Source: a virus. Taken from it: a stretch of DNA of 64,000 nucleotides. Below, piece by piece: positions 1 to 64,000 of this stretch. Where the stretch lies: positions 48,725-112,724 of IMG/VR virus record IMGVR_UViG_3300008110_000097; one strand, written 5' to 3'. Within the stretch, counting starts at the first letter, position 1; every line of letters begins with the position of its first letter. The notes under the pieces were generated by a model. It ran no database searches. It was not told the origin of the DNA and saw nothing but the letters and a program-made list of their open reading frames with translations. Position numbers and translations under genes: made by a program.

Positions 1-1
1 T

Positions 2-394
2 GGTCAAGTAATAGATTTGGGTTTAGAAATAGACTTAATCATAGATAAGAACGTAAACAAGACAGAAGTAATTAAAGAAACAATAAATAAAACAATTACT
101 TCATTTAGTATAGATGGTAGAAAAATGGGAGACCCTTTATTTTTGGGTGATCTATTTAAAGAACTTGGTAATGTAAACGGTGTAATAAATGTTGTTGATA
201 TTAGAGCATTTAACTTATTAGGGGGAGAATATTCCACTGCTGAGGTTTCACAACCGTATGTAGATGATGTAACAAGGGAAATTCTACAATCCGATAAAAC
301 CATCTTTATGAAAGCAAATCAAATATATCAAATAAGATTCCCAAATAAAGATATAAAAGTTAGGGTAAAAACATTAGGTTCGACTACATACTAA
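2..394 (+). CDS. Baseplate wedge protein, C-terminal part (baseplate J/gp6-like), cut by window start
   Basis: The reading frame is open from base 2 through the TTG at 17, so this is the C-terminal end of a gene that begins before the window. The visible 130 residues have the pattern seen at the end of baseplate J-like/T4 gp6-like wedge proteins: a stretch with a conserved KMGDPLFLGDL segment, then GVINVVDIRAFNLLGGEYS, then a short beta-rich tail with IRFPNKDIKV. In that family the wedge proteins form the ring that joins tail tube and fibres. Its place before a run of virion genes fits. The assignment rests on this pattern only; another baseplate or tail-end protein is possible. Confidence 0.55.
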   Translation, partial: GQVIDLGLEIDLIIDKNVNKTEVIKETINKTITSFSIDGRKMGDPLFLGDLFKELGNVNGVINVVDIRAFNLLGGEYSTAEVSQPYVDDVTREILQSDKTIFMKANQIYQIRFPNKDIKVRVKTLGSTTY

Positions 395-415
395 AAACAT
401 TTTTCTTTATATTAA

Positions 416-436
416 TAGAAAATCAACTAGTTTCTA
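416..436. repeat. Short inverted repeat before the 1533-aa gene
   Basis: TAGAAA (416-421) and TTTCTA (431-436) form a 6-bp inverted repeat with a 9-base loop between the baseplate gene and the next gene. It is AT-rich and short, so it could be chance; it overlaps the TATTTATT motif at 435-442. Confidence 0.25.
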
Positions 437-442
437 TTTATT
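435..442 (+). promoter_or_regulatory. TATTTATT motif (possible late promoter element)
   Basis: TATTTATT ends 9 bases before the ATG at 452. It is one of a set of near-identical octamers found in the small gaps before genes across the window. Function is inferred from recurrence only. Confidence 0.35.
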
Positions 443-451
443 ATAAGAATT

Positions 452-3400
452 ATGCAAAAACATAGAATTTATACAGACATAGGTGTAGATCAAAAAATAA
501 CCGTAGAATTAAAACAAGACTACGATTTACTAGAAATACTATCTTTAAAATTTTCACAACAAGAGGCTTACTCATCATTTTGTGGTGATTATGGTGTTGT
601 TGTTGGTAGAATATCGGTTAATAATGGTTTTGGTCTCCCAAATGCCAGAGTTTCTATTTTTGTACCAATATCAGATGTTGATGAAAATGATCCTGTTTTA
701 TCTGAGTTGTATCCTTATAGATCAATAGATCAAAGAAACGATTCAAATTATAGATATAACCTATTACCGGCTAGAAAACAACATACAGGACACGTACCAA
801 CAGGTACATTTCCTGATCAATCTGACATCTTAAATAGAGAGGAAGTTTTAGAGGTTTTTGAAAAATATTATAGGTACACCGTAAAAACAAATGAAGCGGG
901 TGATTTTATGATATGGGGGGTACCATTAGGTAACCAAACATTACATATTGACCTAGATATGTCTGATGCGGGATGTCAATCATTAGTACCATATGATTTT
1001 ATTTACGATGGTATATCTGAAGAAAAATTCGTAAATAAATACACATATAAAAGTGCGTCGGATATTGATTCTTTACCACAAATTGTTAGTTATGATAAAT
1101 CTATTGAGGTTTATCCTTTTTGGGGCAACCAAGAGTTATGTCAAATTGCAATCACTAGAGTTGATTTTGATTTATCTTCTCAAGGAGTAAGAATTGACCC
1201 GTATGCAATAATTGCGGGAGGTAGTTTTACCGATTCAGGTAAAGATGCGTTAAGGGTGAACTGTAACGTTGACAACCAAATGGGTGAAAAATGTAGATTG
1301 ATAACATTCAAAGGTGATGTCGAATCAATTAGATTTACTGGAAATTATGAGAAAAATCCTGACGGATCACCAAATATAGACAGACCAATACTTGAATTTT
1401 TTGATATAGATAGTACAATAGATGAGAATGGTGTATTCTTTTTTAGAATACCAATGAATATGAAATATATTGCCACAAATGAGTTTGGTGAATATTATGA
1501 AACAAATGACAAGAATATCGGTATTGCCACACAAGGTAATTATAGATTTCGTTTTTCATTGACTGAAGATACTGGTGCTAGAAATAGATTTACGGGTAAA
1601 TTCTTAGTACCAAATGTTAGGGAATATCATATAGGTGATACAAGTTTTCAAGGATCACCAACAACAATTGATAGTAGATCATATTCATTTAGTACTAATA
1701 TTGATGATTATCCTCCTGACGCAAGAAAAGAAATTGCCGGAACAAGTGTGGACGCAATTACTAGTGATAACTACGGGGTTCCACAAGACTATTTTTACCA
1801 ATTTAGATACGGTAGAATATACACCGTTAGTGAATTTATAAACAAATATTATAAAACAAGTGCATTAGAAAGGGCATTTAGTTTTTTTAAAAAGGATAGA
1901 AGAGAATCTTTTATTGGTATTAAAGAAAACTGGCCACAAGAAAAAGATGATTGTGAAAATGTTAATAATTATTTTCCTGTAAACGATGCGGTTAGAAATC
2001 ATAGATTTCAATTTTTCATTTTAACGGTATTAAATTTTATTGAATATATCGGTAACGTGATTTCTTTATTTATAAAAGAATTTGTGACGGCCGCTCTTTT
2101 TGGTATTGCGGAAGCAATAGCAAGTAGTGGGGTGTCAAACGATGCTGCTGCTAGAACATTTAGAAGGGGTAAGGAATTTCAATTTACAAATATTTTTAGA
2201 CTTCAGTTATTGGTGTATCCTGATTGTTACGATTGTAATGAAGATAATGAAGAAACACCTGTACAAACTCCACCAGTGGCACCGACGGCCGATGATTATA
2301 AAAATAAACCACCTGTTGCCACAAATTTCACTGTAGAAGAAAAATATGAGATTAGAAGAAATACCGACATATGTAGAAAGTATGTATTTAGAAATTATAG
2401 TTCAAGTGCATGTACTTTAACATATATAGATTGCGATGATGTCAGTAGAACGATATATCTTCCTGTTGAAGAAAATCCGTCTAATGGAATTGAAGTATGT
2501 GCAAAAAAAGGTCAAACCATTACAATACCGCCAGGTTTTGGTTCACAAGTAACGGCTACACAACAAAGTCCCGGTGCTTATTGTTCCGGCAACGCTGATG
2601 ATTCTTTATATTTCACATATCCTTGTGATGCATATACTTTTAAAAATATAGGTTTAAGTGCTTTTACAATAAATAATTTTGTTGATTGTAATAATGCGTC
2701 AGGAAATACTATAACAGTTCCAACAGGAACATCTGGTAACACATTTGTTTTTTGTGCTAAAAGAGGACAATCATTTACAATTCCACCACAATTTACTGGT
2801 GTAACTTATACCACATCATCAACATCGGCATATTGTAATAGATGTGGTGGTACGGGAATTGACGTATTTTCAAATTATACAGGGTCAACTGTTGATGGTG
2901 CCATTATGAATAGAAAATATCTATTGGAAATTACACCACTTATTGGTACAGACCCACAATATATTTTTATTGGATGTGGAACCAATTACCCCATAATATA
3001 TTCTGGACAATATGGTAGATGGAAAGTAGGTGGAGGGGTATATAGTGTTTTGGCTAGTTTTCTTGCCGATGAAACTAACACAAGATATGATACACCTATT
3101 CAAAATTCTGTACATGAAGATCATGGTTGTGTTTTTCCTATATCTAAACTTATATATGTGGAAGATTGTTCTGACGTATCAGCACCGGACCCAAATCTAC
3201 CATCAGGAATTGAGGAAGAAGGTTGTAATAAGTACGATTTTATAATTGACACAAAATGGACAGAAGATGGTGGTGGTGGTAGTATGAATTTACAGGCATT
3301 TGTTTTCCCGTTATATAATGGCGGAACACCACTACAAGAATATGCCGCCGCGAGAAATGTTTTAATGGGTTGTAGACCAGGTGATTGTTACCCAACAAAT

Positions 3401-5053
3401 TCAAGTACATATAATGTTGGTTGTATTAGTAATGGTTCTATTGGTGCCGGAACTAGTTTATGGGATCAATTGGATGGAAATTATTCAACAAATATTTTAC
3501 AATCACATCCCGATCCATGCTTTAGTGGTGTACCATGTAATGTTGGTGCTGTTGCAAGTATTTATGCCAAATGGCCAACAGATCCGAATGGAGGATTTAG
3601 AAATGCCACAACAAGATGTATTGTGAATGGTGCATATGCTGGCGAAGTAAAGAAAAAGGGACCATATTATTGTGATCAAGGATTAACACAAAGAGGTACA
3701 TTATCAGGATATTCTGAATTTAGAGATGGTGTTTATAGTATAGTACCATTAGCAGGAAACACATTTACAATGTTAAAATCTTTTAGAAGAAGAAAATTAT
3801 TCCATAAGCTAATGTGTGGAGGGGTGGTATCATATACATTTAATGATTCGTGGTTATTAGGGTCACTATATTTCTTTCAATTTATGAAAAGAGGAAGTAA
3901 TAGATTTTGTAAAGAATGTGTGTATAAAGTTCAAGACGCAACGGGCCTCCATTTCTATTATAGATCTACACCATATAGTCCGAGTTATTCGGCATCAGAA
4001 ACACAATATGATTACGATCCCGCAACTGGAACTCAATTAGGTGTAAATACTTCTTTAACGAGTGATTATGCGAACAAAACAAAAGGATTTTATGGTCAAG
4101 TTAGGGCAATTGATTATGGTGCAAATTTTAGTACTCCATTACCTTTTATGAATTTAATTGGTGATTTGTTTAATGGGTTAAATTACAAAAGAGAAATAAA
4201 TTTCCCAACAACAATTATTGATTTAGGACCAAGAAACACTTGGATTAATGAAATATGTACCGATCCTGAGTTAGATGTTAATTGTTCGATATCTAGAAGT
4301 ATAGGTGCAACATCATATAAAGGATTAGATGATTTAATGGAATATATTGTTCAATCTAAAGAAATAAAAGAAAGGGGAAAATTAGATGTACAAGATTTAT
4401 TTGATGCAAGAGCAAACGGACTAATAGATGGTGATATCGCCCAATTAATGAATTTTAATACACAATCGGGAATTTTTCCATTTGAATATGAAGAATCATT
4501 TTCACCATACACAGCACAATACAGTACGGTATTTGATGGTAAAGGTCCAGTCGGTCTTGATTTTGTATTTAGTGAAGATGATCCCGATACGGTTACATTT
4601 GAAAGAGCAGGTGAACTAATTAGAAAATGTTTAAATGAACCAACAAGGCTTGGTGACGTATCCCAAAGAGTTCCATATTATATGTGGGATACTATAGGAC
4701 ATGGTTTCGGAGAATCAACAACTGGTAATATAGGTAGTGATGAAGGACAAAGTTATTATAGTGGTAAAATATATAACCAAAAAATACAATTAATGAAGGG
4801 TAATATGAATCCTGATCCAAACGCAAATCCGTTGGATGATGATTATTTTGATCCCTATGTTTTACCACCAATAAGAGATTGTATTGATGCTGGTAGTGGT
4901 GAAAAGAAATATAATGACAATTATAAAGAACATACTGTGAATGGTGTCAAAAGACATACTATGGAAATTGGTATACCATTTCATTATTATTTTGGATTAA
5001 GAAAAGGTAAGACCGCCTTTGATAAATTTATTGAATTTTACGGACCTTTCTAA
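452..5053 (+). CDS. Large virion (baseplate/tail) structural protein with Cys-bounded repeats, 1533 aa
   Basis: Begins at ATG 452 after a 57-base gap and ends one base before the next gene. The N-terminal ~300 residues are beta-rich and include a segment (about 50-75, GRISVNNGFGLPNARVSIFVP) resembling carboxypeptidase-regulatory/Ig-like folds common in virion proteins. Residues about 640-800 hold two copies of a ~70-residue module that begins and ends with Cys and contains a C-A-K-(K/R)-G-Q-(T/S)-hydrophobic-T-I-P-P core. A hydrophobic stretch near 525-555 could be buried or membrane-contacting. The C-terminal third is rich in aromatic and Asp residues. Its size and its place between baseplate-like genes argue for a baseplate or tail component. 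No enzyme motif was seen; exact role unknown. Confidence 0.6.
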   Translation: MQKHRIYTDIGVDQKITVELKQDYDLLEILSLKFSQQEAYSSFCGDYGVVVGRISVNNGFGLPNARVSIFVPISDVDENDPVLSELYPYRSIDQRNDSNYRYNLLPARKQHTGHVPTGTFPDQSDILNREEVLEVFEKYYRYTVKTNEAGDFMIWGVPLGNQTLHIDLDMSDAGCQSLVPYDFIYDGISEEKFVNKYTYKSASDIDSLPQIVSYDKSIEVYPFWGNQELCQIAITRVDFDLSSQGVRIDPYAIIAGGSFTDSGKDALRVNCNVDNQMGEKCRLITFKGDVESIRFTGNYEKNPDGSPNIDRPILEFFDIDSTIDENGVFFFRIPMNMKYIATNEFGEYYETNDKNIGIATQGNYRFRFSLTEDTGARNRFTGKFLVPNVREYHIGDTSFQGSPTTIDSRSYSFSTNIDDYPPDARKEIAGTSVDAITSDNYGVPQDYFYQFRYGRIYTVSEFINKYYKTSALERAFSFFKKDRRESFIGIKENWPQEKDDCENVNNYFPVNDAVRNHRFQFFILTVLNFIEYIGNVISLFIKEFVTAALFGIAEAIASSGVSNDAAARTFRRGKEFQFTNIFRLQLLVYPDCYDCNEDNEETPVQTPPVAPTADDYKNKPPVATNFTVEEKYEIRRNTDICRKYVFRNYSSSACTLTYIDCDDVSRTIYLPVEENPSNGIEVCAKKGQTITIPPGFGSQVTATQQSPGAYCSGNADDSLYFTYPCDAYTFKNIGLSAFTINNFVDCNNASGNTITVPTGTSGNTFVFCAKRGQSFTIPPQFTGVTYTTSSTSAYCNRCGGTGIDVFSNYTGSTVDGAIMNRKYLLEITPLIGTDPQYIFIGCGTNYPIIYSGQYGRWKVGGGVYSVLASFLADETNTRYDTPIQNSVHEDHGCVFPISKLIYVEDCSDVSAPDPNLPSGIEEEGCNKYDFIIDTKWTEDGGGGSMNLQAFVFPLYNGGTPLQEYAAARNVLMGCRPGDCYPTNSSTYNVGCISNGSIGAGTSLWDQLDGNYSTNILQSHPDPCFSGVPCNVGAVASIYAKWPTDPNGGFRNATTRCIVNGAYAGEVKKKGPYYCDQGLTQRGTLSGYSEFRDGVYSIVPLAGNTFTMLKSFRRRKLFHKLMCGGVVSYTFNDSWLLGSLYFFQFMKRGSNRFCKECVYKVQDATGLHFYYRSTPYSPSYSASETQYDYDPATGTQLGVNTSLTSDYANKTKGFYGQVRAIDYGANFSTPLPFMNLIGDLFNGLNYKREINFPTTIIDLGPRNTWINEICTDPELDVNCSISRSIGATSYKGLDDLMEYIVQSKEIKERGKLDVQDLFDARANGLIDGDIAQLMNFNTQSGIFPFEYEESFSPYTAQYSTVFDGKGPVGLDFVFSEDDPDTVTFERAGELIRKCLNEPTRLGDVSQRVPYYMWDTIGHGFGESTTGNIGSDEGQSYYSGKIYNQKIQLMKGNMNPDPNANPLDDDYFDPYVLPPIRDCIDAGSGEKKYNDNYKEHTVNGVKRHTMEIGIPFHYYFGLRKGKTAFDKFIEFYGPF

Positions 5054-5054
5054 T

Positions 5055-5765
5055 ATGTTTATAAAAGATTTATTTAGTAAAAGAAGACCAAACCATTTGA
5101 TAATTTTTATTGATAACAATAAAACAGATAATGGATTATTTACAATTTTTTCTAAATTTTTACATTCCATTGGTCCATATCGGAAAATTGATGATGTGAT
5201 ACACGATCTAAATATTTTTAAAAAAAAATATACAAATAAATTAGATTACATAATCATAATGACAAATGGTAAAGGTAAACATTTAGTACACACAAAAGAA
5301 GGTGACGATAAAGTTTTTGAATTATTGTTACAATTAAAACCAATGTTAAAGGAAAACGGATCAATGTTATTCGGTACTTGTTTTGTTGGAACAATAAATA
5401 GGAAATTAGTTGAAATGTCACAAAAATTAGATGGAATTAAAATAGTTGCACCAGACACGATTGCTAATTATTTTACTTCTTTATTTAGATTATTTAAACA
5501 TGGGAAAATGTGTTCATGTAAAGATAAAAATTATAGTCAAAATTTAATATCTAAATTACCACAAAGTCAAAGAGGTATGGAACGAGACGAACAAACAATG
5601 ATCGAAATAAACAGAAGAACAGATAATGAAGTGATAAATTGGGAAAGTTGTGGTATGGCTTATGAATATAATAAAAGAACTATCGAAGATGGAATTTGTG
5701 AAAATATTACACAACCATGGTTAGCGATTCATGGATTAATGAATTATTTTTTTAATACACAATAA
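5055..5765 (+). CDS. Possible caspase-fold (DUF4347-like) protein, copy 1 of tandem pair, 236 aa
   Basis: The ATG at 5055, one base after the previous stop, is preferred to an upstream in-frame start because the next gene begins with the same 14 residues (MFIKDLFSKRRPNH). The order of elements resembles clan CD (caspase/DUF4347-type) proteins: beta strand LIIFID (15-20), helix, strand YIIIMT followed by His76, helix, strand SMLFGTC with Cys109 and Gly112, then a helix and GIKIVAP. His76 and Cys109 would be the catalytic pair. The C-terminal ~80 residues (WESCGMAYEYN, GICE) are shared with copy 2. The fold call is a pattern-based inference; the usual His-Gly is here Gly-Lys-His, so it may be non-catalytic. 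Sits among baseplate genes. Confidence 0.5.
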   Translation: MFIKDLFSKRRPNHLIIFIDNNKTDNGLFTIFSKFLHSIGPYRKIDDVIHDLNIFKKKYTNKLDYIIIMTNGKGKHLVHTKEGDDKVFELLLQLKPMLKENGSMLFGTCFVGTINRKLVEMSQKLDGIKIVAPDTIANYFTSLFRLFKHGKMCSCKDKNYSQNLISKLPQSQRGMERDEQTMIEINRRTDNEVINWESCGMAYEYNKRTIEDGICENITQPWLAIHGLMNYFFNTQ

Positions 5766-5766
5766 T

Positions 5767-6474
5767 ATGTTTATAAAAGATTTATTTAGTAAAAGAAGAC
5801 CAAATCATGTTGTTGTTTATCTGGATTATGATAAAAAAGATAAACTTTTATTTAGAACATTTTCCAAATTCACTTATTCAATTGGTCCGGTTAAAACAGT
5901 AAACGAAGTTATTGAAAATATAAAAAAATTTAAACAAAAGTATCCAAATAAATTGAAGTACGTTACCATTAATACATATGGTAGAGGTAAACATTTAATA
6001 AACTCAAAAGAGTTAAAAGAAATTGATGGTGATGAAAAATTAAATTTATTATTAAATGAATTGGTTAGTCTATTAGATACAAATGGTACATTGCAATTTG
6101 CAACATGTTTCGCTGGAATGGCACATAGAAAATTGGTTGAGGTTTCTGAAAAGTATGGTGGTATAAAAACAGCCTCAATGTATGGTGCTTACAGTTTAAA
6201 TGGTAAAGCCGTTGTTTGTAAATGTAAAGAAAATGGGTTTAGTAAAAAAACAATAGATAATATGAAACCAAGTAAGAATGGTATTTTTAATGATGAAGTG
6301 GAAATGATGAACATATACCGAAGAACTGATGGTGAGGAAATGAGTTGGGAAACTTGTGGAATGGCCTATGAATATAATAAAATAATGATTGAAAATGGAA
6401 TTTGTGAAATAAAAAAACAACCATCATCATCAATAAGATGTGTTATGAATTATTTATTTAATATACAAAGATAA
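5767..6474 (+). CDS. Possible caspase-fold (DUF4347-like) protein, copy 2 of tandem pair, 235 aa
   Basis: Paralogue of the preceding gene, one base downstream of it. The first 38 nucleotides are identical between the copies, while the rest has diverged to roughly half identical residues. The same layout is visible: strand VVVYLD (15-20), strand YVTINT followed by His76, then strand TLQFATC with Cys114 and Gly117, then GIKTAS. The C-terminal part again carries W-E-T-C-G-M-A-Y-E-Y-N and GICE. The H and C positions are kept in both copies, which supports a functional pair, but no protease activity can be proven from sequence. The following gene starts directly after its stop. Confidence 0.5.
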   Translation: MFIKDLFSKRRPNHVVVYLDYDKKDKLLFRTFSKFTYSIGPVKTVNEVIENIKKFKQKYPNKLKYVTINTYGRGKHLINSKELKEIDGDEKLNLLLNELVSLLDTNGTLQFATCFAGMAHRKLVEVSEKYGGIKTASMYGAYSLNGKAVVCKCKENGFSKKTIDNMKPSKNGIFNDEVEMMNIYRRTDGEEMSWETCGMAYEYNKIMIENGICEIKKQPSSSIRCVMNYLFNIQR

Positions 6475-8223
6475 ATGAATAAGAAAAAAATCATATTACC
6501 AGATAGAAGATTTGAAAGTGCACCCGATGAAAATCTAACAATTAGAATAAATTTAGATGAATCTAAAAATTTATTAAGAGAAGGTGACAGAGATGTTATT
6601 TTAGATTTGGCTAGACTTTTTAATGAAGAAAGAAACGAATGTCAAAATTATAAAATATTTGGTAAAATAAAAATGATATTCAGAAATACCTATTCTGGTG
6701 ACACAACATATGGTCCACTTGAAAGAAATTTGGCACTAGTCGGTGATGGTGGGGATGGTGATTTTACAGGATATCTAAACTATAATGAATTTGCCTTTTT
6801 AAGAACAGATCTTTTAAGAGAAAAAAATGAACCAATATCAGGATCAACACCTGGTGCATTCGTCCCTAATATCACTTTGACAGATGGTGGACTTGATCAT
6901 ATTGGTATGTCCCAAACTGACGCACCTTATAAAAATTGGAATTTTTATTTATCATATGTTTATAGTGGAGACACAACGTATCCAATAAATTACAGTTTAT
7001 CTGATGGTACAGTTTACTCTTTTCAAGCACAAGATGGTATCCCATTTAGAGTTACTAATAATGGTAAATATTATAAATTTACGTCACCAGTTACACATGG
7101 TATAAATCAAGGAGAATATATAACAATTTTAGAAACAACATTAAATAATACGGTACCGGTAGAAAATAGAACTTTTTATGTTGATAGTATTGGTGACGAA
7201 ATATATGATTCTGAAAATTATGTTTTAAACATTCTAAAAAGTCAATTTCCACCATCATTAACGCTTGATACCGTTATCTTTATAAAGAGATGTCTCGATA
7301 TAAATAATATATCTGAAACAACTTCAAAGTACTATGTTCATAGACACAAAACATTAACTGAATTAAAAGATTACATCTTAGATAAAATGGGGTTTGAATC
7401 GCCAGTATTTGAAGATGAAAAAAAATTATTATTTGAAAATAGCCAAGGTGTTATTGACTATTTGGTTGAACAAAATAGAATGGAATCAGTACTTTTTGAT
7501 TTTAAAGAACCATACACATTAAGTGGGATAACAAATAATTTAGGTTACACACCAACAGAATTATATGTATCAATAATCTTTAGAAACGATAACGGATATT
7601 TTAATTATCCACCAAAAGTCGGTTACAAATTTAATTTTCACGATACTTGGGTAGATAAACATTTTGATGATTCAAATTCACCTTTTGAAAATAGTTTAAC
7701 AAGTACACCATTTATTAATTCAGGTATAACATTTAATAGAGGTAACCCAATACCAAAAGGTACAGATTTAGTGGGAGCATTTGTTGAATACAATACAAAA
7801 GAATTAAAAGAAAGGATAATAAGCGAATCTTTCCATAAAATAACATCACCTTTGAATATTTTTGATCATGGACAAGATACCGCTATGGATGCGGTACCGA
7901 CTAATTTGGTTGGGTTATATTATCAACCACACTATAGAGTAAAAATTAGACAATTATCACCATATATAGAAACATCAAATACCGACCAAATTTATGGATT
8001 ACCTGAAAATATAATATATGACAAATCAGAAAATTTATGGAAATGGAGAGATCTATATGATCACGGATATGTCGATGTTGATGGATTTGGAACTAATTTT
8101 CCGTTTTTAAATGATTGTCATTATTTAAAATTTGATATTAATTTCTATTTAAAAAATGAGGAAGACTATACAAATAAACAAGATGGTGTTAAAAAGACAC
8201 AAAATCTAAAAATAGATTGTTAA
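6475..8223 (+). CDS. Putative virion structural protein, 582 aa
   Basis: Starts at the base after the previous stop and its stop overlaps the next start (TAATG). The protein is beta-rich, with recurrent SGDTTY and YSGDTTYP motifs and many Asn, Tyr and Asp residues; no signal peptide, membrane segment or enzyme motif is evident. The SGDTTY motif also occurs in the 2329-aa protein downstream (SGDTTYTENI), which suggests a shared assembly. A helical patch lies near 300-345 (TELKDYILDKMGF). Placement in the baseplate/tail block is the main clue. I do not recognise the family. Confidence 0.55.
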   Translation: MNKKKIILPDRRFESAPDENLTIRINLDESKNLLREGDRDVILDLARLFNEERNECQNYKIFGKIKMIFRNTYSGDTTYGPLERNLALVGDGGDGDFTGYLNYNEFAFLRTDLLREKNEPISGSTPGAFVPNITLTDGGLDHIGMSQTDAPYKNWNFYLSYVYSGDTTYPINYSLSDGTVYSFQAQDGIPFRVTNNGKYYKFTSPVTHGINQGEYITILETTLNNTVPVENRTFYVDSIGDEIYDSENYVLNILKSQFPPSLTLDTVIFIKRCLDINNISETTSKYYVHRHKTLTELKDYILDKMGFESPVFEDEKKLLFENSQGVIDYLVEQNRMESVLFDFKEPYTLSGITNNLGYTPTELYVSIIFRNDNGYFNYPPKVGYKFNFHDTWVDKHFDDSNSPFENSLTSTPFINSGITFNRGNPIPKGTDLVGAFVEYNTKELKERIISESFHKITSPLNIFDHGQDTAMDAVPTNLVGLYYQPHYRVKIRQLSPYIETSNTDQIYGLPENIIYDKSENLWKWRDLYDHGYVDVDGFGTNFPFLNDCHYLKFDINFYLKNEEDYTNKQDGVKKTQNLKIDC

Positions 8224-8381
8224 TGAATATATTAAGAAACGATAGTGATAAAAATATCTTAATAAATAACGAAAACGATTTCAAAACAGATCTCGGGTGG
8301 CAAGAGAACGCCGAAGAATTAGAAAAAGAAAGTTTAAAAAGAATTATAAACCCAATAGATAATTATGAAACTGTTAGATAA
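8223..8381 (+). CDS. N-terminal part of a frameshifted virion gene, 52 codons
   Basis: An ATG at 8223 overlaps the preceding stop (TAATG), as expected for a coupled gene. The frame reads MNILRNDSDKNIL and ends in ETVR before TAA at 8379-8381. The downstream -1 frame is open immediately from base 8378 and continues as coding sequence to 8956. Joining the two gives ...NYETVR-ITTYTNGLDYN..., which reads smoothly, so the two parts look like one gene of about 244 aa split by one missing base near 8378. No classic slippery heptamer is present here. Confidence 0.6.
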   Translation: MNILRNDSDKNILINNENDFKTDLGWQENAEELEKESLKRIINPIDNYETVR

Positions 8382-8956
8382 CAACCTATACAAATGGATT
8401 AGATTATAATTTAGTTGGTATACAACCAGATGAAAACGCTAAATTATTAAAAGTAGCAACTGAAAGTTTTTTTAGATTAGAATTTTACAAAACACCCAAT
8501 AACGATGTGCCAGATAGAAGTAACAGAAAATTAGTTTTTACAAAAAATCTAACATTACCATTAGGTGAAAGATACTTTTTTGCACCACTAATAAAAAACA
8601 TATTTGTTCCTGTTTTTTCGGGATCAAATTATAGGAATAAAGAAAACATGTATCTTTTTTGGTTTAAAGATGATAGCGCATTCGAAGAAACATTAATAAC
8701 CGGAAATACTTTTTGGGTGTCTGCCAGATTTTATAACGCAAAGGATGGTGAAATATTAAATCTAACAAATAGTGGATTAACACCAACAACTGAAATAGTC
8801 GAATCTAGAGACATGTATTATAAATTGGAAATAAATAGAACAGACACACCTGGAAGAACTGATTATTCATATATTGTTTATAGTTATAGTGGATCTACCG
8901 GTGCTAGAGTCGGTACCAGGTATAACCCAATTAAATTTTATCAATCATTTTCATAG
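8378..8956 (+). CDS. C-terminal part of the frameshifted virion gene (open from 8378; only usual start is GTG 8507)
   Basis: This frame is open from 8378. The first ordinary start codon in it is GTG at 8507, giving 149 aa, but the ~43 codons before it (LDYNLVGIQPDENAKLLKVA, FFRLEFYKT) look like normal coding sequence, so a true start at 8507 is unlikely. The protein is beta-rich (LTLPLGERYFFAPLI, SGSTGARVGTRYNPIKFYQSF) and sits between two structural genes. It is taken as the C-terminal 3/4 of the gene starting at 8223. Function unknown; likely a small baseplate or tail component. Confidence 0.6.
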   Translation: MTTYTNGLDYNLVGIQPDENAKLLKVATESFFRLEFYKTPNNDVPDRSNRKLVFTKNLTLPLGERYFFAPLIKNIFVPVFSGSNYRNKENMYLFWFKDDSAFEETLITGNTFWVSARFYNAKDGEILNLTNSGLTPTTEIVESRDMYYKLEINRTDTPGRTDYSYIVYSYSGSTGARVGTRYNPIKFYQSFS

Positions 8957-9880
8957 ATGAGAAAAACTAAATACGAAATATTAAGGACAAATACGGGGTT
9001 AACATATAACCTACCTATATATTTAGATTCATCGGTTGATGAAATGGGTATCATGGTCGGTTTTGATGGTAAAATAAGTCAAATAGAAGAATTTTGTAAT
9101 TTTAGTTACACACAAAATGTTAATGTAATTGATGTATATAATACCGTATTCATTGAAAAATTTAGATATATAAAAGAAGCCACTTTCACTATAAATTGGG
9201 GAGATGGTACGTCTTCTCCATTACCTATACATACAGGTAATTTACTGTCTACCGTTTCAAAAACTTACCCAATACCATCTATTGGATATAGTTCATACAC
9301 CATAACGATAAGTTTAGATAGTCCATGGACAAAACAAAACTTAAGTAAAATAGTTAAAATACCTCAAGACATATCAAAACCAAATCCACTTGGTACTTTT
9401 AGTGGATTTACTATACCTTATACCGTTTTAACGGGTGATCAAGATTATCTAAATGATTTAGATTACACAAATAACACTGGACAAACAACATTTAAGTATG
9501 TTGCTATAGGTGGAAGTAGAATAGATGAAAAAAGGTTATATGGGTCAAATTCATATACTGGGGTAACGGGCGGGGTCGATGAAATCGGTAGTTATAGTGC
9601 ATATACTATTGACAATTTAGTTTATAAAGATTATTCTGATGGTTATACGATGATAACGGGTACGACCGTTGGATTCACAAAAGAAGAAGTTTTCGATAAT
9701 CTAATAACAAGGAATGAACATTTTCTTGGGTTTATTGATGAACCGACGATCTATTCCGATATTTTTGTTGAAAGAGGTAAACTTAGTGTTATGGAATATA
9801 ATCTAAGATTAACTGAAGTAGACAATACCGGTGAATTAAGAATTTATGGAAATGGATTTTTTAATGTAATAAAACAATAA
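8957..9880 (+). CDS. Putative virion protein with PKD-like segment, 307 aa
   Basis: Starts directly at the base after the previous stop. Around residues 75-85 it has FTINWGDGTSS; W-G-D-G-T is the hallmark of PKD-type beta-sandwich domains found in surface and virion proteins. The rest is beta-rich with several Gly/Ser/Thr turns and a C-terminal LRIYGNGFFNVIKQ. No transmembrane segment or enzyme motif. Placement in the baseplate/tail block suggests a structural role. Only the PKD-like motif is recognised. Confidence 0.55.
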   Translation: MRKTKYEILRTNTGLTYNLPIYLDSSVDEMGIMVGFDGKISQIEEFCNFSYTQNVNVIDVYNTVFIEKFRYIKEATFTINWGDGTSSPLPIHTGNLLSTVSKTYPIPSIGYSSYTITISLDSPWTKQNLSKIVKIPQDISKPNPLGTFSGFTIPYTVLTGDQDYLNDLDYTNNTGQTTFKYVAIGGSRIDEKRLYGSNSYTGVTGGVDEIGSYSAYTIDNLVYKDYSDGYTMITGTTVGFTKEEVFDNLITRNEHFLGFIDEPTIYSDIFVERGKLSVMEYNLRLTEVDNTGELRIYGNGFFNVIKQ

Positions 9881-9886
9881 AAAATA

Positions 9887-9894
9887 TATTTATT
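9887..9894 (+). promoter_or_regulatory. TATTTATT motif (possible late promoter element)
   Basis: TATTTATT in the 26-base gap, ending 12 bases before the ATG at 9907. Member of the recurring intergenic octamer set; function inferred. Confidence 0.35.
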
Positions 9895-9906
9895 AAATAA
9901 AAATAC

Positions 9907-10827
9907 ATGGCAGTAGGATCATACGGTATAGTTAGACCATCGGATATATCACCACAAGATGTTGATATATATTATCATTATGTTGCAAATCGATTGACAA
10001 CATCTGAGGTTACATTAAAAAAATTAGCCTCTCAGGACATTTTAACACCGGTTTTTCATAATAATGAAACAACCGATGACAATAATGCACCAAATGTTGA
10101 AATATTAGGTGGTTTATATAATTTAAAATTATCCTCTAGTGATTTTTCCGAATTAGGTATATATACCTTACACATTAGACCCAAACAAATAAGAACAACA
10201 ATAACCGATTGTGGTATTTTGGCTTCTTTACCTTCAGTTAGAGGATTAATTATTGATATAAGTAACGTTCCAACCGAAGATAGAAATAAATTCACACCAC
10301 AAGGATTGGTTGGGTATAGAATAGAGTATATCAACACAAATAACAATACTAAAATACCAAATTTTTATAGAGTCGTAACTTCATCATTTTATTGTACACC
10401 AATTGCATCAAATTTGACAAATACAACTCAAAAAGCGATAAGATATCAGTACACTGATCAAGCGACAAATTTAATGTTTCTTACTGTTACACCGTCCTCC
10501 GCACCATCCAGTAAACCAAATACGGTACCTTTTATTGGACAACCATCACAAAAAATTATTTTAACAAATACTTTTTTAAATCCAACTACAATTGAAATCG
10601 AGATGGTTGAACATGATGCAACTACATTAGCACACGCACTTTATGGTAATCAAACTAAGGCGGTTGCACCGGGTATCTATACGATTTACGATAATAATAA
10701 CAATATCTATAGACAATACAACTTGTATGAGATTAAAGATGATCTAAATGACACATTGTATGAGGTTAGAGAAAGAAAAACAGATATTGACCAATCATTA
10801 GATTTTGATACTATTACAAATATATAA
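9907..10827 (+). CDS. Putative virion structural protein, 306 aa
   Basis: Begins at ATG 9907 after a short gap carrying a TATTTATT motif, and its last base is the first base of the next ATG, implying translational coupling. The protein is beta-rich throughout, with a DISPQDVDIYYHYVANRL start and a central GYRIEYINTNN segment; it ends with a charged helix (LYEIKDDLNDTLYEVRERK). No Cys-rich repeats, signal peptide or enzyme motif. Probably a baseplate or tail component by position. Family not recognised. Confidence 0.55.
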   Translation: MAVGSYGIVRPSDISPQDVDIYYHYVANRLTTSEVTLKKLASQDILTPVFHNNETTDDNNAPNVEILGGLYNLKLSSSDFSELGIYTLHIRPKQIRTTITDCGILASLPSVRGLIIDISNVPTEDRNKFTPQGLVGYRIEYINTNNNTKIPNFYRVVTSSFYCTPIASNLTNTTQKAIRYQYTDQATNLMFLTVTPSSAPSSKPNTVPFIGQPSQKIILTNTFLNPTTIEIEMVEHDATTLAHALYGNQTKAVAPGIYTIYDNNNNIYRQYNLYEIKDDLNDTLYEVRERKTDIDQSLDFDTITNI

Positions 10828-13800
10828 TGGCAAGAAGAAAAGTACCAAGTCAGGCAGCAAGTGGAAGAGAAACCTTTAGTGATAGTTTAGTCGGTGTGCA
10901 AATTACCGATGGGTCTAGTCAATTAACTAATACCAACTTTGCTTTAGATAGAGCAATTCCTGAAAAAGACAGTAAAAATTTTAGAACAAGTCCGTTTTCG
11001 GATTTTTTAACATTAGACACGTTAAAAGAAGAAGAAAATGAATTTTCAACTCCATTAATGTCATCGACTAAAAAAAGTGACAGAGAGTTGAGATTTAGAA
11101 ATGCTAAAAATGATGCTGGTAAATCTTTATTCGGGTCGTTATCTAGAAGATTAGAAGTATCAATTAAAAATATTATTAAAAAATATCCCGCATCTTTTTT
11201 AATAGACAAAGACAGTTTAATTGTAACAAATCAATATACGGCCTATAATATATCATACGATATTGATAGAGACACAACAATTTTTGAAGTTGAGTTACCT
11301 AGACTATTTAATACGTTTGAAATAAAATTAAGTAGACCACAAAGTAATACCTTACCTGATGGTGATACTAATATTAGAAACTTTTATTCTTCATTTAAGA
11401 AATATGTAACAGTAATCAAAGAACAACCTTACGAAATAGTTGACTTTGTACAACCAGACAGTAAAAGTAACTTTAAATTAAAAATAAAGGGTAATCCGTT
11501 TTCTGGCGACACGACTTATACTGAAAATATATTAGTTAGACCAAATGATGGTATTGTTGAGGAGTTTTATAAAAGTTTAGATGAAATTGAGGAACAATTA
11601 GTTAATAGAGAAACTAATCCAAAGTTTACTGCATTTTTTGTTGTGCCAAGAGAAAATTTTGATAAAACAAATACAAATTTAATACAAGTTGCATATAATT
11701 GGCCATTATCTAAAGATGGTTGGAATATAAAAATAATTGGTTCTGATTTTGATGGGTATCTAGATAGTTTAAAAAATTTAGGAGACGAAATCGATAATTA
11801 TAAATCTAATTTATTTATTAGATTTTTAACATCACCCCAATTGTATGAGTTTGATTCTGATGAAAAAAAGGCAGAAAGTGTTTTTCAATTATATGGACAA
11901 AGTTTTGATAAAATAAAGAAATATATAGACAACATCGCTTACATGAGAAATGTAAGTTATGATGGTATAAATAATTTACCCGATATTCTACTTAAGAATT
12001 TAGCGGAAAATTTAGGTTTGACCACTGTTAGTTTATTTGATGAAGATACATTAGATAGTGCATTGTATAGTAGAAGTAGATCTAACTATTCATCACAAAG
12101 TATTGGTAAAAATTTAATTGAAGCCGAATATGAATTCTATAGAAGACTATTAGTTAATTTAGCCTATCTATATAAATCAAAAGGAACTAGATCATCGATA
12201 CATTTCTTTCTAAGATTTTTGGGTGCACCTGAACCTTTAATAAGAATTGATGAATATATTTACAGAGTCACATCAATGCCAAATTCTAGTGACCTCGAAA
12301 ATGATATCTATGATGTTTTACAAAGAAGTAAATTTTTAACGACAGCATTATTTTCACCAACAACATATCTTTATACAAAAAATATAGAACAAGGATTAAC
12401 AACATTTAATAGAGAGGGTTATCCTGTTGATGAAAAAACCGGATTACCTAGAAGAGCATTTGATCCAATAAGTGATATATTTTTTCAGAAAGGTTCGGGA
12501 TGGTATGATATGACTTTAAAACATAGAACACCCGATATACTTGATGAAGAAAATTCTATTTTAACAGGTAGAACAAAAACGATTAAAACAAAGGCAAAAC
12601 CATATTCTTATGGTGAAGAATATTTTGACGTTTTTAGAACATTACCAGGATTAGATACTGGATATGGTTTGGATTCTGAAATAGATAACGTTAAGGCCAG
12701 TTTCTATGATGGAAATTCATCTTATGTTTTAAATAGAAAAAATATTGAAGTCTACTTATCACCAAGTAGGGCGATCGATTATGATATTTGGAGAAAATCT
12801 AGAGATTTATTATTAACATTCGGTTCAAATACATTATATCCACAAACAGGTGTCACATTTGCGGAATTTTTAGAAAAGACATTACATTCCCAATTAAAAA
12901 ATTCCCACGTTATAAGATATAAGAAAAATTACATTGCACTCGAGGATGTTTACACATCTTATTTCACTAGCACTGGTTTTACTTCTTATAATTATATTGA
13001 TTCACATGAGTTTATACAACGAATGAGTCCATATTGGATGCAAATACTTGATCAAGTAATTCCCGCAACTACATTATGGACAGGAGGTAATTTAATAGAT
13101 AATAACTTTTTTGGTAGACCAAAATATAAATATAATTTAGGATGTCAACCAAAAACAATAGTTGAGAATTTATACCCAAATTTTGGTGATGCGATAAATG
13201 AAGATTTAGAAACAATATTAGGTGAAGAAGAAAATTTTAGAGGATTAATCAATATAACAGGGGTAACATATTGTCCAATAATAGAAATTGATGGATATGT
13301 GTTTTCTGGACACCCTTATTGTGTACTTGTTAGTGGGACAACAAATACAAGTAACAGTGCTAAATTATTTAATCCAATGCCAATGACTGGTTGTACAATT
13401 TTACCTGATAGCGGTACAACGGCATTGCCTTTGATATGTGACTATAAAGAATTTGTAGATCCCGATGTCGATAAAATAAAAGAACTTTGGGTGGTTGCAT
13501 TATCTGGGTTGGTTGAAAATGTTGTAAATAAATTTACAACGGGATATACTGCGGGATATGAAAATTACGAACCTTTTCTACAACAACCTAATTCAACATA
13601 CACATGGGAATATAAACCAAAGTTAACTTTTGAATTTTTCACCGATATTGACGGTAAAGAAAAAGTTAGATTCACATCAATAAAATATGATTTTAATGAT
13701 TGTTCTGTTGAAGATTATTTTATATATAGATTTGACACTGAATATACACCAATAAATCCAATATGTAATAATGATTTAGATATTAATGTAAATACAACAG

Positions 13801-16800
13801 AGTGTCAAACAGACTATTGTCCTATTATTGATTTAGATATTGTACTTAAAAATAATGTTGGTATACAAAAAGGTGGTTTTGGTTCTTCTACTTATTACCA
13901 CTCTGATTGTATGTTTATCACAGGTAAAACTGGAACAACAAGTACAGGAATTAAATTTGGTGAAGTTGATAATTGTAAAATATCTATATCAGGTGCTTCT
14001 CTTAGTAAAAAAATAGAATTAAATTTTTTAGATGCTGCTAATTGTGAGACAAAAATATCAATAGACGGATTTCAGAAAAAATATGAACATAATGAGTCTA
14101 AAGAATATTATCAACAATTTGTTATCAATACATATATGAGTGGATGTTCACTACCTTGTAGTGGTGAAACATTAATTTCTTCACAAACAGCGGTCACATT
14201 TTGTGATAATTTTATTGACTGTATATTCGTACCAAGATTAAAATATGAACCATCTTATGATTATGGATTATTGTCTGATAGTAAAGTTTTAAAAATTGTT
14301 GGACAGTTTCCAATAATTCAAATAGAAAACGGTACAATAGATTACAACGCAATAGTACATTATATTAATTTTGGTGATATTGAAATAACAAATGTTGAGG
14401 ACGTTGTTGTTGGTGATATTTTATTAACCGCAACATATAAACCATGTAATTTCTCATATCAAGATTTTAAACTTGCTTATCTATATGGATATGCCTTTAC
14501 TTTTCAATATGATTATAATGAAGTAAAAAGTATAGAATGTCTTGGATCTGTTAAGAAAAGTTTAATAACGGGAAGAACAGTAAATAATACAACAACAGTT
14601 ATTGAAGTTTTACCAACAACAAAATTAAGAGTATATACAAACAAAATAGTTGATGGAGGTATTGTAACTAAAACAGATTATTTCCTTGATGAGAGAATAC
14701 CTGAACATTTACAATTACCCGGAGAAACACCACCAGAACCATGTTGTCCATATCCAAAAGATTATTATGAAAATTATGGTGATTTCTTATTGAATGTCGA
14801 TGGTTTTCCTATTGAGGTTATTGCGGTAGATCTTGATTACTGTGAACCAAATATGTATTATAATTTTAATTTTGAAACTTCTGGTAGAGATGTACCTGTC
14901 GGTGAAGATTTAATAATATTTAATGGTAACGATAGTCATCAAGTATTACTACAACACAAATATCAAACACATGTTTCTAATTTAATAGAAGATTGTCCAC
15001 AACAATTCTATAGTGATATTGAAGATTGCCCTACAGAATATTTTACCGAACCAACTATATGTTTTGAAATTGCTGCCGAAGCGTTTTCTAACCCTGAATT
15101 TGTAACAGTTAGTCCGGGGGTTATCGTTAATGAAAAACCATCATATATTTTTAGTCCTAAAAACGATACGTTTGTTTATTATGTTTCTTGGTCGATAAAT
15201 AATAATAGATGGGAATATAGATCATCATTAAATTCAGGTACATTGTACCAATATAATGAAAATCCAAATTTACCAATCGTTGAAGGATCATATTCTTGGA
15301 ATATTATTGATTTACCATCTGCAAGTTACCAAATAATAAATTCAATTAGTGGAAATTGTATACCACCAACACAACAATTACCGGATGATTGTAGTGATGA
15401 AATATGTAGTGACATTTGTTTAATAGGAACATACTCATCAACAACACAATATACTTCATATATCTACGAAATATTTGGTGTGTATAACAATAGAAATTAT
15501 TATAAATCTACTGATGTAAATTTCCCATATTATTTGATATGGAACAGTGGCACAACTAGATGGGAAAATTGGGAAAACTTTGACGTAAATGTCGGAACAT
15601 CAGGAACATTATATTCGTATTTAAATTATAGTGGAAACACACCAATTAGTAGTTCACAATATCAATGGGTTTATGATTATAATCCTGAACTTGGAGCGTA
15701 CATTACAACAGTAAATGATTGTCCACCACAAGTATGTTTTACATACGACCCTGGTGAAACTTTTGGTAATATGGGATCTAATGTTAATCTTAGATACCCT
15801 GCAGGATACCATGATGGTAAGTACTACTATAGTTTAGGTTACACAAATACAGGAACAGGCATGACTTATCCATTCGGTGTTGTTGTTTGGAATAGTGGTA
15901 CAACAAGATGGGAAAACTATTCTAATTATGATGTTGTAAACAAAATACCCGATACTGTATATGGTGTTTTAAGTTATTTAAATGTTAACCTTGACACACC
16001 AACAAATGAACCGACAGAAAATTGGATTCGTATTGAAGATCAATTTGGTTTAGTAAATTCACAGTTAAATGATTGTTTACCTGAATTATGCTTTTATTTA
16101 ACTTCCGGAAACAGTTCTAATTTTATTTTTAGTGGACAATCTTACACATATTATGATGGTAAAATTAATTATATGTTAATTAGTCTTTCTATTCCTGGTT
16201 TTATTACATATGTTGTTTGGAATAGTGGTACAACTATATGGGAACATAGGGAAACTTATGACCTTTTCACAAATACAGTTGGCGGTCAAATATATGGTTA
16301 CTTAGGTAACAATAGTGAATATCCTGTTTCTAATGATACATACATTTGGACTGGTAACACGAGTTCCACATTACCATTATCTGGAATCTCATCAGTAGGT
16401 GAATGTTCAATACCATCAAATCTAATATTACCTGAATGTAGTGTTTTAATTAATGATGATTCTAATGATGTTTATTATTATGATTATTCTTCAAACACTA
16501 AAACCAATTTAGGTACATTTATATTTTCCGCAGATATTGCTCACACATTAAATAAGATGTGGTTATATAATTCCTTTATATATGAATGGGATATAAGTAC
16601 TAATCCTTGGTCGACAACATTTAATAGGATTGTATCTTTACCAAGTGGAATAAATATTGGTGCTGGATTATGTGCAATAAATGATACTAAATTATTGTCA
16701 TCATCATACAATGGTATATCTGGTTTGTGGGAAATCATAGAAATAGACGTAAGTAATTCTGTGGCTACGGTAAATGTAATATTTTCATTACTACCAACTG

Positions 16801-17816
16801 AGTCAATTGCCGGAGATATAATGTTTACTACAAATAATAAAATTTTAATAACAATAACAAAATTAGGTGGTGTATTTTTAGTTCAATATGATTATAATAC
16901 AGGTTTATTTGAAACAAGTTCAGATTTAAATACAACTGCCACAACACCATATGGAATATTCCAAGATAATGGTTCATTATATGTTGCGAACGTGGATGGT
17001 AAAATATATAATATACCTTTAACATATCCACATACACCAACATTAATACAAACAATTCCGTCATTAGTGGTTTACGGTGCATCACAAATACCAGAGTGTT
17101 GTACCGCTGAGTTACAATTAGCACCCACACCAACACCTACCGCAACTCCAACCCCAACACCTTCACCAACACCAACTGAAACTAGTACGCCAACACCTAC
17201 TTCTACTAGTACGCCAACACCTACTAGTACGCCAACACCTACTAGTACATCTACACCAACACCTACTTCTACTAGTACGCCAACACCTACTAGTACATCT
17301 ACACCAACACCTACTAGTACATCTACGCCAACAGGAACATTACCTGTATCTGGTTTAATATGGACAACAACTAAGAATACGTCAGGAGTCACGGGTTGCG
17401 AAACGGCTGAGTGGGTAGTATCACCAAATAATTTATGTGTTAGATTTAATATTGCGGATTCATTAAACTGTGGTGGTACGTGTGATATAACACAAAATGG
17501 TACCGCAACTGCAACAATAACAGTAGGTCCGGTTGATACTTATTTACACTTAAGTTTTAGTGGTTTAGCCGAATTACAAGATACGGGTTATGAAAACATA
17601 GCTTTCTATCTTGATGGAACATTGTTAGCATCTGCAACATCACAAGACTTGAATCAAGGATGTACAATGGGTCCTGTTATTCAGAATATCATTGTACCTG
17701 GACCATATTTCTTATCGGCAGGAACAACACACACATTGTTTATTGATTTTACAACTGATGATCCGTTGTTCCACCTCGGTTCATATTATGAAATATGTTT
17801 AAACTTTACAACATAA
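10827..17816 (+). CDS. Giant baseplate/adhesin-like virion protein, 2329 aa, with beta-propeller-like region and Pro/Thr linker
   Basis: The largest gene of the window. Residues ~1-780 look like a baseplate or tail-end component; LAYLYKSKGTRSSIHFFLRF resembles the KGT motif of tail-end (gpI-type) proteins. Residues ~800-1400 are beta-rich with paired Cys. About 1420-1860 holds four related modules, each with a core W-N-S-G-T-T-R-W-E or close variant (DNA near 15189, 15540, 15889, 16219), separated by Cys-containing turns. About 1870-2090 has repeated blades (DVYYYDYSS, LYVANVDGKIYN) like a beta-propeller. A Pro/Thr/Ser linker fills ~2099-2169 and is followed by a ~160-residue Cys-containing C-terminal domain, probably the exposed tip. 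Likely a fused baseplate-adhesin used to bind the host; the binding target is unknown. Confidence 0.6.
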   Translation: MARRKVPSQAASGRETFSDSLVGVQITDGSSQLTNTNFALDRAIPEKDSKNFRTSPFSDFLTLDTLKEEENEFSTPLMSSTKKSDRELRFRNAKNDAGKSLFGSLSRRLEVSIKNIIKKYPASFLIDKDSLIVTNQYTAYNISYDIDRDTTIFEVELPRLFNTFEIKLSRPQSNTLPDGDTNIRNFYSSFKKYVTVIKEQPYEIVDFVQPDSKSNFKLKIKGNPFSGDTTYTENILVRPNDGIVEEFYKSLDEIEEQLVNRETNPKFTAFFVVPRENFDKTNTNLIQVAYNWPLSKDGWNIKIIGSDFDGYLDSLKNLGDEIDNYKSNLFIRFLTSPQLYEFDSDEKKAESVFQLYGQSFDKIKKYIDNIAYMRNVSYDGINNLPDILLKNLAENLGLTTVSLFDEDTLDSALYSRSRSNYSSQSIGKNLIEAEYEFYRRLLVNLAYLYKSKGTRSSIHFFLRFLGAPEPLIRIDEYIYRVTSMPNSSDLENDIYDVLQRSKFLTTALFSPTTYLYTKNIEQGLTTFNREGYPVDEKTGLPRRAFDPISDIFFQKGSGWYDMTLKHRTPDILDEENSILTGRTKTIKTKAKPYSYGEEYFDVFRTLPGLDTGYGLDSEIDNVKASFYDGNSSYVLNRKNIEVYLSPSRAIDYDIWRKSRDLLLTFGSNTLYPQTGVTFAEFLEKTLHSQLKNSHVIRYKKNYIALEDVYTSYFTSTGFTSYNYIDSHEFIQRMSPYWMQILDQVIPATTLWTGGNLIDNNFFGRPKYKYNLGCQPKTIVENLYPNFGDAINEDLETILGEEENFRGLINITGVTYCPIIEIDGYVFSGHPYCVLVSGTTNTSNSAKLFNPMPMTGCTILPDSGTTALPLICDYKEFVDPDVDKIKELWVVALSGLVENVVNKFTTGYTAGYENYEPFLQQPNSTYTWEYKPKLTFEFFTDIDGKEKVRFTSIKYDFNDCSVEDYFIYRFDTEYTPINPICNNDLDINVNTTECQTDYCPIIDLDIVLKNNVGIQKGGFGSSTYYHSDCMFITGKTGTTSTGIKFGEVDNCKISISGASLSKKIELNFLDAANCETKISIDGFQKKYEHNESKEYYQQFVINTYMSGCSLPCSGETLISSQTAVTFCDNFIDCIFVPRLKYEPSYDYGLLSDSKVLKIVGQFPIIQIENGTIDYNAIVHYINFGDIEITNVEDVVVGDILLTATYKPCNFSYQDFKLAYLYGYAFTFQYDYNEVKSIECLGSVKKSLITGRTVNNTTTVIEVLPTTKLRVYTNKIVDGGIVTKTDYFLDERIPEHLQLPGETPPEPCCPYPKDYYENYGDFLLNVDGFPIEVIAVDLDYCEPNMYYNFNFETSGRDVPVGEDLIIFNGNDSHQVLLQHKYQTHVSNLIEDCPQQFYSDIEDCPTEYFTEPTICFEIAAEAFSNPEFVTVSPGVIVNEKPSYIFSPKNDTFVYYVSWSINNNRWEYRSSLNSGTLYQYNENPNLPIVEGSYSWNIIDLPSASYQIINSISGNCIPPTQQLPDDCSDEICSDICLIGTYSSTTQYTSYIYEIFGVYNNRNYYKSTDVNFPYYLIWNSGTTRWENWENFDVNVGTSGTLYSYLNYSGNTPISSSQYQWVYDYNPELGAYITTVNDCPPQVCFTYDPGETFGNMGSNVNLRYPAGYHDGKYYYSLGYTNTGTGMTYPFGVVVWNSGTTRWENYSNYDVVNKIPDTVYGVLSYLNVNLDTPTNEPTENWIRIEDQFGLVNSQLNDCLPELCFYLTSGNSSNFIFSGQSYTYYDGKINYMLISLSIPGFITYVVWNSGTTIWEHRETYDLFTNTVGGQIYGYLGNNSEYPVSNDTYIWTGNTSSTLPLSGISSVGECSIPSNLILPECSVLINDDSNDVYYYDYSSNTKTNLGTFIFSADIAHTLNKMWLYNSFIYEWDISTNPWSTTFNRIVSLPSGINIGAGLCAINDTKLLSSSYNGISGLWEIIEIDVSNSVATVNVIFSLLPTESIAGDIMFTTNNKILITITKLGGVFLVQYDYNTGLFETSSDLNTTATTPYGIFQDNGSLYVANVDGKIYNIPLTYPHTPTLIQTIPSLVVYGASQIPECCTAELQLAPTPTPTATPTPTPSPTPTETSTPTPTSTSTPTPTSTPTPTSTSTPTPTSTSTPTPTSTSTPTPTSTSTPTGTLPVSGLIWTTTKNTSGVTGCETAEWVVSPNNLCVRFNIADSLNCGGTCDITQNGTATATITVGPVDTYLHLSFSGLAELQDTGYENIAFYLDGTLLASATSQDLNQGCTMGPVIQNIIVPGPYFLSAGTTHTLFIDFTTDDPLFHLGSYYEICLNFTT
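17121..17334 (+). repeat. Pro/Thr/Ser-coding tandem repeat, copy 1
   Basis: Degenerate repeat of units such as ccaacacctactagtacg that encodes TPTPTSTSTPTP-type linker near the C-terminus of the 2329-aa protein. Closely similar DNA occurs at 19727, 20418 and 24451, always between a body and a C-terminal domain of a virion protein. Confidence 0.85.
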
Positions 17817-17841
17817 ATTAAAAAAAATATATTTAGGTATA

Positions 17842-20181
17842 ATGAAATATAATGTTACATTAACAAGTGAAAATTATAATGGCCAAGTTGCGGAGATAAC
17901 ATTTAATCCAGATACCGGCGGAACATTTAATTTAGGTTCACATGTTATACCTTATCAATATGAGTCAACGTATCCCTATGGTACATATTTTTTATATTTT
18001 TCTGGTTTTGGTATAACATGTTCGTCAACTTTAATAGATACGTCACCCGAACTTGCTTGGAGAATTTTAGATTTCACATGTGAACAAAGTGCAAACTTTT
18101 TAATCACTAATTCACTATCTGGTATATCATCACCATCTTATGTTTGGTATGACGATGATACAAATAGAGTTTGGGTTGCAGACGCGGATGACAATCTTAG
18201 GGGTAATATATATTGGTTTACACCAACCACAGCATCTACATCCGTATCAAATGTAACATTTATCACTGGTGCAACTGGTGATGTAAGTTGGTTGAGAGCA
18301 CCTGCATTGTATATTAGCACTTTTGATAAAACATACAAGAGAATATATTTTACAGGTACAAATCAAACGCCACTTAATACGTTACCAACTGATACTATTA
18401 TAACAGGAATGATCATTTATGACACAACCGGAAACACCATAACACAAATATCATACGGTAGTGATAATATATTCGAAAGAAATTTTCTTTACGTTTCAGA
18501 AAATTTTATATATGGTGACATTAGAGGCGGTTCACTTTCAGGAATAACACCAACAGGTGATTTAATAAGAATAAATAGAGAAAATCCTTCTTTACCAAAA
18601 ACAATAATACCAAGAAATACTCAACTAAACACTTATTTTGTTGGAGGGGCACCAACTGCACGTGAAATTGGTACAGGGATCTCTCAAACATATTTATGGG
18701 TAACGTCAACTTCGGGTTCAGGTACAGTTGGTAATATCGGTGTTTTTGATGATAATTTCAATTTTATAACCTATATAACATTACCAGGATCATCTACCTC
18801 AGTTCCCGGTGGATCTGGTAGATATTGGCAATATCTATTTTATGACATAGAAAAAAACAAAGTTTATGTAAGTGATATTGGTGGAAGAAGAATGTGGGTT
18901 TTAAATCCAAATTCAACAAATACGGGAGCAACAATTGTAACAACAATTATTTTTAATAAAAGATTACAAGGTAAAGATGTTGGTGTTTATACTTTTAATT
19001 TAGATCCCGTTAGCGGTAAGTTATACATAGCAACTCAATTAATTAATAATGTGAATGGAGATGCAACTGTAATATATCAAACTTATGAAATTGATAGAGA
19101 CACATATGAAATAAAAAGATTGATACCTAATTATTATCTATCCGGTATTGAACAAGTTACAAATGAATACGGGACAAATAGTTTAATGTCAGTAAGTCCT
19201 GGTCCCACAGTAGGTTGGGGAGGAGTAATAGTAGACAGAAGTGAAGGTAGTGTTGTTTTTTACAATAACGCGGTTACCGGATTGGAAAACACGGGTGATG
19301 TAATAGTTGACACACTTGAAAAATATGACATAAACACAAATACCCCAACAGGTGAAATTAAAAATAATACAGTTGGTGATCCCGACTATGTTGCACCATT
19401 TTTTAGTGTGGACCCAACTTCAGGTTGCCCAATAACATATACATTAAATTGTCCTTTTACAATACAAAGTGATATAAATTCAACAGAGTTTGGTTATGAA
19501 GTTGGTATTGAAAATTCTGTAAAAAATAATCCATCAATAACACAAATAATTGTATGTGCATTAAATTCATCAGGAACAATTATCGATCAAGATGTATATA
19601 GTTCACCTTTTAATACGAATTATTTCCATGACACTTTTTCGGGATTACCATCCGACACTTACACTATAGGTGTAATATATTCGGGATCATCTGGTATATT
19701 ACAACAGTGTGGATCATTTATAATACCAACACCAACACCTACATCGACTAGTACTCCAACTCCTACTGCAACACCAACACCTACATCGACTAGTACTCCA
19801 ACTCCTACTGCAACACCAACACCTACATCAACTAGTACACCAACTCCTACTAGTACACCAACACCAACTAGTACCTCAACTCCTACGGTTAGTAGTACAC
19901 CACCAAGTTCATATGTGTTCGCCGGAAATGTGAGTACTTATTCCACATCGGGATTGGCTTGTGCTGCGGGATCAACATGTGCAAGAGCTTTTTATAGAGA
20001 CATACCTGTATTTAGTGCTGGTATGATAATGTATGATGACCCGGGATTAACCGCTCCGTCTGATGGTGGTGGAAATTGGATAGTTATTGTTAATTCGACA
20101 ACTTTTTGTTCTGGAACATCACGATTAGCAATACAAGTTGATAGTGGTGGTGTGATATTAAATACTTTTAGTTGTCCATAA
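17842..20181 (+). CDS. Modular adhesin-like virion protein with beta-propeller-like middle and Pro/Thr linker, 779 aa
   Basis: Residues ~1-60 form an N-terminal domain shared with the next gene (common motif PDTGGTFNLGS then GTYFLYFS), which may be the attachment domain to the virion. Residues ~85-540 carry blade-like segments (VWYDDDTNRVWVADADDN, KVYVSDIGGRRMWVLNP, GKLYIATQL) suggesting a beta-propeller. Residues ~545-625 form a small Ig-like domain. A Pro/Thr/Ser linker lies at ~629-688, followed by a ~90-residue Cys-containing tip. No secretion signal is seen, as expected for a protein assembled in the host cytoplasm. A host-binding role is inferred from architecture. Confidence 0.6.
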   Translation: MKYNVTLTSENYNGQVAEITFNPDTGGTFNLGSHVIPYQYESTYPYGTYFLYFSGFGITCSSTLIDTSPELAWRILDFTCEQSANFLITNSLSGISSPSYVWYDDDTNRVWVADADDNLRGNIYWFTPTTASTSVSNVTFITGATGDVSWLRAPALYISTFDKTYKRIYFTGTNQTPLNTLPTDTIITGMIIYDTTGNTITQISYGSDNIFERNFLYVSENFIYGDIRGGSLSGITPTGDLIRINRENPSLPKTIIPRNTQLNTYFVGGAPTAREIGTGISQTYLWVTSTSGSGTVGNIGVFDDNFNFITYITLPGSSTSVPGGSGRYWQYLFYDIEKNKVYVSDIGGRRMWVLNPNSTNTGATIVTTIIFNKRLQGKDVGVYTFNLDPVSGKLYIATQLINNVNGDATVIYQTYEIDRDTYEIKRLIPNYYLSGIEQVTNEYGTNSLMSVSPGPTVGWGGVIVDRSEGSVVFYNNAVTGLENTGDVIVDTLEKYDINTNTPTGEIKNNTVGDPDYVAPFFSVDPTSGCPITYTLNCPFTIQSDINSTEFGYEVGIENSVKNNPSITQIIVCALNSSGTIIDQDVYSSPFNTNYFHDTFSGLPSDTYTIGVIYSGSSGILQQCGSFIIPTPTPTSTSTPTPTATPTPTSTSTPTPTATPTPTSTSTPTPTSTPTPTSTSTPTVSSTPPSSYVFAGNVSTYSTSGLACAAGSTCARAFYRDIPVFSAGMIMYDDPGLTAPSDGGGNWIVIVNSTTFCSGTSRLAIQVDSGGVILNTFSCP
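19727..19905 (+). repeat. Pro/Thr/Ser-coding tandem repeat, copy 2
   Basis: Tandem repeat encoding PTPTSTSTPTPTATP-type linker between the body and the C-terminal domain of the 779-aa protein. A 36-base block with ccaacacctacatcgactag recurs inside it. Very similar to the repeats at 17121, 20418 and 24451. Confidence 0.85.
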
Positions 20182-20210
20182 AAAAAATAATTTTAGGTAT
20201 TTAATAAAAG

Positions 20211-21158
20211 ATGATACAAGAAATAATAATAAAAACACAAAATTATGAGGGGGAAACAGGAGAAATAACTTTTTTCCCCGATACTGGCGGTACTTTTAAT
20301 TTAGGATCACAAGTATTACCGTACACATATATTAGTAATTATGTGTTTGGTACGTATGTTATATATTTTTCTAGTATTGAAAAACAATGTACATTAGAAA
20401 TACCCAATAATTTACCTGTACCAACATCAACACCAACCCCCACCAGTACACCAACACCTACGGCAACACCGACACCTACTAGTACACCAACAATAACACC
20501 ACCACCACCGGTTGTACCATCTGTTAATTGTCCATCATCATTTGAATGTGGTCAAGTTGGGTTACTTCTTTCTAATACCGCATCTTTAGGTACAGGGAAT
20601 GGGTTACCATGGTTAAATAATGCCGTTTTTATTGAGGGTAACGTATGTATACCATCAGGGGCCATATCTAATAATCAACAACTATTAATAAATTCATCAT
20701 CTTTAGGTATACCAGTGAATTATTCAAATCCACTTGTTCTTTGTGGAGACCCAAGTAATCCTTGTGATGCTTTATTTTATCCATTGTGTTTATGTACGAA
20801 TTATGTCACATCAACACAATCAATTGGTAGATGGGTAAGTAATAATAGAGTTTATGATCTTACTGGAAGTGCACAGATTATTTATAATTCACAACCATCA
20901 ATACCCACTTTTGATTGTTCAAGTGAATGTAGATCTTTCAGGATATATAACGCAGGATCAACAAAAATTGTTACAATAACAGATTGTTGTGATGACACAT
21001 CTCAAGATGTTGTTATACCATCAGGTACTTTTGGATCACCATCAGAGACATTGGTATGTAGTAAAACTTGGCCAACAACATTATTCTCATTTTCTGATTT
21101 ACAAATATATACAACAGGTATACCATGTAATATTAATTACAGTGGAGGTACTTGTTAA
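20211..21158 (+). CDS. Short modular adhesin-like protein sharing N-terminal domain with upstream gene, 315 aa
   Basis: Residues ~1-60 match the N-terminal domain of the 779-aa protein (ITFFPDTGGTFNLGSQVLPY, then FGTYVIYFS). A shorter Pro/Thr linker (~70-103, ending in PPPPVVP) follows directly, then a Cys-rich domain (~105-240) and a final ~70-residue module CRSFRIYNAG...TDCCDD...VIPSGT...VCSKTW that resembles the duplicated Cys module in the 1533-aa protein. The propeller of the upstream paralogue is absent, so this looks like the same anchor and linker carrying a different tip. Likely a virion surface protein; ligand unknown. Confidence 0.6.
   Translation: MIQEIIIKTQNYEGETGEITFFPDTGGTFNLGSQVLPYTYISNYVFGTYVIYFSSIEKQCTLEIPNNLPVPTSTPTPTSTPTPTATPTPTSTPTITPPPPVVPSVNCPSSFECGQVGLLLSNTASLGTGNGLPWLNNAVFIEGNVCIPSGAISNNQQLLINSSSLGIPVNYSNPLVLCGDPSNPCDALFYPLCLCTNYVTSTQSIGRWVSNNRVYDLTGSAQIIYNSQPSIPTFDCSSECRSFRIYNAGSTKIVTITDCCDDTSQDVVIPSGTFGSPSETLVCSKTWPTTLFSFSDLQIYTTGIPCNINYSGGTC
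20418..20519 (+). repeat. Pro/Thr/Ser-coding tandem repeat, copy 3 (short)
   Basis: About 100 bases encoding a TPTPTSTPTPTATPTP-type linker ending in a proline run. It follows the shared N-terminal domain directly. Related to the repeats at 17121, 19727 and 24451. Confidence 0.8.
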
Positions 21159-21176
21159 TAAAATAAAAAATATGAT

Positions 21177-22139
21177 ATGTTTAAAACAACAATAAATTTA
21201 GTACCAACAGGACAAGCGTTCGATATATACTCCGGATTAACATCAAGTACAACGGTTAATTTGATTGCAACCAATGTTACAAATTCATTTGAACATACTT
21301 TTGAAATAACAGATTTAGTACTCGGATCGAATACTTTACAACATTATTTTCTAAAACTTTCGTGTGAAGAATGTGGAAATATATTAATTAAAGTTAAGGC
21401 ACATGACATTGAATATTGCCAACCAATAAATCCATTTGATTTTATTTTTGATTTGACATTAAAATCAATAATCGAATTAGATGAAAATCCATCACTAGAA
21501 CCAAGTTTAACAAATCCGATAGATTGGCTTACCGATGTATTTTTAAGTAATGGTTTGGGTCAATCACAATCATGTCTAATTTGTCCACCATGTAATGATT
21601 TTTATTATATAGGTAACACTTACACGTACCTATCAATGTTTGAGACTGCTTCAGTTCCAAATGATAAAACGTATATAAATGCCTTAACAGGTTGTTGTAT
21701 AAACTACGCTATGTCGGCACAAACATATTTATTGGATTACATTCCCACTGTCGGGATATCAAATGCAATTCCACCTGATGAAGAAATAGATGGTGTGGTA
21801 TACAAATATTCTTCATGTAACAATGGATTTAAAGAAAAAATTCAATTGTTAAAAACTCTAGATCCAACTAAATTTAGTAGTTTAATTGAGATTGGAATTT
21901 TTGAAGTGGGTACAATCGGAAATTCAACCGGATTAGATAACTTAATAAATTTTTATACCGGTAACACCATAAATAATTATGACGGAATTAATACGATTGG
22001 AGATACAATCCAAGATTGGATGAGTAGTGGTATTTTCTTTTTATGTCATGGTCGTGATTATAGAATGGGTGATCATGGAGGATTTAATAAAACAATTGAA
22101 GACTTAACAACACCACCACCCAGCCCTATTATACCTTAA
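21177..22139 (+). CDS. Cys-containing virion-block protein, 320 aa, unknown function
   Basis: The ATG at 21177 is chosen over one at 21172, which gives only a few codons. N-terminal ~90 residues are beta-rich (TTINLVPTGQAFDIYSGLTSSTTVNL) and end in CEECGN, suggesting an Ig-like or fibronectin-like domain. A Cys cluster (CLICPPCNDFYY) lies near residues 137-148, followed by a CCINYAMSA segment. The C-terminus ends in TTPPPSPIIP. No enzyme motif or membrane segment. It lies between modular adhesins and is probably part of the same surface structure, but the family is not recognised. Confidence 0.5.
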   Translation: MFKTTINLVPTGQAFDIYSGLTSSTTVNLIATNVTNSFEHTFEITDLVLGSNTLQHYFLKLSCEECGNILIKVKAHDIEYCQPINPFDFIFDLTLKSIIELDENPSLEPSLTNPIDWLTDVFLSNGLGQSQSCLICPPCNDFYYIGNTYTYLSMFETASVPNDKTYINALTGCCINYAMSAQTYLLDYIPTVGISNAIPPDEEIDGVVYKYSSCNNGFKEKIQLLKTLDPTKFSSLIEIGIFEVGTIGNSTGLDNLINFYTGNTINNYDGINTIGDTIQDWMSSGIFFLCHGRDYRMGDHGGFNKTIEDLTTPPPSPIIP

Positions 22140-22151
22140 AAATAATTATAT

Positions 22152-22817
22152 ATGAGTAATAGAAAATATAATATTCTTGAATTTTTGATAAATTATTGTG
22201 AAGATAATTCACCATCACCTACCGATGATGATGTTTTAAGTACTTGGGATGAATTATTAGATGAAGGATTTTCTACATCAGCATATACTCAAACTATATG
22301 TTGTGATGAATGTGATCTATCGGGTACCACAGTATTTGCGTCGATTGAAACTTTTTTGAAATATGCGGAAGCGGTTAGTTTAACATATGATGGTACATGT
22401 CCAGTAAGTGGTTTAACTTGTTGTATTAGTGCTTATGGTAATATTAATTCTTATGACATACTTTTAAATTCTTTAGGTGCAACGGGAGATCCACCATTTC
22501 AGAATTGTATAAATATAGTAAATGATTGCCCATATTTAGATTTTAATACAGTATTAAATAGAATTATTTCTGAATTTGGATATAATACCACTAAAGTGAT
22601 TTTAGATAAAGGTGTAGTATTATTAGGTAATATTTCTATAAAATGTTTACTTGATTATCTGGATACCAAAAGTGAAAATTTTAGAGGATTATTTTTATTA
22701 AAATTACTTGATAAAGGAATGATATATGATTGTCAAAATGAAAAATTTGCAGGAGTTGAAACTTGGTTAAAATATGCCGAAGCAGTAGGATTAACATCAA
22801 GTGCTGCGGTTCCATAA
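22152..22817 (+). CDS. Cys-containing protein with an internal duplicated KYAEAV helix motif, 221 aa
   Basis: Starts 12 bases after the previous gene. Two copies of a similar helix are visible, SIETFLKYAEAVSLT near residues 63-77 and GVETWLKYAEAVGLT near 202-216, bracketing a mostly helical middle (LLDYLDTKSENFRGLFLLKLLDKG). CCDECD near 47-52 and TCCIS near 91-95 add Cys pairs. Mostly helical, unlike its beta-rich neighbours, so it may be a chaperone or connector rather than a tip. Function not recognised. Confidence 0.5.
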   Translation: MSNRKYNILEFLINYCEDNSPSPTDDDVLSTWDELLDEGFSTSAYTQTICCDECDLSGTTVFASIETFLKYAEAVSLTYDGTCPVSGLTCCISAYGNINSYDILLNSLGATGDPPFQNCINIVNDCPYLDFNTVLNRIISEFGYNTTKVILDKGVVLLGNISIKCLLDYLDTKSENFRGLFLLKLLDKGMIYDCQNEKFAGVETWLKYAEAVGLTSSAAVP

Positions 22818-22844
22818 ACTTTATTATTAAAAATAAACAATTTA

Positions 22845-22852
22845 TATTTATT
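22845..22852 (+). promoter_or_regulatory. TATTTATT motif (possible late promoter element)
   Basis: TATTTATT in the 40-base gap, ending 5 bases before the ATG at 22858. Member of the recurring intergenic octamer set; with such a short distance to the ATG a role in translation initiation is also possible. Confidence 0.3.
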
Positions 22853-22857
22853 ATATC

Positions 22858-24945
22858 ATGGGTTTAAATGTTAGGTTATATAATTTACAAATACCACATA
22901 ACTTTATTGTAGAATATAGTGGAGGGTCATCAAGTTCATATGTGTTTTTTGGGGCATTTCCAAGCCTAACATCATCTGTTGTTATAACAAATTTGGAATT
23001 TGATACGAGGTACTTTATAAAAGTAACGGATATTGTTGATGGTACATCAACAATAACTACAATATATACTAATGATAGTAAGGTTTATGAATGTTATGAT
23101 ACTGTAGATTTTTATCTTGATGTTAGTACCACAGGTAGTTGTACTAATAGTAGTGTTACAATATATGATTTGGTTTCAGGTGCAACAAATTTTGGTAATC
23201 ATTCATCTGTCGTTAACGGTGTACCAAATAGTTATCGTATATATACAGGTTTCACATATGAAATTTCGGCTTCAACATTTGTAACAACGGCAACAACAAA
23301 TCCATCTACTGGGTTTATTTATGAATTTAAAAATTTTAGTCCAACACACAAACCTGTTTATATTTTTCTTGAACATGGGGACGGTAGTATAAAAAATAAT
23401 ACATTAACTGATCCAAAAAAACAAGGTGGATTTCAAGTAAGGGTTGTTTTTATTGGATGCCCCGTATGCTTTAATCATTTATGTTATAGTTCAGATACAG
23501 AATATAATACAACACTATATTATCCAATGGGTGTTTACAATGAAAGACCATATTATCAAATATGTTGTGATGATTATTATGTATTTTGGAATGAATCTAA
23601 TAATAGATGGGAAGTAAGAGATGATATTGGTAATGGTACATTACATTCTATTTTATCATATGATGTTGATTATCCTGTAAGTAATCCACCAACGTATATG
23701 TGGTCTGCAATCACATCCAATGTTGGTGATATTTTTTCAAGTAGATTTGAGGAATGTCCACCATCATGTGATATTCAAGTAACAGGAACAACATTACCTT
23801 GTGATTTTACTTATGAATTGACCATACCAGAAATAGATGAAAATACGGAAATAAATATTTATTTTGATTCATCCGGATCGATGAATTCAACATTATCTCC
23901 ATTAATCAATATGAACAGTGGAATATTAAAACCATGTTTATTACCTTATTTTAATAATGATTCTGTCTTATATGATCAAAGAGTTAGTATCACATCAATT
24001 AGTGACGAACGAATATTCCAATGGATGAATAATACAGGTAGTTCACCATCAATAACCACTGTTATTAATTTAGTTTTTTCGGATGAAAATAGTCCATACG
24101 GTGCAGAATGGGGTGTCTCATCATGGGAAACCGCCAGAACACCTCAGTATGATACAGATATGGTTGCTTTAACCAGTACATTAAATCAATTACCATTTGG
24201 GAGATATTTTGCAACCATATTTAGGGTTATTGGAAGTACCGAGTATGGTTCATTTATTCAGGCTGTTAGTGGTGATACATCCTTATCAACACTATATACT
24301 GGATCAACATATGGTTTATCTGGAAGAAATAACATTAATTATGAATTAAATACTTTGGCGGCGTCAACACCATCATATTATGCAGATCTGATAATTAACT
24401 CACTAAATAACTTAGGATTTAATTTGTCACTTTGCAGTTCACTACCCATCGTAACACCAACACCAACTAGTACACCAACTCCTACTAGTACACCAACACC
24501 TACATCGACTAGCACTCCAACTCCTACTAGTACACCTACACCAACTAGTACACCAACACCAACTAGTACACCAACACCAACCGGAATAACCGCTGAAATT
24601 GTTGCATTTGGTGAAAGTGATGGTTCTGGATTTATTAATGGAACAGTCAATGTGATTGCGGGGACGACTTTAGATTTATTAGATTTCGATTTTGTCATTA
24701 GAAGATTTAGTGATCCGACGTGTACAACATTTGTAAGTGGAAACGCGACCTTACCTAGTTTATTATTACCTGCCGGAAACACATCGGCGACTGATAGTAC
24801 AGGTGTTAGTGAAATCGGTGTTGCTAGTTTAAGAGTAATTAATTTGGCTGTAAATGGAATTGGATTAACAACAAATCCACAAATAATTACTATTGGTACG
24901 AATAATTACAAAATTTATGGATTAAACCAATGTACGGGAATGTAA
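22858..24945 (+). CDS. Virion adhesin-like protein with von Willebrand A (MIDAS) domain and Pro/Thr linker, 695 aa
   Basis: N-terminal ~80 residues look fibronectin-like (SSVVITNLEFDTRYFIKVTD). Residues ~205-280 carry one more copy of the WN-x-RWE module of the 2329-aa protein (core FWNESNNRWEVRD). From ~325 a von Willebrand A domain begins: IYFDSSGSM supplies Asp337, Ser339 and Ser341 of a DxSxS metal-ion (MIDAS) site, and the domain seems to run to ~525. A Pro/Thr/Ser linker (~532-576) leads to a ~115-residue beta-rich C-terminal domain. vWA domains bind protein or glycan ligands through a metal; a host-attachment role is inferred. Confidence 0.65.
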   Translation: MGLNVRLYNLQIPHNFIVEYSGGSSSSYVFFGAFPSLTSSVVITNLEFDTRYFIKVTDIVDGTSTITTIYTNDSKVYECYDTVDFYLDVSTTGSCTNSSVTIYDLVSGATNFGNHSSVVNGVPNSYRIYTGFTYEISASTFVTTATTNPSTGFIYEFKNFSPTHKPVYIFLEHGDGSIKNNTLTDPKKQGGFQVRVVFIGCPVCFNHLCYSSDTEYNTTLYYPMGVYNERPYYQICCDDYYVFWNESNNRWEVRDDIGNGTLHSILSYDVDYPVSNPPTYMWSAITSNVGDIFSSRFEECPPSCDIQVTGTTLPCDFTYELTIPEIDENTEINIYFDSSGSMNSTLSPLINMNSGILKPCLLPYFNNDSVLYDQRVSITSISDERIFQWMNNTGSSPSITTVINLVFSDENSPYGAEWGVSSWETARTPQYDTDMVALTSTLNQLPFGRYFATIFRVIGSTEYGSFIQAVSGDTSLSTLYTGSTYGLSGRNNINYELNTLAASTPSYYADLIINSLNNLGFNLSLCSSLPIVTPTPTSTPTPTSTPTPTSTSTPTPTSTPTPTSTPTPTSTPTPTGITAEIVAFGESDGSGFINGTVNVIAGTTLDLLDFDFVIRRFSDPTCTTFVSGNATLPSLLLPAGNTSATDSTGVSEIGVASLRVINLAVNGIGLTTNPQIITIGTNNYKIYGLNQCTGM
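24451..24585 (+). repeat. Pro/Thr/Ser-coding tandem repeat, copy 4
   Basis: Tandem units such as ccaactagtacaccaacacc encode a TPTPTSTPTPTSTSTP-type linker between the vWA domain and the C-terminal domain. Related to the repeats at 17121, 19727 and 20418. Confidence 0.85.
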
Positions 24946-24959
24946 AATAAAAATAAATG

Positions 24960-24967
24960 TATTTATT
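24960..24967 (+). promoter_or_regulatory. TATTTATT motif (possible late promoter element)
   Basis: TATTTATT ending 5 bases before the ATG at 24973, in a 27-base gap. Member of the recurring intergenic octamer set. Confidence 0.3.
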
Positions 24968-24972
24968 AATGT

Positions 24973-27078
24973 ATGAGCTTTTTAACAGAAAATAACTCTG
25001 AGTTTTTATCGGCCAGAGTAACAAAAAAAGGTAGAAATTCAATCGCTAAGGGAAATTTTGTAATTTCATATTTCCAAATTGGTGATTCCGAATATGATTA
25101 TAGTGCACCATTTACAAATTTAGATGGTACTTTTAAAAAACCATTTCAAAAAGTTTTTGCCCCACACGATAAAGAAACAGTTGTTAAATATCCATACAAA
25201 ATAGACACAACAGTAACAACAACAACCTATGGGGTCCCTGTTCAAAATTCATATACTGACATTTTAAGAAATCCGATGGGTCCCGCGGGATTTGTTTCAC
25301 AATATATTGAATATGATGATATTGATTGTATAGGAACAAAGGTAATGTGTGTGACGGATAGAATCGATATATCCACAATTAATGGTTCTTCTTCTATTGA
25401 TGTTTTATCTGGAGATACATTTCAAACTTGTGAATATATTACGTTGGTATTCGATCAGTTTGGTGGGACCGATCCAAATGTTCCAATAATAACCGGACAA
25501 TCAAATAGTTTAATTTATAAAGTTTTAAGTATTAGTGGAAATACAATATATCTTGATAGACCCACACCAGACTTATCAACTTTAACAGGTTTTGCACAAG
25601 TTGTTTGTAATAAATGTCAAATAGAATTTCCACCATCAACTAGTGTTGCACCGATATGTTTACCACAACCAATTGATCCAATGGATCAACACGATCCGTG
25701 GACATTAAATGTTGTGTGGAATGAGAATCCTATAGGTTATAGTGGTTTAACAAACATAAACTTAACAGGTTTCACAAGTAATCAACACATATCAACAAAA
25801 CAATTTTTAGGATACACAACATCATCCGGACAAACCATTAATAATACCACATCGTACAAAAATTCTTTTGGTGAATCAATAACCGTGACACCTGAAGAAC
25901 AAAGGGTATTGGCGGTTATACATTATTCAGAGTTAGGTGATATAAGATTTGATCCTGAAAGATTCTTTAAATATGATGATTATTTAAGTACCAATAACAA
26001 TGTTAATGATTCAATATTAGAAGATGAAAATGGTTTACCATTAACTGATTTAGAATACTTCCAAGTATTTATACCATTTATTTGTTACCATAGAAATACA
26101 AGTAATGTTGTTGGAGCGTTATTTAATATGGATACAGTTGATTATGAAATCACGACACCATCACCAATCTTAAATGGTAATTCAAATATACCATATAGAT
26201 ACTTACTTGATGAACAAAATAATAGAGTTGGTAAAGTTTTTTACACTAAAAAAACAATAATTTTTGATGACCAAGAATTAGTTGCTTTATTAGATTACAG
26301 AAGCAATAGAAGATATACTTTAGATGCACCAAAATTATATTTGGTACCAAGTGACACCACAGCACCAAATTCAGTTTTAACAGGATCAACAGATCAAACA
26401 ATATGGGTGACATATACTTTTACCAATTCAGATAAAGGTTTAAATGGTTTACCTTGTAATTATTATTCAAAAATACAGGGCACAACAATACCAACAAGTT
26501 TAGTTGTTAAATTCGATACCACCGCATTTAGTTATATGAAAACAACTCTTCCAAATGTTGTTGATGGATTCGTTGGTACTGAGTTTAAAATTTTAGTACA
26601 AATAACAAAAACAGGTCAAAGACCCGTACCTGATGATTGGATTGAAATTGATTTTACAACAGAAGCGGGAGGTAACGGAGTTAATTTTCTTGACCCCGTA
26701 AATTTAAGAGACATTTCATTTATTGTTAATTTTTCAAAATATAACAGCGGAACACAATATGTGATAGACAATTATTTTGGTAATGGTTACATTGTACATG
26801 AACCATCAACGCAACCAAAGTTTGGTGATGAACAACCGTTTCCTGGAAGTATAAAAGTTGTTAGATCAAGTGACATTGAGGTTATGAATTTTTTGGTTAA
26901 CTTACCAAGTACACAATTTACCGAAACACAGAACCCAACATATGTTGCTGGTGAAGATAAAAAGATAACTGAGATTGCTCTTTTAGATAGTAATAAAGAA
27001 GCCTTGGTTGTTGCTAAATCAGCGAAACCAATTGTTAGAAGAGGAACACAAGTTTTTGCAATCAAAATAGACTTCTAA
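24973..27078 (+). CDS. Putative tail/baseplate structural protein, 701 aa
   Basis: The N-terminus (SARVTKKGRNSIAKGNF then ISYFQIGDSEYDY, residues ~14-43) matches a pattern I associate with structural proteins of large T4-like phages. The middle is beta-rich with a Cys pair (CNKCQIEFPPSTSVAPIC). The C-terminal ~150 residues include IALLDSNKEALVVAKSAKPI and end in FAIKIDF, the kind of ending seen in baseplate-attached plug proteins. It closes the virion block; the next gene is a DNA enzyme. No Pro/Thr linker is present, so it is probably core rather than tip. Role beyond virion structure is unknown. Confidence 0.55.
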   Translation: MSFLTENNSEFLSARVTKKGRNSIAKGNFVISYFQIGDSEYDYSAPFTNLDGTFKKPFQKVFAPHDKETVVKYPYKIDTTVTTTTYGVPVQNSYTDILRNPMGPAGFVSQYIEYDDIDCIGTKVMCVTDRIDISTINGSSSIDVLSGDTFQTCEYITLVFDQFGGTDPNVPIITGQSNSLIYKVLSISGNTIYLDRPTPDLSTLTGFAQVVCNKCQIEFPPSTSVAPICLPQPIDPMDQHDPWTLNVVWNENPIGYSGLTNINLTGFTSNQHISTKQFLGYTTSSGQTINNTTSYKNSFGESITVTPEEQRVLAVIHYSELGDIRFDPERFFKYDDYLSTNNNVNDSILEDENGLPLTDLEYFQVFIPFICYHRNTSNVVGALFNMDTVDYEITTPSPILNGNSNIPYRYLLDEQNNRVGKVFYTKKTIIFDDQELVALLDYRSNRRYTLDAPKLYLVPSDTTAPNSVLTGSTDQTIWVTYTFTNSDKGLNGLPCNYYSKIQGTTIPTSLVVKFDTTAFSYMKTTLPNVVDGFVGTEFKILVQITKTGQRPVPDDWIEIDFTTEAGGNGVNFLDPVNLRDISFIVNFSKYNSGTQYVIDNYFGNGYIVHEPSTQPKFGDEQPFPGSIKVVRSSDIEVMNFLVNLPSTQFTETQNPTYVAGEDKKITEIALLDSNKEALVVAKSAKPIVRRGTQVFAIKIDF

Positions 27079-27116
27079 ACTTTACATTTTTAAAAATATC
27101 ACGTATATATTCTTTT

Positions 27117-27722
27117 ATGAGTATAAAATTAAAGAATAGTCCAAAGATATTAGGTTTGGATATATCAACAAAGACAATTGGATTTGCGTTATTTGATTTA
27201 ACTGGTTCTAAATTATTGGAATTAACACACTTTTCTCCAAAAATAAAACCTCAACCTGAAGACAAACTTGAGGAATTATTGAAGAAGGCGGATGCCTTCA
27301 AAAAACATATCGAGAATTATAAAGATATGGGTATCCTTCGTGTAATCATCGAAGAACCATTGTTAAATTCAAATAACATTTATACCGTTCAGACTTTATT
27401 GAGGTATAATACAATGATTTGTAAAATAGTTTATGATACTTTGGGAATTGTGCCCACCTTTATATCAACATATAATGCAAGAAAATTTGCATTTCCTGAT
27501 TTAGTTAATAAAAATGACAAAGGTAAAAATGTTTTGTTTGGTGGTTATCCAAAAGACATTGATAAAAAACAAGTAATTTGGGAACATGTAAATGCGGTTT
27601 GTGCAGATGTTAAGTGGTTATATGATAAAAATAACAAATTAAAGAAAGAAAACTTTGATATGAGTGATGCCGCAACTGCTGTTATTGGTTATGTTAACAT
27701 GATTAAATTAGAAAAAAATTAG
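27117..27722 (+). CDS. RuvC-like Holliday junction resolvase / RNase H-fold nuclease, 201 aa
   Basis: The pattern of RuvC-type nucleases is clear: strand ILGLDIST with Asp15, strand RVIIEEPL with Glu79/Glu80, and a C-terminal FDMSDAATAVIGY segment with Asp181 and Asp184. These four acidic positions bind two metal ions that cleave branched DNA. In phages such enzymes resolve recombination or replication intermediates before packaging, in place of T4 gp49. Length is typical for RuvC-fold resolvases. It is the first DNA-metabolism gene after the virion block and lies close to the gp46/gp47-like recombination genes, which fits. Confidence 0.75.
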   Translation: MSIKLKNSPKILGLDISTKTIGFALFDLTGSKLLELTHFSPKIKPQPEDKLEELLKKADAFKKHIENYKDMGILRVIIEEPLLNSNNIYTVQTLLRYNTMICKIVYDTLGIVPTFISTYNARKFAFPDLVNKNDKGKNVLFGGYPKDIDKKQVIWEHVNAVCADVKWLYDKNNKLKKENFDMSDAATAVIGYVNMIKLEKN

Positions 27723-27723
27723 T

Positions 27724-27807
27724 ATGGGTGAATTAGATTATAGTTCAGATAATCCAACTGAATTAACAATGAAAATAGGTGTTAATAGAGCAATATTAAA
27801 TTTTTAA
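27724..27807 (+). CDS. Tiny ORF after the resolvase, 27 aa
   Basis: ATG one base after the resolvase stop, a spacing seen between several genes here. The product MGELDYSSDNPTELTMKIGV... has no recognisable motif. It may be a real small protein, a remnant of a longer gene, or chance. A structured RNA locus follows. Confidence 0.3.
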   Translation: MGELDYSSDNPTELTMKIGVNRAILNF

Positions 27808-27852
27808 AAAAATCCGGCAACTTAAATTTTACATTTTATAATTATTCAACTA

Positions 27853-27860
27853 TATTTATA
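27853..27860 (+). promoter_or_regulatory. TATTTATA motif before the small RNA (possible promoter element)
   Basis: TATTTATA just upstream of a structured, terminator-ended non-coding segment. This is the one copy of the octamer not followed by a protein start codon, which supports a transcriptional role for the motif. If it acts like a T4 late -10 box, transcription would start near 27866. Confidence 0.4.
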
Positions 27861-27862
27861 TA

Positions 27863-27931
27863 GACGGGGCATGTAGAAATACATGTTGGTTGGTATCCCT
27901 CGGAGTTGGTGTCTCCGGGGGATTTTTTTTT
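27863..27931 (+). ncRNA. Putative structured small RNA with two hairpins
   Basis: Between the tiny ORF and the primase there is a GC-richer island in otherwise AT-rich DNA. Hairpin 1 is CATGTA-GAAA-TACATG (27870-27885), a perfect 6-bp stem capped by a GNRA tetraloop and extendable by two G-T pairs. Hairpin 2 (27895-27923) is an 11-bp stem with one G-T pair and a 7-base loop, followed by nine T. An octamer TATTTATA lies just upstream. The layout (promoter-like box, compact hairpins, terminator) suits an independent small RNA of about 70 bases. It matches no RNA family I can name; alternatives are a primase-operon attenuator or simply an elaborate terminator. Confidence 0.5.
27895..27931 (+). 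terminator. Strong rho-independent terminator
   Basis: Stem ATCCCTCGGAG (27895-27905) pairs with CTCCGGGGGAT (27913-27923) with one G-T pair and a TTGGTGT loop; nine T follow (27923-27931). It would end transcripts from the resolvase side or the small RNA. Confidence 0.8.
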
Positions 27932-27958
27932 ATCACTTTTTTTTCTTATCATTTGACA

Positions 27959-28900
27959 ATGACCGAACAAGAAGTACAATACGAACCGATAATAGAGATA
28001 TTAGAAGATATTCTTGGTGAATGTAGATCACACAATGATTACAGATACCAAATGTCCTTTGACTGTCCTGTTTGTTCATACGATGTTAAAGGTTTGGATT
28101 CTGGTGACGGTAAAGGTAACTTAGAGGTTAATTACAAATATTCAGTTTATAAATGTTGGGTTTGTTGTGAAACCCATGAAACACACGGATCAATATATAA
28201 ACTTATTAAAAAATTCGGAACACCAAAACAATTGAAAAAATATCAATTGTTAAAACCAGAAGAAGTTGAGGATTTTAAAAATAGAACATATAAAAAAGTA
28301 AGATTACCAAAAGAATTCGTACCATTTAAAAATATTTCATCTGGTTTAAAATTAACTCATCACTATAAACAAGCAATGGGTTATCTTAAAAAAAGAAACA
28401 TAACAGATGAAATGATTGAAAAGTATAACATTGGATTTTGTTATACTGGTCATTATGAAAACAGAATATTGATACCATCATATGATGAGGAACAAAATCT
28501 AAATTATTTTATTGCTCGTTCGTATTTGTCAAAAACAAAATTGAAATATAAAAATCCCGATGTTCCAAAAGAAACGATAGTTTGGAATGAACATTTAATA
28601 AAATGGGATGAACCGATTTATATTGTTGAAGGAGTTTTTGATAGTATATTTATCCCAAATTCAATTCCGTTATTGGGTAAATTTATGAGTGAAAAAATAT
28701 TTAATTTATTATATGAAAAGGCAAAAAAAATAATTTTAGTACTTGACCCCGATGCTTGGTTAGATACAGAAAAACTTTATCACAGAATAAATTGTGGTAA
28801 ATTATTTAGTAAAGTATTTGTTATAAAATTAGAAGGCGACAAAGACATTGCCGACTTACAAGGAAAATTAGACGATTATAAAATACATCAATTAGATTAA
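27959..28900 (+). CDS. DNA primase (CHC2-like zinc finger plus TOPRIM), 313 aa
   Basis: The ATG at 27959 is preferred; the longer frame from GTG 27890 would start inside the terminator. An N-terminal zinc finger is visible as CPVC (Cys36, Cys39) and CWVC (Cys66, Cys69). The catalytic TOPRIM fold follows, with IYIVEGVFDSI (Glu224) and IILVLDPDAW (Asp263, Asp265), the metal-binding triad that makes RNA primers. The short length and lack of a helicase domain resemble T4 gp61-type stand-alone primases. It starts a tight operon with a RecB-like nuclease and the gp47/gp46-like genes. A helicase partner was not seen in this window. Confidence 0.8.
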   Translation: MTEQEVQYEPIIEILEDILGECRSHNDYRYQMSFDCPVCSYDVKGLDSGDGKGNLEVNYKYSVYKCWVCCETHETHGSIYKLIKKFGTPKQLKKYQLLKPEEVEDFKNRTYKKVRLPKEFVPFKNISSGLKLTHHYKQAMGYLKKRNITDEMIEKYNIGFCYTGHYENRILIPSYDEEQNLNYFIARSYLSKTKLKYKNPDVPKETIVWNEHLIKWDEPIYIVEGVFDSIFIPNSIPLLGKFMSEKIFNLLYEKAKKIILVLDPDAWLDTEKLYHRINCGKLFSKVFVIKLEGDKDIADLQGKLDDYKIHQLD

Positions 28901-28901
28901 A

Positions 28902-29759
28902 ATGGATTTAAAACAAATTTCTGACGAAATAAAAGAAGTTATTTCAAAAAGACAAAAAGAACTACAATTAACATTTGTGGAGGATAAACACATTTATTAT
29001 ATGGTGGATACTGACGGTAAAATAAAAAGTAATTTTCCATCTGTATCTAAATTAATTAAAAAATTCTACAAACCATTTGATGCCGAAGGAACCGCTTTAA
29101 GAATGTGTAATGGTGATCCGATTGAAGCGAAAAAATTACAGGAACAATGGAGAGAGGCGGGTAATACTTCCACTAATATGGGTAGTAGAGTTCATTATAT
29201 TTTAGAAAGTGAACTTGTTGAAAGATACGGTAACTATAAAGAAGTTAGACAACCAATATTTGAATGTGATGAAAACCAAATTCAAAAAGGGGATAGTATG
29301 ATTTCGGCAGGTAAGAATTTTTTAGATTTAATGAACGAAAGAGGTGCGATACTATTAGATACTGAAATGGTTTTAGGTGACAATGAATTAGGTTACACAG
29401 GACAACCAGATAAATTTTGGTTAATGTTAAATAAAGATAAAACAGATTATGGGTTGGTAGTTACCGATTGGAAAACAAATCAACCTAAAAATTTTGAAGT
29501 ACAACATTATACGGGTAAATTATATTCACCGTTTCAAGACTATCACGATACGGCGTTAGGTCATTATTATTTACAATTACCATTATATGCCAGACTTTTC
29601 CTTAAAATGTTAAAAGGAACTAAGTATGAAAATTTAAGATTACTTGGTTGTGTTGTTGTTTTATTAAAAGATGATGGTACGTTTGTTGAATATAAAGTAC
29701 CACAAGATGTAAATAAAAAAGTATTTGATTTGGATTTAACAAAATATATTAAAAGATGA
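28902..29759 (+). CDS. PD-(D/E)XK (RecB/Cas4-like) exonuclease, 285 aa
   Basis: The RecB-type nuclease pattern is visible: GSRVHYILE with His98, then TEMVL (Glu155), GYTGQPDKFW with Asp170, then VVTDWKTN with Asp189 and Lys191, and the C-terminal QLPLYARLF motif (Gln225, Tyr229). Asp170-Asp189-x-Lys191 form the PD-(D/E)XK site. Such nucleases process DNA ends in recombination. It starts one base after the primase and its stop overlaps the start of the SbcD-like gene, so the three are probably co-translated. It could supply an exonuclease for host-DNA breakdown or strand-annealing recombination. Confidence 0.75.
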   Translation: MDLKQISDEIKEVISKRQKELQLTFVEDKHIYYMVDTDGKIKSNFPSVSKLIKKFYKPFDAEGTALRMCNGDPIEAKKLQEQWREAGNTSTNMGSRVHYILESELVERYGNYKEVRQPIFECDENQIQKGDSMISAGKNFLDLMNERGAILLDTEMVLGDNELGYTGQPDKFWLMLNKDKTDYGLVVTDWKTNQPKNFEVQHYTGKLYSPFQDYHDTALGHYYLQLPLYARLFLKMLKGTKYENLRLLGCVVVLLKDDGTFVEYKVPQDVNKKVFDLDLTKYIKR

Positions 29760-30574
29760 TAAAGAAGATTATACATATTTCTGATTTACATATCAGAACA
29801 TTTCAATTACATGATCTATATAAAAGACAATTTGAAATATTGATAGATGAACTTGCTAAAAAAGTTGTTGATTGGTATGATGATAATATTGGACCTTCTG
29901 ATATAAGAATAGTTATCACGGGAGATATTGCACATCAAAAGATTAACATATCAAATGAACAATTAATGTTAACGAGTTGGTTTTTAAATGAATTAACTAA
30001 ATTTGGTAAAGTTGTTATTATACCCGGCAACCACGACTTCTTGGAAAACAACGTTCAACGATTAGATAGTATATCACCGGTTGTTGAATTATTAAAAAAT
30101 GAATGGATTACATATTATAAAGATAGTGGTGAATACGTTGATGATAATGTTAGTTGGATCGTATATTCTTTGTATCAACATAATCAAAGACCTGTATTCA
30201 CAAAAGAAAAGGATCATTTTTATGTTGGTTTATTTCACGGACCAATACAGGGGTTATCAACAGATTTGGGGTTTGAATTTGAAGATGCATATGACAGATT
30301 AAATTTTGTTGATCTTGATTTATTACTATGTGGAGATATACATAAAAGACAACAATTCAAATTACCTAATGGTGGTAAGGCAATAATGGTTGGTAGTTTA
30401 ATACAACAAAATTTTGGTGAAACAGTGAAACATCATGGGTATGGTGTATATGATGTAGAAGAAGATAATTATGAATTTTTTGATCTACCAAATGAACAAC
30501 CATTTCTACACTTTAAAATAAAAGACATTAAAGATATTGAAAATGAAACCGAAGAACACGTTAATATTGGATGA
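29756..30574 (+). CDS. SbcD/Mre11-like phosphoesterase (T4 gp47-like), 272 aa
   Basis: All calcineurin-like phosphoesterase motifs are present: HISDLHIR with Asp10 and His12, ITGDIAH, IPGNHDF, LFHGP and LCGDIHK. These residues bind two Mn ions. In T4 this protein (gp47) works with the gp46 ATPase as a nuclease that resects DNA ends for recombination-dependent replication. The partner ATPase lies 1.2 kb downstream. Starts inside the end of the RecB-like gene (TGATGA overlap) and its 3' end overlaps the next small gene. Confidence 0.85.
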   Translation: MIKKIIHISDLHIRTFQLHDLYKRQFEILIDELAKKVVDWYDDNIGPSDIRIVITGDIAHQKINISNEQLMLTSWFLNELTKFGKVVIIPGNHDFLENNVQRLDSISPVVELLKNEWITYYKDSGEYVDDNVSWIVYSLYQHNQRPVFTKEKDHFYVGLFHGPIQGLSTDLGFEFEDAYDRLNFVDLDLLLCGDIHKRQQFKLPNGGKAIMVGSLIQQNFGETVKHHGYGVYDVEEDNYEFFDLPNEQPFLHFKIKDIKDIENETEEHVNIG

Positions 30575-30812
30575 TGAATTCATTCAATATTGTAAATTGA
30601 ATAATATTAATGATGTGGTGAAATTCGCGAAACAAGTTTTCGAAAAAGGTTTTACAATTGTTAAATACGGTGAGTTACCTAAATCAATTCATCTAAATAA
30701 AGAATTGACTACTAAACCAGTATTAACATCCGAACCAGTATTAACATCCGAACCAAAAAGTGTGGAACCAATAATAATAAAAAAAGAAGTTAAAGATTTA
30801 TATGACGAATAA
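30543..30812 (+). CDS. Small protein, 89 aa, unknown function
   Basis: The ATG at 30543 is chosen over an upstream TTG (30537). The gene overlaps the end of the gp47-like gene by 32 bases. Residues ~1-45 form a compact helical domain (DDEFIQYCKLNNINDVVKFAKQ then GFTIVKYG), a pattern seen in small proteins of large phages. The remainder is a linker with a duplicated PVLTSEP unit and a charged tail. It may bind the recombination proteins by context; no function is recognised. Confidence 0.55.
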   Translation: MKPKNTLILDDEFIQYCKLNNINDVVKFAKQVFEKGFTIVKYGELPKSIHLNKELTTKPVLTSEPVLTSEPKSVEPIIIKKEVKDLYDE

Positions 30813-30879
30813 TCCGGCAATATTCTTTTTTTTATCGTTTTTTTTGTGTATAATTTATTGATTAAAAAAATTATAATTT

Positions 30880-31191
30880 ATGATGTATTTAATTTTTTGG
30901 ATTTTTATGGCATATGGAATGACATCAATATTGGTATGGGGATCCATTTTTGAATCTACAAGAGAATTTATTAAAAGAAATTCTGTTTTTTTTGGTGACT
31001 TAATTAGTTGTACTCTATGTACATCAACATGGGTCGGGTTTTTCTTGTCATTTTGTTTAGGTGGACTAACAACCAGATTATTTGAAATTCATTGGATACC
31101 ATCAATATTTTTTGACGGTATGTTTACCGCAGGAGCCGTTTGGGCTATAAACTCAATCGTAGAATACTACGAAGAGAATAGACCAAAATGA
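30880..31191 (+). CDS. Small membrane protein with CxxC-x3-W motif (DUF1360-like), 103 aa
   Basis: Two or three hydrophobic segments are visible (~3-22, ~50-68, ~78-93). Between them lies LISCTLCTSTWVGFF, a C-x2-C-x3-W-V motif as in DUF1360-type membrane proteins, which is common in phages of this kind but has no assigned function. It starts after a 67-base AT-rich gap and ends 4 bases before the next gene. Two adjacent ATG codons (30880, 30883) are possible starts. Probably in the host inner membrane. Confidence 0.6.
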   Translation: MMYLIFWIFMAYGMTSILVWGSIFESTREFIKRNSVFFGDLISCTLCTSTWVGFFLSFCLGGLTTRLFEIHWIPSIFFDGMFTAGAVWAINSIVEYYEENRPK

Positions 31192-31195
31192 TAAG

Positions 31196-31708
31196 ATGGG
31201 ATTCACTAAAAAAAGTTTGGATGACAGTTTAGTTAAAAATTTTGTCATCAAAATGATGAAGGATACATTTAACATAAATGTACACATAAATCCTGAACAT
31301 AATAAAATTGATTTAATATGTGACGACGATCCTAATTTTGGGATTGAGGTAGAACATGGTAAGTGGGAAAATAATTTTTGGAATAACGATTCCTATTCGT
31401 TAATAAGTGGTCAAGGATTTAGAACAATAAACATACCAATAAGAAAACACAAATACTGGTTGGATGAACATAAAGGTAAACTAAATCCGAGAGCAGAAAA
31501 AAACATATTTATCAGAACAAATAAGGATTTTACACAATTTATATTAATTAGACCCGAAACCGTAAGAGATAATAAAAAATTGTTAATAACTAGTTTTGTC
31601 CCAAGTAACACTAATTTATTGGAAGATTGGATGAGTTTTAGAAGGGAAGACGTGGAAACATATGATTTGATTGATGGTAAGTTTGTTTTAAATATTGTTG
31701 AAAACTAG
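31196..31708 (+). CDS. Possible PD-(D/E)XK-fold nuclease, 170 aa
   Basis: The core HNKIDLICDD then FGIEVEHGKW (Asp39, Glu51, Glu53) resembles the D-x(n)-E-x-K/E site of PD-(D/E)XK nucleases, followed by SGQGFRTINIPIRKHKYW and EKNIFIRTNKDFTQFILI, which would supply further core strands. Lys is replaced by Glu in the canonical position, so activity is uncertain. It sits between a membrane protein and the SbcC-like gene in the recombination block. Alternative: a structural protein with the same fold and no activity. Confidence 0.45.
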   Translation: MGFTKKSLDDSLVKNFVIKMMKDTFNINVHINPEHNKIDLICDDDPNFGIEVEHGKWENNFWNNDSYSLISGQGFRTINIPIRKHKYWLDEHKGKLNPRAEKNIFIRTNKDFTQFILIRPETVRDNKKLLITSFVPSNTNLLEDWMSFRREDVETYDLIDGKFVLNIVEN

Positions 31709-31760
31709 TTTTTAGAAAGACTTATAATATTACTATTTTTGAATTAATAACAATTTATTG

Positions 31761-34097
31761 ATGAATAACCCTTTTATAAAGGTTGAATGGGAGGATACAC
31801 CCGAAAACTTAACACAAGAAAGAATAAAGAGAGTCAAGTCGTATTTTGAAAAAAAATACAACTCAACAAACGTAAAGATCGTAACTAAGATACTGTCTAA
31901 TAATTCAAAAACAAAATTGAAATCACTAGATGTTAGTGACAGTATTTTGGATTATCAAAATCAAAAAAACTTAATTAAAGATTTTATTCAAGATAATAAA
32001 ATAGATATTAAGTGGGAGATGATAAATAGATTAGATGATCGCGTTAATGGTGAAATTGATAAATTAAATCAAAACAGAGTTAGGTATAATAAATGGCATA
32101 TAAAGAAATTGGAATTTTCAAATTTTCTATCTTTTGGACAAGACAATGTTATTGATTTCGACAATCTTGATGGTATTACTGTTATTGAATCTACACCGAG
32201 AAACTTTGGTGGTAAAACCACATCAACAGTTGACTTATTGATGTTCTTATTTTTTAATTCAACAACGAAAACAAAAACAAATATAGAAATTTTTAATAAA
32301 TTCACTGATGTTGATGAAGTTAATGTTAAAGGTTACGTATCTATTGACGGAGAAGATTATATAATTTCTAGAATTGTTTCAAGAAAGAAAAGTAAATCAG
32401 GTGAATATACAGTAAAAAATGATTTGGAATTTTCTAAAATAGAAAAGGATGGCAGTATTATCAATTTATCTGGTGAACAAAGAAGAGAAACTGAAATTAT
32501 TATAACTTCGGCAATCGGTACTGAAGAGGACTTCCTTTCTACAATATTAACAACCGGCAACAACTTAGAAGAGTTGATTGAATCCAAACCAACTGCAAGA
32601 GGACAAATACTTACAAAATTTTTAGGTCTTGAAAGTTTAAAACATAAAGAAGAAATATGTAAAAACATTTATAATGATTGGTCTAAAAAATTAATATCAA
32701 ATACAAACAATATCGTTGATTTAGAAGATAAGAATAAAAAAAATCGTGAGGAAATTGACTCTTCAAATTCCGAAATCGATAAACTGGAAAAGGATCTTAA
32801 AAATACTAATAAGAAATTAAAAAAATTAGACGATCAAAAAGAAGAGGTTCTTAAAAGAAGAAACAATGATGTTGATCAAGAATTAATTAAAATAAATCCC
32901 GATACTTTAGTTAAAGAAATTTCAGAATTAAAATTAAAAAAACAAAACACACAGAAACTTGCTGACGAAGTCAATGTTAAAGAACCATCAGAATATTACC
33001 TTGAAGATGAACATGAAACATTAAAAAGAGAAATAAATGATTTAATCGTTAAGATTAAATTAGATGGTGGTACAATTGATAAAGATGAAAAATTAATTAA
33101 ACAATTTGAAGAAGGAACTATATGTCCAACATGTAGTAGACCCCTTGAAGATGTTGACCATACCGAGGAAATTGAAAATTTAAGGAAAAAGATTAATGAG
33201 TTAAAAGATGAACTTAAAAAATCAGAAGAAAAGTTAAATGGGTTGAAGGAATCTGAATCTGTTTTTAATAATTTAAAAACGGAGTATGATGAATATGAGA
33301 AAAATAAACTTCGTAGGGCCAAATACGAATTAGAGTGTGAACAGAAACAATTAGAAATAGATTCAAAAGAAAAAAAATTAGAAGTATACGAAAGCAATAA
33401 AAGTAAACTTGAGGAAAATAAAAAAATAGATTCTGAAATTATTAATTTGAGAACTCAGATCGAAAGTACTAATGGTGAAATAAGACAAATCACCACAAGT
33501 ATTGAAAGACATGGAAACAACATTAAGAATTTAGAAGAGAAGATAACAATTAATGATGATTTAATTAAAAAAATTAAATCAGAAGAAGAATTGATATCTG
33601 TCTTTAAAACTTACTTAACAATATATGGTAAAAACGGTATATCAAAAGTTATCATAAAAAATATGATACCATTATTGAATCAGGAATTACATAGGTTATT
33701 GTCAGATAGTTGTTACTTTACTTTGGAGTTGAATATTAACGATAAAAACGAGTTAGAATTCCTAATGATCGATAATGAAACAAGAGTCGTTAAACCTCTA
33801 TCAAGTGGATCTGGTTACGAAAAAACAATATCATCACTTGCAATTAGGAGTGTTCTTACAAAGGTATCGTCTTTACCTAAACCAAATATTGTTGTGATGG
33901 ATGAAGTATTTGGTAAAATTGCTGACGATAATTTAGAAATGGTTGGTGAATTTTTTAAGAAGATTAAAAATTATTTTGAACACATATTTGTTATCTCACA
34001 TAACCCATTGATTAGAAATTGGTCCGATAACATCATTATGATTAAAAAAGATGAAAACATTTCTTCCATAGATTACATAACAACAAAAATTTCTTAA
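31761..34097 (+). CDS. SbcC/Rad50-like ATPase (T4 gp46-like) with N-terminal extension, 778 aa
   Basis: ATG 31761 is preferred to the adjacent TTG at 31758. The SMC-type ATPase is complete: a P-loop ending FGGKTT (Lys152), long coiled coils (~280-440 and ~480-640), a zinc hook CPTC (Cys455, Cys458) at the tip, the signature LSSGSGYEK and Walker B VVMDEVFG (Asp714, Glu715). It pairs with the SbcD-like nuclease 1.2 kb upstream. About 110 residues precede the ATPase start (KKLEFSNFLSFG), whereas T4 gp46 begins almost directly with that strand, so an extra N-terminal domain is fused here. Confidence 0.85.
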   Translation: MNNPFIKVEWEDTPENLTQERIKRVKSYFEKKYNSTNVKIVTKILSNNSKTKLKSLDVSDSILDYQNQKNLIKDFIQDNKIDIKWEMINRLDDRVNGEIDKLNQNRVRYNKWHIKKLEFSNFLSFGQDNVIDFDNLDGITVIESTPRNFGGKTTSTVDLLMFLFFNSTTKTKTNIEIFNKFTDVDEVNVKGYVSIDGEDYIISRIVSRKKSKSGEYTVKNDLEFSKIEKDGSIINLSGEQRRETEIIITSAIGTEEDFLSTILTTGNNLEELIESKPTARGQILTKFLGLESLKHKEEICKNIYNDWSKKLISNTNNIVDLEDKNKKNREEIDSSNSEIDKLEKDLKNTNKKLKKLDDQKEEVLKRRNNDVDQELIKINPDTLVKEISELKLKKQNTQKLADEVNVKEPSEYYLEDEHETLKREINDLIVKIKLDGGTIDKDEKLIKQFEEGTICPTCSRPLEDVDHTEEIENLRKKINELKDELKKSEEKLNGLKESESVFNNLKTEYDEYEKNKLRRAKYELECEQKQLEIDSKEKKLEVYESNKSKLEENKKIDSEIINLRTQIESTNGEIRQITTSIERHGNNIKNLEEKITINDDLIKKIKSEEELISVFKTYLTIYGKNGISKVIIKNMIPLLNQELHRLLSDSCYFTLELNINDKNELEFLMIDNETRVVKPLSSGSGYEKTISSLAIRSVLTKVSSLPKPNIVVMDEVFGKIADDNLEMVGEFFKKIKNYFEHIFVISHNPLIRNWSDNIIMIKKDENISSIDYITTKIS

Positions 34098-34103
34098 CAT
34101 TTT

Positions 34104-34133
34104 TTGTATACTAGACATTATTACTTAATTTTG
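34104..34133 (+). promoter_or_regulatory. Bacteroidota-type promoter (TTG-N19-TAATTTTG)
   Basis: TTG at 34104-34106, exactly 19 bases, then TAATTTTG at 34126-34133. This fits the Bacteroidota vegetative consensus TTG-N19-TAnnTTTG without a mismatch. The ClpP-like gene starts 13 bases after the -7 box. It implies transcription by the host primary sigma factor or the phage RpoD-like factor. Confidence 0.7.
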
Positions 34134-34146
34134 AAAAAAATAAAAT

Positions 34147-34821
34147 ATGACACCAAAAGACTTAAAAAATTTCGGTTTATTTGCCAAAGATCACGGTATC
34201 GGTTCATTAAAAATGGACTACTATAACAAAAGAATAGAAAATAGTTTAACCCCCTACATTCTCGAGGAAAGACAAATGAATGTTACCGCAATGGATGTCT
34301 TTTCAAGATTAATGATGGAACGTATCATATGGGTTGCTGGTGAGGTAAATGATCACATGTCCACAATTGTCCAAGCACAACTTATGTTTTTGGATAGTAT
34401 AGATTATAATGACATAACCATGCATATTGATAGTCCAGGTGGTAGTGTTAAATCTGGGTTATCAATGGTTGATGTTATGAATTATATTAAGTCCGACATT
34501 AGAACTATTAATACGGGAATGGCCGCATCAATGGGGTCAGTATTATTAGGGGCGGGAACCAAAGGGAAAAGAGGTTCTTTGGAGAACTCCGAAACAATGT
34601 TACACCAATCTAGTGGTGGTTTCAGAGGTAATATTCAAGATGCTGAGATAGACATGAAACAATGGAAGAGATTAAATGATAAATTGTTTGAATTACTTGG
34701 GGAATATTGTGGAAAGACTGCAGATCAGATAAAAACTGACACAATAAGGGATTTGTGGTTGTCTTCAGAAGAGGCTTTGGAGTATGGTATCATTGATGAA
34801 ATCGTCAAAAAGAAAAAGTAA
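34147..34821 (+). CDS. ClpP-like serine protease, 224 aa
   Basis: ClpP-family features are clear: IDSPGGSV (~94-101), the nucleophile in GMAASMGS (Ser128), His153 in MLHQSSGG and Asp202 in RDLWLSSEEALEYGIIDE. It has the usual ClpP length plus a slightly longer N-terminus (~1-40). ClpP forms barrels that degrade unfolded substrates when fed by a Clp ATPase; none was seen in the window, so it may use a host or distant phage partner. Another option in phages is a ClpP-type capsid maturation protease. It is preceded by a strong Bacteroidota promoter. Confidence 0.8.
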   Translation: MTPKDLKNFGLFAKDHGIGSLKMDYYNKRIENSLTPYILEERQMNVTAMDVFSRLMMERIIWVAGEVNDHMSTIVQAQLMFLDSIDYNDITMHIDSPGGSVKSGLSMVDVMNYIKSDIRTINTGMAASMGSVLLGAGTKGKRGSLENSETMLHQSSGGFRGNIQDAEIDMKQWKRLNDKLFELLGEYCGKTADQIKTDTIRDLWLSSEEALEYGIIDEIVKKKK

Positions 34822-34841
34822 AAATCTCATTTTTGTGTATT

Positions 34842-34849
34842 TATTTATA
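34842..34849 (+). promoter_or_regulatory. TATTTATA motif (possible late promoter element)
   Basis: TATTTATA ending 7 bases before the ATG at 34857, in the 35-base gap after the ClpP gene. Member of the recurring octamer set. Confidence 0.35.
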
Positions 34850-34856
34850 AAAAAAC

Positions 34857-35486
34857 ATGAGAAATTTATTAAAATTAGATTTTAAGACATTACTAATTGC
34901 GGTTTTAATTATTGTTATATTATTGTTGAAGATGTGTACACCCAAACCTCAACCAAAACCCGGTGAAATAATAAAAGTAGATGGTAAAAAGTATGAGGTC
35001 ATTAAAAGAATAAGGGACACACAGTATATAACAAAAACACAGACAATATATAAACAAGGTGAAACAATATATGTTGAAAAACCAATTTATGTTGACGTAC
35101 CTAGTAATGTTGATACTGGAGAAATTTTAAAAGATTACTTCGCTAAATACATTTATAAAGATACTATTAAACTTGAAGATAGTTTGGGAACAGTTCAAAT
35201 TACTGATACAATACAGAAAAATAAAATTGTTTCTAGGACTTTTAAGTCTAACATAAATCAGGTTCATGTACGTGATAGTATCATTGTAAAAGAGTTACCA
35301 AAACCTCAACTTTATGTTGGTGGTCAGATCGGGGCAGATAGAAGAGTTGGTTTTAATTATTTTGGACCTACCTTAGTGTTGAAAACCAAAACAGATCACA
35401 TGTATAGTTTGGGTATCGGGTTAAATAATAACTTTACCACATCTATACAGGCGGGAATTTATTGGAAGATTAAGTTAAAAAAATAA
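34857..35486 (+). CDS. Membrane-anchored periplasmic protein, possible spanin-like, 209 aa
   Basis: A single N-terminal membrane segment (LLIAVLIIVILLLKMC, ~12-27) is followed by a charged periplasmic-type region rich in Thr and Tyr. The C-terminal ~55 residues (QLYVGGQIGADRRVGFNYFGPTLVLKTK, then GLNNNFTTSIQAGIYWKI) alternate polar and apolar residues like outer-membrane beta strands. Spanning the inner membrane and reaching the outer membrane is what spanins do in lysis, but the match is only architectural. MC after the hydrophobic stretch could also be a lipoprotein site. Confidence 0.45.
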   Translation: MRNLLKLDFKTLLIAVLIIVILLLKMCTPKPQPKPGEIIKVDGKKYEVIKRIRDTQYITKTQTIYKQGETIYVEKPIYVDVPSNVDTGEILKDYFAKYIYKDTIKLEDSLGTVQITDTIQKNKIVSRTFKSNINQVHVRDSIIVKELPKPQLYVGGQIGADRRVGFNYFGPTLVLKTKTDHMYSLGIGLNNNFTTSIQAGIYWKIKLKK

Positions 35487-35552
35487 CTGAAATAATTTCC
35501 CATTTTCATTTTTTTTGTTTATATTTTATAACGTAAAACGTATACCATTACT

Positions 35553-36368
35553 ATGCAACTAAAAAAGTCGATTGCACCGAACACGGAAGAATTACAATCC
35601 TACATTAAAGACCTTAAAAAGATTCCTGTAATCAGTCATGAAAGACAAGAAGAAATCTTCGAAACTTTAAAAGACAAAAACTTATCTAAAAACGAAAGAG
35701 GAAAATTATTAAATGAGTTGGTTGTAGGTAATCTTAGATTTGTTATTTCCGTTGCTAAAATGTATCAAAATCAAGGATTGGAATTACTTGATTTAATTTC
35801 AGAAGGTAATATAGGTTTAATAAAAGCAGCAGAAAGGTTCGACCCAACAAGTGGATTTAAATTCATATCTTATGCTGTTTGGTGGGTTAAACAATCTATT
35901 TTAGCGTCGTTAAATGAAAATTCAAGAACTATACGTATTCCATCAAATGTTATTCAAGAAACACAGAAACAGAAAAAAAACGTAGAACACGACGAAGATA
36001 TGTTTTTGGTCAAAAATAACGATAACTTTATTGATGTTAGTATACCTTATTGTATTAGTTTGAACAGTGAGATAAATGAAGACGGCGACCAAATAATTGA
36101 TATTGTACCAAATAAAAATGCCGATAATCCTGAAAATTCTTTAAACACAAAAGAAGAAATCAAAAAAAAGGTTTCATTGATGTTAAGTGTTTTAGATGAT
36201 AGAGAAAAAACAATAATCGAAAGATATTATGGTTTAACCGGTGTCGAATCTAATTTGGATGACTTGGGAGAACAATTCGGATGTACAAAAGAAAGAATAA
36301 GACAACTAAGAGATAAAGCAATAAAAAAATTAAGAAATGAGAGTTATTCTCTATTTAACTATTTATAA
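35553..36368 (+). CDS. RNA polymerase sigma factor, primary (RpoD) type, 271 aa
   Basis: Region 1.2 is at ~12-50, region 2 at ~50-130 with GNLRFVISVAKMYQ, LDLISEGNIGLIKAAERFDP and SYAVWWVKQSI (the -10 recognition helix), and region 4 at ~205-262 with LDDREKTIIERYYGL and LGEQFGCTKERIRQLRDKAI (helix-turn-helix for the -35). Region 3 is partly degenerate, with an Asn/Asp-rich insert near 150-190. The style is that of Bacteroidota RpoD, not T4 gp55. Its likely job is to direct host RNA polymerase to phage promoters, possibly at the recurring TATTTATA motif. Confidence 0.85.
   Translation: MQLKKSIAPNTEELQSYIKDLKKIPVISHERQEEIFETLKDKNLSKNERGKLLNELVVGNLRFVISVAKMYQNQGLELLDLISEGNIGLIKAAERFDPTSGFKFISYAVWWVKQSILASLNENSRTIRIPSNVIQETQKQKKNVEHDEDMFLVKNNDNFIDVSIPYCISLNSEINEDGDQIIDIVPNKNADNPENSLNTKEEIKKKVSLMLSVLDDREKTIIERYYGLTGVESNLDDLGEQFGCTKERIRQLRDKAIKKLRNESYSLFNYL
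36360..36367 (+). promoter_or_regulatory. TATTTATA motif overlapping the sigma gene stop
   Basis: TATTTATA lies across the last codons of the sigma gene and ends 11 bases before the ATG at 36379. Member of the recurring octamer set, though here partly coding. Confidence 0.3.
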
Positions 36369-36378
36369 ATAAAAAAAT

Positions 36379-36666
36379 ATGAAAAAGTTTATCGAAGAAA
36401 AATTTACAATTATTGTATTTGTGATTATGTTATTATCATTCTTTAAAAGTTGTGGTGATAGTAGAGAGATTAGTAAAATCAGAAAAGAAATGAAAGAACT
36501 AAAAGATTCTACTTACAATAAAAAGGAGTTGGATTTAAGATTACAAATCGAAGGTCTTAAATCTGAAAAGAGAATGATACAATCAACTGATCGTAAAATT
36601 TTGGACGTTAATAGACAAACACAAATTGATCAGGAAATCACAACTCTTGAAGGTAAATTAAAATAA
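36379..36666 (+). CDS. Small membrane-anchored coiled-coil protein, 95 aa
   Basis: One N-terminal hydrophobic segment (TIIVFVIMLLSFFKSC, ~10-25) followed by a charged helix (~27-95, ISKIRKEMKELKDSTYNKKELDLRLQIEGLKSEK), probably a coiled coil outside the membrane. This layout resembles inner-membrane spanins or holin-associated proteins, but short membrane-plus-coil proteins are common and no family is recognised. It lies between the sigma factor and another membrane protein. Confidence 0.5.
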   Translation: MKKFIEEKFTIIVFVIMLLSFFKSCGDSREISKIRKEMKELKDSTYNKKELDLRLQIEGLKSEKRMIQSTDRKILDVNRQTQIDQEITTLEGKLK

Positions 36667-36670
36667 TATT

Positions 36671-37759
36671 ATGAAGAATTGGATAAGTAAAAATTATAAA
36701 CTTTTGATCATTGGTGCCTTTTTGGTACCAATTTTCACAGTTGCGTTAGTTTCAATTTCACACGTAACTAAATGGTACGGAATATCTAATCCGGTTAGTT
36801 GGGCAATATATCTTTCAATAGGTATTGAAATTGCTGCGTTATCTACACTTGCAGCCATTTCTGCTGATATGGGTAAAAAAGTATATTTCCCATTCGGGTT
36901 AGTTACATTAGTACAATTTATTGGTAATATTTATTTTGCCTATTCCTTTATTGATATAGATAGTAAATCTTTTAAAGATTGGATAGAACTCGTCTCCCCA
37001 ATGGTTGAGTTTATGGGTGTAGATAACACCGATCTAGTTGGTCATAAAAGATTTTTGGCGTTTTTTGCTGGAGGTATGCTTCCCATCATTTCGTTATCGT
37101 TTCTTCATATGTTAGTTAAATTTACTGAAGAAGATAGAAAAAAAACACAGACACTTGAACCTGTTGTTGATATAGAAAAAATAAGTAGGGAGGCGGCTAT
37201 TATCGAAGCGGAAAAGGAATTAAGTGAAAAATACACACCAACAGAAGAAGAACTACAAAAAATTGAAGAATTTATAACAAAAAAAAGTAAAGAAAATAAA
37301 ATAAATAATTCTGATGGCGACAATAAAAAAACTGAAAAAACAGACAATGAAATTGTAAATGATAAAAAAAGAATAAAGAATTCAAAAGATGAAAGTGAAG
37401 GTGATTCATTAAAAAATGAAATAAAAAATAACTCAAATAATGAATATGTGCACGAACATGAACGTGAAGATATTAGTGATGGTGATTTAATTCATCAAAG
37501 CACAAAAAAAGAAGAACAAAATTATTCCACTATAGAGCCCACTGAACGTTCTGAAAGTGAAGAATTTTCCACTATAGAATCAAAAGAGGAAAATATTTTC
37601 CAAGAAAATAAAAATATTGATCAAGTAGAAGAAATAGAATCTGAATCAAATGAAAATAATTTTATAGATAGAGAAGAACAAAAAATTGAAGAACAAGTTC
37701 AAAATGAAAATATACCACAGTCTAAATTAATAGAAGAAGAGGAAGAAAAAAAAAATTAG
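36671..37759 (+). CDS. Multi-pass membrane protein with acidic tail, N-terminal part before a frameshift, 362 aa
   Basis: The N-terminal ~155 residues have about four hydrophobic segments (~10-30, ~43-62, ~72-92, ~118-140), then a highly charged Glu/Lys/Asn/Ser-rich cytoplasmic-type tail. The frame ends in EEEEEKKN at a run of ten A (37746-37755) followed by TAG. The -1 frame continues with the same acidic composition to 38211, so the full gene would encode ~513 aa. Function unknown; a membrane anchor with a long disordered tail is all that can be seen. Confidence 0.6.
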   Translation: MKNWISKNYKLLIIGAFLVPIFTVALVSISHVTKWYGISNPVSWAIYLSIGIEIAALSTLAAISADMGKKVYFPFGLVTLVQFIGNIYFAYSFIDIDSKSFKDWIELVSPMVEFMGVDNTDLVGHKRFLAFFAGGMLPIISLSFLHMLVKFTEEDRKKTQTLEPVVDIEKISREAAIIEAEKELSEKYTPTEEELQKIEEFITKKSKENKINNSDGDNKKTEKTDNEIVNDKKRIKNSKDESEGDSLKNEIKNNSNNEYVHEHEREDISDGDLIHQSTKKEEQNYSTIEPTERSESEEFSTIESKEENIFQENKNIDQVEEIESESNENNFIDREEQKIEEQVQNENIPQSKLIEEEEEKKN

Positions 37760-38211
37760 AAAACCAAATAGAGAATTCAACAAAGTTAGAAAATAATGAA
37801 ACGATAGAAAAAAAAGATCAAATTATTGAAGAAGAAATTATCAATAATCAAATTCAGGATGAAACAAACGATAATTTAAATAACGAAAAAGAAATTGATC
37901 CTAAAATCGAAGAAATCCAAGAAGAAGTTAAAGAAACCTTATCTGAAAATAAAGTTGAGGAAATCCAAGAAGAAAAAAATACGGAAAACTTAATTCAAGA
38001 AGACATTACTCAATCTGAAATTAAAGAAAACGATTCAAATCCTATTGACAATAAGATTGATGATATGAAATTTACTAACGAGGGCACACATATACCATAT
38101 TATTATAGTTATGGACCAAATAAAAATGGAGAAGATCCAAACAATAACGGAGGTACAGTAAAAAAAGTGTTAAGAAATGTTAATAATTCACAACGTAGAA
38201 AATTTAGATAA
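37756..38211 (+). CDS. Continuation of the acidic tail after the A-run frameshift, ~151 codons
   Basis: After the ten-A run the frame continues as LENQIENSTKLENN and so on, with the same Glu/Asn/Ile-rich composition as the upstream tail, then ends in a distinctive GTHIPYYYSYGPNKNGED segment and a basic tail (NSQRRKFR). It has no start codon near its 5' end and is best read as part of the upstream gene joined by one extra base, or by slippage on the A run. The basic tail overlaps the start of the amidase-like gene by 35 bases. Confidence 0.55.
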   Translation, partial: LENQIENSTKLENNETIEKKDQIIEEEIINNQIQDETNDNLNNEKEIDPKIEEIQEEVKETLSENKVEEIQEEKNTENLIQEDITQSEIKENDSNPIDNKIDDMKFTNEGTHIPYYYSYGPNKNGEDPNNNGGTVKKVLRNVNNSQRRKFR

Positions 38212-38800
38212 TTCGAAAATTAATATAATTAGAAAAAAAACGAAAAAAAGTCAAATTCTACTTTATGATACCAAAAGAAGAGTAGATGATTTCATAAATA
38301 AAATAAGATATCGTAAAAATGGGGCATATGAAGATGTGCCCCATTTTGTTGTCTCTAAATTAGGTATGGTATATCAAATTTTTGACACAAATTATAGTTC
38401 AAGAACATTTAAAGACGATAAATTAGATAAAAAAATAATAAAAATAGCAATTGAAAATCTTGGGTGGTTAAATAAAAATACAATAAATGGGTTTTTAAAT
38501 AATTGGATCGGAGACCCATATAGATCTGAACCGTTCGTTAAAAATTGGAGAAACCACTATTTTTGGGACAAATATAACGACGATCAATTATCTGTCCTTT
38601 CCGAATTATGTGAAAAACTATGTGATAATCACGGTATAAATAAACAAATAGTACCCTCACAAGGATTTTTTAATAATGCTCGAAATTTTAGGGGGATAAC
38701 ATGTAAATCGAATTTTTCAGATATTTATACAGATATAAACCCTTCATTTAACTTTAATATATTTTTTAAAAATGCAGAACAAACAAATGTCAAATTATGA
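38177..38800 (+). CDS. Degenerate N-acetylmuramoyl-L-alanine amidase-like (Amidase_2) protein, 207 aa
   Basis: The type 2 amidase pattern is visible: VPHFVVSKLGMVYQIFD (His56, first zinc-ligand position), a helix with LCEKLCDNHGI, then FRGITCKSNFSDIYTDINPSFNF, matching the usual G-I-x-x-H-x-x-x ... D-P-x-P-x-F end. At the second ligand position, normally His, Lys177 is found, so zinc binding may be lost. If active it would cut the stem peptide from peptidoglycan during lysis or entry; if not, it may only bind the wall. It overlaps the upstream frameshifted gene and the next gene (38772). Confidence 0.6.
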   Translation: MLIIHNVENLDNSKINIIRKKTKKSQILLYDTKRRVDDFINKIRYRKNGAYEDVPHFVVSKLGMVYQIFDTNYSSRTFKDDKLDKKIIKIAIENLGWLNKNTINGFLNNWIGDPYRSEPFVKNWRNHYFWDKYNDDQLSVLSELCEKLCDNHGINKQIVPSQGFFNNARNFRGITCKSNFSDIYTDINPSFNFNIFFKNAEQTNVKL

Positions 38801-39293
38801 TCAGACAAAGAAAATGTTAAACACATTGAGGAGAATCAATGAAAGTAATAAAATTTATGGTAACATTTTAAGAGAAGATGAACAAGAAATACCTACCGTA
38901 GATAATAATACCGATACTCAGGATGATATAACAGTTATAAATGATGTTGACGTTAAAATAGTTTCTTCTGATGAAATTGATATGAAAATTTCTGAAGAAG
39001 ATAAGACCTCAATATCGGGATTAATTGATAATTTTAAATCACAAGTTTCAAATTTAGTTGAATTTGATCCGGGTTTAACAATTACACAAGAACAAATAAG
39101 ATTGGATGGTACGGTAACGGATCAAGATATTGATTTTGTATTTATTGCGGGTGATGAAAATGGACTTTATTTGAATGCAGATATGTTAAAAGTTGAGACA
39201 GATGTGATAGAAATCATAACAAAGTTGGAAAAGTTTAATGAGACATTTTCAACCACAATGAATGAAATAATTAGAAAAAGAAAAAATAATTAA
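38772..39293 (+). CDS. Acidic protein of unknown function, 173 aa
   Basis: Overlaps the amidase-like gene by 29 bases; an alternative start is the ATG at 38787. The N-terminal ~75 residues are polar and Asp/Glu-rich and probably disordered (KMLNTLRRINESNKIYGNILRED). The C-terminal half is compact (FDPGLTITQEQIRLDGTVTDQDIDFVFIAGDENGLYLNADML, then a helix). The N-terminal NTLRRINES segment resembles assembly or scaffold tags seen in phage head proteins, but the link is weak. No known motif. Confidence 0.5.
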   Translation: MQNKQMSNYDQTKKMLNTLRRINESNKIYGNILREDEQEIPTVDNNTDTQDDITVINDVDVKIVSSDEIDMKISEEDKTSISGLIDNFKSQVSNLVEFDPGLTITQEQIRLDGTVTDQDIDFVFIAGDENGLYLNADMLKVETDVIEIITKLEKFNETFSTTMNEIIRKRKNN

Positions 39294-39294
39294 G

Positions 39295-39534
39295 ATGGCT
39301 CTCACTAATGACGATAAGAAAGAAATACAGAAAATTGCACAAAAGGAGATGAAAGATTTTTTAGATTCGACAAATGCACATAATATCGTTATAAAAATAA
39401 TACAAAAAGAGTTAGGAACTAAAAACATTGATGATAAAATCGTAGACCTCTCAACTAAAGTAGTTGTTGAGTTATTTAAAACCTTATGGCAGAGAAAGTC
39501 GTTTTGGGAAAGTTCTTTAAAATCTGTTAGATAA
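39295..39534 (+). CDS. Small helical protein, 79 aa
   Basis: Starts one base after the previous stop and ends one base before the next gene. Mostly helical and charged (NDDKKEIQKIAQKEMKDFLD, then DDKIVDLSTKVVVELFKTLWQRKSFWESSL). The C-terminal half looks like a helix pair, a pattern of small phage proteins that sit with head-assembly genes. Function not recognised. Confidence 0.55.
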   Translation: MALTNDDKKEIQKIAQKEMKDFLDSTNAHNIVIKIIQKELGTKNIDDKIVDLSTKVVVELFKTLWQRKSFWESSLKSVR

Positions 39535-39535
39535 T

Positions 39536-40225
39536 ATGAAAAAAACTAATAAATTAAAAGGTGGGTTGTCAGATAAAATGTCTTTGACTGATATATCTAA
39601 AAAACATAAGGTATCCATAGAATACTTAAAAGATCAGTTAAAAAAAGGTCAAAAAGTTGAAAAAGAACACACTAAAGATTTATTAATGGCCAGAGAGATT
39701 GCTATGGATCATTTATCTGAAGATCCGAAATATTACACTAAATTAAAAAAGATCGAAACAAAAGAAATGATGGGCGCCGACGCGTCTGGTTCATTTGAGG
39801 CAGGTCTAAGTTCACCTATAATCAAAAGAAAAATAAGTACAATACCAAATTCAAAAGAATACGGTAAAAAAGGTGAATTTACAGAAGCATTGGACTCTTC
39901 TGTATCAGCAGGGGCAGCTTTTGATGTTCCATTATTTGGTAAAACCACCAAGGGTAGAAAGAATCCTTTAAGTATCGGTGGACCCGAAACAATAGGTAAA
40001 AGTAGGGCGGTTAAAGATAAAAACTTCCCAAAGTGGGGTGGACCAGGTGGAATCTTTATAAAAATAAAGGATAAATGTAAAAAATTCCCATATTGTAATC
40101 AGGGTGACATAAATGCATTGGAGGTTTTGAGGGAATCAATAGATGATGTATCTAAAAAACACGGTATACCAGTGAAAGAATTGGAAAATATCGTATTAAA
40201 TGAGATTAAGAAGATATTTATTTGA
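39536..40225 (+). CDS. DUF5661-type protein, 229 aa
   Basis: Residues ~35-70 read VEKEHTKDLLMAREIAMDHLSEDPKYYTKL, the hallmark E-H-T...A-x-x-I-A-x-D-H-L-x-E-x-P-x-Y-Y of DUF5661, a domain common in large phages with no assigned activity. An N-terminal helix-turn-helix-like segment (MSLTDISKKHKVSIEYLKDQL, ~15-35) precedes it. A Gly/Lys-rich middle (~100-175) and a C-terminal helical domain with CKKFPYCNQGDINALEVLRESI follow. Role unknown. Confidence 0.6.
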   Translation: MKKTNKLKGGLSDKMSLTDISKKHKVSIEYLKDQLKKGQKVEKEHTKDLLMAREIAMDHLSEDPKYYTKLKKIETKEMMGADASGSFEAGLSSPIIKRKISTIPNSKEYGKKGEFTEALDSSVSAGAAFDVPLFGKTTKGRKNPLSIGGPETIGKSRAVKDKNFPKWGGPGGIFIKIKDKCKKFPYCNQGDINALEVLRESIDDVSKKHGIPVKELENIVLNEIKKIFI

Positions 40226-40226
40226 T

Positions 40227-41681
40227 ATGAAACCAATTGATTTAAATAATCTTATTGAAAGTTCTTTATTTAACGAGGTTAAAAAAAGAATAATTAATGA
40301 ATCTAAAGAAGGAAAACATGAGGTTTATGAAATAACCTGTGAGGGTGAACCCGTACAAGTTTGTGGAAGTGAAGAAGAAGCGAATGAAATTGTTGATAAA
40401 TTAAAAAAAGAACACCCAGGTAAACAATTTATTATTGAACCAGGTGAATATGATTCATATGATCATATGTTAGATGAATTGGATAAAATGGGTGAAGAAT
40501 TACAAGAAAAAGAAAATCAAGATATGAAAAGTAAACCAAAAGTAAAAAGTTTAGCTGAGGCTATTTTATTGGCTAAAACACAAAACAAAAGTAAATTAAA
40601 AATAAACGAAGAAGTGTACGACGTTGAGGAAATGTGGAAAAAAATGGAAGAAGAAGAAACTTGTGAAGAATGTAACATGGAAGAGGATTTGGATAATGAA
40701 ACTGATGAAAATCCCGAAGACGGTAATTTACCTAACGATACTGACTTATCTGAAATAGATCTAGCCATGGATGGTTTCGAAGACGAAAATACATCAGAAC
40801 TAGATAAAGATCTTAGTGATATCCAAAGTAAAAAAGGAAAAATATCATTATTTTCTAAAATACGTGACATAAGTAAAAAAGTTGGAGATAGATTCAATGA
40901 TAGTTTACGTGATTATGAACCCGATATGGCGAAATCTTTAGATTATATTGCGGAAGATGGTGAAAAAACAACTTGTTCTGAATGTGGTATCGGTGAATTA
41001 AATGAAGAAGGTCAATGTAACGAATGTGGTTCAATGAAAGAATCCACAAAGAAAAAATTACGTTTAAAAGAATCTGAATTAGTTTCTTTAATTAGTAATA
41101 TGGTAACAGAAGCGGCTAAAGGTCAACCTGGTATTCCCGGCATTCCTGGTGTCACTGTAACTAAAAAAGCTCAATCAGGATCTAAAAAAGAAAATGAAGA
41201 TTATGCTAAAGAACTTTCAACTAAATTGAAAAAATATTTAAGTTTTGATGGAAACGATAATCCTGAATTTCCAAAACCAATAGGTAAAGGAGATAAAATG
41301 GCTTTTAGAAACACATCAGAAGATGAAAAAAAGATAGAAGATAAAAGAGGAGAAACCGCTAGCGATTTAACTTTTGATTATGAACCAACAGAAGGTTTTA
41401 AAGATAGAGTTAAAAAGGCTTTAGAAGGTGATAGTACAATGGGTAATTCATCTGATGCCGGAAACGTCGTAAAAGATAAAACAGGAAGTAAAATTGTAGA
41501 TAAGACAAAAAGAAAAAAAGAAAGTATTAAAAAGAAAAAAGATGTTAGTTGGGGACACAGTTGGGAAAATCCTGCAGATGTTCATTTTGTTAAAGAATCA
41601 ACTAATAAATTATCTAACGTACTTGAAGAAGAACTTAAAAAAATAAATAAATTATATTCCTACAATAAAAAAACACAGTAA
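40227..41681 (+). CDS. Acidic protein with two zinc-ribbon-like Cys clusters, 484 aa
   Basis: The ATG at 40227, one base after the previous stop, is preferred to 40200, which lies inside the upstream gene. The protein is rich in Glu, Asp and Lys. Cys pairs occur as CEECNMEED (~145) and CSECGIGELNEEGQCNECG (~255-275), the latter like a zinc ribbon. A collagen-like GIPGIPGV follows a helix KESELVSLISNMVTEA, which resembles a motif repeated at the ends of phage head or core proteins. A head-core or scaffold role is possible; not proven. Confidence 0.55.
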   Translation: MKPIDLNNLIESSLFNEVKKRIINESKEGKHEVYEITCEGEPVQVCGSEEEANEIVDKLKKEHPGKQFIIEPGEYDSYDHMLDELDKMGEELQEKENQDMKSKPKVKSLAEAILLAKTQNKSKLKINEEVYDVEEMWKKMEEEETCEECNMEEDLDNETDENPEDGNLPNDTDLSEIDLAMDGFEDENTSELDKDLSDIQSKKGKISLFSKIRDISKKVGDRFNDSLRDYEPDMAKSLDYIAEDGEKTTCSECGIGELNEEGQCNECGSMKESTKKKLRLKESELVSLISNMVTEAAKGQPGIPGIPGVTVTKKAQSGSKKENEDYAKELSTKLKKYLSFDGNDNPEFPKPIGKGDKMAFRNTSEDEKKIEDKRGETASDLTFDYEPTEGFKDRVKKALEGDSTMGNSSDAGNVVKDKTGSKIVDKTKRKKESIKKKKDVSWGHSWENPADVHFVKESTNKLSNVLEEELKKINKLYSYNKKTQ

Positions 41682-41703
41682 TTCTTTTTTTTATTTTTAT
41701 TTA

Positions 41704-41727
41704 TCACTATATTGTAACATATAGTGA
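41704..41727. repeat. Perfect 8-bp inverted repeat before the 151-aa gene (operator-like)
   Basis: TCACTATA (41704-41711) and TATAGTGA (41720-41727) form a perfect 8-bp inverted repeat with an 8-base spacer, ending 2 bases before the ATG at 41730. Both a DNA operator and an RNA hairpin hiding the start codon are possible. TATTTATC lies just upstream (41698-41705). Confidence 0.5.
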
Positions 41728-41729
41728 TT

Positions 41730-42185
41730 ATGAATAAAAAAGAAATTATTGATGGATTCAATCCGTTAGATAACTACAGATATCAAATAGAAATTTGGTA
41801 TAGGGCCTACAATATAAGTCGTGAGAAAATGGAACTTTTTCACGACTTTCTTATCTCATTATATGAGATAATTGAAAATACTTATTTAGGTTCCGATGTA
41901 CTTTCCACAACTGAAGATATTAAAGGTCACTTTAACTGGTGTTGGGATAAAATTGTAGAGAACTTCAACAAGGAAAAAATATATTTTAAAAATAGAAGTA
42001 ACTGTCACGAGTATTTCTGGAATTTTTTTTTAGAGGCATTTTATTTTAATAAAATAGAAAATAAAAAGATTAAAATTGACGAATATTTTGACAAACTTTT
42101 TGATATGGATTTTATAAAAAATAAATCCGAATTAGATGTTGTCACAGAAATATATAGATTGTTAGATCAAAACTTGAAAAAATGA
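41730..42185 (+). CDS. Unknown protein, 151 aa
   Basis: The ATG at 41730 is chosen over GTG 41724, which lies in the inverted repeat. Helical and aromatic-rich, with HDFLISLYEIIENTYLGSDVLSTTEDIKGHFNWCWDKIVENFN near residues 30-75. No catalytic motif, membrane segment or Cys pair is evident. It starts a group of small unknown genes between the acidic protein and the - strand island. Likely a cytoplasmic phage protein. Confidence 0.5.
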   Translation: MNKKEIIDGFNPLDNYRYQIEIWYRAYNISREKMELFHDFLISLYEIIENTYLGSDVLSTTEDIKGHFNWCWDKIVENFNKEKIYFKNRSNCHEYFWNFFLEAFYFNKIENKKIKIDEYFDKLFDMDFIKNKSELDVVTEIYRLLDQNLKK

Positions 42186-42222
42186 ATTTTTTTCCTTATA
42201 TTGATATTAAAAACAGGATATT

Positions 42223-42420
42223 ATGGAAACATTAAAAGCCATAAAAGATTTAGTTGAGAAAATGTCTGTTGATACAAACAAGGTATTTTTAAAAGGAAAT
42301 CATAGTGCGTCAATAAGAGCCAGAAAATATGCACAAGAAATAAAAGATTTAACAAAAGTATTTAGAAAAGAAATACTTGAAGAAATTAAAAAACATAAAA
42401 AAGATGATGTCGGAAATTAA
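42223..42420 (+). CDS. Small charged helical protein, 65 aa
   Basis: ATG after a 37-base AT-rich gap. Two helices rich in Lys, Glu and Arg: METLKAIKDLVEKMSVD and a basic one with SASIRARKYAQEIKDLTKVFRKEI. R-A-R-K-Y-A-Q-E-I resembles small helical histone-like or phage-type proteins, but no domain is recognised. Its 3' end overlaps the start of the next gene by 17 bases. Confidence 0.55.
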   Translation: METLKAIKDLVEKMSVDTNKVFLKGNHSASIRARKYAQEIKDLTKVFRKEILEEIKKHKKDDVGN

Positions 42421-42583
42421 AATATTTTTATTCATTTTGAGTATAATATATACATCAAGATTTGTTATAGAATTTATCTTTAAATTATTTGAAGAGAATC
42501 CTTCTGTTTTGGTGATATCAAAAAATAATCAAATTTTTTTATATTTTGCCATTTCCTATATTATAACTTATTTCTTTATTTAA
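42404..42583 (+). CDS. Small membrane protein, ~59 aa
   Basis: Paired ATG codons at 42404 and 42407 are the likely starts; the longer frame from 42377 would lie deep in the upstream gene. The product has two hydrophobic segments (IKIFLFILSIIYTSRFVIEFIF and IFLYFAISYIITYFFI) separated by a short polar loop. Its size, two-helix layout and charged ends fit a holin-like or other small inner-membrane phage protein, but no specific family is recognised. Confidence 0.5.
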   Translation: MMSEIKIFLFILSIIYTSRFVIEFIFKLFEENPSVLVISKNNQIFLYFAISYIITYFFI

Positions 42584-42589
42584 GAACAT

Positions 42590-43045
42590 ATGTACGAAAT
42601 TATAAAATCACTTAAACCTTATTTTTTCTCATTAAGAGAAGTTGATAACAGTGTTAGTTTAGATATTAAACTACCAACATCTTGGAAATATGAACATATA
42701 ATTGCACCATATAGGTCAATTAAATTTAAAGTACAAGATAAGAATGATAAGTTTAATCTCATTTCGATATTTTCAGTTGCAACACAAGAAGGTTACGATA
42801 TTGTTATTGGATGTGCCAATGAAATTATTTTAGTTAATAAAGAAGAGGAAGAAAAAAGAAAATTATTTGAAGAGAAAGTTAATGAATTGAAAATTTTATT
42901 TCAAAATCAGTCATTGGATAAATTAAAAGATATTAAATTAATTGACGAAAATGGACAAGAGGATACAACAGGGATTGGAATGGTTGAAGAAGGAGATAGA
43001 GAAGGACAATATGGAGATAGCGAAACACAAGGAGAAGATGATTGA
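42590..43045 (+). CDS. Unknown protein with acidic tail, 151 aa
   Basis: Residues ~1-85 form a compact beta-rich domain (LREVDNSVSLDIKLPTSW, IKFKVQDKNDKFNLISIFS, YDIVIGCANEIILVNK). A helix (EEEEKRKLFEEKVNELKILFQNQ) and an acidic Gly/Glu/Asp-rich tail follow. The 3' end is overlapped by the next small frame. I recognise no family; the compact domain plus acidic tail could be a binding protein. Confidence 0.5.
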   Translation: MYEIIKSLKPYFFSLREVDNSVSLDIKLPTSWKYEHIIAPYRSIKFKVQDKNDKFNLISIFSVATQEGYDIVIGCANEIILVNKEEEEKRKLFEEKVNELKILFQNQSLDKLKDIKLIDENGQEDTTGIGMVEEGDREGQYGDSETQGEDD

Positions 43046-43154
43046 TGAGGTTAAAAATCTCGATAAAACAAAAATGTTTCAACCTAAACCAAAAGAAAAA
43101 TATTTATTTTTTAAAAAAATAGTTAGAATATTGGGATATGGAAAAAAAAGGTGA
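42951..43154 (+). CDS. Small basic protein overlapping the upstream gene, 67 aa (start uncertain)
   Basis: The frame is open through the end of the upstream gene. Possible ATG starts are 42951 and 43011, the latter following a purine-rich stretch and giving 47 aa. The C-terminal part (MIDEVKNLDKTKMFQPKPKEKYLFFKKIVRILGYGKKR) is basic and helical. It overlaps the next start by 17 bases. Small overlapping genes of this kind are common in phages, but the function is unknown and the start cannot be settled here. Confidence 0.4.
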   Translation: MDKRIQQGLEWLKKEIEKDNMEIAKHKEKMIDEVKNLDKTKMFQPKPKEKYLFFKKIVRILGYGKKR

Positions 43155-43371
43155 TTTTTTAAATCAATTGGCAATAATATCTGACTTACTTGAAAAAGTT
43201 AATGCTAACACAGATTCTTCAACAATAGTATTTGGTATATCTAAGGAAGAATTCGAAAGAATATTCGATTTAGTACAAAAAAAATATAATAAGAAAATGG
43301 ATAAACCAAAAGATACTTTTAAAATAAGTATAGGTACGATTGATATTATTTTTAATATGAATAATGTCTAA
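43138..43371 (+). CDS. Small protein, 77 aa, unknown function
   Basis: ATG 43138 inside the end of the previous frame. Helical N-terminus (GDFLNQLAIISDLLEKVNA), then SSTIVFGISKEEFERIFDLVQKKYNKK and a beta hairpin (KISIGTIDIIFNM). Mixed alpha-beta small phage protein. Its end overlaps the end of the - strand gene by 20 bases (tail-to-tail), marking the border of the reversed island. Confidence 0.5.
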   Translation: MEKKGDFLNQLAIISDLLEKVNANTDSSTIVFGISKEEFERIFDLVQKKYNKKMDKPKDTFKISIGTIDIIFNMNNV

Positions 43372-43990
43372 ACAATTCACTACGTTTATATCCTTTAGAT
43401 TCCAATAAATTATACAACAATTTTCTCTGATGTGTTGACACATCTTTTACAAAAATAAAATTACCTATCTTTCTTTTTAATATATCTTCTTTTATTATTT
43501 CAAATAATCTTTCGGAATCAGATATATTTTTGTTACCAAACATCATAACATCATTTTCTATCTGAACAAATACTTTGTTGTTTAAAGTGAAGATCTGGGC
43601 AATATCTTTTATTGGTGTGATTTGATCCATCATTTGATGATATCTTATTCTTTTTTTCTTTTGAAAATCATAAATCAATTCTTCTTCCCAATACGGGATC
43701 ATTTCTTTTATTCTAAATTTATCGTTTTCAATTTTTGCCTCAACATTTCTACCCAAACTATCTTTAACATATGTTTTTGTTGCCCATCTATTATTTGGGA
43801 AGATTAGTGCCAATTCATAAGTTAATTCTAATTTTCGTTTATTACCGCGTAGCTTTATAAATGGAGGTTTTTTCTGAGTTCTAAATTCCCTCCAGTATTC
43901 ATATATTGTTGTTCTTTTCATACAACGATAAAGTATTTTAACTCTTTTTTTGTTACAAAAAAGAACTATGAAATATTTACCATTTTTCAT
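43352..43990 (-). CDS. Unknown protein on the - strand, 212 aa
   Basis: The start at 43990 (MKNGKYFIVLFCNKKRV) is preferred to an upstream in-frame start because it overlaps the stop of the preceding - strand gene as ATGA, implying translational coupling. The product is basic, with long charged segments (YWREFRTQKKPPFIKLRGNKRKLEL) and a C-terminal FVKDVSTHQRKLLYNLLESKGYKRSELFRHYSY. No catalytic motif is recognised. Its basic, aromatic character could suit nucleic acid binding. It is one of only two genes on this strand. Confidence 0.55.
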   Translation of the reverse strand: MKNGKYFIVLFCNKKRVKILYRCMKRTTIYEYWREFRTQKKPPFIKLRGNKRKLELTYELALIFPNNRWATKTYVKDSLGRNVEAKIENDKFRIKEMIPYWEEELIYDFQKKKRIRYHQMMDQITPIKDIAQIFTLNNKVFVQIENDVMMFGNKNISDSERLFEIIKEDILKRKIGNFIFVKDVSTHQRKLLYNLLESKGYKRSELFRHYSY

Positions 43991-44139
43991 AAAAGTTTTG
44001 AAATTAAAGAAACCAGACCATAAATTGCGAGTCCTGTCCAAACAACCATAAAGACAATTACCCAATTTTCCACAAATCTAATTTCCTTTTCTTTCTTTAT
44101 TCTTTCTTCTTTTTTCTTTTTACATTCGTTACATGCCAT
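43987..44139 (-). CDS. Small membrane protein with Cys pair on the - strand, 50 aa
   Basis: Read from 44139 (MACNECKKKKEER) rather than the TTG at 44172. A basic, Lys/Glu-rich N-terminus with CNEC precedes one membrane segment (NWVIVFMVVWTGLAIYGLVSLI). The stop overlaps the next start. The layout, with a short charged cytoplasmic end and one helix, is typical of small phage membrane proteins. Function unknown; position suggests it works with the downstream basic protein. Confidence 0.45.
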   Translation of the reverse strand: MACNECKKKKEERIKKEKEIRFVENWVIVFMVVWTGLAIYGLVSLISKLL

Positions 44140-44234
44140 ACTATAATATAAGTATTTTTCTACAATTTTCAAAACGATTTCGTTTTTTAATTTTTTTTAT
44201 CTATTTTTAATTCTAAACAAGTTAAAAACATAAT

Positions 44235-45077
44235 ATGATTTCATACATTGGAGGAAAAGCTAGAATAGGGAAATGGATAGTACCTTTTATACCTAAAGAC
44301 ATAGAAACATACGTAGAGGGTTTTTCAGGTATGTTTTGGGTCTTTTATAATATGGATCTAAAAGATTACCCTAACCTTAAAACGGTAGTATATAACGATT
44401 TTAATAGATTAAATACCAATTTATTTAATTGTACCAAAGAATACGATAGACTTTGGGAAGAATTATCCAAATACCCCTGTCAACAGTTGGGTGTGGTGGA
44501 CACACCACCGGAATATTCACAAATGTTTAGTGAATATCAGAGAGAGGTTTTTAGTCCTGATCTGGTGATAACAGAAGAAAATAAATTTGAAATTGCATGT
44601 AAATATGTGTATGTTCTAACCCAAGTTTTTTCCGGATCTAAACCCGAGACATCATCTTATACCGATTACAAGGGAAAATATCGTTGTAAAGTATTGATAT
44701 TCATGGACAAACTAAAAAATCCAAAATATAGGGAACATATTGATAAAATAACTTTTGTGGAAAACAAGGACTTTGAAGATGTTGTTAAAAAATATGATTC
44801 ACCCACAACATATTTTTATATGGACCCTCCCTATTGGAAAACAGAGAACTATTATTCAAACCATGATTTTGATAGAAACGACCACGAAAGATTGGCAAAT
44901 AGTCTAAAAACAATAAAAGGTAAATTTTCTTTATCTTATTATGAATTTGAATTGTTACACATATGGTTCCCCCAAACACAATATAAATGGGAAAGTAAAA
45001 ATTTCAAAAAAGCGGCAGCAGCTAAAAAAGATGGTACACAAAACGAAGGTACTGAATTATTAATAATGAACTATTAA
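44235..45077 (+). CDS. DNA adenine-N6 methyltransferase (D12/Dam-like), 280 aa
   Basis: Motif I is ISYIGGKARIGKWIVPFIP at residues 2-20, the SAM-binding segment typical of D12-class Dam enzymes, and the catalytic DPPY is at 197-200 (YFYMDPPYW). VEGFSGMF and VVYNDFNR supply further SAM-pocket elements. These enzymes methylate adenine in a short target, often to protect phage DNA from host restriction. It starts after the divergent spacer of the reversed island and is followed by the NusG-like gene. The target sequence cannot be told. Confidence 0.8.
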   Translation: MISYIGGKARIGKWIVPFIPKDIETYVEGFSGMFWVFYNMDLKDYPNLKTVVYNDFNRLNTNLFNCTKEYDRLWEELSKYPCQQLGVVDTPPEYSQMFSEYQREVFSPDLVITEENKFEIACKYVYVLTQVFSGSKPETSSYTDYKGKYRCKVLIFMDKLKNPKYREHIDKITFVENKDFEDVVKKYDSPTTYFYMDPPYWKTENYYSNHDFDRNDHERLANSLKTIKGKFSLSYYEFELLHIWFPQTQYKWESKNFKKAAAAKKDGTQNEGTELLIMNY

Positions 45078-45082
45078 CTAAA

Positions 45083-45090
45083 TATTTATA
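45083..45090 (+). promoter_or_regulatory. TATTTATA motif (possible late promoter element)
   Basis: TATTTATA ending 4 bases before the ATG at 45095 of the NusG-like gene. Member of the recurring octamer set. With so short a distance, a transcription start would fall at the start codon, so a translation role is also possible. Confidence 0.3.
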
Positions 45091-45094
45091 TAGT

Positions 45095-45622
45095 ATGAAC
45101 ACATTTTGGTATGTAATTAAAGTTTTACCTGGTAAAGAGAGACAATTAAACGAACAGTATAACATGCAGATTTCTTTGGGTAATATAAAGAACATTAAAA
45201 GATTTATTTGCCCCACTGAAACCGAATTTGTTATGGTTAAAGAGAAAAAAGTTTTGAGGGAAAAAGTGATATATGGTGGGTATCTTTATTTTGAAGCCAA
45301 TAAAGAAATGAATGAAGATGAATTAAAAGAAATATCATCAATACCAAATATAATGGGTATGATGGGAGATAAAAAACCTTTATTATTGAGAAAGAGTGAC
45401 GTTGAAAAAATCATTAAAGATGATCTTCTTGAAGAACATAAAAACAATAAAAAAATGTCCGTGAATATTGGATCGAGTGTTACAATTTGTGATGGTCCAT
45501 TCAGTGGATTTATCGGTACAGTATCTTCGGTAGAAAATGATAAAGTAGATGTTGACGTTAAGATTTTTGGTAGAACGACACCGGTAACACTATCAGTAAA
45601 TCAAATAAAAAATCAAAACTAA
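45095..45622 (+). CDS. NusG-like transcription factor, 175 aa
   Basis: N-terminal NGN-type domain (FWYVIKVLPGKERQLNEQY, then EKVIYGGYLYFEA and PNIMGMMGD) and C-terminal KOW domain (SSVTICDGPFSGFIGTVSSV, then VDVDVKIFGRTTPVTLSVNQI) are clear. NusG binds RNA polymerase and changes pausing and termination; NusG-like proteins such as RfaH or LoaP act on long operons. Length is typical. Together with the sigma factor it suggests that the phage controls host polymerase at both start and elongation. The stop overlaps the next start by one base. Confidence 0.85.
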   Translation: MNTFWYVIKVLPGKERQLNEQYNMQISLGNIKNIKRFICPTETEFVMVKEKKVLREKVIYGGYLYFEANKEMNEDELKEISSIPNIMGMMGDKKPLLLRKSDVEKIIKDDLLEEHKNNKKMSVNIGSSVTICDGPFSGFIGTVSSVENDKVDVDVKIFGRTTPVTLSVNQIKNQN

Positions 45623-45921
45623 TGTCACCTGAAGTTTTAATATATGTTCAAAATGTTAGAAACTATCTAAATAAAGATTTGGATGCGAGAAACTATTTTT
45701 TAAATGAGATAGATGAGGAAATGTTTTTTAAATATCTAACTGAGATATCACAAAAAAATTTTGAAAAAGATGGTGAACCTATATTAACAAAAGATCAGTT
45801 TGAGTTAATAAGAAAAACATTACAATTAGTTGATATCACCAAAAAAGAATTTAAGGAAGAGACTATAGAAGATAAGTTATTTATGGATGTCGGTACTTTT
45901 GGTAAAATATGTTTGAACTAA
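45622..45921 (+). CDS. Small helical protein after NusG, 99 aa, unknown function
   Basis: Starts on the last base of the NusG-like stop, implying coupled translation. Helical and acidic: VLIYVQNVRNYLNKDLDARNYFLN, then EEMFFKYLTEISQKNFEKDGEP and LTKDQFELIRKTLQLV. No Cys pair, membrane segment or catalytic motif. Its coupling to the NusG-like gene makes a transcription or assembly role possible, but this is only context. Confidence 0.5.
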   Translation: MSPEVLIYVQNVRNYLNKDLDARNYFLNEIDEEMFFKYLTEISQKNFEKDGEPILTKDQFELIRKTLQLVDITKKEFKEETIEDKLFMDVGTFGKICLN

Positions 45922-45957
45922 TTTTTTTTTATTCATTAATTTTATTACATTTGTAGT

Positions 45958-47031
45958 ATGTCAAAATTATCCAAATATTATCCCTTATACGATACTGTAT
46001 ATGGTAATGATTTCCCATTAGAACAAGTTTTTATAACGTTATTTGACGTTATACCCTCAAAGTACTCTAACTATTCTAAAGTATATGATATTTCACTTAA
46101 AAATTATTTAATCGAAAATGGTTTTCTTGTTGAAACAAGAAATCAAACATTTGGAAAATCAAATAGAACGGTGATGTCGTTTATTTTCATCAACAAAAAA
46201 AACGGTATCATTTTAAAAATGATAAACGAAACAAATAATGCTGACGAATATTACCAATTAGAAATATTATATGACTTTAGAAATGGCGAGATAGATCAAC
46301 AACTTAATTTCGATAAATTAAAAGAATTTGAAAGAATTAAGAAGAAGAAAAATATTTCTTTAATCAAAAGTGAGATGGGTCATTTGGATTTGGAGGAATA
46401 TGATTTACCAACAACCGAAATCGATCTCGAATTAAATTATGGTGGTAAATTTGCAAAGATACATGATGTAATTGTTGAAAGATTAAATAAAGAAATGGAT
46501 AAAGGTATAATCCTTTTACATGGAGATCCTGGCACAGGTAAAACATCTTATTTAAAATTTCTAACTAAATTAATAAAAGAAAAGGAAATTTTATTTATCC
46601 CTCCGTCAATGGCGGAAGTTCTATCTGAACCATCAATAATTCCATTTTTGATGGAACATAAAAACTCAATATTAGTAATTGAAGACGCTGAACGTGTAAT
46701 TTCAGATAGGGAAGGTAATGGTTCACCTGCAGGAGTATCGAACATATTAAATTTAACAGATGGTATTTTGGGTGATTGTTTAGGTATTCAAATAATTGCC
46801 ACATTTAATATGAAAAGAGAAAAAATCGACCCCGCTCTTTTGCGTAAAGGTAGATTGATTGCGGAACACAAATTTGGGTCCCTAAATTCCGAAGAAACGA
46901 ATAAACTATTAAAAAAATTAGGAAAAAATGTGGAAGTAAATGAAGGAATGGTATTAGCAGATATATATAATATTGATGTTGAAACTTTTAAAACACAAAA
47001 AGAAAATAAAATAGGATTTAATAGAAATTAA
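45958..47031 (+). CDS. AAA-family ATPase, 357 aa
   Basis: An N-terminal ~160-residue domain of unknown fold precedes a AAA ATPase. The P-loop GDPGTGKTS is at 189-197, Walker B SILVIEDAE at ~237-245, sensor 1 IIATFN near ~275 and the arginine-containing LLRKGRLI near ~290. The single AAA module with this LLRKGR sequence resembles BCS1-type or meiotic-clade ATPases that unfold or remodel proteins. It lies just before the thioredoxin and glutaredoxin genes, after a ~37-base AT-rich gap. The substrate is unknown. Confidence 0.75.
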   Translation: MSKLSKYYPLYDTVYGNDFPLEQVFITLFDVIPSKYSNYSKVYDISLKNYLIENGFLVETRNQTFGKSNRTVMSFIFINKKNGIILKMINETNNADEYYQLEILYDFRNGEIDQQLNFDKLKEFERIKKKKNISLIKSEMGHLDLEEYDLPTTEIDLELNYGGKFAKIHDVIVERLNKEMDKGIILLHGDPGTGKTSYLKFLTKLIKEKEILFIPPSMAEVLSEPSIIPFLMEHKNSILVIEDAERVISDREGNGSPAGVSNILNLTDGILGDCLGIQIIATFNMKREKIDPALLRKGRLIAEHKFGSLNSEETNKLLKKLGKNVEVNEGMVLADIYNIDVETFKTQKENKIGFNRN

Positions 47032-47033
47032 TT

Positions 47034-47342
47034 ATGGAAAATGTAAGTTCAAGCGTAGTTAAACAACTACAATCAGAAGGTAATAAATTATTGGTTAGTT
47101 ATTCGGCTTCTTGGTGTGGACCTTGCAGGATGTTAACACCTAGATTAGATGAATTATCAAAACAATATCCCGAGTTTAAATTTTTAAAGGTTGATGTTGA
47201 CCAAAATAGAGATTCTACAGTTGAGTTAGGAATAACTTCTGTACCTACGATTATGATATATGACGGATCAAATCTAATAGATAGATCAAATGGGGCTAGA
47301 CCTGATTCATATTATAAAGAATTTCTTGATAAAATAAAATAA
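47034..47342 (+). CDS. Thioredoxin, 102 aa
   Basis: Canonical active site SWCGPCRM with Cys28 and Cys31, then LSKQYPEFKFLKVDVDQN and the cis-proline region TSVPTIMIY. Length and order match thioredoxins, which reduce disulfides with electrons from thioredoxin reductase, for example for ribonucleotide reductase. It starts after two bases following the AAA gene and its stop overlaps the next start by one base. It may also help fold the Cys-rich virion proteins. Confidence 0.9.
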   Translation: MENVSSSVVKQLQSEGNKLLVSYSASWCGPCRMLTPRLDELSKQYPEFKFLKVDVDQNRDSTVELGITSVPTIMIYDGSNLIDRSNGARPDSYYKEFLDKIK

Positions 47343-47611
47343 TGGATAAAATAGTTATTTTTACTCTTGATGGGTGCTACCATTGTTCAAGTCTTAAAAA
47401 AAGACTTGATGAAATTAATATATCATATAAGGAGGTTGAGGTAACACAAAATAAAGAAGTTTGGGATGAAATTGTTAAACTAACAAATTATGATTTTTTA
47501 CCTACAATTTTAGTGTCTCCTGATAATTCTGAAACAGGACATATATATGTACCATCAATAAATTATAAAACAGAAGATGAAATTGTTGAAATAATAAAAA
47601 ATTATTTCTAA
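47342..47611 (+). CDS. Glutaredoxin-like protein, 89 aa
   Basis: Active-site CYHC (Cys12, Cys15) after IVIFTLDGC, then EINISYKEVEVT and the cis-proline region DFLPTILV. Short glutaredoxins use glutathione or a dedicated thioredoxin reductase; T4 NrdC is of this kind. Starts one base before the thioredoxin stop, so both are made together. The gene is followed at once by a strong terminator. Confidence 0.85.
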   Translation: MDKIVIFTLDGCYHCSSLKKRLDEINISYKEVEVTQNKEVWDEIVKLTNYDFLPTILVSPDNSETGHIYVPSINYKTEDEIVEIIKNYF

Positions 47612-47614
47612 AAT

Positions 47615-47644
47615 AAAAAAAAGGAGGTTTAACCTCCTTTTTTT
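47615..47644. terminator. Bidirectional rho-independent terminator
   Basis: GGAGG (47623-47627) and CCTCC (47633-47637) with a TTTAA loop, extended by a run of eight A on the left and seven T on the right. The A and T runs make it work on both strands. It separates the redox genes from the fibre genes. Confidence 0.85.
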
Positions 47645-47665
47645 ATTAATTAAACCATATAAAAG

Positions 47666-47673
47666 TATTTATA
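47666..47673 (+). promoter_or_regulatory. TATTTATA motif before the first fibre gene
   Basis: TATTTATA just after the terminator, ending 19 bases before the ATG at 47693. Because a terminator stands directly upstream, the fibre gene needs a promoter in this 48-base gap, and this octamer is the best candidate. Confidence 0.5.
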
Positions 47674-47692
47674 TAAAGACTTTACTTTTAAT

Positions 47693-50600
47693 ATGGGATT
47701 ACAAAAGATAAATTGGTCACAAATTGACTCCATAACCGTACCTTCGGGGTACACGGTTCAAATAGGTAAAATTGATGGACCTATAGATGCAATATATTCT
47801 GAGAATATATATTTGTCAGGTACACCAATAAGTGATTTGTATCTTAATAGTGGATCATTTAGTCAAGGTGTCTTAACACTAACTAGCAATAGTGGTAACA
47901 CGATAACTGTTAGTGGTTTTGAATACGATTTTGATCGTTATACCACAGGATTTACATATAGTGACAATACTTTTACAATAGTCGACAGGTCGGGATACAC
48001 ATTAACCGCATCTTTTAACATACTAACAGGATTAACAATTAATGGTGATTTAGATCTTAATGGTGATTTAAATATAACGGGTAACACCACATTAAATGGC
48101 GGGTTTATTGCAACGACAATAAGTGCGACTACTTATCAAAATCTTCCAATAGACCCAAATATTTTTGTTACGGGAGTCACCTATGGAAATAATACACTTA
48201 CAATTAATGATAATAACAATTCTTCGTTTGTTATTACAATAAACGATTTAACAGGATTGACCATTAATGGTGATTTAAGTGTTAGTGGAGACACAAATCT
48301 CAATACTTTATTTTCTAATATAATATCGGCAACAACGATAAGTGGTGGAACATTATATGGTGACGGATCTAACTTAACAAATATAGATAATATATATACT
48401 GTCGATGGTTATCTATTGTCAAATAGGATTGTTGATTTAAGTGGAAATACGTTATCGTTAAGAAGAACTTCTAATATTAATGATAGATTTTTAAATGGAT
48501 TAGACGAGTCGGGAAATATATTATTTGAAATAAGATCATCTATAACTAATCCCGCGGAATTAGAATTTGCAAATTTATTTATCGGTAAAAATGCTGGTAG
48601 AATTTCAACATCTAACGTTAGAACTAACTTAGTTGTTGGTAACACCTCAATGACGGGAATCACTAGTGGTGTTAAAAATACAGTTTTTGGTAATAATTCT
48701 TTAACAAAACTCATTAGAGGTAGTTTTAATAGTATAATTGGTGATACTGTTGCAATTAATTTTACTGGTGCAACAACAGGGACGTTTGGTGATGACAATG
48801 TTTTTATAGGAAATGGTTCAGCATTGAATCAACTTACAGGTAGAAACAACGTATATATCGGAACCAACACAAGACAAAATGCGACTTCTGGAGATGGTAA
48901 CACAATTGTCGGAAAAAATGCTGGTTTTAATAATATAACTGGTAGTAATAATGTTTTTATTGGTCTTAATGCGGGTAGAAACGAAACGGGATCAAATTTA
49001 CTTTACATTGAAAATACCACTTCATCAACACCATTGATATATGGTGATTTCGCAAATGATTTGTTGAGATTTAATGGTAAAGTGGGCGTTAATGTTTTAC
49101 CCGGCACATTTCAATTTGATGTTAATGGTACAAGTAGATTTTCAAATACTGTTCAATTAGATACGGTTAATTTAAGTACATCTGACACAAAAATATTAAG
49201 TTTAAGTACTGGTAACACCATTCAATATAGATCATTATCGGATATTATATCTTCTGTGACAGGTGACACATATGTGACTGGATTCACATATAACAATTCA
49301 AATAAATTTACAATATTTGATAATTCAGGATCTACGTTTAGTGTACTTATTAATGAACTAACAGGATTAACTATTAACGGTGATTTAAGTGTTAGTGGAA
49401 ACACTAATTTAAATTACTTAGAGGTAAATACAATATCCGCAACAACTATAAGTGGTCAAACATTTTATGGTGACGGAAGAAATTTACAAGGTATCCCAAA
49501 ATGGTATGCCGAAAGTGATGTTATACCTACAGTTTATCCATACGAGAAACCATATGTCATTACTGGTAGTACTGGTCAAGGTTCATTTGCATTAGGACCT
49601 AATGCCCAGTCTTTAAGTTTTGACCAAATTTCGTTTGGTGATTTTGCGGGTAGAGAAACAACAGGTGCAAGTAGATCAACATTTATAGGGTATGGATCAG
49701 GTATTAGGGCTAATGATAGTGATCTAAGTAATTTTATTGGACAAAGTGCCGGTTCAGATTCAAAAAATTCAAACAATTCAAATTTTATTGGTATTGGTGC
49801 GGGACAAAATTCAAAAAACGCAGGATTTTCAAATTTTATAGGGTATAATGCGGGATATAATATCAACGGTGAAACAATTGTTGGATTTGATAGACAAATC
49901 AGAGGTTTTGATTCAAATTTTATAGGTAATTTAGCGGGTAGTGGTGCATTGTATGCGTCAGGTTCAACTTTTATAGGTACTAACGCGGGTTCAAATGCTA
50001 ATTACGCTAGATTTTCAAATTTTATTGGTTATTTGGCAGGTAAAGATTCAACCAACGCATCGTATTCAACATTAATAGGTTTTAATGTAGGAACACCTAG
50101 ATTTGGGTTTAGTAAAATAGGAAAAAATAATATCATTATTGGTAATTCTATCACATTACCAAATGGAACCACGGATTCTATTAATATTGGTGGTGTATTA
50201 TTTGGTATCAATACTAATTTTGATACTTCTGGTGGAAGTCCTAGTGATTCACCTACAACAACAGGAAAAATAGGTATAGGTGTCGTAACACCTTTAAACA
50301 GATTACATGTTGAAGATACAATCGATCCTGTTAGATTCGTTGGATTACAAAGTGGAACAACGGAAACCAGAATATTAACATCCGACAATAATGGTATTAT
50401 AAAATATAAAAATTTAAGTGATATAACAATATCAGGAAACTACTTACCATTAAGTGGTGGAACGGTTACTGACGACGTATTATTCCAAAGTGGAATCACC
50501 GCAACAACTATAAGTGGTCAAACATTTTATGGTGTCGGTTCTAATAAACAAGTAATATACAATAATAATGGTATATTATCGGGCAGTACAGGATTCACAT

Positions 50601-51901
50601 ATGACGGTACCAATGTTGGTATTGGTACGGAATCCCCAACAAATTTATTACATATTACAGGTTCTACCGATCCTGTTAGAATTCAAGGTCTACAATTATC
50701 AAATGACAACAATATAGTTACGGTAGACTCTAACGGTGTTCTACATTATTCACCATATAGTGGGTTAACAAATGATAAATGGATTTCTGGTGGTAGTTTT
50801 GATAATAGATATAATATACTTTATTTAGGGTATAATACTGGAGGTGGATTTAGAATTTATTTAGATATAACAGGTAACACTGGAAACACATTAGTAAACG
50901 CATCGAGATATTTTATTTCGGGATCAACACCAACGGGTTATGTTTTAGTTAATGGTGATAGATGGTATAACACAAACAATGGTATTGAATATGTGTGGAT
51001 AAATGACGGAAATTCATCACAATGGGTACAACCGGCAACAATAGGAGGTGGTGGAGGTGGTACTACCACAATCGGTGATTATTTAGTTTTAAGTGGTTTA
51101 ACTGCAAATACAATTAATGTAAATCAAATAGGTATATCCGGAGATTGTGTTAATGATTTATATGTTTCAAATATACATTCTTGTTCACCATTAAATATTA
51201 ATCCCTTAAACGAGGGTGACATAAATTTTGGATCATCAACATCAGGTATTAGTATACAACTATCAGAAGGTAAAGGTGGTATTGGTATTGGAACAAGATC
51301 ACCAACAAATAAATTACATATTGTTGGTTCAGAAAATCCAGTAAGAATTGAGGGGTTACAAAGTGGTGATACAAACAATAAAGTTGTTACAATAAACAAT
51401 GATGGTGTTCTCGCTTCTAGTACACTACCTCAATTCGCATCAACACTTCCAGTTAGTTTTAAATTAGGTTTTAACGGTATACCTAATTATGAAGTTTTTG
51501 GTGGAACTGGAGTACAAAATTTTGGACTACTTGATAGGGGTATGTTCGTTGCTTTTGATTTAGAAACTGCATTAAAATTACCACATACCACAACGGCAAC
51601 AGATTATGTTTATTCATTTAGAGTAACAACACATGAACAATTTGGTGGTGTTCAAAATAATGTCGGTGTTAGAACGGTACTTGCAAGTACTGCCGGTGAG
51701 TTTCCATATAATACAATTGCACCAGCGACGTACTTATCACAAACAAGTACAAATTATGCACTTCAATATTCTGATGTTGTTGTTAATGTACCTAAAAATT
51801 ATTTGGGTCAACCCGTTTATTATATAAAATTTGAAATAATAATGGAAAGATTTGCCGGAGGTTCAACAAGTGTAATCGGAGCAAATTTAAGATTTAATTA
51901 A
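47693..51901 (+). CDS. Long tail fibre protein with repeated modules, 1402 aa
   Basis: The sequence is built of short repeats typical of trimeric fibres: TINGDLSVSGNTNL and ATTISGxTxYGDGxNL blocks, and long arrays of SNFIGxxAG-type units (~320-440 and ~640-800) like the beta-roll head of trimeric adhesins. Three LHxxGSxxPVRIxGLQ blocks (~865, ~985, ~1205) also occur. The last ~170 residues form a distinct C-terminal domain ending in GANLRFN. The N-terminus (LQKINWSQIDSI) probably attaches to the virion. No intramolecular chaperone (peptidase S74) motif was seen. Confidence 0.8.
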   Translation: MGLQKINWSQIDSITVPSGYTVQIGKIDGPIDAIYSENIYLSGTPISDLYLNSGSFSQGVLTLTSNSGNTITVSGFEYDFDRYTTGFTYSDNTFTIVDRSGYTLTASFNILTGLTINGDLDLNGDLNITGNTTLNGGFIATTISATTYQNLPIDPNIFVTGVTYGNNTLTINDNNNSSFVITINDLTGLTINGDLSVSGDTNLNTLFSNIISATTISGGTLYGDGSNLTNIDNIYTVDGYLLSNRIVDLSGNTLSLRRTSNINDRFLNGLDESGNILFEIRSSITNPAELEFANLFIGKNAGRISTSNVRTNLVVGNTSMTGITSGVKNTVFGNNSLTKLIRGSFNSIIGDTVAINFTGATTGTFGDDNVFIGNGSALNQLTGRNNVYIGTNTRQNATSGDGNTIVGKNAGFNNITGSNNVFIGLNAGRNETGSNLLYIENTTSSTPLIYGDFANDLLRFNGKVGVNVLPGTFQFDVNGTSRFSNTVQLDTVNLSTSDTKILSLSTGNTIQYRSLSDIISSVTGDTYVTGFTYNNSNKFTIFDNSGSTFSVLINELTGLTINGDLSVSGNTNLNYLEVNTISATTISGQTFYGDGRNLQGIPKWYAESDVIPTVYPYEKPYVITGSTGQGSFALGPNAQSLSFDQISFGDFAGRETTGASRSTFIGYGSGIRANDSDLSNFIGQSAGSDSKNSNNSNFIGIGAGQNSKNAGFSNFIGYNAGYNINGETIVGFDRQIRGFDSNFIGNLAGSGALYASGSTFIGTNAGSNANYARFSNFIGYLAGKDSTNASYSTLIGFNVGTPRFGFSKIGKNNIIIGNSITLPNGTTDSINIGGVLFGINTNFDTSGGSPSDSPTTTGKIGIGVVTPLNRLHVEDTIDPVRFVGLQSGTTETRILTSDNNGIIKYKNLSDITISGNYLPLSGGTVTDDVLFQSGITATTISGQTFYGVGSNKQVIYNNNGILSGSTGFTYDGTNVGIGTESPTNLLHITGSTDPVRIQGLQLSNDNNIVTVDSNGVLHYSPYSGLTNDKWISGGSFDNRYNILYLGYNTGGGFRIYLDITGNTGNTLVNASRYFISGSTPTGYVLVNGDRWYNTNNGIEYVWINDGNSSQWVQPATIGGGGGGTTTIGDYLVLSGLTANTINVNQIGISGDCVNDLYVSNIHSCSPLNINPLNEGDINFGSSTSGISIQLSEGKGGIGIGTRSPTNKLHIVGSENPVRIEGLQSGDTNNKVVTINNDGVLASSTLPQFASTLPVSFKLGFNGIPNYEVFGGTGVQNFGLLDRGMFVAFDLETALKLPHTTTATDYVYSFRVTTHEQFGGVQNNVGVRTVLASTAGEFPYNTIAPATYLSQTSTNYALQYSDVVVNVPKNYLGQPVYYIKFEIIMERFAGGSTSVIGANLRFN

Positions 51902-51909
51902 TATAAATT

Positions 51910-52149
51910 ATGACTGAAGAATTGGCAATTAAATATGGTAAATTAGTTCAATTTGGGGTTGACTATATGATTGGTTTCAATTCCTTCGCCGATTTATTTG
52001 TAATCAAATACAATGAATTTAAAGCGGAGATCATGGAATTTGGTTATAGTGATGATAGAAGAAAATGGGTGACCCAAAATAAAAATGAAATTATTCAATT
52101 GTACGATGATTTAAATTCATCTGGGTTGATACCAACAGAACCAATTTAA
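51910..52149 (+). CDS. Small protein between fibre genes, 79 aa
   Basis: ATG 8 bases after the fibre stop. Helical: EELAIKYGKLVQFGVDYMIGFNSFADLFVIKYNEFKAEI, then SDDRRKWVTQNKNEIIQLYDDL. Small helical genes between fibre genes are often fibre-assembly helpers, but that is only context. No domain is recognised and no signal or membrane segment is clear. Confidence 0.55.
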   Translation: MTEELAIKYGKLVQFGVDYMIGFNSFADLFVIKYNEFKAEIMEFGYSDDRRKWVTQNKNEIIQLYDDLNSSGLIPTEPI

Positions 52150-52171
52150 TAAAGATAAATGAATAAAAAAA

Positions 52172-52179
52172 TATTTATA
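52172..52179 (+). promoter_or_regulatory. TATTTATA motif (possible late promoter element)
   Basis: TATTTATA ending 4 bases before the ATG at 52184 of the second fibre gene. Member of the recurring octamer set. Confidence 0.3.
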
Positions 52180-52183
52180 ATAA

Positions 52184-54358
52184 ATGGCAATTAATTTTCC
52201 AAATTCACCGGTTATCGGAGATTTATATACTTTCGCTAGTACAACATGGCAGTGGTCAGGTGAGTATTGGGGTGTATGGACAGGAACAACAGCGGTTATT
52301 ACAGATTATTTACCATTAAGTGGTGGAACAGTTACTGGTGATGTATTATTTCAAAGTGGTGTTACCGCAACTACCATTAGTGGGAACACGATATATGGTG
52401 ATGGATCTAATTTAACTAATGTAGATAATCTTTATAATATTGATGGAACATTACAATCAAACAGAACGGTATCAACCACAAGTGGGTACACATTAACAAT
52501 TAATCCACAAACAACTTTTTCACCTTCAATTACATCGGTAACAGTAACCACCGCAACAACAATAGGTACAATATTTAATCCATCATTGACGGCATCAATA
52601 TCTGGAAATACTTTAATTGGTCTCGATATATCACCAACGTATACAAATTCACCACATTCCAATGTTACAAATATAGATTTAAGAACAAGAAATGCGGGTG
52701 TTGTTATTGGTTCTAGTTATGGATATGGTTTTTTGTATGGAAATTCAAATGACGGTATTGTAGAAATTTCTGATGAAGGTTCTTTTATAACAAGAATGAC
52801 ATTTAGACCATCGGGAAATTCCGGTGGTTATAATGGTAATTGGTGGAGTCGTATCGAACAGAACGGAAATAATTTTAGAGTCTACTCAGGTAACTATCCA
52901 ACAGGACAATTAAGTGGTCAATGGTTAGTCGGGGGGCCTGTAGATAATAGTACAACATTTGGTGCACTTTTTAATAATAATGGAAATATAATTGTCGGAT
53001 CGACAACTGATTCTGGTGTTAAATTAGATAGTTACGGTGTAACAAGAATTCAAAATAATTTTGGTGTTGGAACTTTTTCCACACCATCACAACCAATTTT
53101 AACTGATTCAACAACGGGTGGTGCGATTACAGGTGAAACAACAGGTACAACATACACATATCGCATTGTTGGTGTTGATAATCTTGGTTATACCACACCA
53201 GCTGGTACAATAAGTTCTGTTTCACTTTCTGGATTAACTAATTCTGTTAGTCTTACATGGACGGCAATCGCCGGTATATCCTCGTATAGAGTATATAGAT
53301 CAAATCCTTGGAATAGTACAAATAGGTTTTATAACACAAGTACAAATTCATTTACCGATACGGGTTCATCTGCCGCTTGTGATGGATCTGGTTGTAATCC
53401 ACCAACACAAAATCGAACATTAAAAACAAATATAAGTTCAAGTGGTAATTTATTTGTTAACTCTAATGGTACTTTTACTGGTAACGTATTAATTGGTGGT
53501 GTATCATCTGGCTTTGAAATAAACACAACATCATCCACAGTACCAATTGCAAATGTTGGTATATATAGAAAACCAGGAAATGGAAATTCAACATATTTTA
53601 TTGAAGATGAACAAGGCGGTGCAAAAGACAAATGGACTTTTGTTAGAAGAGGTGGATATGGATTAGTGAGAGACTATTATCAGGGTAATTCATCTATTGT
53701 AAACATAAATTTAGGTTGGACAAATCCTAACACTAATGGATGGGACGCAAATACTTTATTAATAGACCCAGTAATTAATAAAACCAATGCGTTTTCTACA
53801 ACAATAAGAGGTATATATTATAACCCAATATTGTCGGGTATGACGGGCGTAACACACATCGCATATCAAAACACAACGGGTGATAACATATTAAATAGTT
53901 TGTCTGGAAATACTTTAATTGGTACAACAGTTGATAGTGGACATAAGTTATCAATATCGGCAACAACAAACCCAATTAGAATACAAGGACTCCAAATAAG
54001 TTCGGGGGACACAAGAATATTAACTTCAGATTCTAACGGTGTAATTGGATATAGAAATTTATCATCAGCATTAGCTTATAGTACAACAGGTATAACCGTA
54101 TCATCACAAACATTAACAACGTCATTCAATTATTATGGTGTTAATTATAATGGAGATGTTGATTTAACATTACCAAATCCGAGTGGTTATGATGGTTATA
54201 ATTTTACAATTAAAGATGAAGGAGGATATGCGGCAACACATAGAATAAGATTAATTCCATCTTCAGGATTAATTGATGGGAATAATTATGTTGATATTAA
54301 TTTAAGATATGTCGCCCTTCATTTAATGGCAAGAGATAATAATTGGTGGATAATATAA
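52184..54358 (+). CDS. Tail fibre protein sharing modules with the long fibre, 724 aa
   Basis: The N-terminus NFPNSPVIGDLYTFASTTWQWSG is a common tail-fibre start. Residues ~45-95 repeat a block of the long fibre (LPLSGGTVTGDVLFQSGVT, then GDGSNLTNVDNLYNIDG), with similar DNA near 50449 and 52309. Residues ~320-400 hold a fibronectin type III-like domain (TYTYRIVGVDNLGYTTPAG, ISSYRVYRS). A PIRIQGLQ block near ~600 matches those of the long fibre. The C-terminal ~75 residues form a small beta-rich end (RIRLIPSSGLIDGN). Likely a fibre that extends from or alongside the long fibre. Confidence 0.75.
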   Translation: MAINFPNSPVIGDLYTFASTTWQWSGEYWGVWTGTTAVITDYLPLSGGTVTGDVLFQSGVTATTISGNTIYGDGSNLTNVDNLYNIDGTLQSNRTVSTTSGYTLTINPQTTFSPSITSVTVTTATTIGTIFNPSLTASISGNTLIGLDISPTYTNSPHSNVTNIDLRTRNAGVVIGSSYGYGFLYGNSNDGIVEISDEGSFITRMTFRPSGNSGGYNGNWWSRIEQNGNNFRVYSGNYPTGQLSGQWLVGGPVDNSTTFGALFNNNGNIIVGSTTDSGVKLDSYGVTRIQNNFGVGTFSTPSQPILTDSTTGGAITGETTGTTYTYRIVGVDNLGYTTPAGTISSVSLSGLTNSVSLTWTAIAGISSYRVYRSNPWNSTNRFYNTSTNSFTDTGSSAACDGSGCNPPTQNRTLKTNISSSGNLFVNSNGTFTGNVLIGGVSSGFEINTTSSTVPIANVGIYRKPGNGNSTYFIEDEQGGAKDKWTFVRRGGYGLVRDYYQGNSSIVNINLGWTNPNTNGWDANTLLIDPVINKTNAFSTTIRGIYYNPILSGMTGVTHIAYQNTTGDNILNSLSGNTLIGTTVDSGHKLSISATTNPIRIQGLQISSGDTRILTSDSNGVIGYRNLSSALAYSTTGITVSSQTLTTSFNYYGVNYNGDVDLTLPNPSGYDGYNFTIKDEGGYAATHRIRLIPSSGLIDGNNYVDINLRYVALHLMARDNNWWII

Positions 54359-54370
54359 AAAATATAATAT

Positions 54371-55375
54371 ATGTCATATATAATTAATTCATATCAACCT
54401 GGTAAAAGTCTTCTTGTACTATCTACATTTGTAATGAGTGCTGCTAAAACAGGTCTTAGACAAAGAGTGGGTTATTATGGAGCAGAAAATGGATATTATT
54501 TAGAACAGAGTGGTAGTACAGTAAGTTTTGTTGAAAGAAGTTCTGTCTCAGGAGCATTAGTAGATACACCTGTTGCTCAGGCAAGTTGGAATGTTGACCC
54601 TATGAATGGCTCAGGGCCAAGTGGAATAATACTTGATTTTACAAAAGCCCAAATTTTATTTATGGATTTGGAGTGGTTGGGTGTGGGTACAGTTAGAATA
54701 GGATTTGTAATAGATGGTAACTTTCATGTTTGTCATAAGTTTCAGCATGCTAATTTAATTACATCTACATATATTACAACAGCTTCACTACCATTAAGAT
54801 ATGAAATAACAAATACAACTGCTACAAGTGGAGCAAGTACATTAAAGCAAATATGTTCTACAGTGTTATCTGAAGGAGGATATCAACTTAATGGGTTACA
54901 ACAAGCTGTTGGTATTCCTGTAACAACTCCAACAACATTAGCAGTTGCAGGAACGTTTTATCCTGTACTAAGTATACGTCTTAAAACATCTCCTAATCGT
55001 TTAGATGCTATAGTGATATCTACCGCAATTTCTATAATGGCAACTATTTCAGGAGATTATAATTGGCAGGTAATATCATCTGGAACTACAACAGGTGGTA
55101 CTTGGGTTGATGCTCCTAATAACTCTTCTGTTCAATATAACATAGACGGAACTTCATTTACAGGAGGAAGAATACTTGCAAGTGGGTTTTTTAGTGTGTC
55201 AAACCAAGGTTCAACTCAAGTTGATATTCTTAAAGAAGCACTCTTTAAAACACAACTTGAAAGAAATGGATTAACAGGAACTCCATTTGAACTTACTATT
55301 GTAGTAGCTTCTAATGTAGGAGGTGGAGGAGGAGCTATTCTTGCATCAATGGATTGGGAAGAAATAAGTAGATAA
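54371..55375 (+). CDS. Widespread phage structural protein (fibre/capsid-decoration type), 334 aa
   Basis: The pattern RQRVGYYGAENGYYLEQSG, then WNVDPMNGSGPSGIILDFTKAQILFMDLEWLGVGTVRIGFVIDG, then LPLRYEITNT, TLKQICSTVLSEGGY is one I associate with structural proteins of cyanophages and other marine phages. Its precise place on those virions is not known to me. It ends in GGGGGAILASMDWEEISR. Codon use looks less A-rich than that of its neighbours, with more GCT and CCT, which hints at recent transfer. Directly after its stop lies a fragment of what may be an older fibre end. Confidence 0.65.
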   Translation: MSYIINSYQPGKSLLVLSTFVMSAAKTGLRQRVGYYGAENGYYLEQSGSTVSFVERSSVSGALVDTPVAQASWNVDPMNGSGPSGIILDFTKAQILFMDLEWLGVGTVRIGFVIDGNFHVCHKFQHANLITSTYITTASLPLRYEITNTTATSGASTLKQICSTVLSEGGYQLNGLQQAVGIPVTTPTTLAVAGTFYPVLSIRLKTSPNRLDAIVISTAISIMATISGDYNWQVISSGTTTGGTWVDAPNNSSVQYNIDGTSFTGGRILASGFFSVSNQGSTQVDILKEALFKTQLERNGLTGTPFELTIVVASNVGGGGGAILASMDWEEISR

Positions 55376-55376
55376 T

Positions 55377-55433
55377 TATGGTGGAAGTAACCAAACATTA
55401 AGAAGTGAAATTAATTTAAGTTACTTTTTATAA
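55377..55433 (+). pseudogene. Orphan C-terminal remnant of a fibre-like gene (18 codons)
   Basis: In frame from TAT at 55377 to TAA 55431-55433 it reads YGGSNQTLRSEINLSYFL, without a start codon. It resembles the fibre C-terminus FAGGSTSVIGANLRFN (end of the gene at 51901). It is probably the tail of an earlier gene whose body was replaced by the 334-aa gene. Short, so chance remains possible. Confidence 0.35.
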
Positions 55434-55450
55434 AATTACAATAAACTAAA

Positions 55451-55458
55451 TATTTATA
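55451..55458 (+). promoter_or_regulatory. TATTTATA motif (possible late promoter element)
   Basis: TATTTATA ending 11 bases before the ATG at 55470. Member of the recurring octamer set, within the 94-base gap after the 334-aa gene. Confidence 0.4.
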
Positions 55459-55469
55459 AATAAAATACA

Positions 55470-55853
55470 ATGATACAAATAGAATTAAAAGCAAAACATT
55501 TTTACTTAATTGCTGAAATATTATTCGGATTTGCAGCATATAGTTCGTTTTCAACATTACACAAAATAAAAGATGGTTGTATTGGTGTTGGTGATGACGA
55601 TTTAGTAACTATTGAGTCCGATGTTAATACTGTAACAACCGTTTTTAACATTTTGTCTCAAAAACCTGAAGGTAGTTATAATGAAATAAATACAGAAATG
55701 TTAACTTTATTACAATCACAAATAGTGACAGGTGTGAGTAATAATGATCCTAATTGGATTCAACTTTCAGAGAATGTTACCGAGATAAGAAATAATAATT
55801 TTGCGTTGATAACTAATTCAATTCAAAGTGGTAAGTCGAGGTTATATAACTAA
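55470..55853 (+). CDS. Unknown protein, 127 aa
   Basis: Starts at ATG 55470 after a TATTTATA motif. Mixed alpha-beta: ELKAKHFYLIAEILFGFAAYSSFSTLHKIK, then GDDDLVTIESDVNTVTTVFNILSQ and WIQLSENVTEIRNNNFALITNSIQ. The first helix is hydrophobic and could be buried. No motif is recognised. The 3' end overlaps the next gene (GTG start) by 26 bases. Confidence 0.5.
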   Translation: MIQIELKAKHFYLIAEILFGFAAYSSFSTLHKIKDGCIGVGDDDLVTIESDVNTVTTVFNILSQKPEGSYNEINTEMLTLLQSQIVTGVSNNDPNWIQLSENVTEIRNNNFALITNSIQSGKSRLYN

Positions 55854-56247
55854 AGATAATGTAGTCGAAAAACTACTAACCGACGAATTAATTATCCAAT
55901 CCTACGTATATTCCGATAATAGTTCCAAATATTGGAAAATAGCACAACCAATTACGGTAGTATTAAGTAGTGGTAAAATCATAAACATCCCCAAAGGATT
56001 TTATTATGATATGTCCACAGTACCTAAATGGTTGTGGTCAATTGTGAGACCATATAATGACGGTCTATTTGGTTATTTAGTACACGACGTTTTATATGTT
56101 AATAGAAATCACAACATGACAAGAAAGGAATGTGATAAAGAAATGTTGTTTTGGACAAATATCACCAATTCAAACAAGTTTGATAATAAATTAAGATATT
56201 ATGTTGTTAGGTTGTTAGGTTGGTTGTGGTGGTATAAAATCATATAA
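55828..56247 (+). CDS. DUF1353 protein, 139 aa
   Basis: The DUF1353 pattern is visible: INIPKGFYYDMSTVPKWLWSIVRP, then GYLVHDVLYVN, followed by an aromatic C-terminus (LLGWLWWYKII). DUF1353 proteins are short phage proteins often located near tail or lysis genes; their role is unknown. The GTG at 55828 is the only convenient start and overlaps the upstream gene by 26 bases. His in LVHD and Asp in YDMS are conserved in this family and may be catalytic. Confidence 0.7.
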   Translation: MVSRGYITKDNVVEKLLTDELIIQSYVYSDNSSKYWKIAQPITVVLSSGKIINIPKGFYYDMSTVPKWLWSIVRPYNDGLFGYLVHDVLYVNRNHNMTRKECDKEMLFWTNITNSNKFDNKLRYYVVRLLGWLWWYKII

Positions 56248-56265
56248 AATTTAATTTTCATATGA

Positions 56266-56273
56266 TATTTATA
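56266..56273 (+). promoter_or_regulatory. TATTTATA motif (possible late promoter element)
   Basis: TATTTATA ending 14 bases before the ATG at 56288 of the metallopeptidase gene. Member of the recurring octamer set. Confidence 0.4.
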
Positions 56274-56287
56274 GTAAACAATATCCT

Positions 56288-57214
56288 ATGAAAAATACCT
56301 ATCTTTTTTTTATTCTATTTTTGTTTTTTTCTTGTCAAAAAATAACAAACAATTTTACATTAAAAAATAAACCAGAATCATGTGACTTTCTAAACGGTAA
56401 TTACAATACCGTTGCTAGAATGTCTCCACAAGAACAACAGATTGCACTTAGAACAAGAGTAAGGGACACAGACAAAGATGGTATACCTAATACACAGGAT
56501 AACTGTTCTGTCACATTTAACCCCGATCAATTAGATAGTGATAAAGATGGTATAGGAGACGCTTGTGATGCAACACCATTTCCACCTATTGTTGGTACAG
56601 GAAACTGGGTTATATTTTTAGATTTTGATGGGGAATATGTAAATAGTCCTTATTGGATAGGGCAAAACGGAGGTTTACCATTTTATGCTACACCATCAGG
56701 ACTTAGTTCAACAGAAATAAAAAACATTGTAGATTCTATAACCACTGACTTTGCTCAATTTAAAAACATCAATGTCACTACAGACTCTAGTGTTTATAAT
56801 AATGCTTCTATTGTTCGTAGACAGAGATTGATAATTACAGAAAACTATGAATGGTATTGTGGACCAACAGCTTGTGCAGGAGGTGTCGCTTTTATAGAAT
56901 CAATAAAATGGGGTGAAGAGGTAGTTGCTTTTGTATTTAGTAAAGCATTAGGATATAGACAAAAATCTATTTGGGAAGCTTCATCTCATGAGGTAGGACA
57001 CACTTTTGGATTGTACCACCAAGCAAATTATGATGCTAATTGTAATTTTCTTGCAGAATATTTCGCAGGTTTTGGAAATTCTACAACAGGTAGAGCACCT
57101 ATCATGGGTAATTCTTATTCAAGACCTGGATATTGGTGGATAGGACCTAATTCATTTGGATGTACTAGTATTCAAAACGATAGTCTAATAATAAGAAACT
57201 TAGTAGGATATTAA
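56288..57214 (+). CDS. Lipoprotein zinc metallopeptidase with thrombospondin type 3 repeats, 308 aa
   Basis: A lipoprotein signal is visible (LFFILFLFFSC, Cys16 as lipid site). Residues ~58-94 hold DTDKDGIPNTQDNC and DSDKDGIGDACD, thrombospondin type 3 calcium repeats, common in Bacteroidota surface proteins. The peptidase site is HEVGHTFGLYH (His234, Glu235, His238, His244), the extended metzincin-type zinc motif. Such a protein would be exported by the infected host and anchored in a membrane. It lies between fibre and small membrane genes. Possible roles: superinfection control, receptor processing or lysis. Probably a host-derived gene. Confidence 0.8.
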   Translation: MKNTYLFFILFLFFSCQKITNNFTLKNKPESCDFLNGNYNTVARMSPQEQQIALRTRVRDTDKDGIPNTQDNCSVTFNPDQLDSDKDGIGDACDATPFPPIVGTGNWVIFLDFDGEYVNSPYWIGQNGGLPFYATPSGLSSTEIKNIVDSITTDFAQFKNINVTTDSSVYNNASIVRRQRLIITENYEWYCGPTACAGGVAFIESIKWGEEVVAFVFSKALGYRQKSIWEASSHEVGHTFGLYHQANYDANCNFLAEYFAGFGNSTTGRAPIMGNSYSRPGYWWIGPNSFGCTSIQNDSLIIRNLVGY

Positions 57215-57225
57215 AAAAACAAAAT

Positions 57226-57468
57226 ATGATACCACAAGACAAAGCAATGCATTTTACCGCAGGATTCGCATTATCCCTTTTAATTGTAATTATAAACGCT
57301 CGGTTTGATTTTTTCACACAACCAACACTAGGATTTATTTGTTTAGGTGTGGCAACAATTGCAGGATTACTTAAAGAATGTTATGATAGATTTTATCAAA
57401 AAGAAAAATTTGATTGGGTCGATGCTGGTGTAACTTCATTAGGTGCGGTACTTTATTTTTTCGCATGA
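57226..57468 (+). CDS. Small membrane protein, 80 aa
   Basis: Starts MIPQDKAMHFTAGFALSLLIVII: the DKAMHF-x-A-G-F pattern followed by a membrane helix is seen in a group of small bacterial and phage membrane proteins of unknown function. A second helix (GFICLGVATIAGLLKE) and a third (AGVTSLGAVLYFFA) follow, with an acidic loop between (YDRFYQKEKFDWVD). Could be holin-like by size and topology, but this is not established. Follows the metallopeptidase gene by 11 bases. Confidence 0.6.
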   Translation: MIPQDKAMHFTAGFALSLLIVIINARFDFFTQPTLGFICLGVATIAGLLKECYDRFYQKEKFDWVDAGVTSLGAVLYFFA

Positions 57469-57476
57469 TATTTATA
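57469..57476 (+). promoter_or_regulatory. TATTTATA motif (possible late promoter element)
   Basis: TATTTATA in the 19-base gap, ending 11 bases before the ATG at 57488 and spaced like the copies at 36360 and 55451. Member of the recurring octamer set. Confidence 0.4.
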
Positions 57477-57487
57477 AATAAAAACAT

Positions 57488-57733
57488 ATGGCTAGTTTAA
57501 TTGACAAGGTAAAAGTTAAATCAGGTAGATTAATCAGAGTTTGGAATACTGAAAAGAAGAAGTTTTCAAACGCTTCTGCTAAATATGTTTCCGTTTGGGT
57601 AGAAGATGCTGACGGTAAAAACGAAAGATGTCTTCTATTCACAGAAAAGGAGATTGCCAGAGCAGAAGAAAGATCTAAAAACAATTCTGAGGATTTAACA
57701 ACCAAAGGATTTTTTACCGATTTAACCGATTAA
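57488..57733 (+). CDS. Small protein, 81 aa, unknown function
   Basis: Residues ~1-55 look like a compact beta domain (LIDKVKVKSGRLIRVWNTEKKKFSNASAKYVSVWVEDADG, CLLFTEKEI), then a charged helix (ARAEERSKNNSED). The first half resembles a small OB- or SH3-like barrel, but no family is recognised. It is the last gene before the AT-rich hairpin that precedes the glycosyltransferase cassette. Confidence 0.55.
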   Translation: MASLIDKVKVKSGRLIRVWNTEKKKFSNASAKYVSVWVEDADGKNERCLLFTEKEIARAEERSKNNSEDLTTKGFFTDLTD

Positions 57734-57762
57734 AAAAAAAAGATAAAATACTTTTTATTTTG

Positions 57763-57795
57763 AAAAATATTCATTATATTTTAGTGAATATTTTT
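57763..57795. repeat. Perfect 11-bp AT-rich inverted repeat before the glycosyltransferase cassette
   Basis: AAAAATATTCA (57763-57773) and TGAATATTTTT (57785-57795) form a perfect 11-bp stem with an 11-base loop, followed by two more T, ending 2 bases before the ATG at 57798. It could be an AT-rich terminator for upstream genes or an operator/hairpin controlling the cassette. Its TGA end and position right before a start resemble the repeat at 41704-41727. Confidence 0.5.
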
Positions 57796-57797
57796 TT

Positions 57798-58571
57798 ATG
57801 CGTTTAGGTGTAAGTTATAACATATTTGATGGAGAAGAATTACTCGAAGGTTCTATTAAGCAAATAAGATCAGAAGTCGATTATATTTCAGTTGTTTATC
57901 AGACAATATCTAATTTTGGAAATAAATGTAATGAAGAATTGATACCATTACTCAATAGATTAAAATCGGAAGGTTTAGTTGATGAGTTATACGAATACAA
58001 ACCAAAGATCGAGAATGGTGGACATTACAACGAAATTGTAAAAAGAAATATTGGTCTTTATATTTCCCAAGGAAATAGATGTACTCACCATATGAGTATG
58101 GATTCCGATGAATTTTATTTATTGGAACAATTCAAATATCTAAAAAATAAACTAATAGATGGGGACTATGATTCATCATATTGTCAGATGAAGACTTATT
58201 TTAAAGAACCCACATATGAAATTTTTCCATATAACACATATTATGTTTCTTTGATTTTTAAAATATTAAATAATTCTACATATAAGTTTGGAAACATATC
58301 ACCTGTATTGGTGGACCCAACTCGTAGAATGGATTCAAATAAACCATTAATATTAACTAGAGATGAAATGGAGATGCATCACATGAGTTATGTTAGAAAA
58401 AATATAAAAACAAAATTAATAAATAGTTCTTCTAAGGATGCTTTTAAAAACATTGATGAATTTTTAAAAATGTACGACGAATATAAATTAGGTGACATTT
58501 TTTTTACCACAACACCGCCCGGTAATGAAAGAACAAAATTAGTTGATAATATTTTTAATATTAATTTATAA
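57798..58571 (+). CDS. Glycosyltransferase-like protein (GT-A, DxD), 257 aa
   Basis: First gene of the cassette. N-terminal MRLGVSYNIFDGEELLEGSIKQI resembles the start of GT2-type enzymes, which bind a sugar nucleotide. THHMSMDSDEFYL at ~97-108 supplies a D-S-D-E metal-binding motif (Asp102, Asp104). Such enzymes transfer sugars to glycans, proteins or DNA bases. The C-terminus (FFTTTPPGNERTKLVDNIF) is not recognised. The last base of its stop is the first base of the next ATG, so the genes are probably coupled. Acceptor unknown. Confidence 0.65.
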   Translation: MRLGVSYNIFDGEELLEGSIKQIRSEVDYISVVYQTISNFGNKCNEELIPLLNRLKSEGLVDELYEYKPKIENGGHYNEIVKRNIGLYISQGNRCTHHMSMDSDEFYLLEQFKYLKNKLIDGDYDSSYCQMKTYFKEPTYEIFPYNTYYVSLIFKILNNSTYKFGNISPVLVDPTRRMDSNKPLILTRDEMEMHHMSYVRKNIKTKLINSSSKDAFKNIDEFLKMYDEYKLGDIFFTTTPPGNERTKLVDNIFNINL

Positions 58572-59281
58572 TGAAAATTTGTTTATATACGGCGATATTT
58601 GGTGATTACGAAACACTAAAACCACCAGAAAAAATAGATGGATTAGATTATATATGTTTCACCGATAATCCCGATTTAAAATCGGATGATTGGAAGATAA
58701 TATATATCGAAAAAGATAATAATGTTCCACCGGCTGTTTCATATAAAAAAATAAAATGTCTTTCACACAATTACTTACCAGATTACGATTACACTATTTG
58801 GTTAGATGCTAATTTTGTTATAAAAGATAAAGACTACGTTAATTTTTTATTTAAAAATTTTAAATCAGATAAAATTTTATTATATAAACATTTTTGTTTG
58901 GCTGGGTTCCCGAGAAATTGTATATACCAAGAAGGTATATATAGTTTGACAATACCAAAATATTCAAAAGAAAAAATATTACCTCAATTAAATGAATATA
59001 AGAATTTACATAACTATCCAGAAAATAATGGACTATACCAAAGTGGATTTCTTTTAAGAAACAACAGATATTTAGATGTTATTGAATTTAATAAATTATG
59101 GTTTAAAGAAATAATGAAATTTGGAATGATTTATCCACAATGTCAGGTATCTCTACCATTTACATTATGGAAACTAAACATTAGTTTTAACATAATTCCT
59201 GATGAGAATATATGGAACACTCAAAGATATGAAATAACAGTTCATGGTAATAATGAAAAATTTAAACCCGCATACGTATGA
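58571..59281 (+). CDS. DUF616/TOD1-type glycosyltransferase-like protein, 236 aa
   Basis: The start KICLYTAIFGDYETLKPP, then GLDYICFTDNP, WKIIYIE, and DYTIWLDANFVI (Asp79) follow the pattern of DUF616/TOD1-MUCI70-type GT-A domains. IWLDAN is the usual DxD-like site. AGFPRNCIYQEGIY and GLYQSGFLLRNN complete the family pattern. Sugar and acceptor are unknown. Overlaps the next gene start by four bases (ATGA), implying coupling. Confidence 0.65.
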   Translation: MKICLYTAIFGDYETLKPPEKIDGLDYICFTDNPDLKSDDWKIIYIEKDNNVPPAVSYKKIKCLSHNYLPDYDYTIWLDANFVIKDKDYVNFLFKNFKSDKILLYKHFCLAGFPRNCIYQEGIYSLTIPKYSKEKILPQLNEYKNLHNYPENNGLYQSGFLLRNNRYLDVIEFNKLWFKEIMKFGMIYPQCQVSLPFTLWKLNISFNIIPDENIWNTQRYEITVHGNNEKFKPAYV

Positions 59282-59943
59282 AATTATTAATACAATTTCC
59301 AACTAGAAACAGACCCATTAAATTTTTAAATGTTTTAAAAATTTATAATGATTTATTAAGTGATAATGAAAATTATTTTATTAATGTCAGTTGTGATGTT
59401 GATGATCAGTTAATGAATAATAATGATATTAAAAACGAGATAAGTAAACTTAAAAATACAAGATTAGTATTTAATCAAAATAAAAGTAAAATAGAAGCAA
59501 TAAATAATGGTTTTAGTGATATAGAGTATGATATTATTTTATTGGCTTCTGATGATATGGTGCCAGAAATAAAAAATTATGATGAAATAATAAGAGATGA
59601 AATGAAAAAAAACTTCGTTGATACCGACGGTATTTTATGGTTTAATGATGGAAATCATGGAGATAATTTGAATACGTTGTGTATTTTAGGTAAAAAATAT
59701 TATGATAGATTTAATTACATATACAATCCAGAATATAAATCTTTATGGTCTGATAATGAATTTACAATTGTCGGTAATATGTTAAAAAAACAAGTTTATA
59801 ATAGTAAAGTTATCATAAGACATAAACATCACAGTGTTGATAAATCCAATGAATTTGATTCTTTATATCAGAGAAACGAAACACACTACGGTGATGATTT
59901 TTTAACATTTAAAAGAAGACAAGAAAAAAATTTTTATTTATGA
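59278..59943 (+). CDS. GT2-like glycosyltransferase, 221 aa
   Basis: N-terminal LLIQFPTRNRPIKFLNVLKIY is the GT2 start, and YDIILLASDDMVPEI (~84-97) contains the Asp-Asp site (Asp92, Asp93). LWFNDGNHGDNLNTLCILGKKYYDRF resembles the acceptor region of GT2 enzymes. Overlaps both neighbours by four bases (ATGA), as in a compact operon. Specificity unknown. Confidence 0.65.
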   Translation: MKLLIQFPTRNRPIKFLNVLKIYNDLLSDNENYFINVSCDVDDQLMNNNDIKNEISKLKNTRLVFNQNKSKIEAINNGFSDIEYDIILLASDDMVPEIKNYDEIIRDEMKKNFVDTDGILWFNDGNHGDNLNTLCILGKKYYDRFNYIYNPEYKSLWSDNEFTIVGNMLKKQVYNSKVIIRHKHHSVDKSNEFDSLYQRNETHYGDDFLTFKRRQEKNFYL

Positions 59944-60809
59944 TAAACATTTGTACAGTTTCAGATATAAATTATTTAATAAAGGGTTTAACATTATATG
60001 AATCCCTATTGAAATATTCAAAAAATTTTAAACTACATTATTTATGTATTGATGATCAAAGCTATGAAATTGCAAAAAAACATGAATCAGAAACATTAAT
60101 TATTTATAATGTCTCAGAACTTTTATCAAACGATGAGATATTACTAAAATTAAAAAATAGTAATTACAGATATTTCTGTTGGTCTTTAGCTTCATATTTT
60201 TCAAATTTTTTAATTAATAAAAATATTGGCGACATAATGTACATTGATAGTGATATTTTATTACACGATGACGTTGATGTTATTTTAAATTCAATTGGAA
60301 ATAAAGAAATTGGTATTTTCAGACATAGACAATTTCCATTAAATTATAGTAGAGATGAAGGTTTTTATAATGTCGGGATTGTTTTTTTTAAAAATGGAAC
60401 AATAGGTAAGAAAATACTAAACTGGTGGTCAGATGCGGTTTTAAATCAAAAATATCCACATTTAGCAACCTGTGGAGATCAAAAATATTTAGATGAGTTT
60501 CCAAATATGTGTCCGAGTGATTTAATATTTATAGATGGTGAAATTGGACACGGAGCACCTTGGCAATGGCAATTATATGATTATTCAGATTATGAATCTA
60601 ATCATAATATTATTTGGGAAGGAAGAAAACAAAAACTTATTTTTACACATTTTTCACAATTTGATTTCCGTGAAAATGGGTATATACCATCAACACAACA
60701 TCATATCTATACACCAATTGAAATGTATACAAACGTTAAGTCTTTAAAATTGATATATGATGATTATTACAATAAATTAAAAGAAACCAAAATTAAATAT
60801 TACAATTAA
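59940..60809 (+). CDS. GT8-like glycosyltransferase, 289 aa
   Basis: GT8 pattern: CTVSDINYLIKGLTLYESLLKYS at the start, then IMYIDSDILLHDDVD with the DxD motif (Asp103, Asp105), GFYNVGIVFFKN, and TCGDQKYLDEF, a family signature. GT8 enzymes use UDP-sugars and retain anomeric configuration. The C-terminal half (LIFIDGEIGHGAPWQWQLYDY) completes the fold. Likely adds galactose or glucose, but this cannot be told from sequence. It follows its neighbour with ATGA overlap. Confidence 0.7.
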   Translation: MINICTVSDINYLIKGLTLYESLLKYSKNFKLHYLCIDDQSYEIAKKHESETLIIYNVSELLSNDEILLKLKNSNYRYFCWSLASYFSNFLINKNIGDIMYIDSDILLHDDVDVILNSIGNKEIGIFRHRQFPLNYSRDEGFYNVGIVFFKNGTIGKKILNWWSDAVLNQKYPHLATCGDQKYLDEFPNMCPSDLIFIDGEIGHGAPWQWQLYDYSDYESNHNIIWEGRKQKLIFTHFSQFDFRENGYIPSTQHHIYTPIEMYTNVKSLKLIYDDYYNKLKETKIKYYN

Positions 60810-60821
60810 AAAACAAAACTA

Positions 60822-61712
60822 ATGAAGATAGCATTTGGTATGATAATTTTTGAGGGTGATTATGTTTTAAAAGAATGTTTAGAACAGGTTTATCCATTTG
60901 CAAGTCAAATTTTAATTGCGGAAGGGCCAGTTTCTTATTGGCAAAGGCAAGGTAGGACAACCTCTACTGACGAAACAAATAAAATATTAAATGAATTTCC
61001 AGATCCCGAGAATAAAATAAAAATTGTACATGGTCAGTTTACTGAAAAAGATGATCAATGTAGGGCGTACATGGAACATATTAATGATGATATTGATTAT
61101 ATATGGAATTTAGATTCAGATGAGGTTTATAAAACTGAAGATTTGGTTAAAATGATCGAATTTTTAAAAGAAGAACAACCGACAAGTGTCGGCATTAGAA
61201 GTTGTTCTTTTTATGGTGGGTTTAATCATTATTTAACTGGTTTTGAATTAAACAGAGATAACTTTTTAAGAGTGTTTAAATATACAAAGGGGTCAACATG
61301 GTTAACACATAGACCACCCACAATTCAATATCCGGTAACATCAAATATCGTAAGAAAACATATCGATAGTGATCAATTATTTGAAAAATTGGGGGTACAG
61401 ATGTATCATTATTCATATGTTTTTCCTGACCAAGTTTATAAGAAAGTAAATTATTATAAAGATAGTGTTAGTCGAAATAATTGTATTGATAATTATTTTA
61501 ATGATGTTTATCTACCTTGGGTTACTGGTGATATCGATAAAAAAAATTATATTGAAGAAATGTGGAATGGTGTACACGAATTTAAACCACACGTTCGCGG
61601 TGAATGTAAAACAAGTGAATTTATTGGCGAACATCCAGAATCAATAAAAAATAATATGGATAATTTACTTATTAAATTTAAAAATCAAATTAAAAAATAT
61701 GGCATTAATTGA
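60822..61712 (+). CDS. GT2-like glycosyltransferase, 296 aa
   Basis: KIAFGMIIFEGDYVLKECLEQVYPFASQILIAEGP is typical of GT2-like enzymes without the first Rossmann glycine cluster. IDYIWNLDSDEVYKTEDL supplies D-S-D-E (Asp98, Asp100). The C-terminal region includes QMYHYSYVFPDQVYKK, a His/Tyr motif seen in this subgroup. Similar to the first cassette gene in layout (both have DSDE), so the two may be distant paralogues. Overlaps the methyltransferase start by 14 bases. Confidence 0.65.
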   Translation: MKIAFGMIIFEGDYVLKECLEQVYPFASQILIAEGPVSYWQRQGRTTSTDETNKILNEFPDPENKIKIVHGQFTEKDDQCRAYMEHINDDIDYIWNLDSDEVYKTEDLVKMIEFLKEEQPTSVGIRSCSFYGGFNHYLTGFELNRDNFLRVFKYTKGSTWLTHRPPTIQYPVTSNIVRKHIDSDQLFEKLGVQMYHYSYVFPDQVYKKVNYYKDSVSRNNCIDNYFNDVYLPWVTGDIDKKNYIEEMWNGVHEFKPHVRGECKTSEFIGEHPESIKNNMDNLLIKFKNQIKKYGIN

Positions 61713-62295
61713 TTCTTGGAAAAATAAAAACGTTTTTGAAAAACAATTAGAATTAAATATAAAACAACTATCAAATAACTACCCACAACATTGGATGGAT
61801 TTTATTAAATTTATCATCCAAGAAAAACCCACATCCATTTTAGATATTGGTTGTGGATGTGGTACTTACTATGAATTATGTAATAGGGAGTTTAATAATA
61901 TAAAATATACTGGAATAGATTATTCGTCTGATGCAATTGAATTGGCCAAAAATAAATGGAATTACGAAGAATTCTATGTTAAAGATATAAATGAATTATC
62001 GTCAGATTATATAAATAATTTTGATATGATTCATATAGGTGCCTTATTGGATGTACTACCAAATGGTGATGATGTATTAGAAAATATGTTAAAACTATCA
62101 CCAAAAAAATTATTAATAGGTAGAATGGAAATAACCGATAAACCTAGCTATTACGAAACATATGATGCGTATGATGAAATTACAACATATAGATATTTTC
62201 ACAATAAAAATAATTTGATTTATTTATGTGAAAAATATGGTTATATAATTAATAATATTGATAATAATTATTTATTTAAAGAAAAAAACAAATGA
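61699..62295 (+). CDS. SAM-dependent methyltransferase, class I, 198 aa
   Basis: Motif I is SILDIGCGCGTYYEL near residues 50-65, the SAM glycine loop. Motif II is YTGIDYSSDAIELAK, and FDMIHIGALLDVLPNGDDVLENML is the post-loop region of class I enzymes. Small size suggests a small-molecule or sugar methyltransferase. It sits between glycosyltransferases and other methyltransferase-like genes, so it may methylate the sugars added by the cassette. Overlaps the next gene by four bases (ATGA). Confidence 0.75.
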   Translation: MALIDSWKNKNVFEKQLELNIKQLSNNYPQHWMDFIKFIIQEKPTSILDIGCGCGTYYELCNREFNNIKYTGIDYSSDAIELAKNKWNYEEFYVKDINELSSDYINNFDMIHIGALLDVLPNGDDVLENMLKLSPKKLLIGRMEITDKPSYYETYDAYDEITTYRYFHNKNNLIYLCEKYGYIINNIDNNYLFKEKNK

Positions 62296-63044
62296 CTGAA
62301 TTTTTAAGCAAATGGGATAGAGTAGATATGTTAAAACATTTAGATGAATTTAAGACATTATACGAATCAAGACCCATAAAAGACAATAATGGTGGTATGA
62401 AATCTGGACACATGTTTTCGGCTTGGTATGTTGTTAAAAAACTTAAACCTAAATATCTAATTGAGAGTGGTGTATGGAAAGGACTTGGCACTTGGTTTTT
62501 TGAACAAGCTAGTCCAGATACAAAAATAATATCTATTGACCCTTCACCACATTTTAGAGTTTATACGAGTCCTAAAGTCACATATCAAACATTAGATTTT
62601 TTAAAAACTGATTGGGATCACATACCAAAAGAAGATACTATGATTTTTTTTGATGATCATCAAAATTTTTTAGAGAGACTAAAACATGCCAAATCATTGG
62701 GTTTTAAGGTTTTTATGACTGAAGATAATTATCCTTATCAGTTAGGTGACTGTTATACACCAAAAAAAATATTATCCAACACCAGATATGTTATTGACTT
62801 GGACGGAATTAAAACTTGGTATGATAAGAACGATTCAGATTTAGATTATTTTAAAGAAAATGTTTCGGTTTATCAAGAAATGCCACCATTATTTAAATCA
62901 GAGATAACAAGATGGGGTGATAATTGGGATGAAAATTATCCAACACCAGAACCTTTATTAACAATAAACGATAACGAAAAGTATCCCACTTTTTTTGAAG
63001 AAAAAAAAGATTACACTTGGATATGTTATATCGAACTAAAATAA
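62292..63044 (+). CDS. Methyltransferase-like protein (class I fold), 250 aa
   Basis: KPKYLIESGVWKGLGTWFFEQA, then KIISIDPSPHFRVY and TMIFFDDHQNFLERL follow the strand order of class I methyltransferases (G-loop V-W-K-G, motif II with Asp, then F-F-D-D-H). Related sequences often sit in glycan gene clusters. The usual GxGxG is reduced to G-V-W-K-G-L-G, so activity is likely but not certain. Overlaps the upstream stop by four bases. Substrate unknown. Confidence 0.6.
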   Translation: MTEFLSKWDRVDMLKHLDEFKTLYESRPIKDNNGGMKSGHMFSAWYVVKKLKPKYLIESGVWKGLGTWFFEQASPDTKIISIDPSPHFRVYTSPKVTYQTLDFLKTDWDHIPKEDTMIFFDDHQNFLERLKHAKSLGFKVFMTEDNYPYQLGDCYTPKKILSNTRYVIDLDGIKTWYDKNDSDLDYFKENVSVYQEMPPLFKSEITRWGDNWDENYPTPEPLLTINDNEKYPTFFEEKKDYTWICYIELK

Positions 63045-63060
63045 TATAATACAATATAAT

Positions 63061-63534
63061 ATGTTTACAACAACAAATGAATCAGTCTTTTTTTTAGCCG
63101 AAATAGATAAAACAAAAAAAGTACTAGAATATGGCTCTGGTCAATCGACATTTGAAATTGCCGATAAGTGTTTAAATATAATTTCGATAGAACATCAAGA
63201 AGATTGGTATAATAAATTACAAGATGGATTATTATCTAATTGCGAGATAATATTAAAAAAACCTGACTTACCATATGTAGAGGGTGGACATTGTGGTACA
63301 TACGAAGAATTTAAATCTTATATTGAGGCACCTTTAGATAAAGGACCTTTTGATGTTATCTTAATTGATGGTAGAGCAAGGGTTTCTTGTGCTTCAGTTG
63401 TGAAATTAATGTCACACGATAACACAATTATTTTCATTCATGATTTTAATAGACCCGAATATCAAGATGCTTTAAATTTTTTAGAATTAGTTGAACAAGT
63501 TGGTACAATGGCAAAATTTAAATTAAAAAAATAA
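63061..63534 (+). CDS. Methyltransferase-like protein, 157 aa
   Basis: KVLEYGSGQSTFEIADKCLNIISIEHQEDWY has the G-S-G-Q-S-T SAM loop and a motif II Glu (SIEH), and FDVILIDGRARVSCASVV holds a D-G-R motif. FIHDFNRPEYQDAL resembles the H-D-F-x-R region of this small methyltransferase group. Length is short for the fold. It lies 16 bases after the previous gene. Probably methylates a sugar or lipid precursor of the cassette product. Confidence 0.6.
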   Translation: MFTTTNESVFFLAEIDKTKKVLEYGSGQSTFEIADKCLNIISIEHQEDWYNKLQDGLLSNCEIILKKPDLPYVEGGHCGTYEEFKSYIEAPLDKGPFDVILIDGRARVSCASVVKLMSHDNTIIFIHDFNRPEYQDALNFLELVEQVGTMAKFKLKK

Positions 63535-63539
63535 AAAAT

Positions 63540-64000
63540 ATGGAATACACTTACGATTGGAATAATGAATTCAAAATTAATACTAACGGTGTTAAAAATT
63601 TAACATTGTGTTTAGAAATCGGTTGTTTCGAAGGACTAACATCGAATTATATAATTGATAATATATTAAATGAAAATGGTAAATTAATATGTGTCGATCC
63701 ACTGACCGATGTTTATTTAAACACAGAATTAAAGGAAAGTGATGTTCATAATAACAATACCATTTATAAATATTTTAATAATCAGTATGATAGGTTTATA
63801 AATAATACAAATCATCACATTAAAAATAATAAATTAGAATTATATAGAAATATTAGTTCAGAAGTTTTTCCCCAATTGTTAGAAAAATATGAATCACCAA
63901 CCCAATCTGTATTATCGGAAAAATTATGTTTATTTCCTGATGTTATTATTGCGTTAAGTACAACTGGTGGTATCATACTAGGTACCGTGATAGTTAAATT
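63540..64000 (+). CDS. Methyltransferase-like protein, N-terminal part, cut by window end
   Basis: Starts at ATG 63540 and is open to the window end. LTLCLEIGCFEGLTSNYIIDNIL then KLICVDPLTDVY is the SAM loop and motif II of class I methyltransferases. The later strand expected to carry an IDG(S/D)H motif is not visible; instead the frame goes from SEVFPQLLEKYESP straight to SVLSEKLCLFPDV and TGGIILGTV. It may have lost this segment, or the family differs. Only the first ~153 codons are seen. Confidence 0.6.
   Translation, partial: MEYTYDWNNEFKINTNGVKNLTLCLEIGCFEGLTSNYIIDNILNENGKLICVDPLTDVYLNTELKESDVHNNNTIYKYFNNQYDRFINNTNHHIKNNKLELYRNISSEVFPQLLEKYESPTQSVLSEKLCLFPDVIIALSTTGGIILGTVIVK

Follow-up and report, generated by a model that had tools for sequence, protein, structure and literature searches.

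A probable new family of terminated small RNAs between the RuvC-like resolvase and primase genes of uncultured phages

The antitermination RNAs of phages HK022 (put) and lambda (nut) are built either of two hairpins or of a hairpin and a linker, and the boxB hairpin of nut carries a GNRA-like loop. The element described here resembles them as a phage RNA of that general layout but differs in that the loop of its first hairpin varies and its second hairpin is the terminator itself. Phage lambda also encodes PreS (LPR1), a small RNA of ~88 nt that a review (PMC12197685) lists as acting in trans and aiding phage propagation via the host replication gene dnaN. PreS is a phage small RNA of similar length and serves as a functional analogy only, for the option of antisense action, lambda being another phage of another host group. 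In Bacteroides thetaiotaomicron, GibS and FopS are short RNAs with an intrinsic terminator and sigma-ABfr type promoters (PMC11697453, PMC7366714), which makes them terminator-ended short RNAs from what is probably the host phylum of the phages considered here. FopS, however, consists of a 5' single-stranded seed and a terminator hairpin, whereas the present element has two hairpins and other conserved letters; FopS is also said to be deposited in Rfam, whereas the present element matches no Rfam family. The abiF, wcaG, manA, and glnA motifs found in a cyanophage (PMC12197685) are likewise structured RNAs in aquatic phages, but their structures differ from this one, which has no Rfam match.

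The window analysed here is a stretch of 64,000 nucleotides (positions 48,725 to 112,724) of the 112.7 kb IMG/VR virus record IMGVR_UViG_3300008110_000097, which is AT-rich (30% GC) and carries nearly all of its genes on the plus strand. A 236-base gap separates a RuvC-like resolvase gene from a primase gene, and these neighbours match PHROG 159 and PHROG 47. The two genes and the contents of the gap are, in order:

27117-27722, plus strand: RuvC-like Holliday junction resolvase, upstream neighbour (PHROG 159, E 3e-6)
27816-27822, plus strand: GGCAACT box, upstream part of the promoter-like block (GGCAA in 82-89% of 44 distinct relatives, fixed at -35 to -31 from TATATTTA)
27827-27832, plus strand: TTTTAC, -33-like element (TTT at -24 to -22 from TATATTTA, 86-100% conserved)
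27851-27858, plus strand: TATATTTA, -7/-10-like element, in nearly all 44 distinct relatives; predicted RNA start at about 27861-27865
27862-27931, plus strand: predicted small RNA of about 70 nt, from covariation and a covariance model match at 27862-27930 (68 bits, E 3.6e-15; the tool itself describes model E-values as rough)
27863-27868, plus strand: near-invariant 5' GACGGG, with potential pairing of its GAC to the linker GUU (CGGG in 42 of 44 distinct sequences)
27869-27886, plus strand: hairpin 1, GCATGTA-GAAA-TACATGU, with the GAAA-loop hairpin proper at 27870-27885 (7 pairs, double changes at 7/7, 96.7% of cells paired)
27886-27893, plus strand: G/U-rich linker UUGGUUGG (exact in 39 of 44 distinct sequences)
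27895-27923, plus strand: hairpin 2, intrinsic terminator with loop UUGGUGU at 27906-27912 (9 pairs, double changes at 9/9, 98% of cells paired)
27923-27931, plus strand: T-run of the terminator, nine T (from the letters and a terminator scan)
27947-27955, plus strand: TATCATTTG, a weak form of a separate primase promoter-like site; this imperfect window copy is left out of the relatives' count
27959-28900, plus strand: DNA primase, downstream neighbour (PHROG 47, E 8e-40; Pfam DNAG_N)

Elsewhere in the window, a ClpP-type head protease is encoded at 34147-34821, and its best match, at 60% identity, is from an uncultured 634 kb phage (LR745206), a match by which the clade may be related to huge phages. 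Two adjacent ORFs at 5019-6474 have the start MFIKDLFSKRRPNH in common and are likely a tandem duplication, and a PTPTSTPTPT repeat run (24378-24782) lies inside the ORF of a probable structural protein (22858-24945). Many start codons (window positions 9907, 17842, 22858, 24973, 36379, 45095, 52184, 55470, and 57488) are preceded at 5-25 bases by TATTTA or ATATTTAT, possibly the late promoter of this phage.

The hairpins that had been read from the letters are present as described: the perfect CATGTA-GAAA-TACATG hairpin at 27870-27885 and an 11-bp terminator stem (27895-27905 with 27913-27923) that encloses a 7-nt loop and is followed by nine T. The limits proposed for the RNA required revision. 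While the element at 27862-27931 lies within the range first given (27853-27931), its predicted start is more likely at about 27861-27865 than near 27866, and the promoter-like block begins at 27816, outside that range; likewise, the upstream TATTTATA does occur at 27853-27860 but is better read as TATATTTA at 27851-27858. The suggested folding check gave -28.5 kcal/mol for the element against -16.6 +/- 2.8 for shuffled sequences (z -4.3; 0 of 200 shuffles as good), and its terminator is the strongest among four terminator-like sites in 3 kb. The element combines conserved secondary structure without coding capacity and an intrinsic terminator at the RNA 3' end, the stem of which is kept by covariation (9/9 pairs). 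Its reported absence from known RNA families agrees with a search of Rfam release 15, in which no family reached the gathering score anywhere in the window and none matched the element at E <= 5.

Related elements were identified in about 100 environmental viral contigs, almost always between RuvC-like and primase genes; the carriers are large uncultured phages from fresh water. A search with the RuvC-like protein led to loci whose corresponding gap holds a clearly related, diverged element. A gapped DNA pattern (linker, loop, and T-run) matched 95 stretches over 2.9 million viral contigs, with four unrelated sequences among the unique matches listed, and a second pattern (promoter, CGGG, and linker) yielded 14 more loci and four chance matches. 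With a covariance model built from 12 sequences, we recovered 89 true elements in 99 loci, 44 of them distinct, and these counts are not independent events, as the sequences share kinship. Each record, itself a fragment, has one strong copy, even at 200-336 kb, and additional model matches inside carrier records are weak (E 0.02 to 0.09). One locus (L014:4641-4770) holds an element that is longer by about 60 bases (fold z -3.9); it has additional hairpins, and its linker GGUUGG is paired with CCAACC.

By BLASTN, neither deposited phage genomes nor a plasmid collection returned an element match. No convincing match was found in the cultured Flavobacterium phage immuto, which has the nearest primase, or in huge phages of 484-642 kb, with stricter filters for the largest records. 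Homologues in bacterial genomes were rejected, the 58 pattern matches (best model score 23.7 bits) being judged to be chance. The element is absent from the deposited phages, plasmids, and bacterial genomes searched, so that environmental sequence is the only source from which the clade is known. The promoter type and the nearest cultured primase suggest that Bacteroidota are the probable hosts of the carrier phages.

A check for conserved hairpins with compensatory changes in related phages had been proposed, and these were found. In an alignment of 45 distinct rows, which includes one spurious minus-strand match that can only weaken the result, double compensatory changes occur at all 16 tested pairs. 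Double-change cells in these rows number 265, versus 84.8 +/- 7.5 in shuffles, and paired cells make up 97.4%, versus 57% in shuffles, with structures slid by 1-3 columns dropping to 39-58%. A small hand-set alignment, independent of the model, gave double changes at 14 of 16 pairs. Hairpin 1 (7/7 pairs) and hairpin 2 (9/9 pairs) are thus separately supported by per-pair double changes, and, as judged from covariation, the two-hairpin element is real and selected. Five further conserved pairs, between GACGGG and UUGGUU, can lengthen hairpin 1 at its base; these are mostly G-U or A-U and change on one side only, and so are compatible with pairing rather than independently proven.

Sequence conservation falls in the unpaired or wobble-rich positions. 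The terminator arms vary among relatives from CCCCUGGAG to GGGAGUCGA, with the C-rich and G-rich sides swapped, while 42 of 44 distinct sequences retain UGGUGU in the terminator loop. Hairpin 1 has a variable loop (GAAA, GCAA, UUUA, UUAAAA, UAUUUU, and others), which takes the GNRA form in just 21 of the 44. A GNRA loop is therefore rejected as the functional core and does not define the element: the hairpin is kept, not its loop. Because terminators need no particular loop sequence, the letters of CGGG, the linker, and UGGUGU must be selected for something else.

Upstream of the RNA, the distance from TATATTTA to CGGG is 6-11 bases in most distinct relatives. Promoters of Bacteroidota have a TTTG-like -33 element and a -7 consensus of TAnnTTTG (PMC7366714), and the GGCAA/TTT/TATATTTA block resembles this -33/-7 pattern, in a host phylum that we infer. 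We also considered a minus-strand late promoter of the T4 type (TATAAATA, the complement of TATTTATA) and rejected it, as relatives carry TATATTTA, which does not give the T4 motif when complemented, and the genes nearby are on the plus strand. The GGCAAC/A box, a T-run, and an AT-rich -10-like site also recur in three related phages in front of another gene, which lies ~3 kb downstream of the RNA (L224, G001:207970; L273, G006:142128; L246, G021:56416), and the recurring box suggests a small promoter set sharing an activator site.

Downstream, TAnnTT, usually as TATATT(T), is found between the terminator and the primase start in 34 of 43 distinct relatives. In L006, L008, and L038, for example, a -10-like TATATTT ends 3-6 bases 5' of the primase ATG, a spacing at which the mRNA would have little or no leader. 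The RuvC gene and the RNA are separated by an inserted UDP-glucose/GDP-mannose dehydrogenase gene in two loci (L084 and L297), where the promoter-like block remains attached to the RNA. L034 has, between the intact RNA and the primase, a gene that we take from its translation to be class III aminotransferase-like, and the primase there has its own TATATTTT site just before its start. These insertions indicate that the RNA is separable from either neighbour, and this separability, with a single case on the primase side, is the main argument against reading the element as no more than a leader or a terminator for RuvC.

The original prediction of an independent small RNA of ~70 bases with its own terminator is favoured by the ~100 relatives, the compensatory changes at 16 pairs, and the conserved promoter-like block upstream. 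The explanation that we consider probable is a dedicated, terminated phage small RNA of ~70 nt that represents a new family and probably acts in trans. We hypothesize that RNA polymerase with a host or phage sigma factor would start just 3' of TATATTTA, transcribe the two hairpins and the G/U-rich linker between them, and stop at the T-run, so that a short and stable RNA would be released. In this RNA, hairpin 1 and the terminator would provide a scaffold that tolerates sequence change, while the 5' CGGG, the linker UUGGUUGG, and the terminator loop GUGGUGU would form a contact surface that may act in trans, either through base pairing with an RNA of the host or through contact with a protein of phage or host origin. 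Counting against a trans-acting RNA, synteny with the primase is nearly absolute, as it would also be for a cis element. The RNA may not be indispensable, given a terminator-only locus (L018) and the longer form in L014.

Placement just upstream of the primase in nearly all loci would also suit an attenuator, a conditional terminator acting in cis within the leader of a primase-exonuclease-SbcCD operon, in which termination or read-through would depend on a protein or small molecule bound to hairpin 1, the linker, and the terminator loop; the conserved loop also lies within the terminator hairpin, where a bound protein could affect termination. We regard such a leader, or a riboswitch, as unlikely, since it has no conserved alternative fold or partner segment, and the terminator arms, by swapping their C-rich and G-rich identities, can have no fixed antiterminator partner. 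Most relatives moreover have a separate promoter-like site between terminator and primase, and in L034 the gene that follows the RNA is unrelated and the primase has a promoter-like site of its own. It is more doubtful still that the element is a mere strong terminator insulating the RuvC/tail transcript from the replication genes, with hairpin 1 and the linker as stabilising extras. Two more distant relatives (L028 and L029) do have the terminator and promoter alone at the corresponding place, and L018 keeps a terminator with a similar loop and lacks hairpin 1. This last pattern, retention of the terminator stem only, is the one originally named as telling against a small RNA, but it is an exception. 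An insulator would leave unexplained the conserved promoter-like block between RuvC and the element, the maintenance of hairpin 1 by compensatory change, and the invariance of the terminator loop (7-8 nt) and the 8-nt linker while the stems diverge.

The adjoining replication genes (primase and recombination) and the G clusters in the RNA could also point to a replication origin at which a G-rich transcript would form an R-loop and serve as primer for phage DNA synthesis. This we consider very improbable: seven related records have no GC-skew switch at the site, a perfect terminator follows after 70 nt, and covariation indicates a folded RNA, not a DNA element. Hardly any weight attaches to a short coding sequence or to chance hairpins, for although a 45-codon ORF begins inside the element (27883), the stems invert between G-rich and C-rich among relatives, length differences are not multiples of three, and the fold z of -4.3 together with the covariation excludes chance hairpins.

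If the favoured small RNA acts in trans, its partner could be an RNA or a protein. In six phage genomes, antisense sites at phage translation starts were not enriched over shuffled seeds or coding interiors; the linker seed did no better than shuffled seeds, and the terminator-loop seed gave a marginal result in one test, where 1 of 20 shuffles was stronger, and was not enriched at starts versus coding interiors. A sigma-factor start (ACACCAACCACATG in G006) was among the best target matches and was discarded, as it is not kept in orthologues and there is no overall enrichment. Antisense action on phage genes is therefore unsupported, and host RNAs or a protein partner remain as candidates. 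Protein binding would fit well with two fixed features, the wobble-rich base of hairpin 1 and the terminator loop. More speculatively, the element is possibly the founding member of a new RNA class, in which a near-invariant wobble-rich helix (GACGG/UUGGUU) and the loop GUGGUGU would form the binding site for one phage or host factor, and in infected Bacteroidota the RNA would serve as a scaffold or decoy instead of pairing as an antisense RNA.

Few small RNAs are known from strictly environmental large phages, and curated libraries gave none for the present clade; the covariance model of the element can now join such RNA libraries. More generally, a compact, strongly covarying RNA with a fixed recognition sequence, encoded beside the replication genes, offers a precise and testable way into the RNA-level control of uncultured phages that probably infect Bacteroidota.
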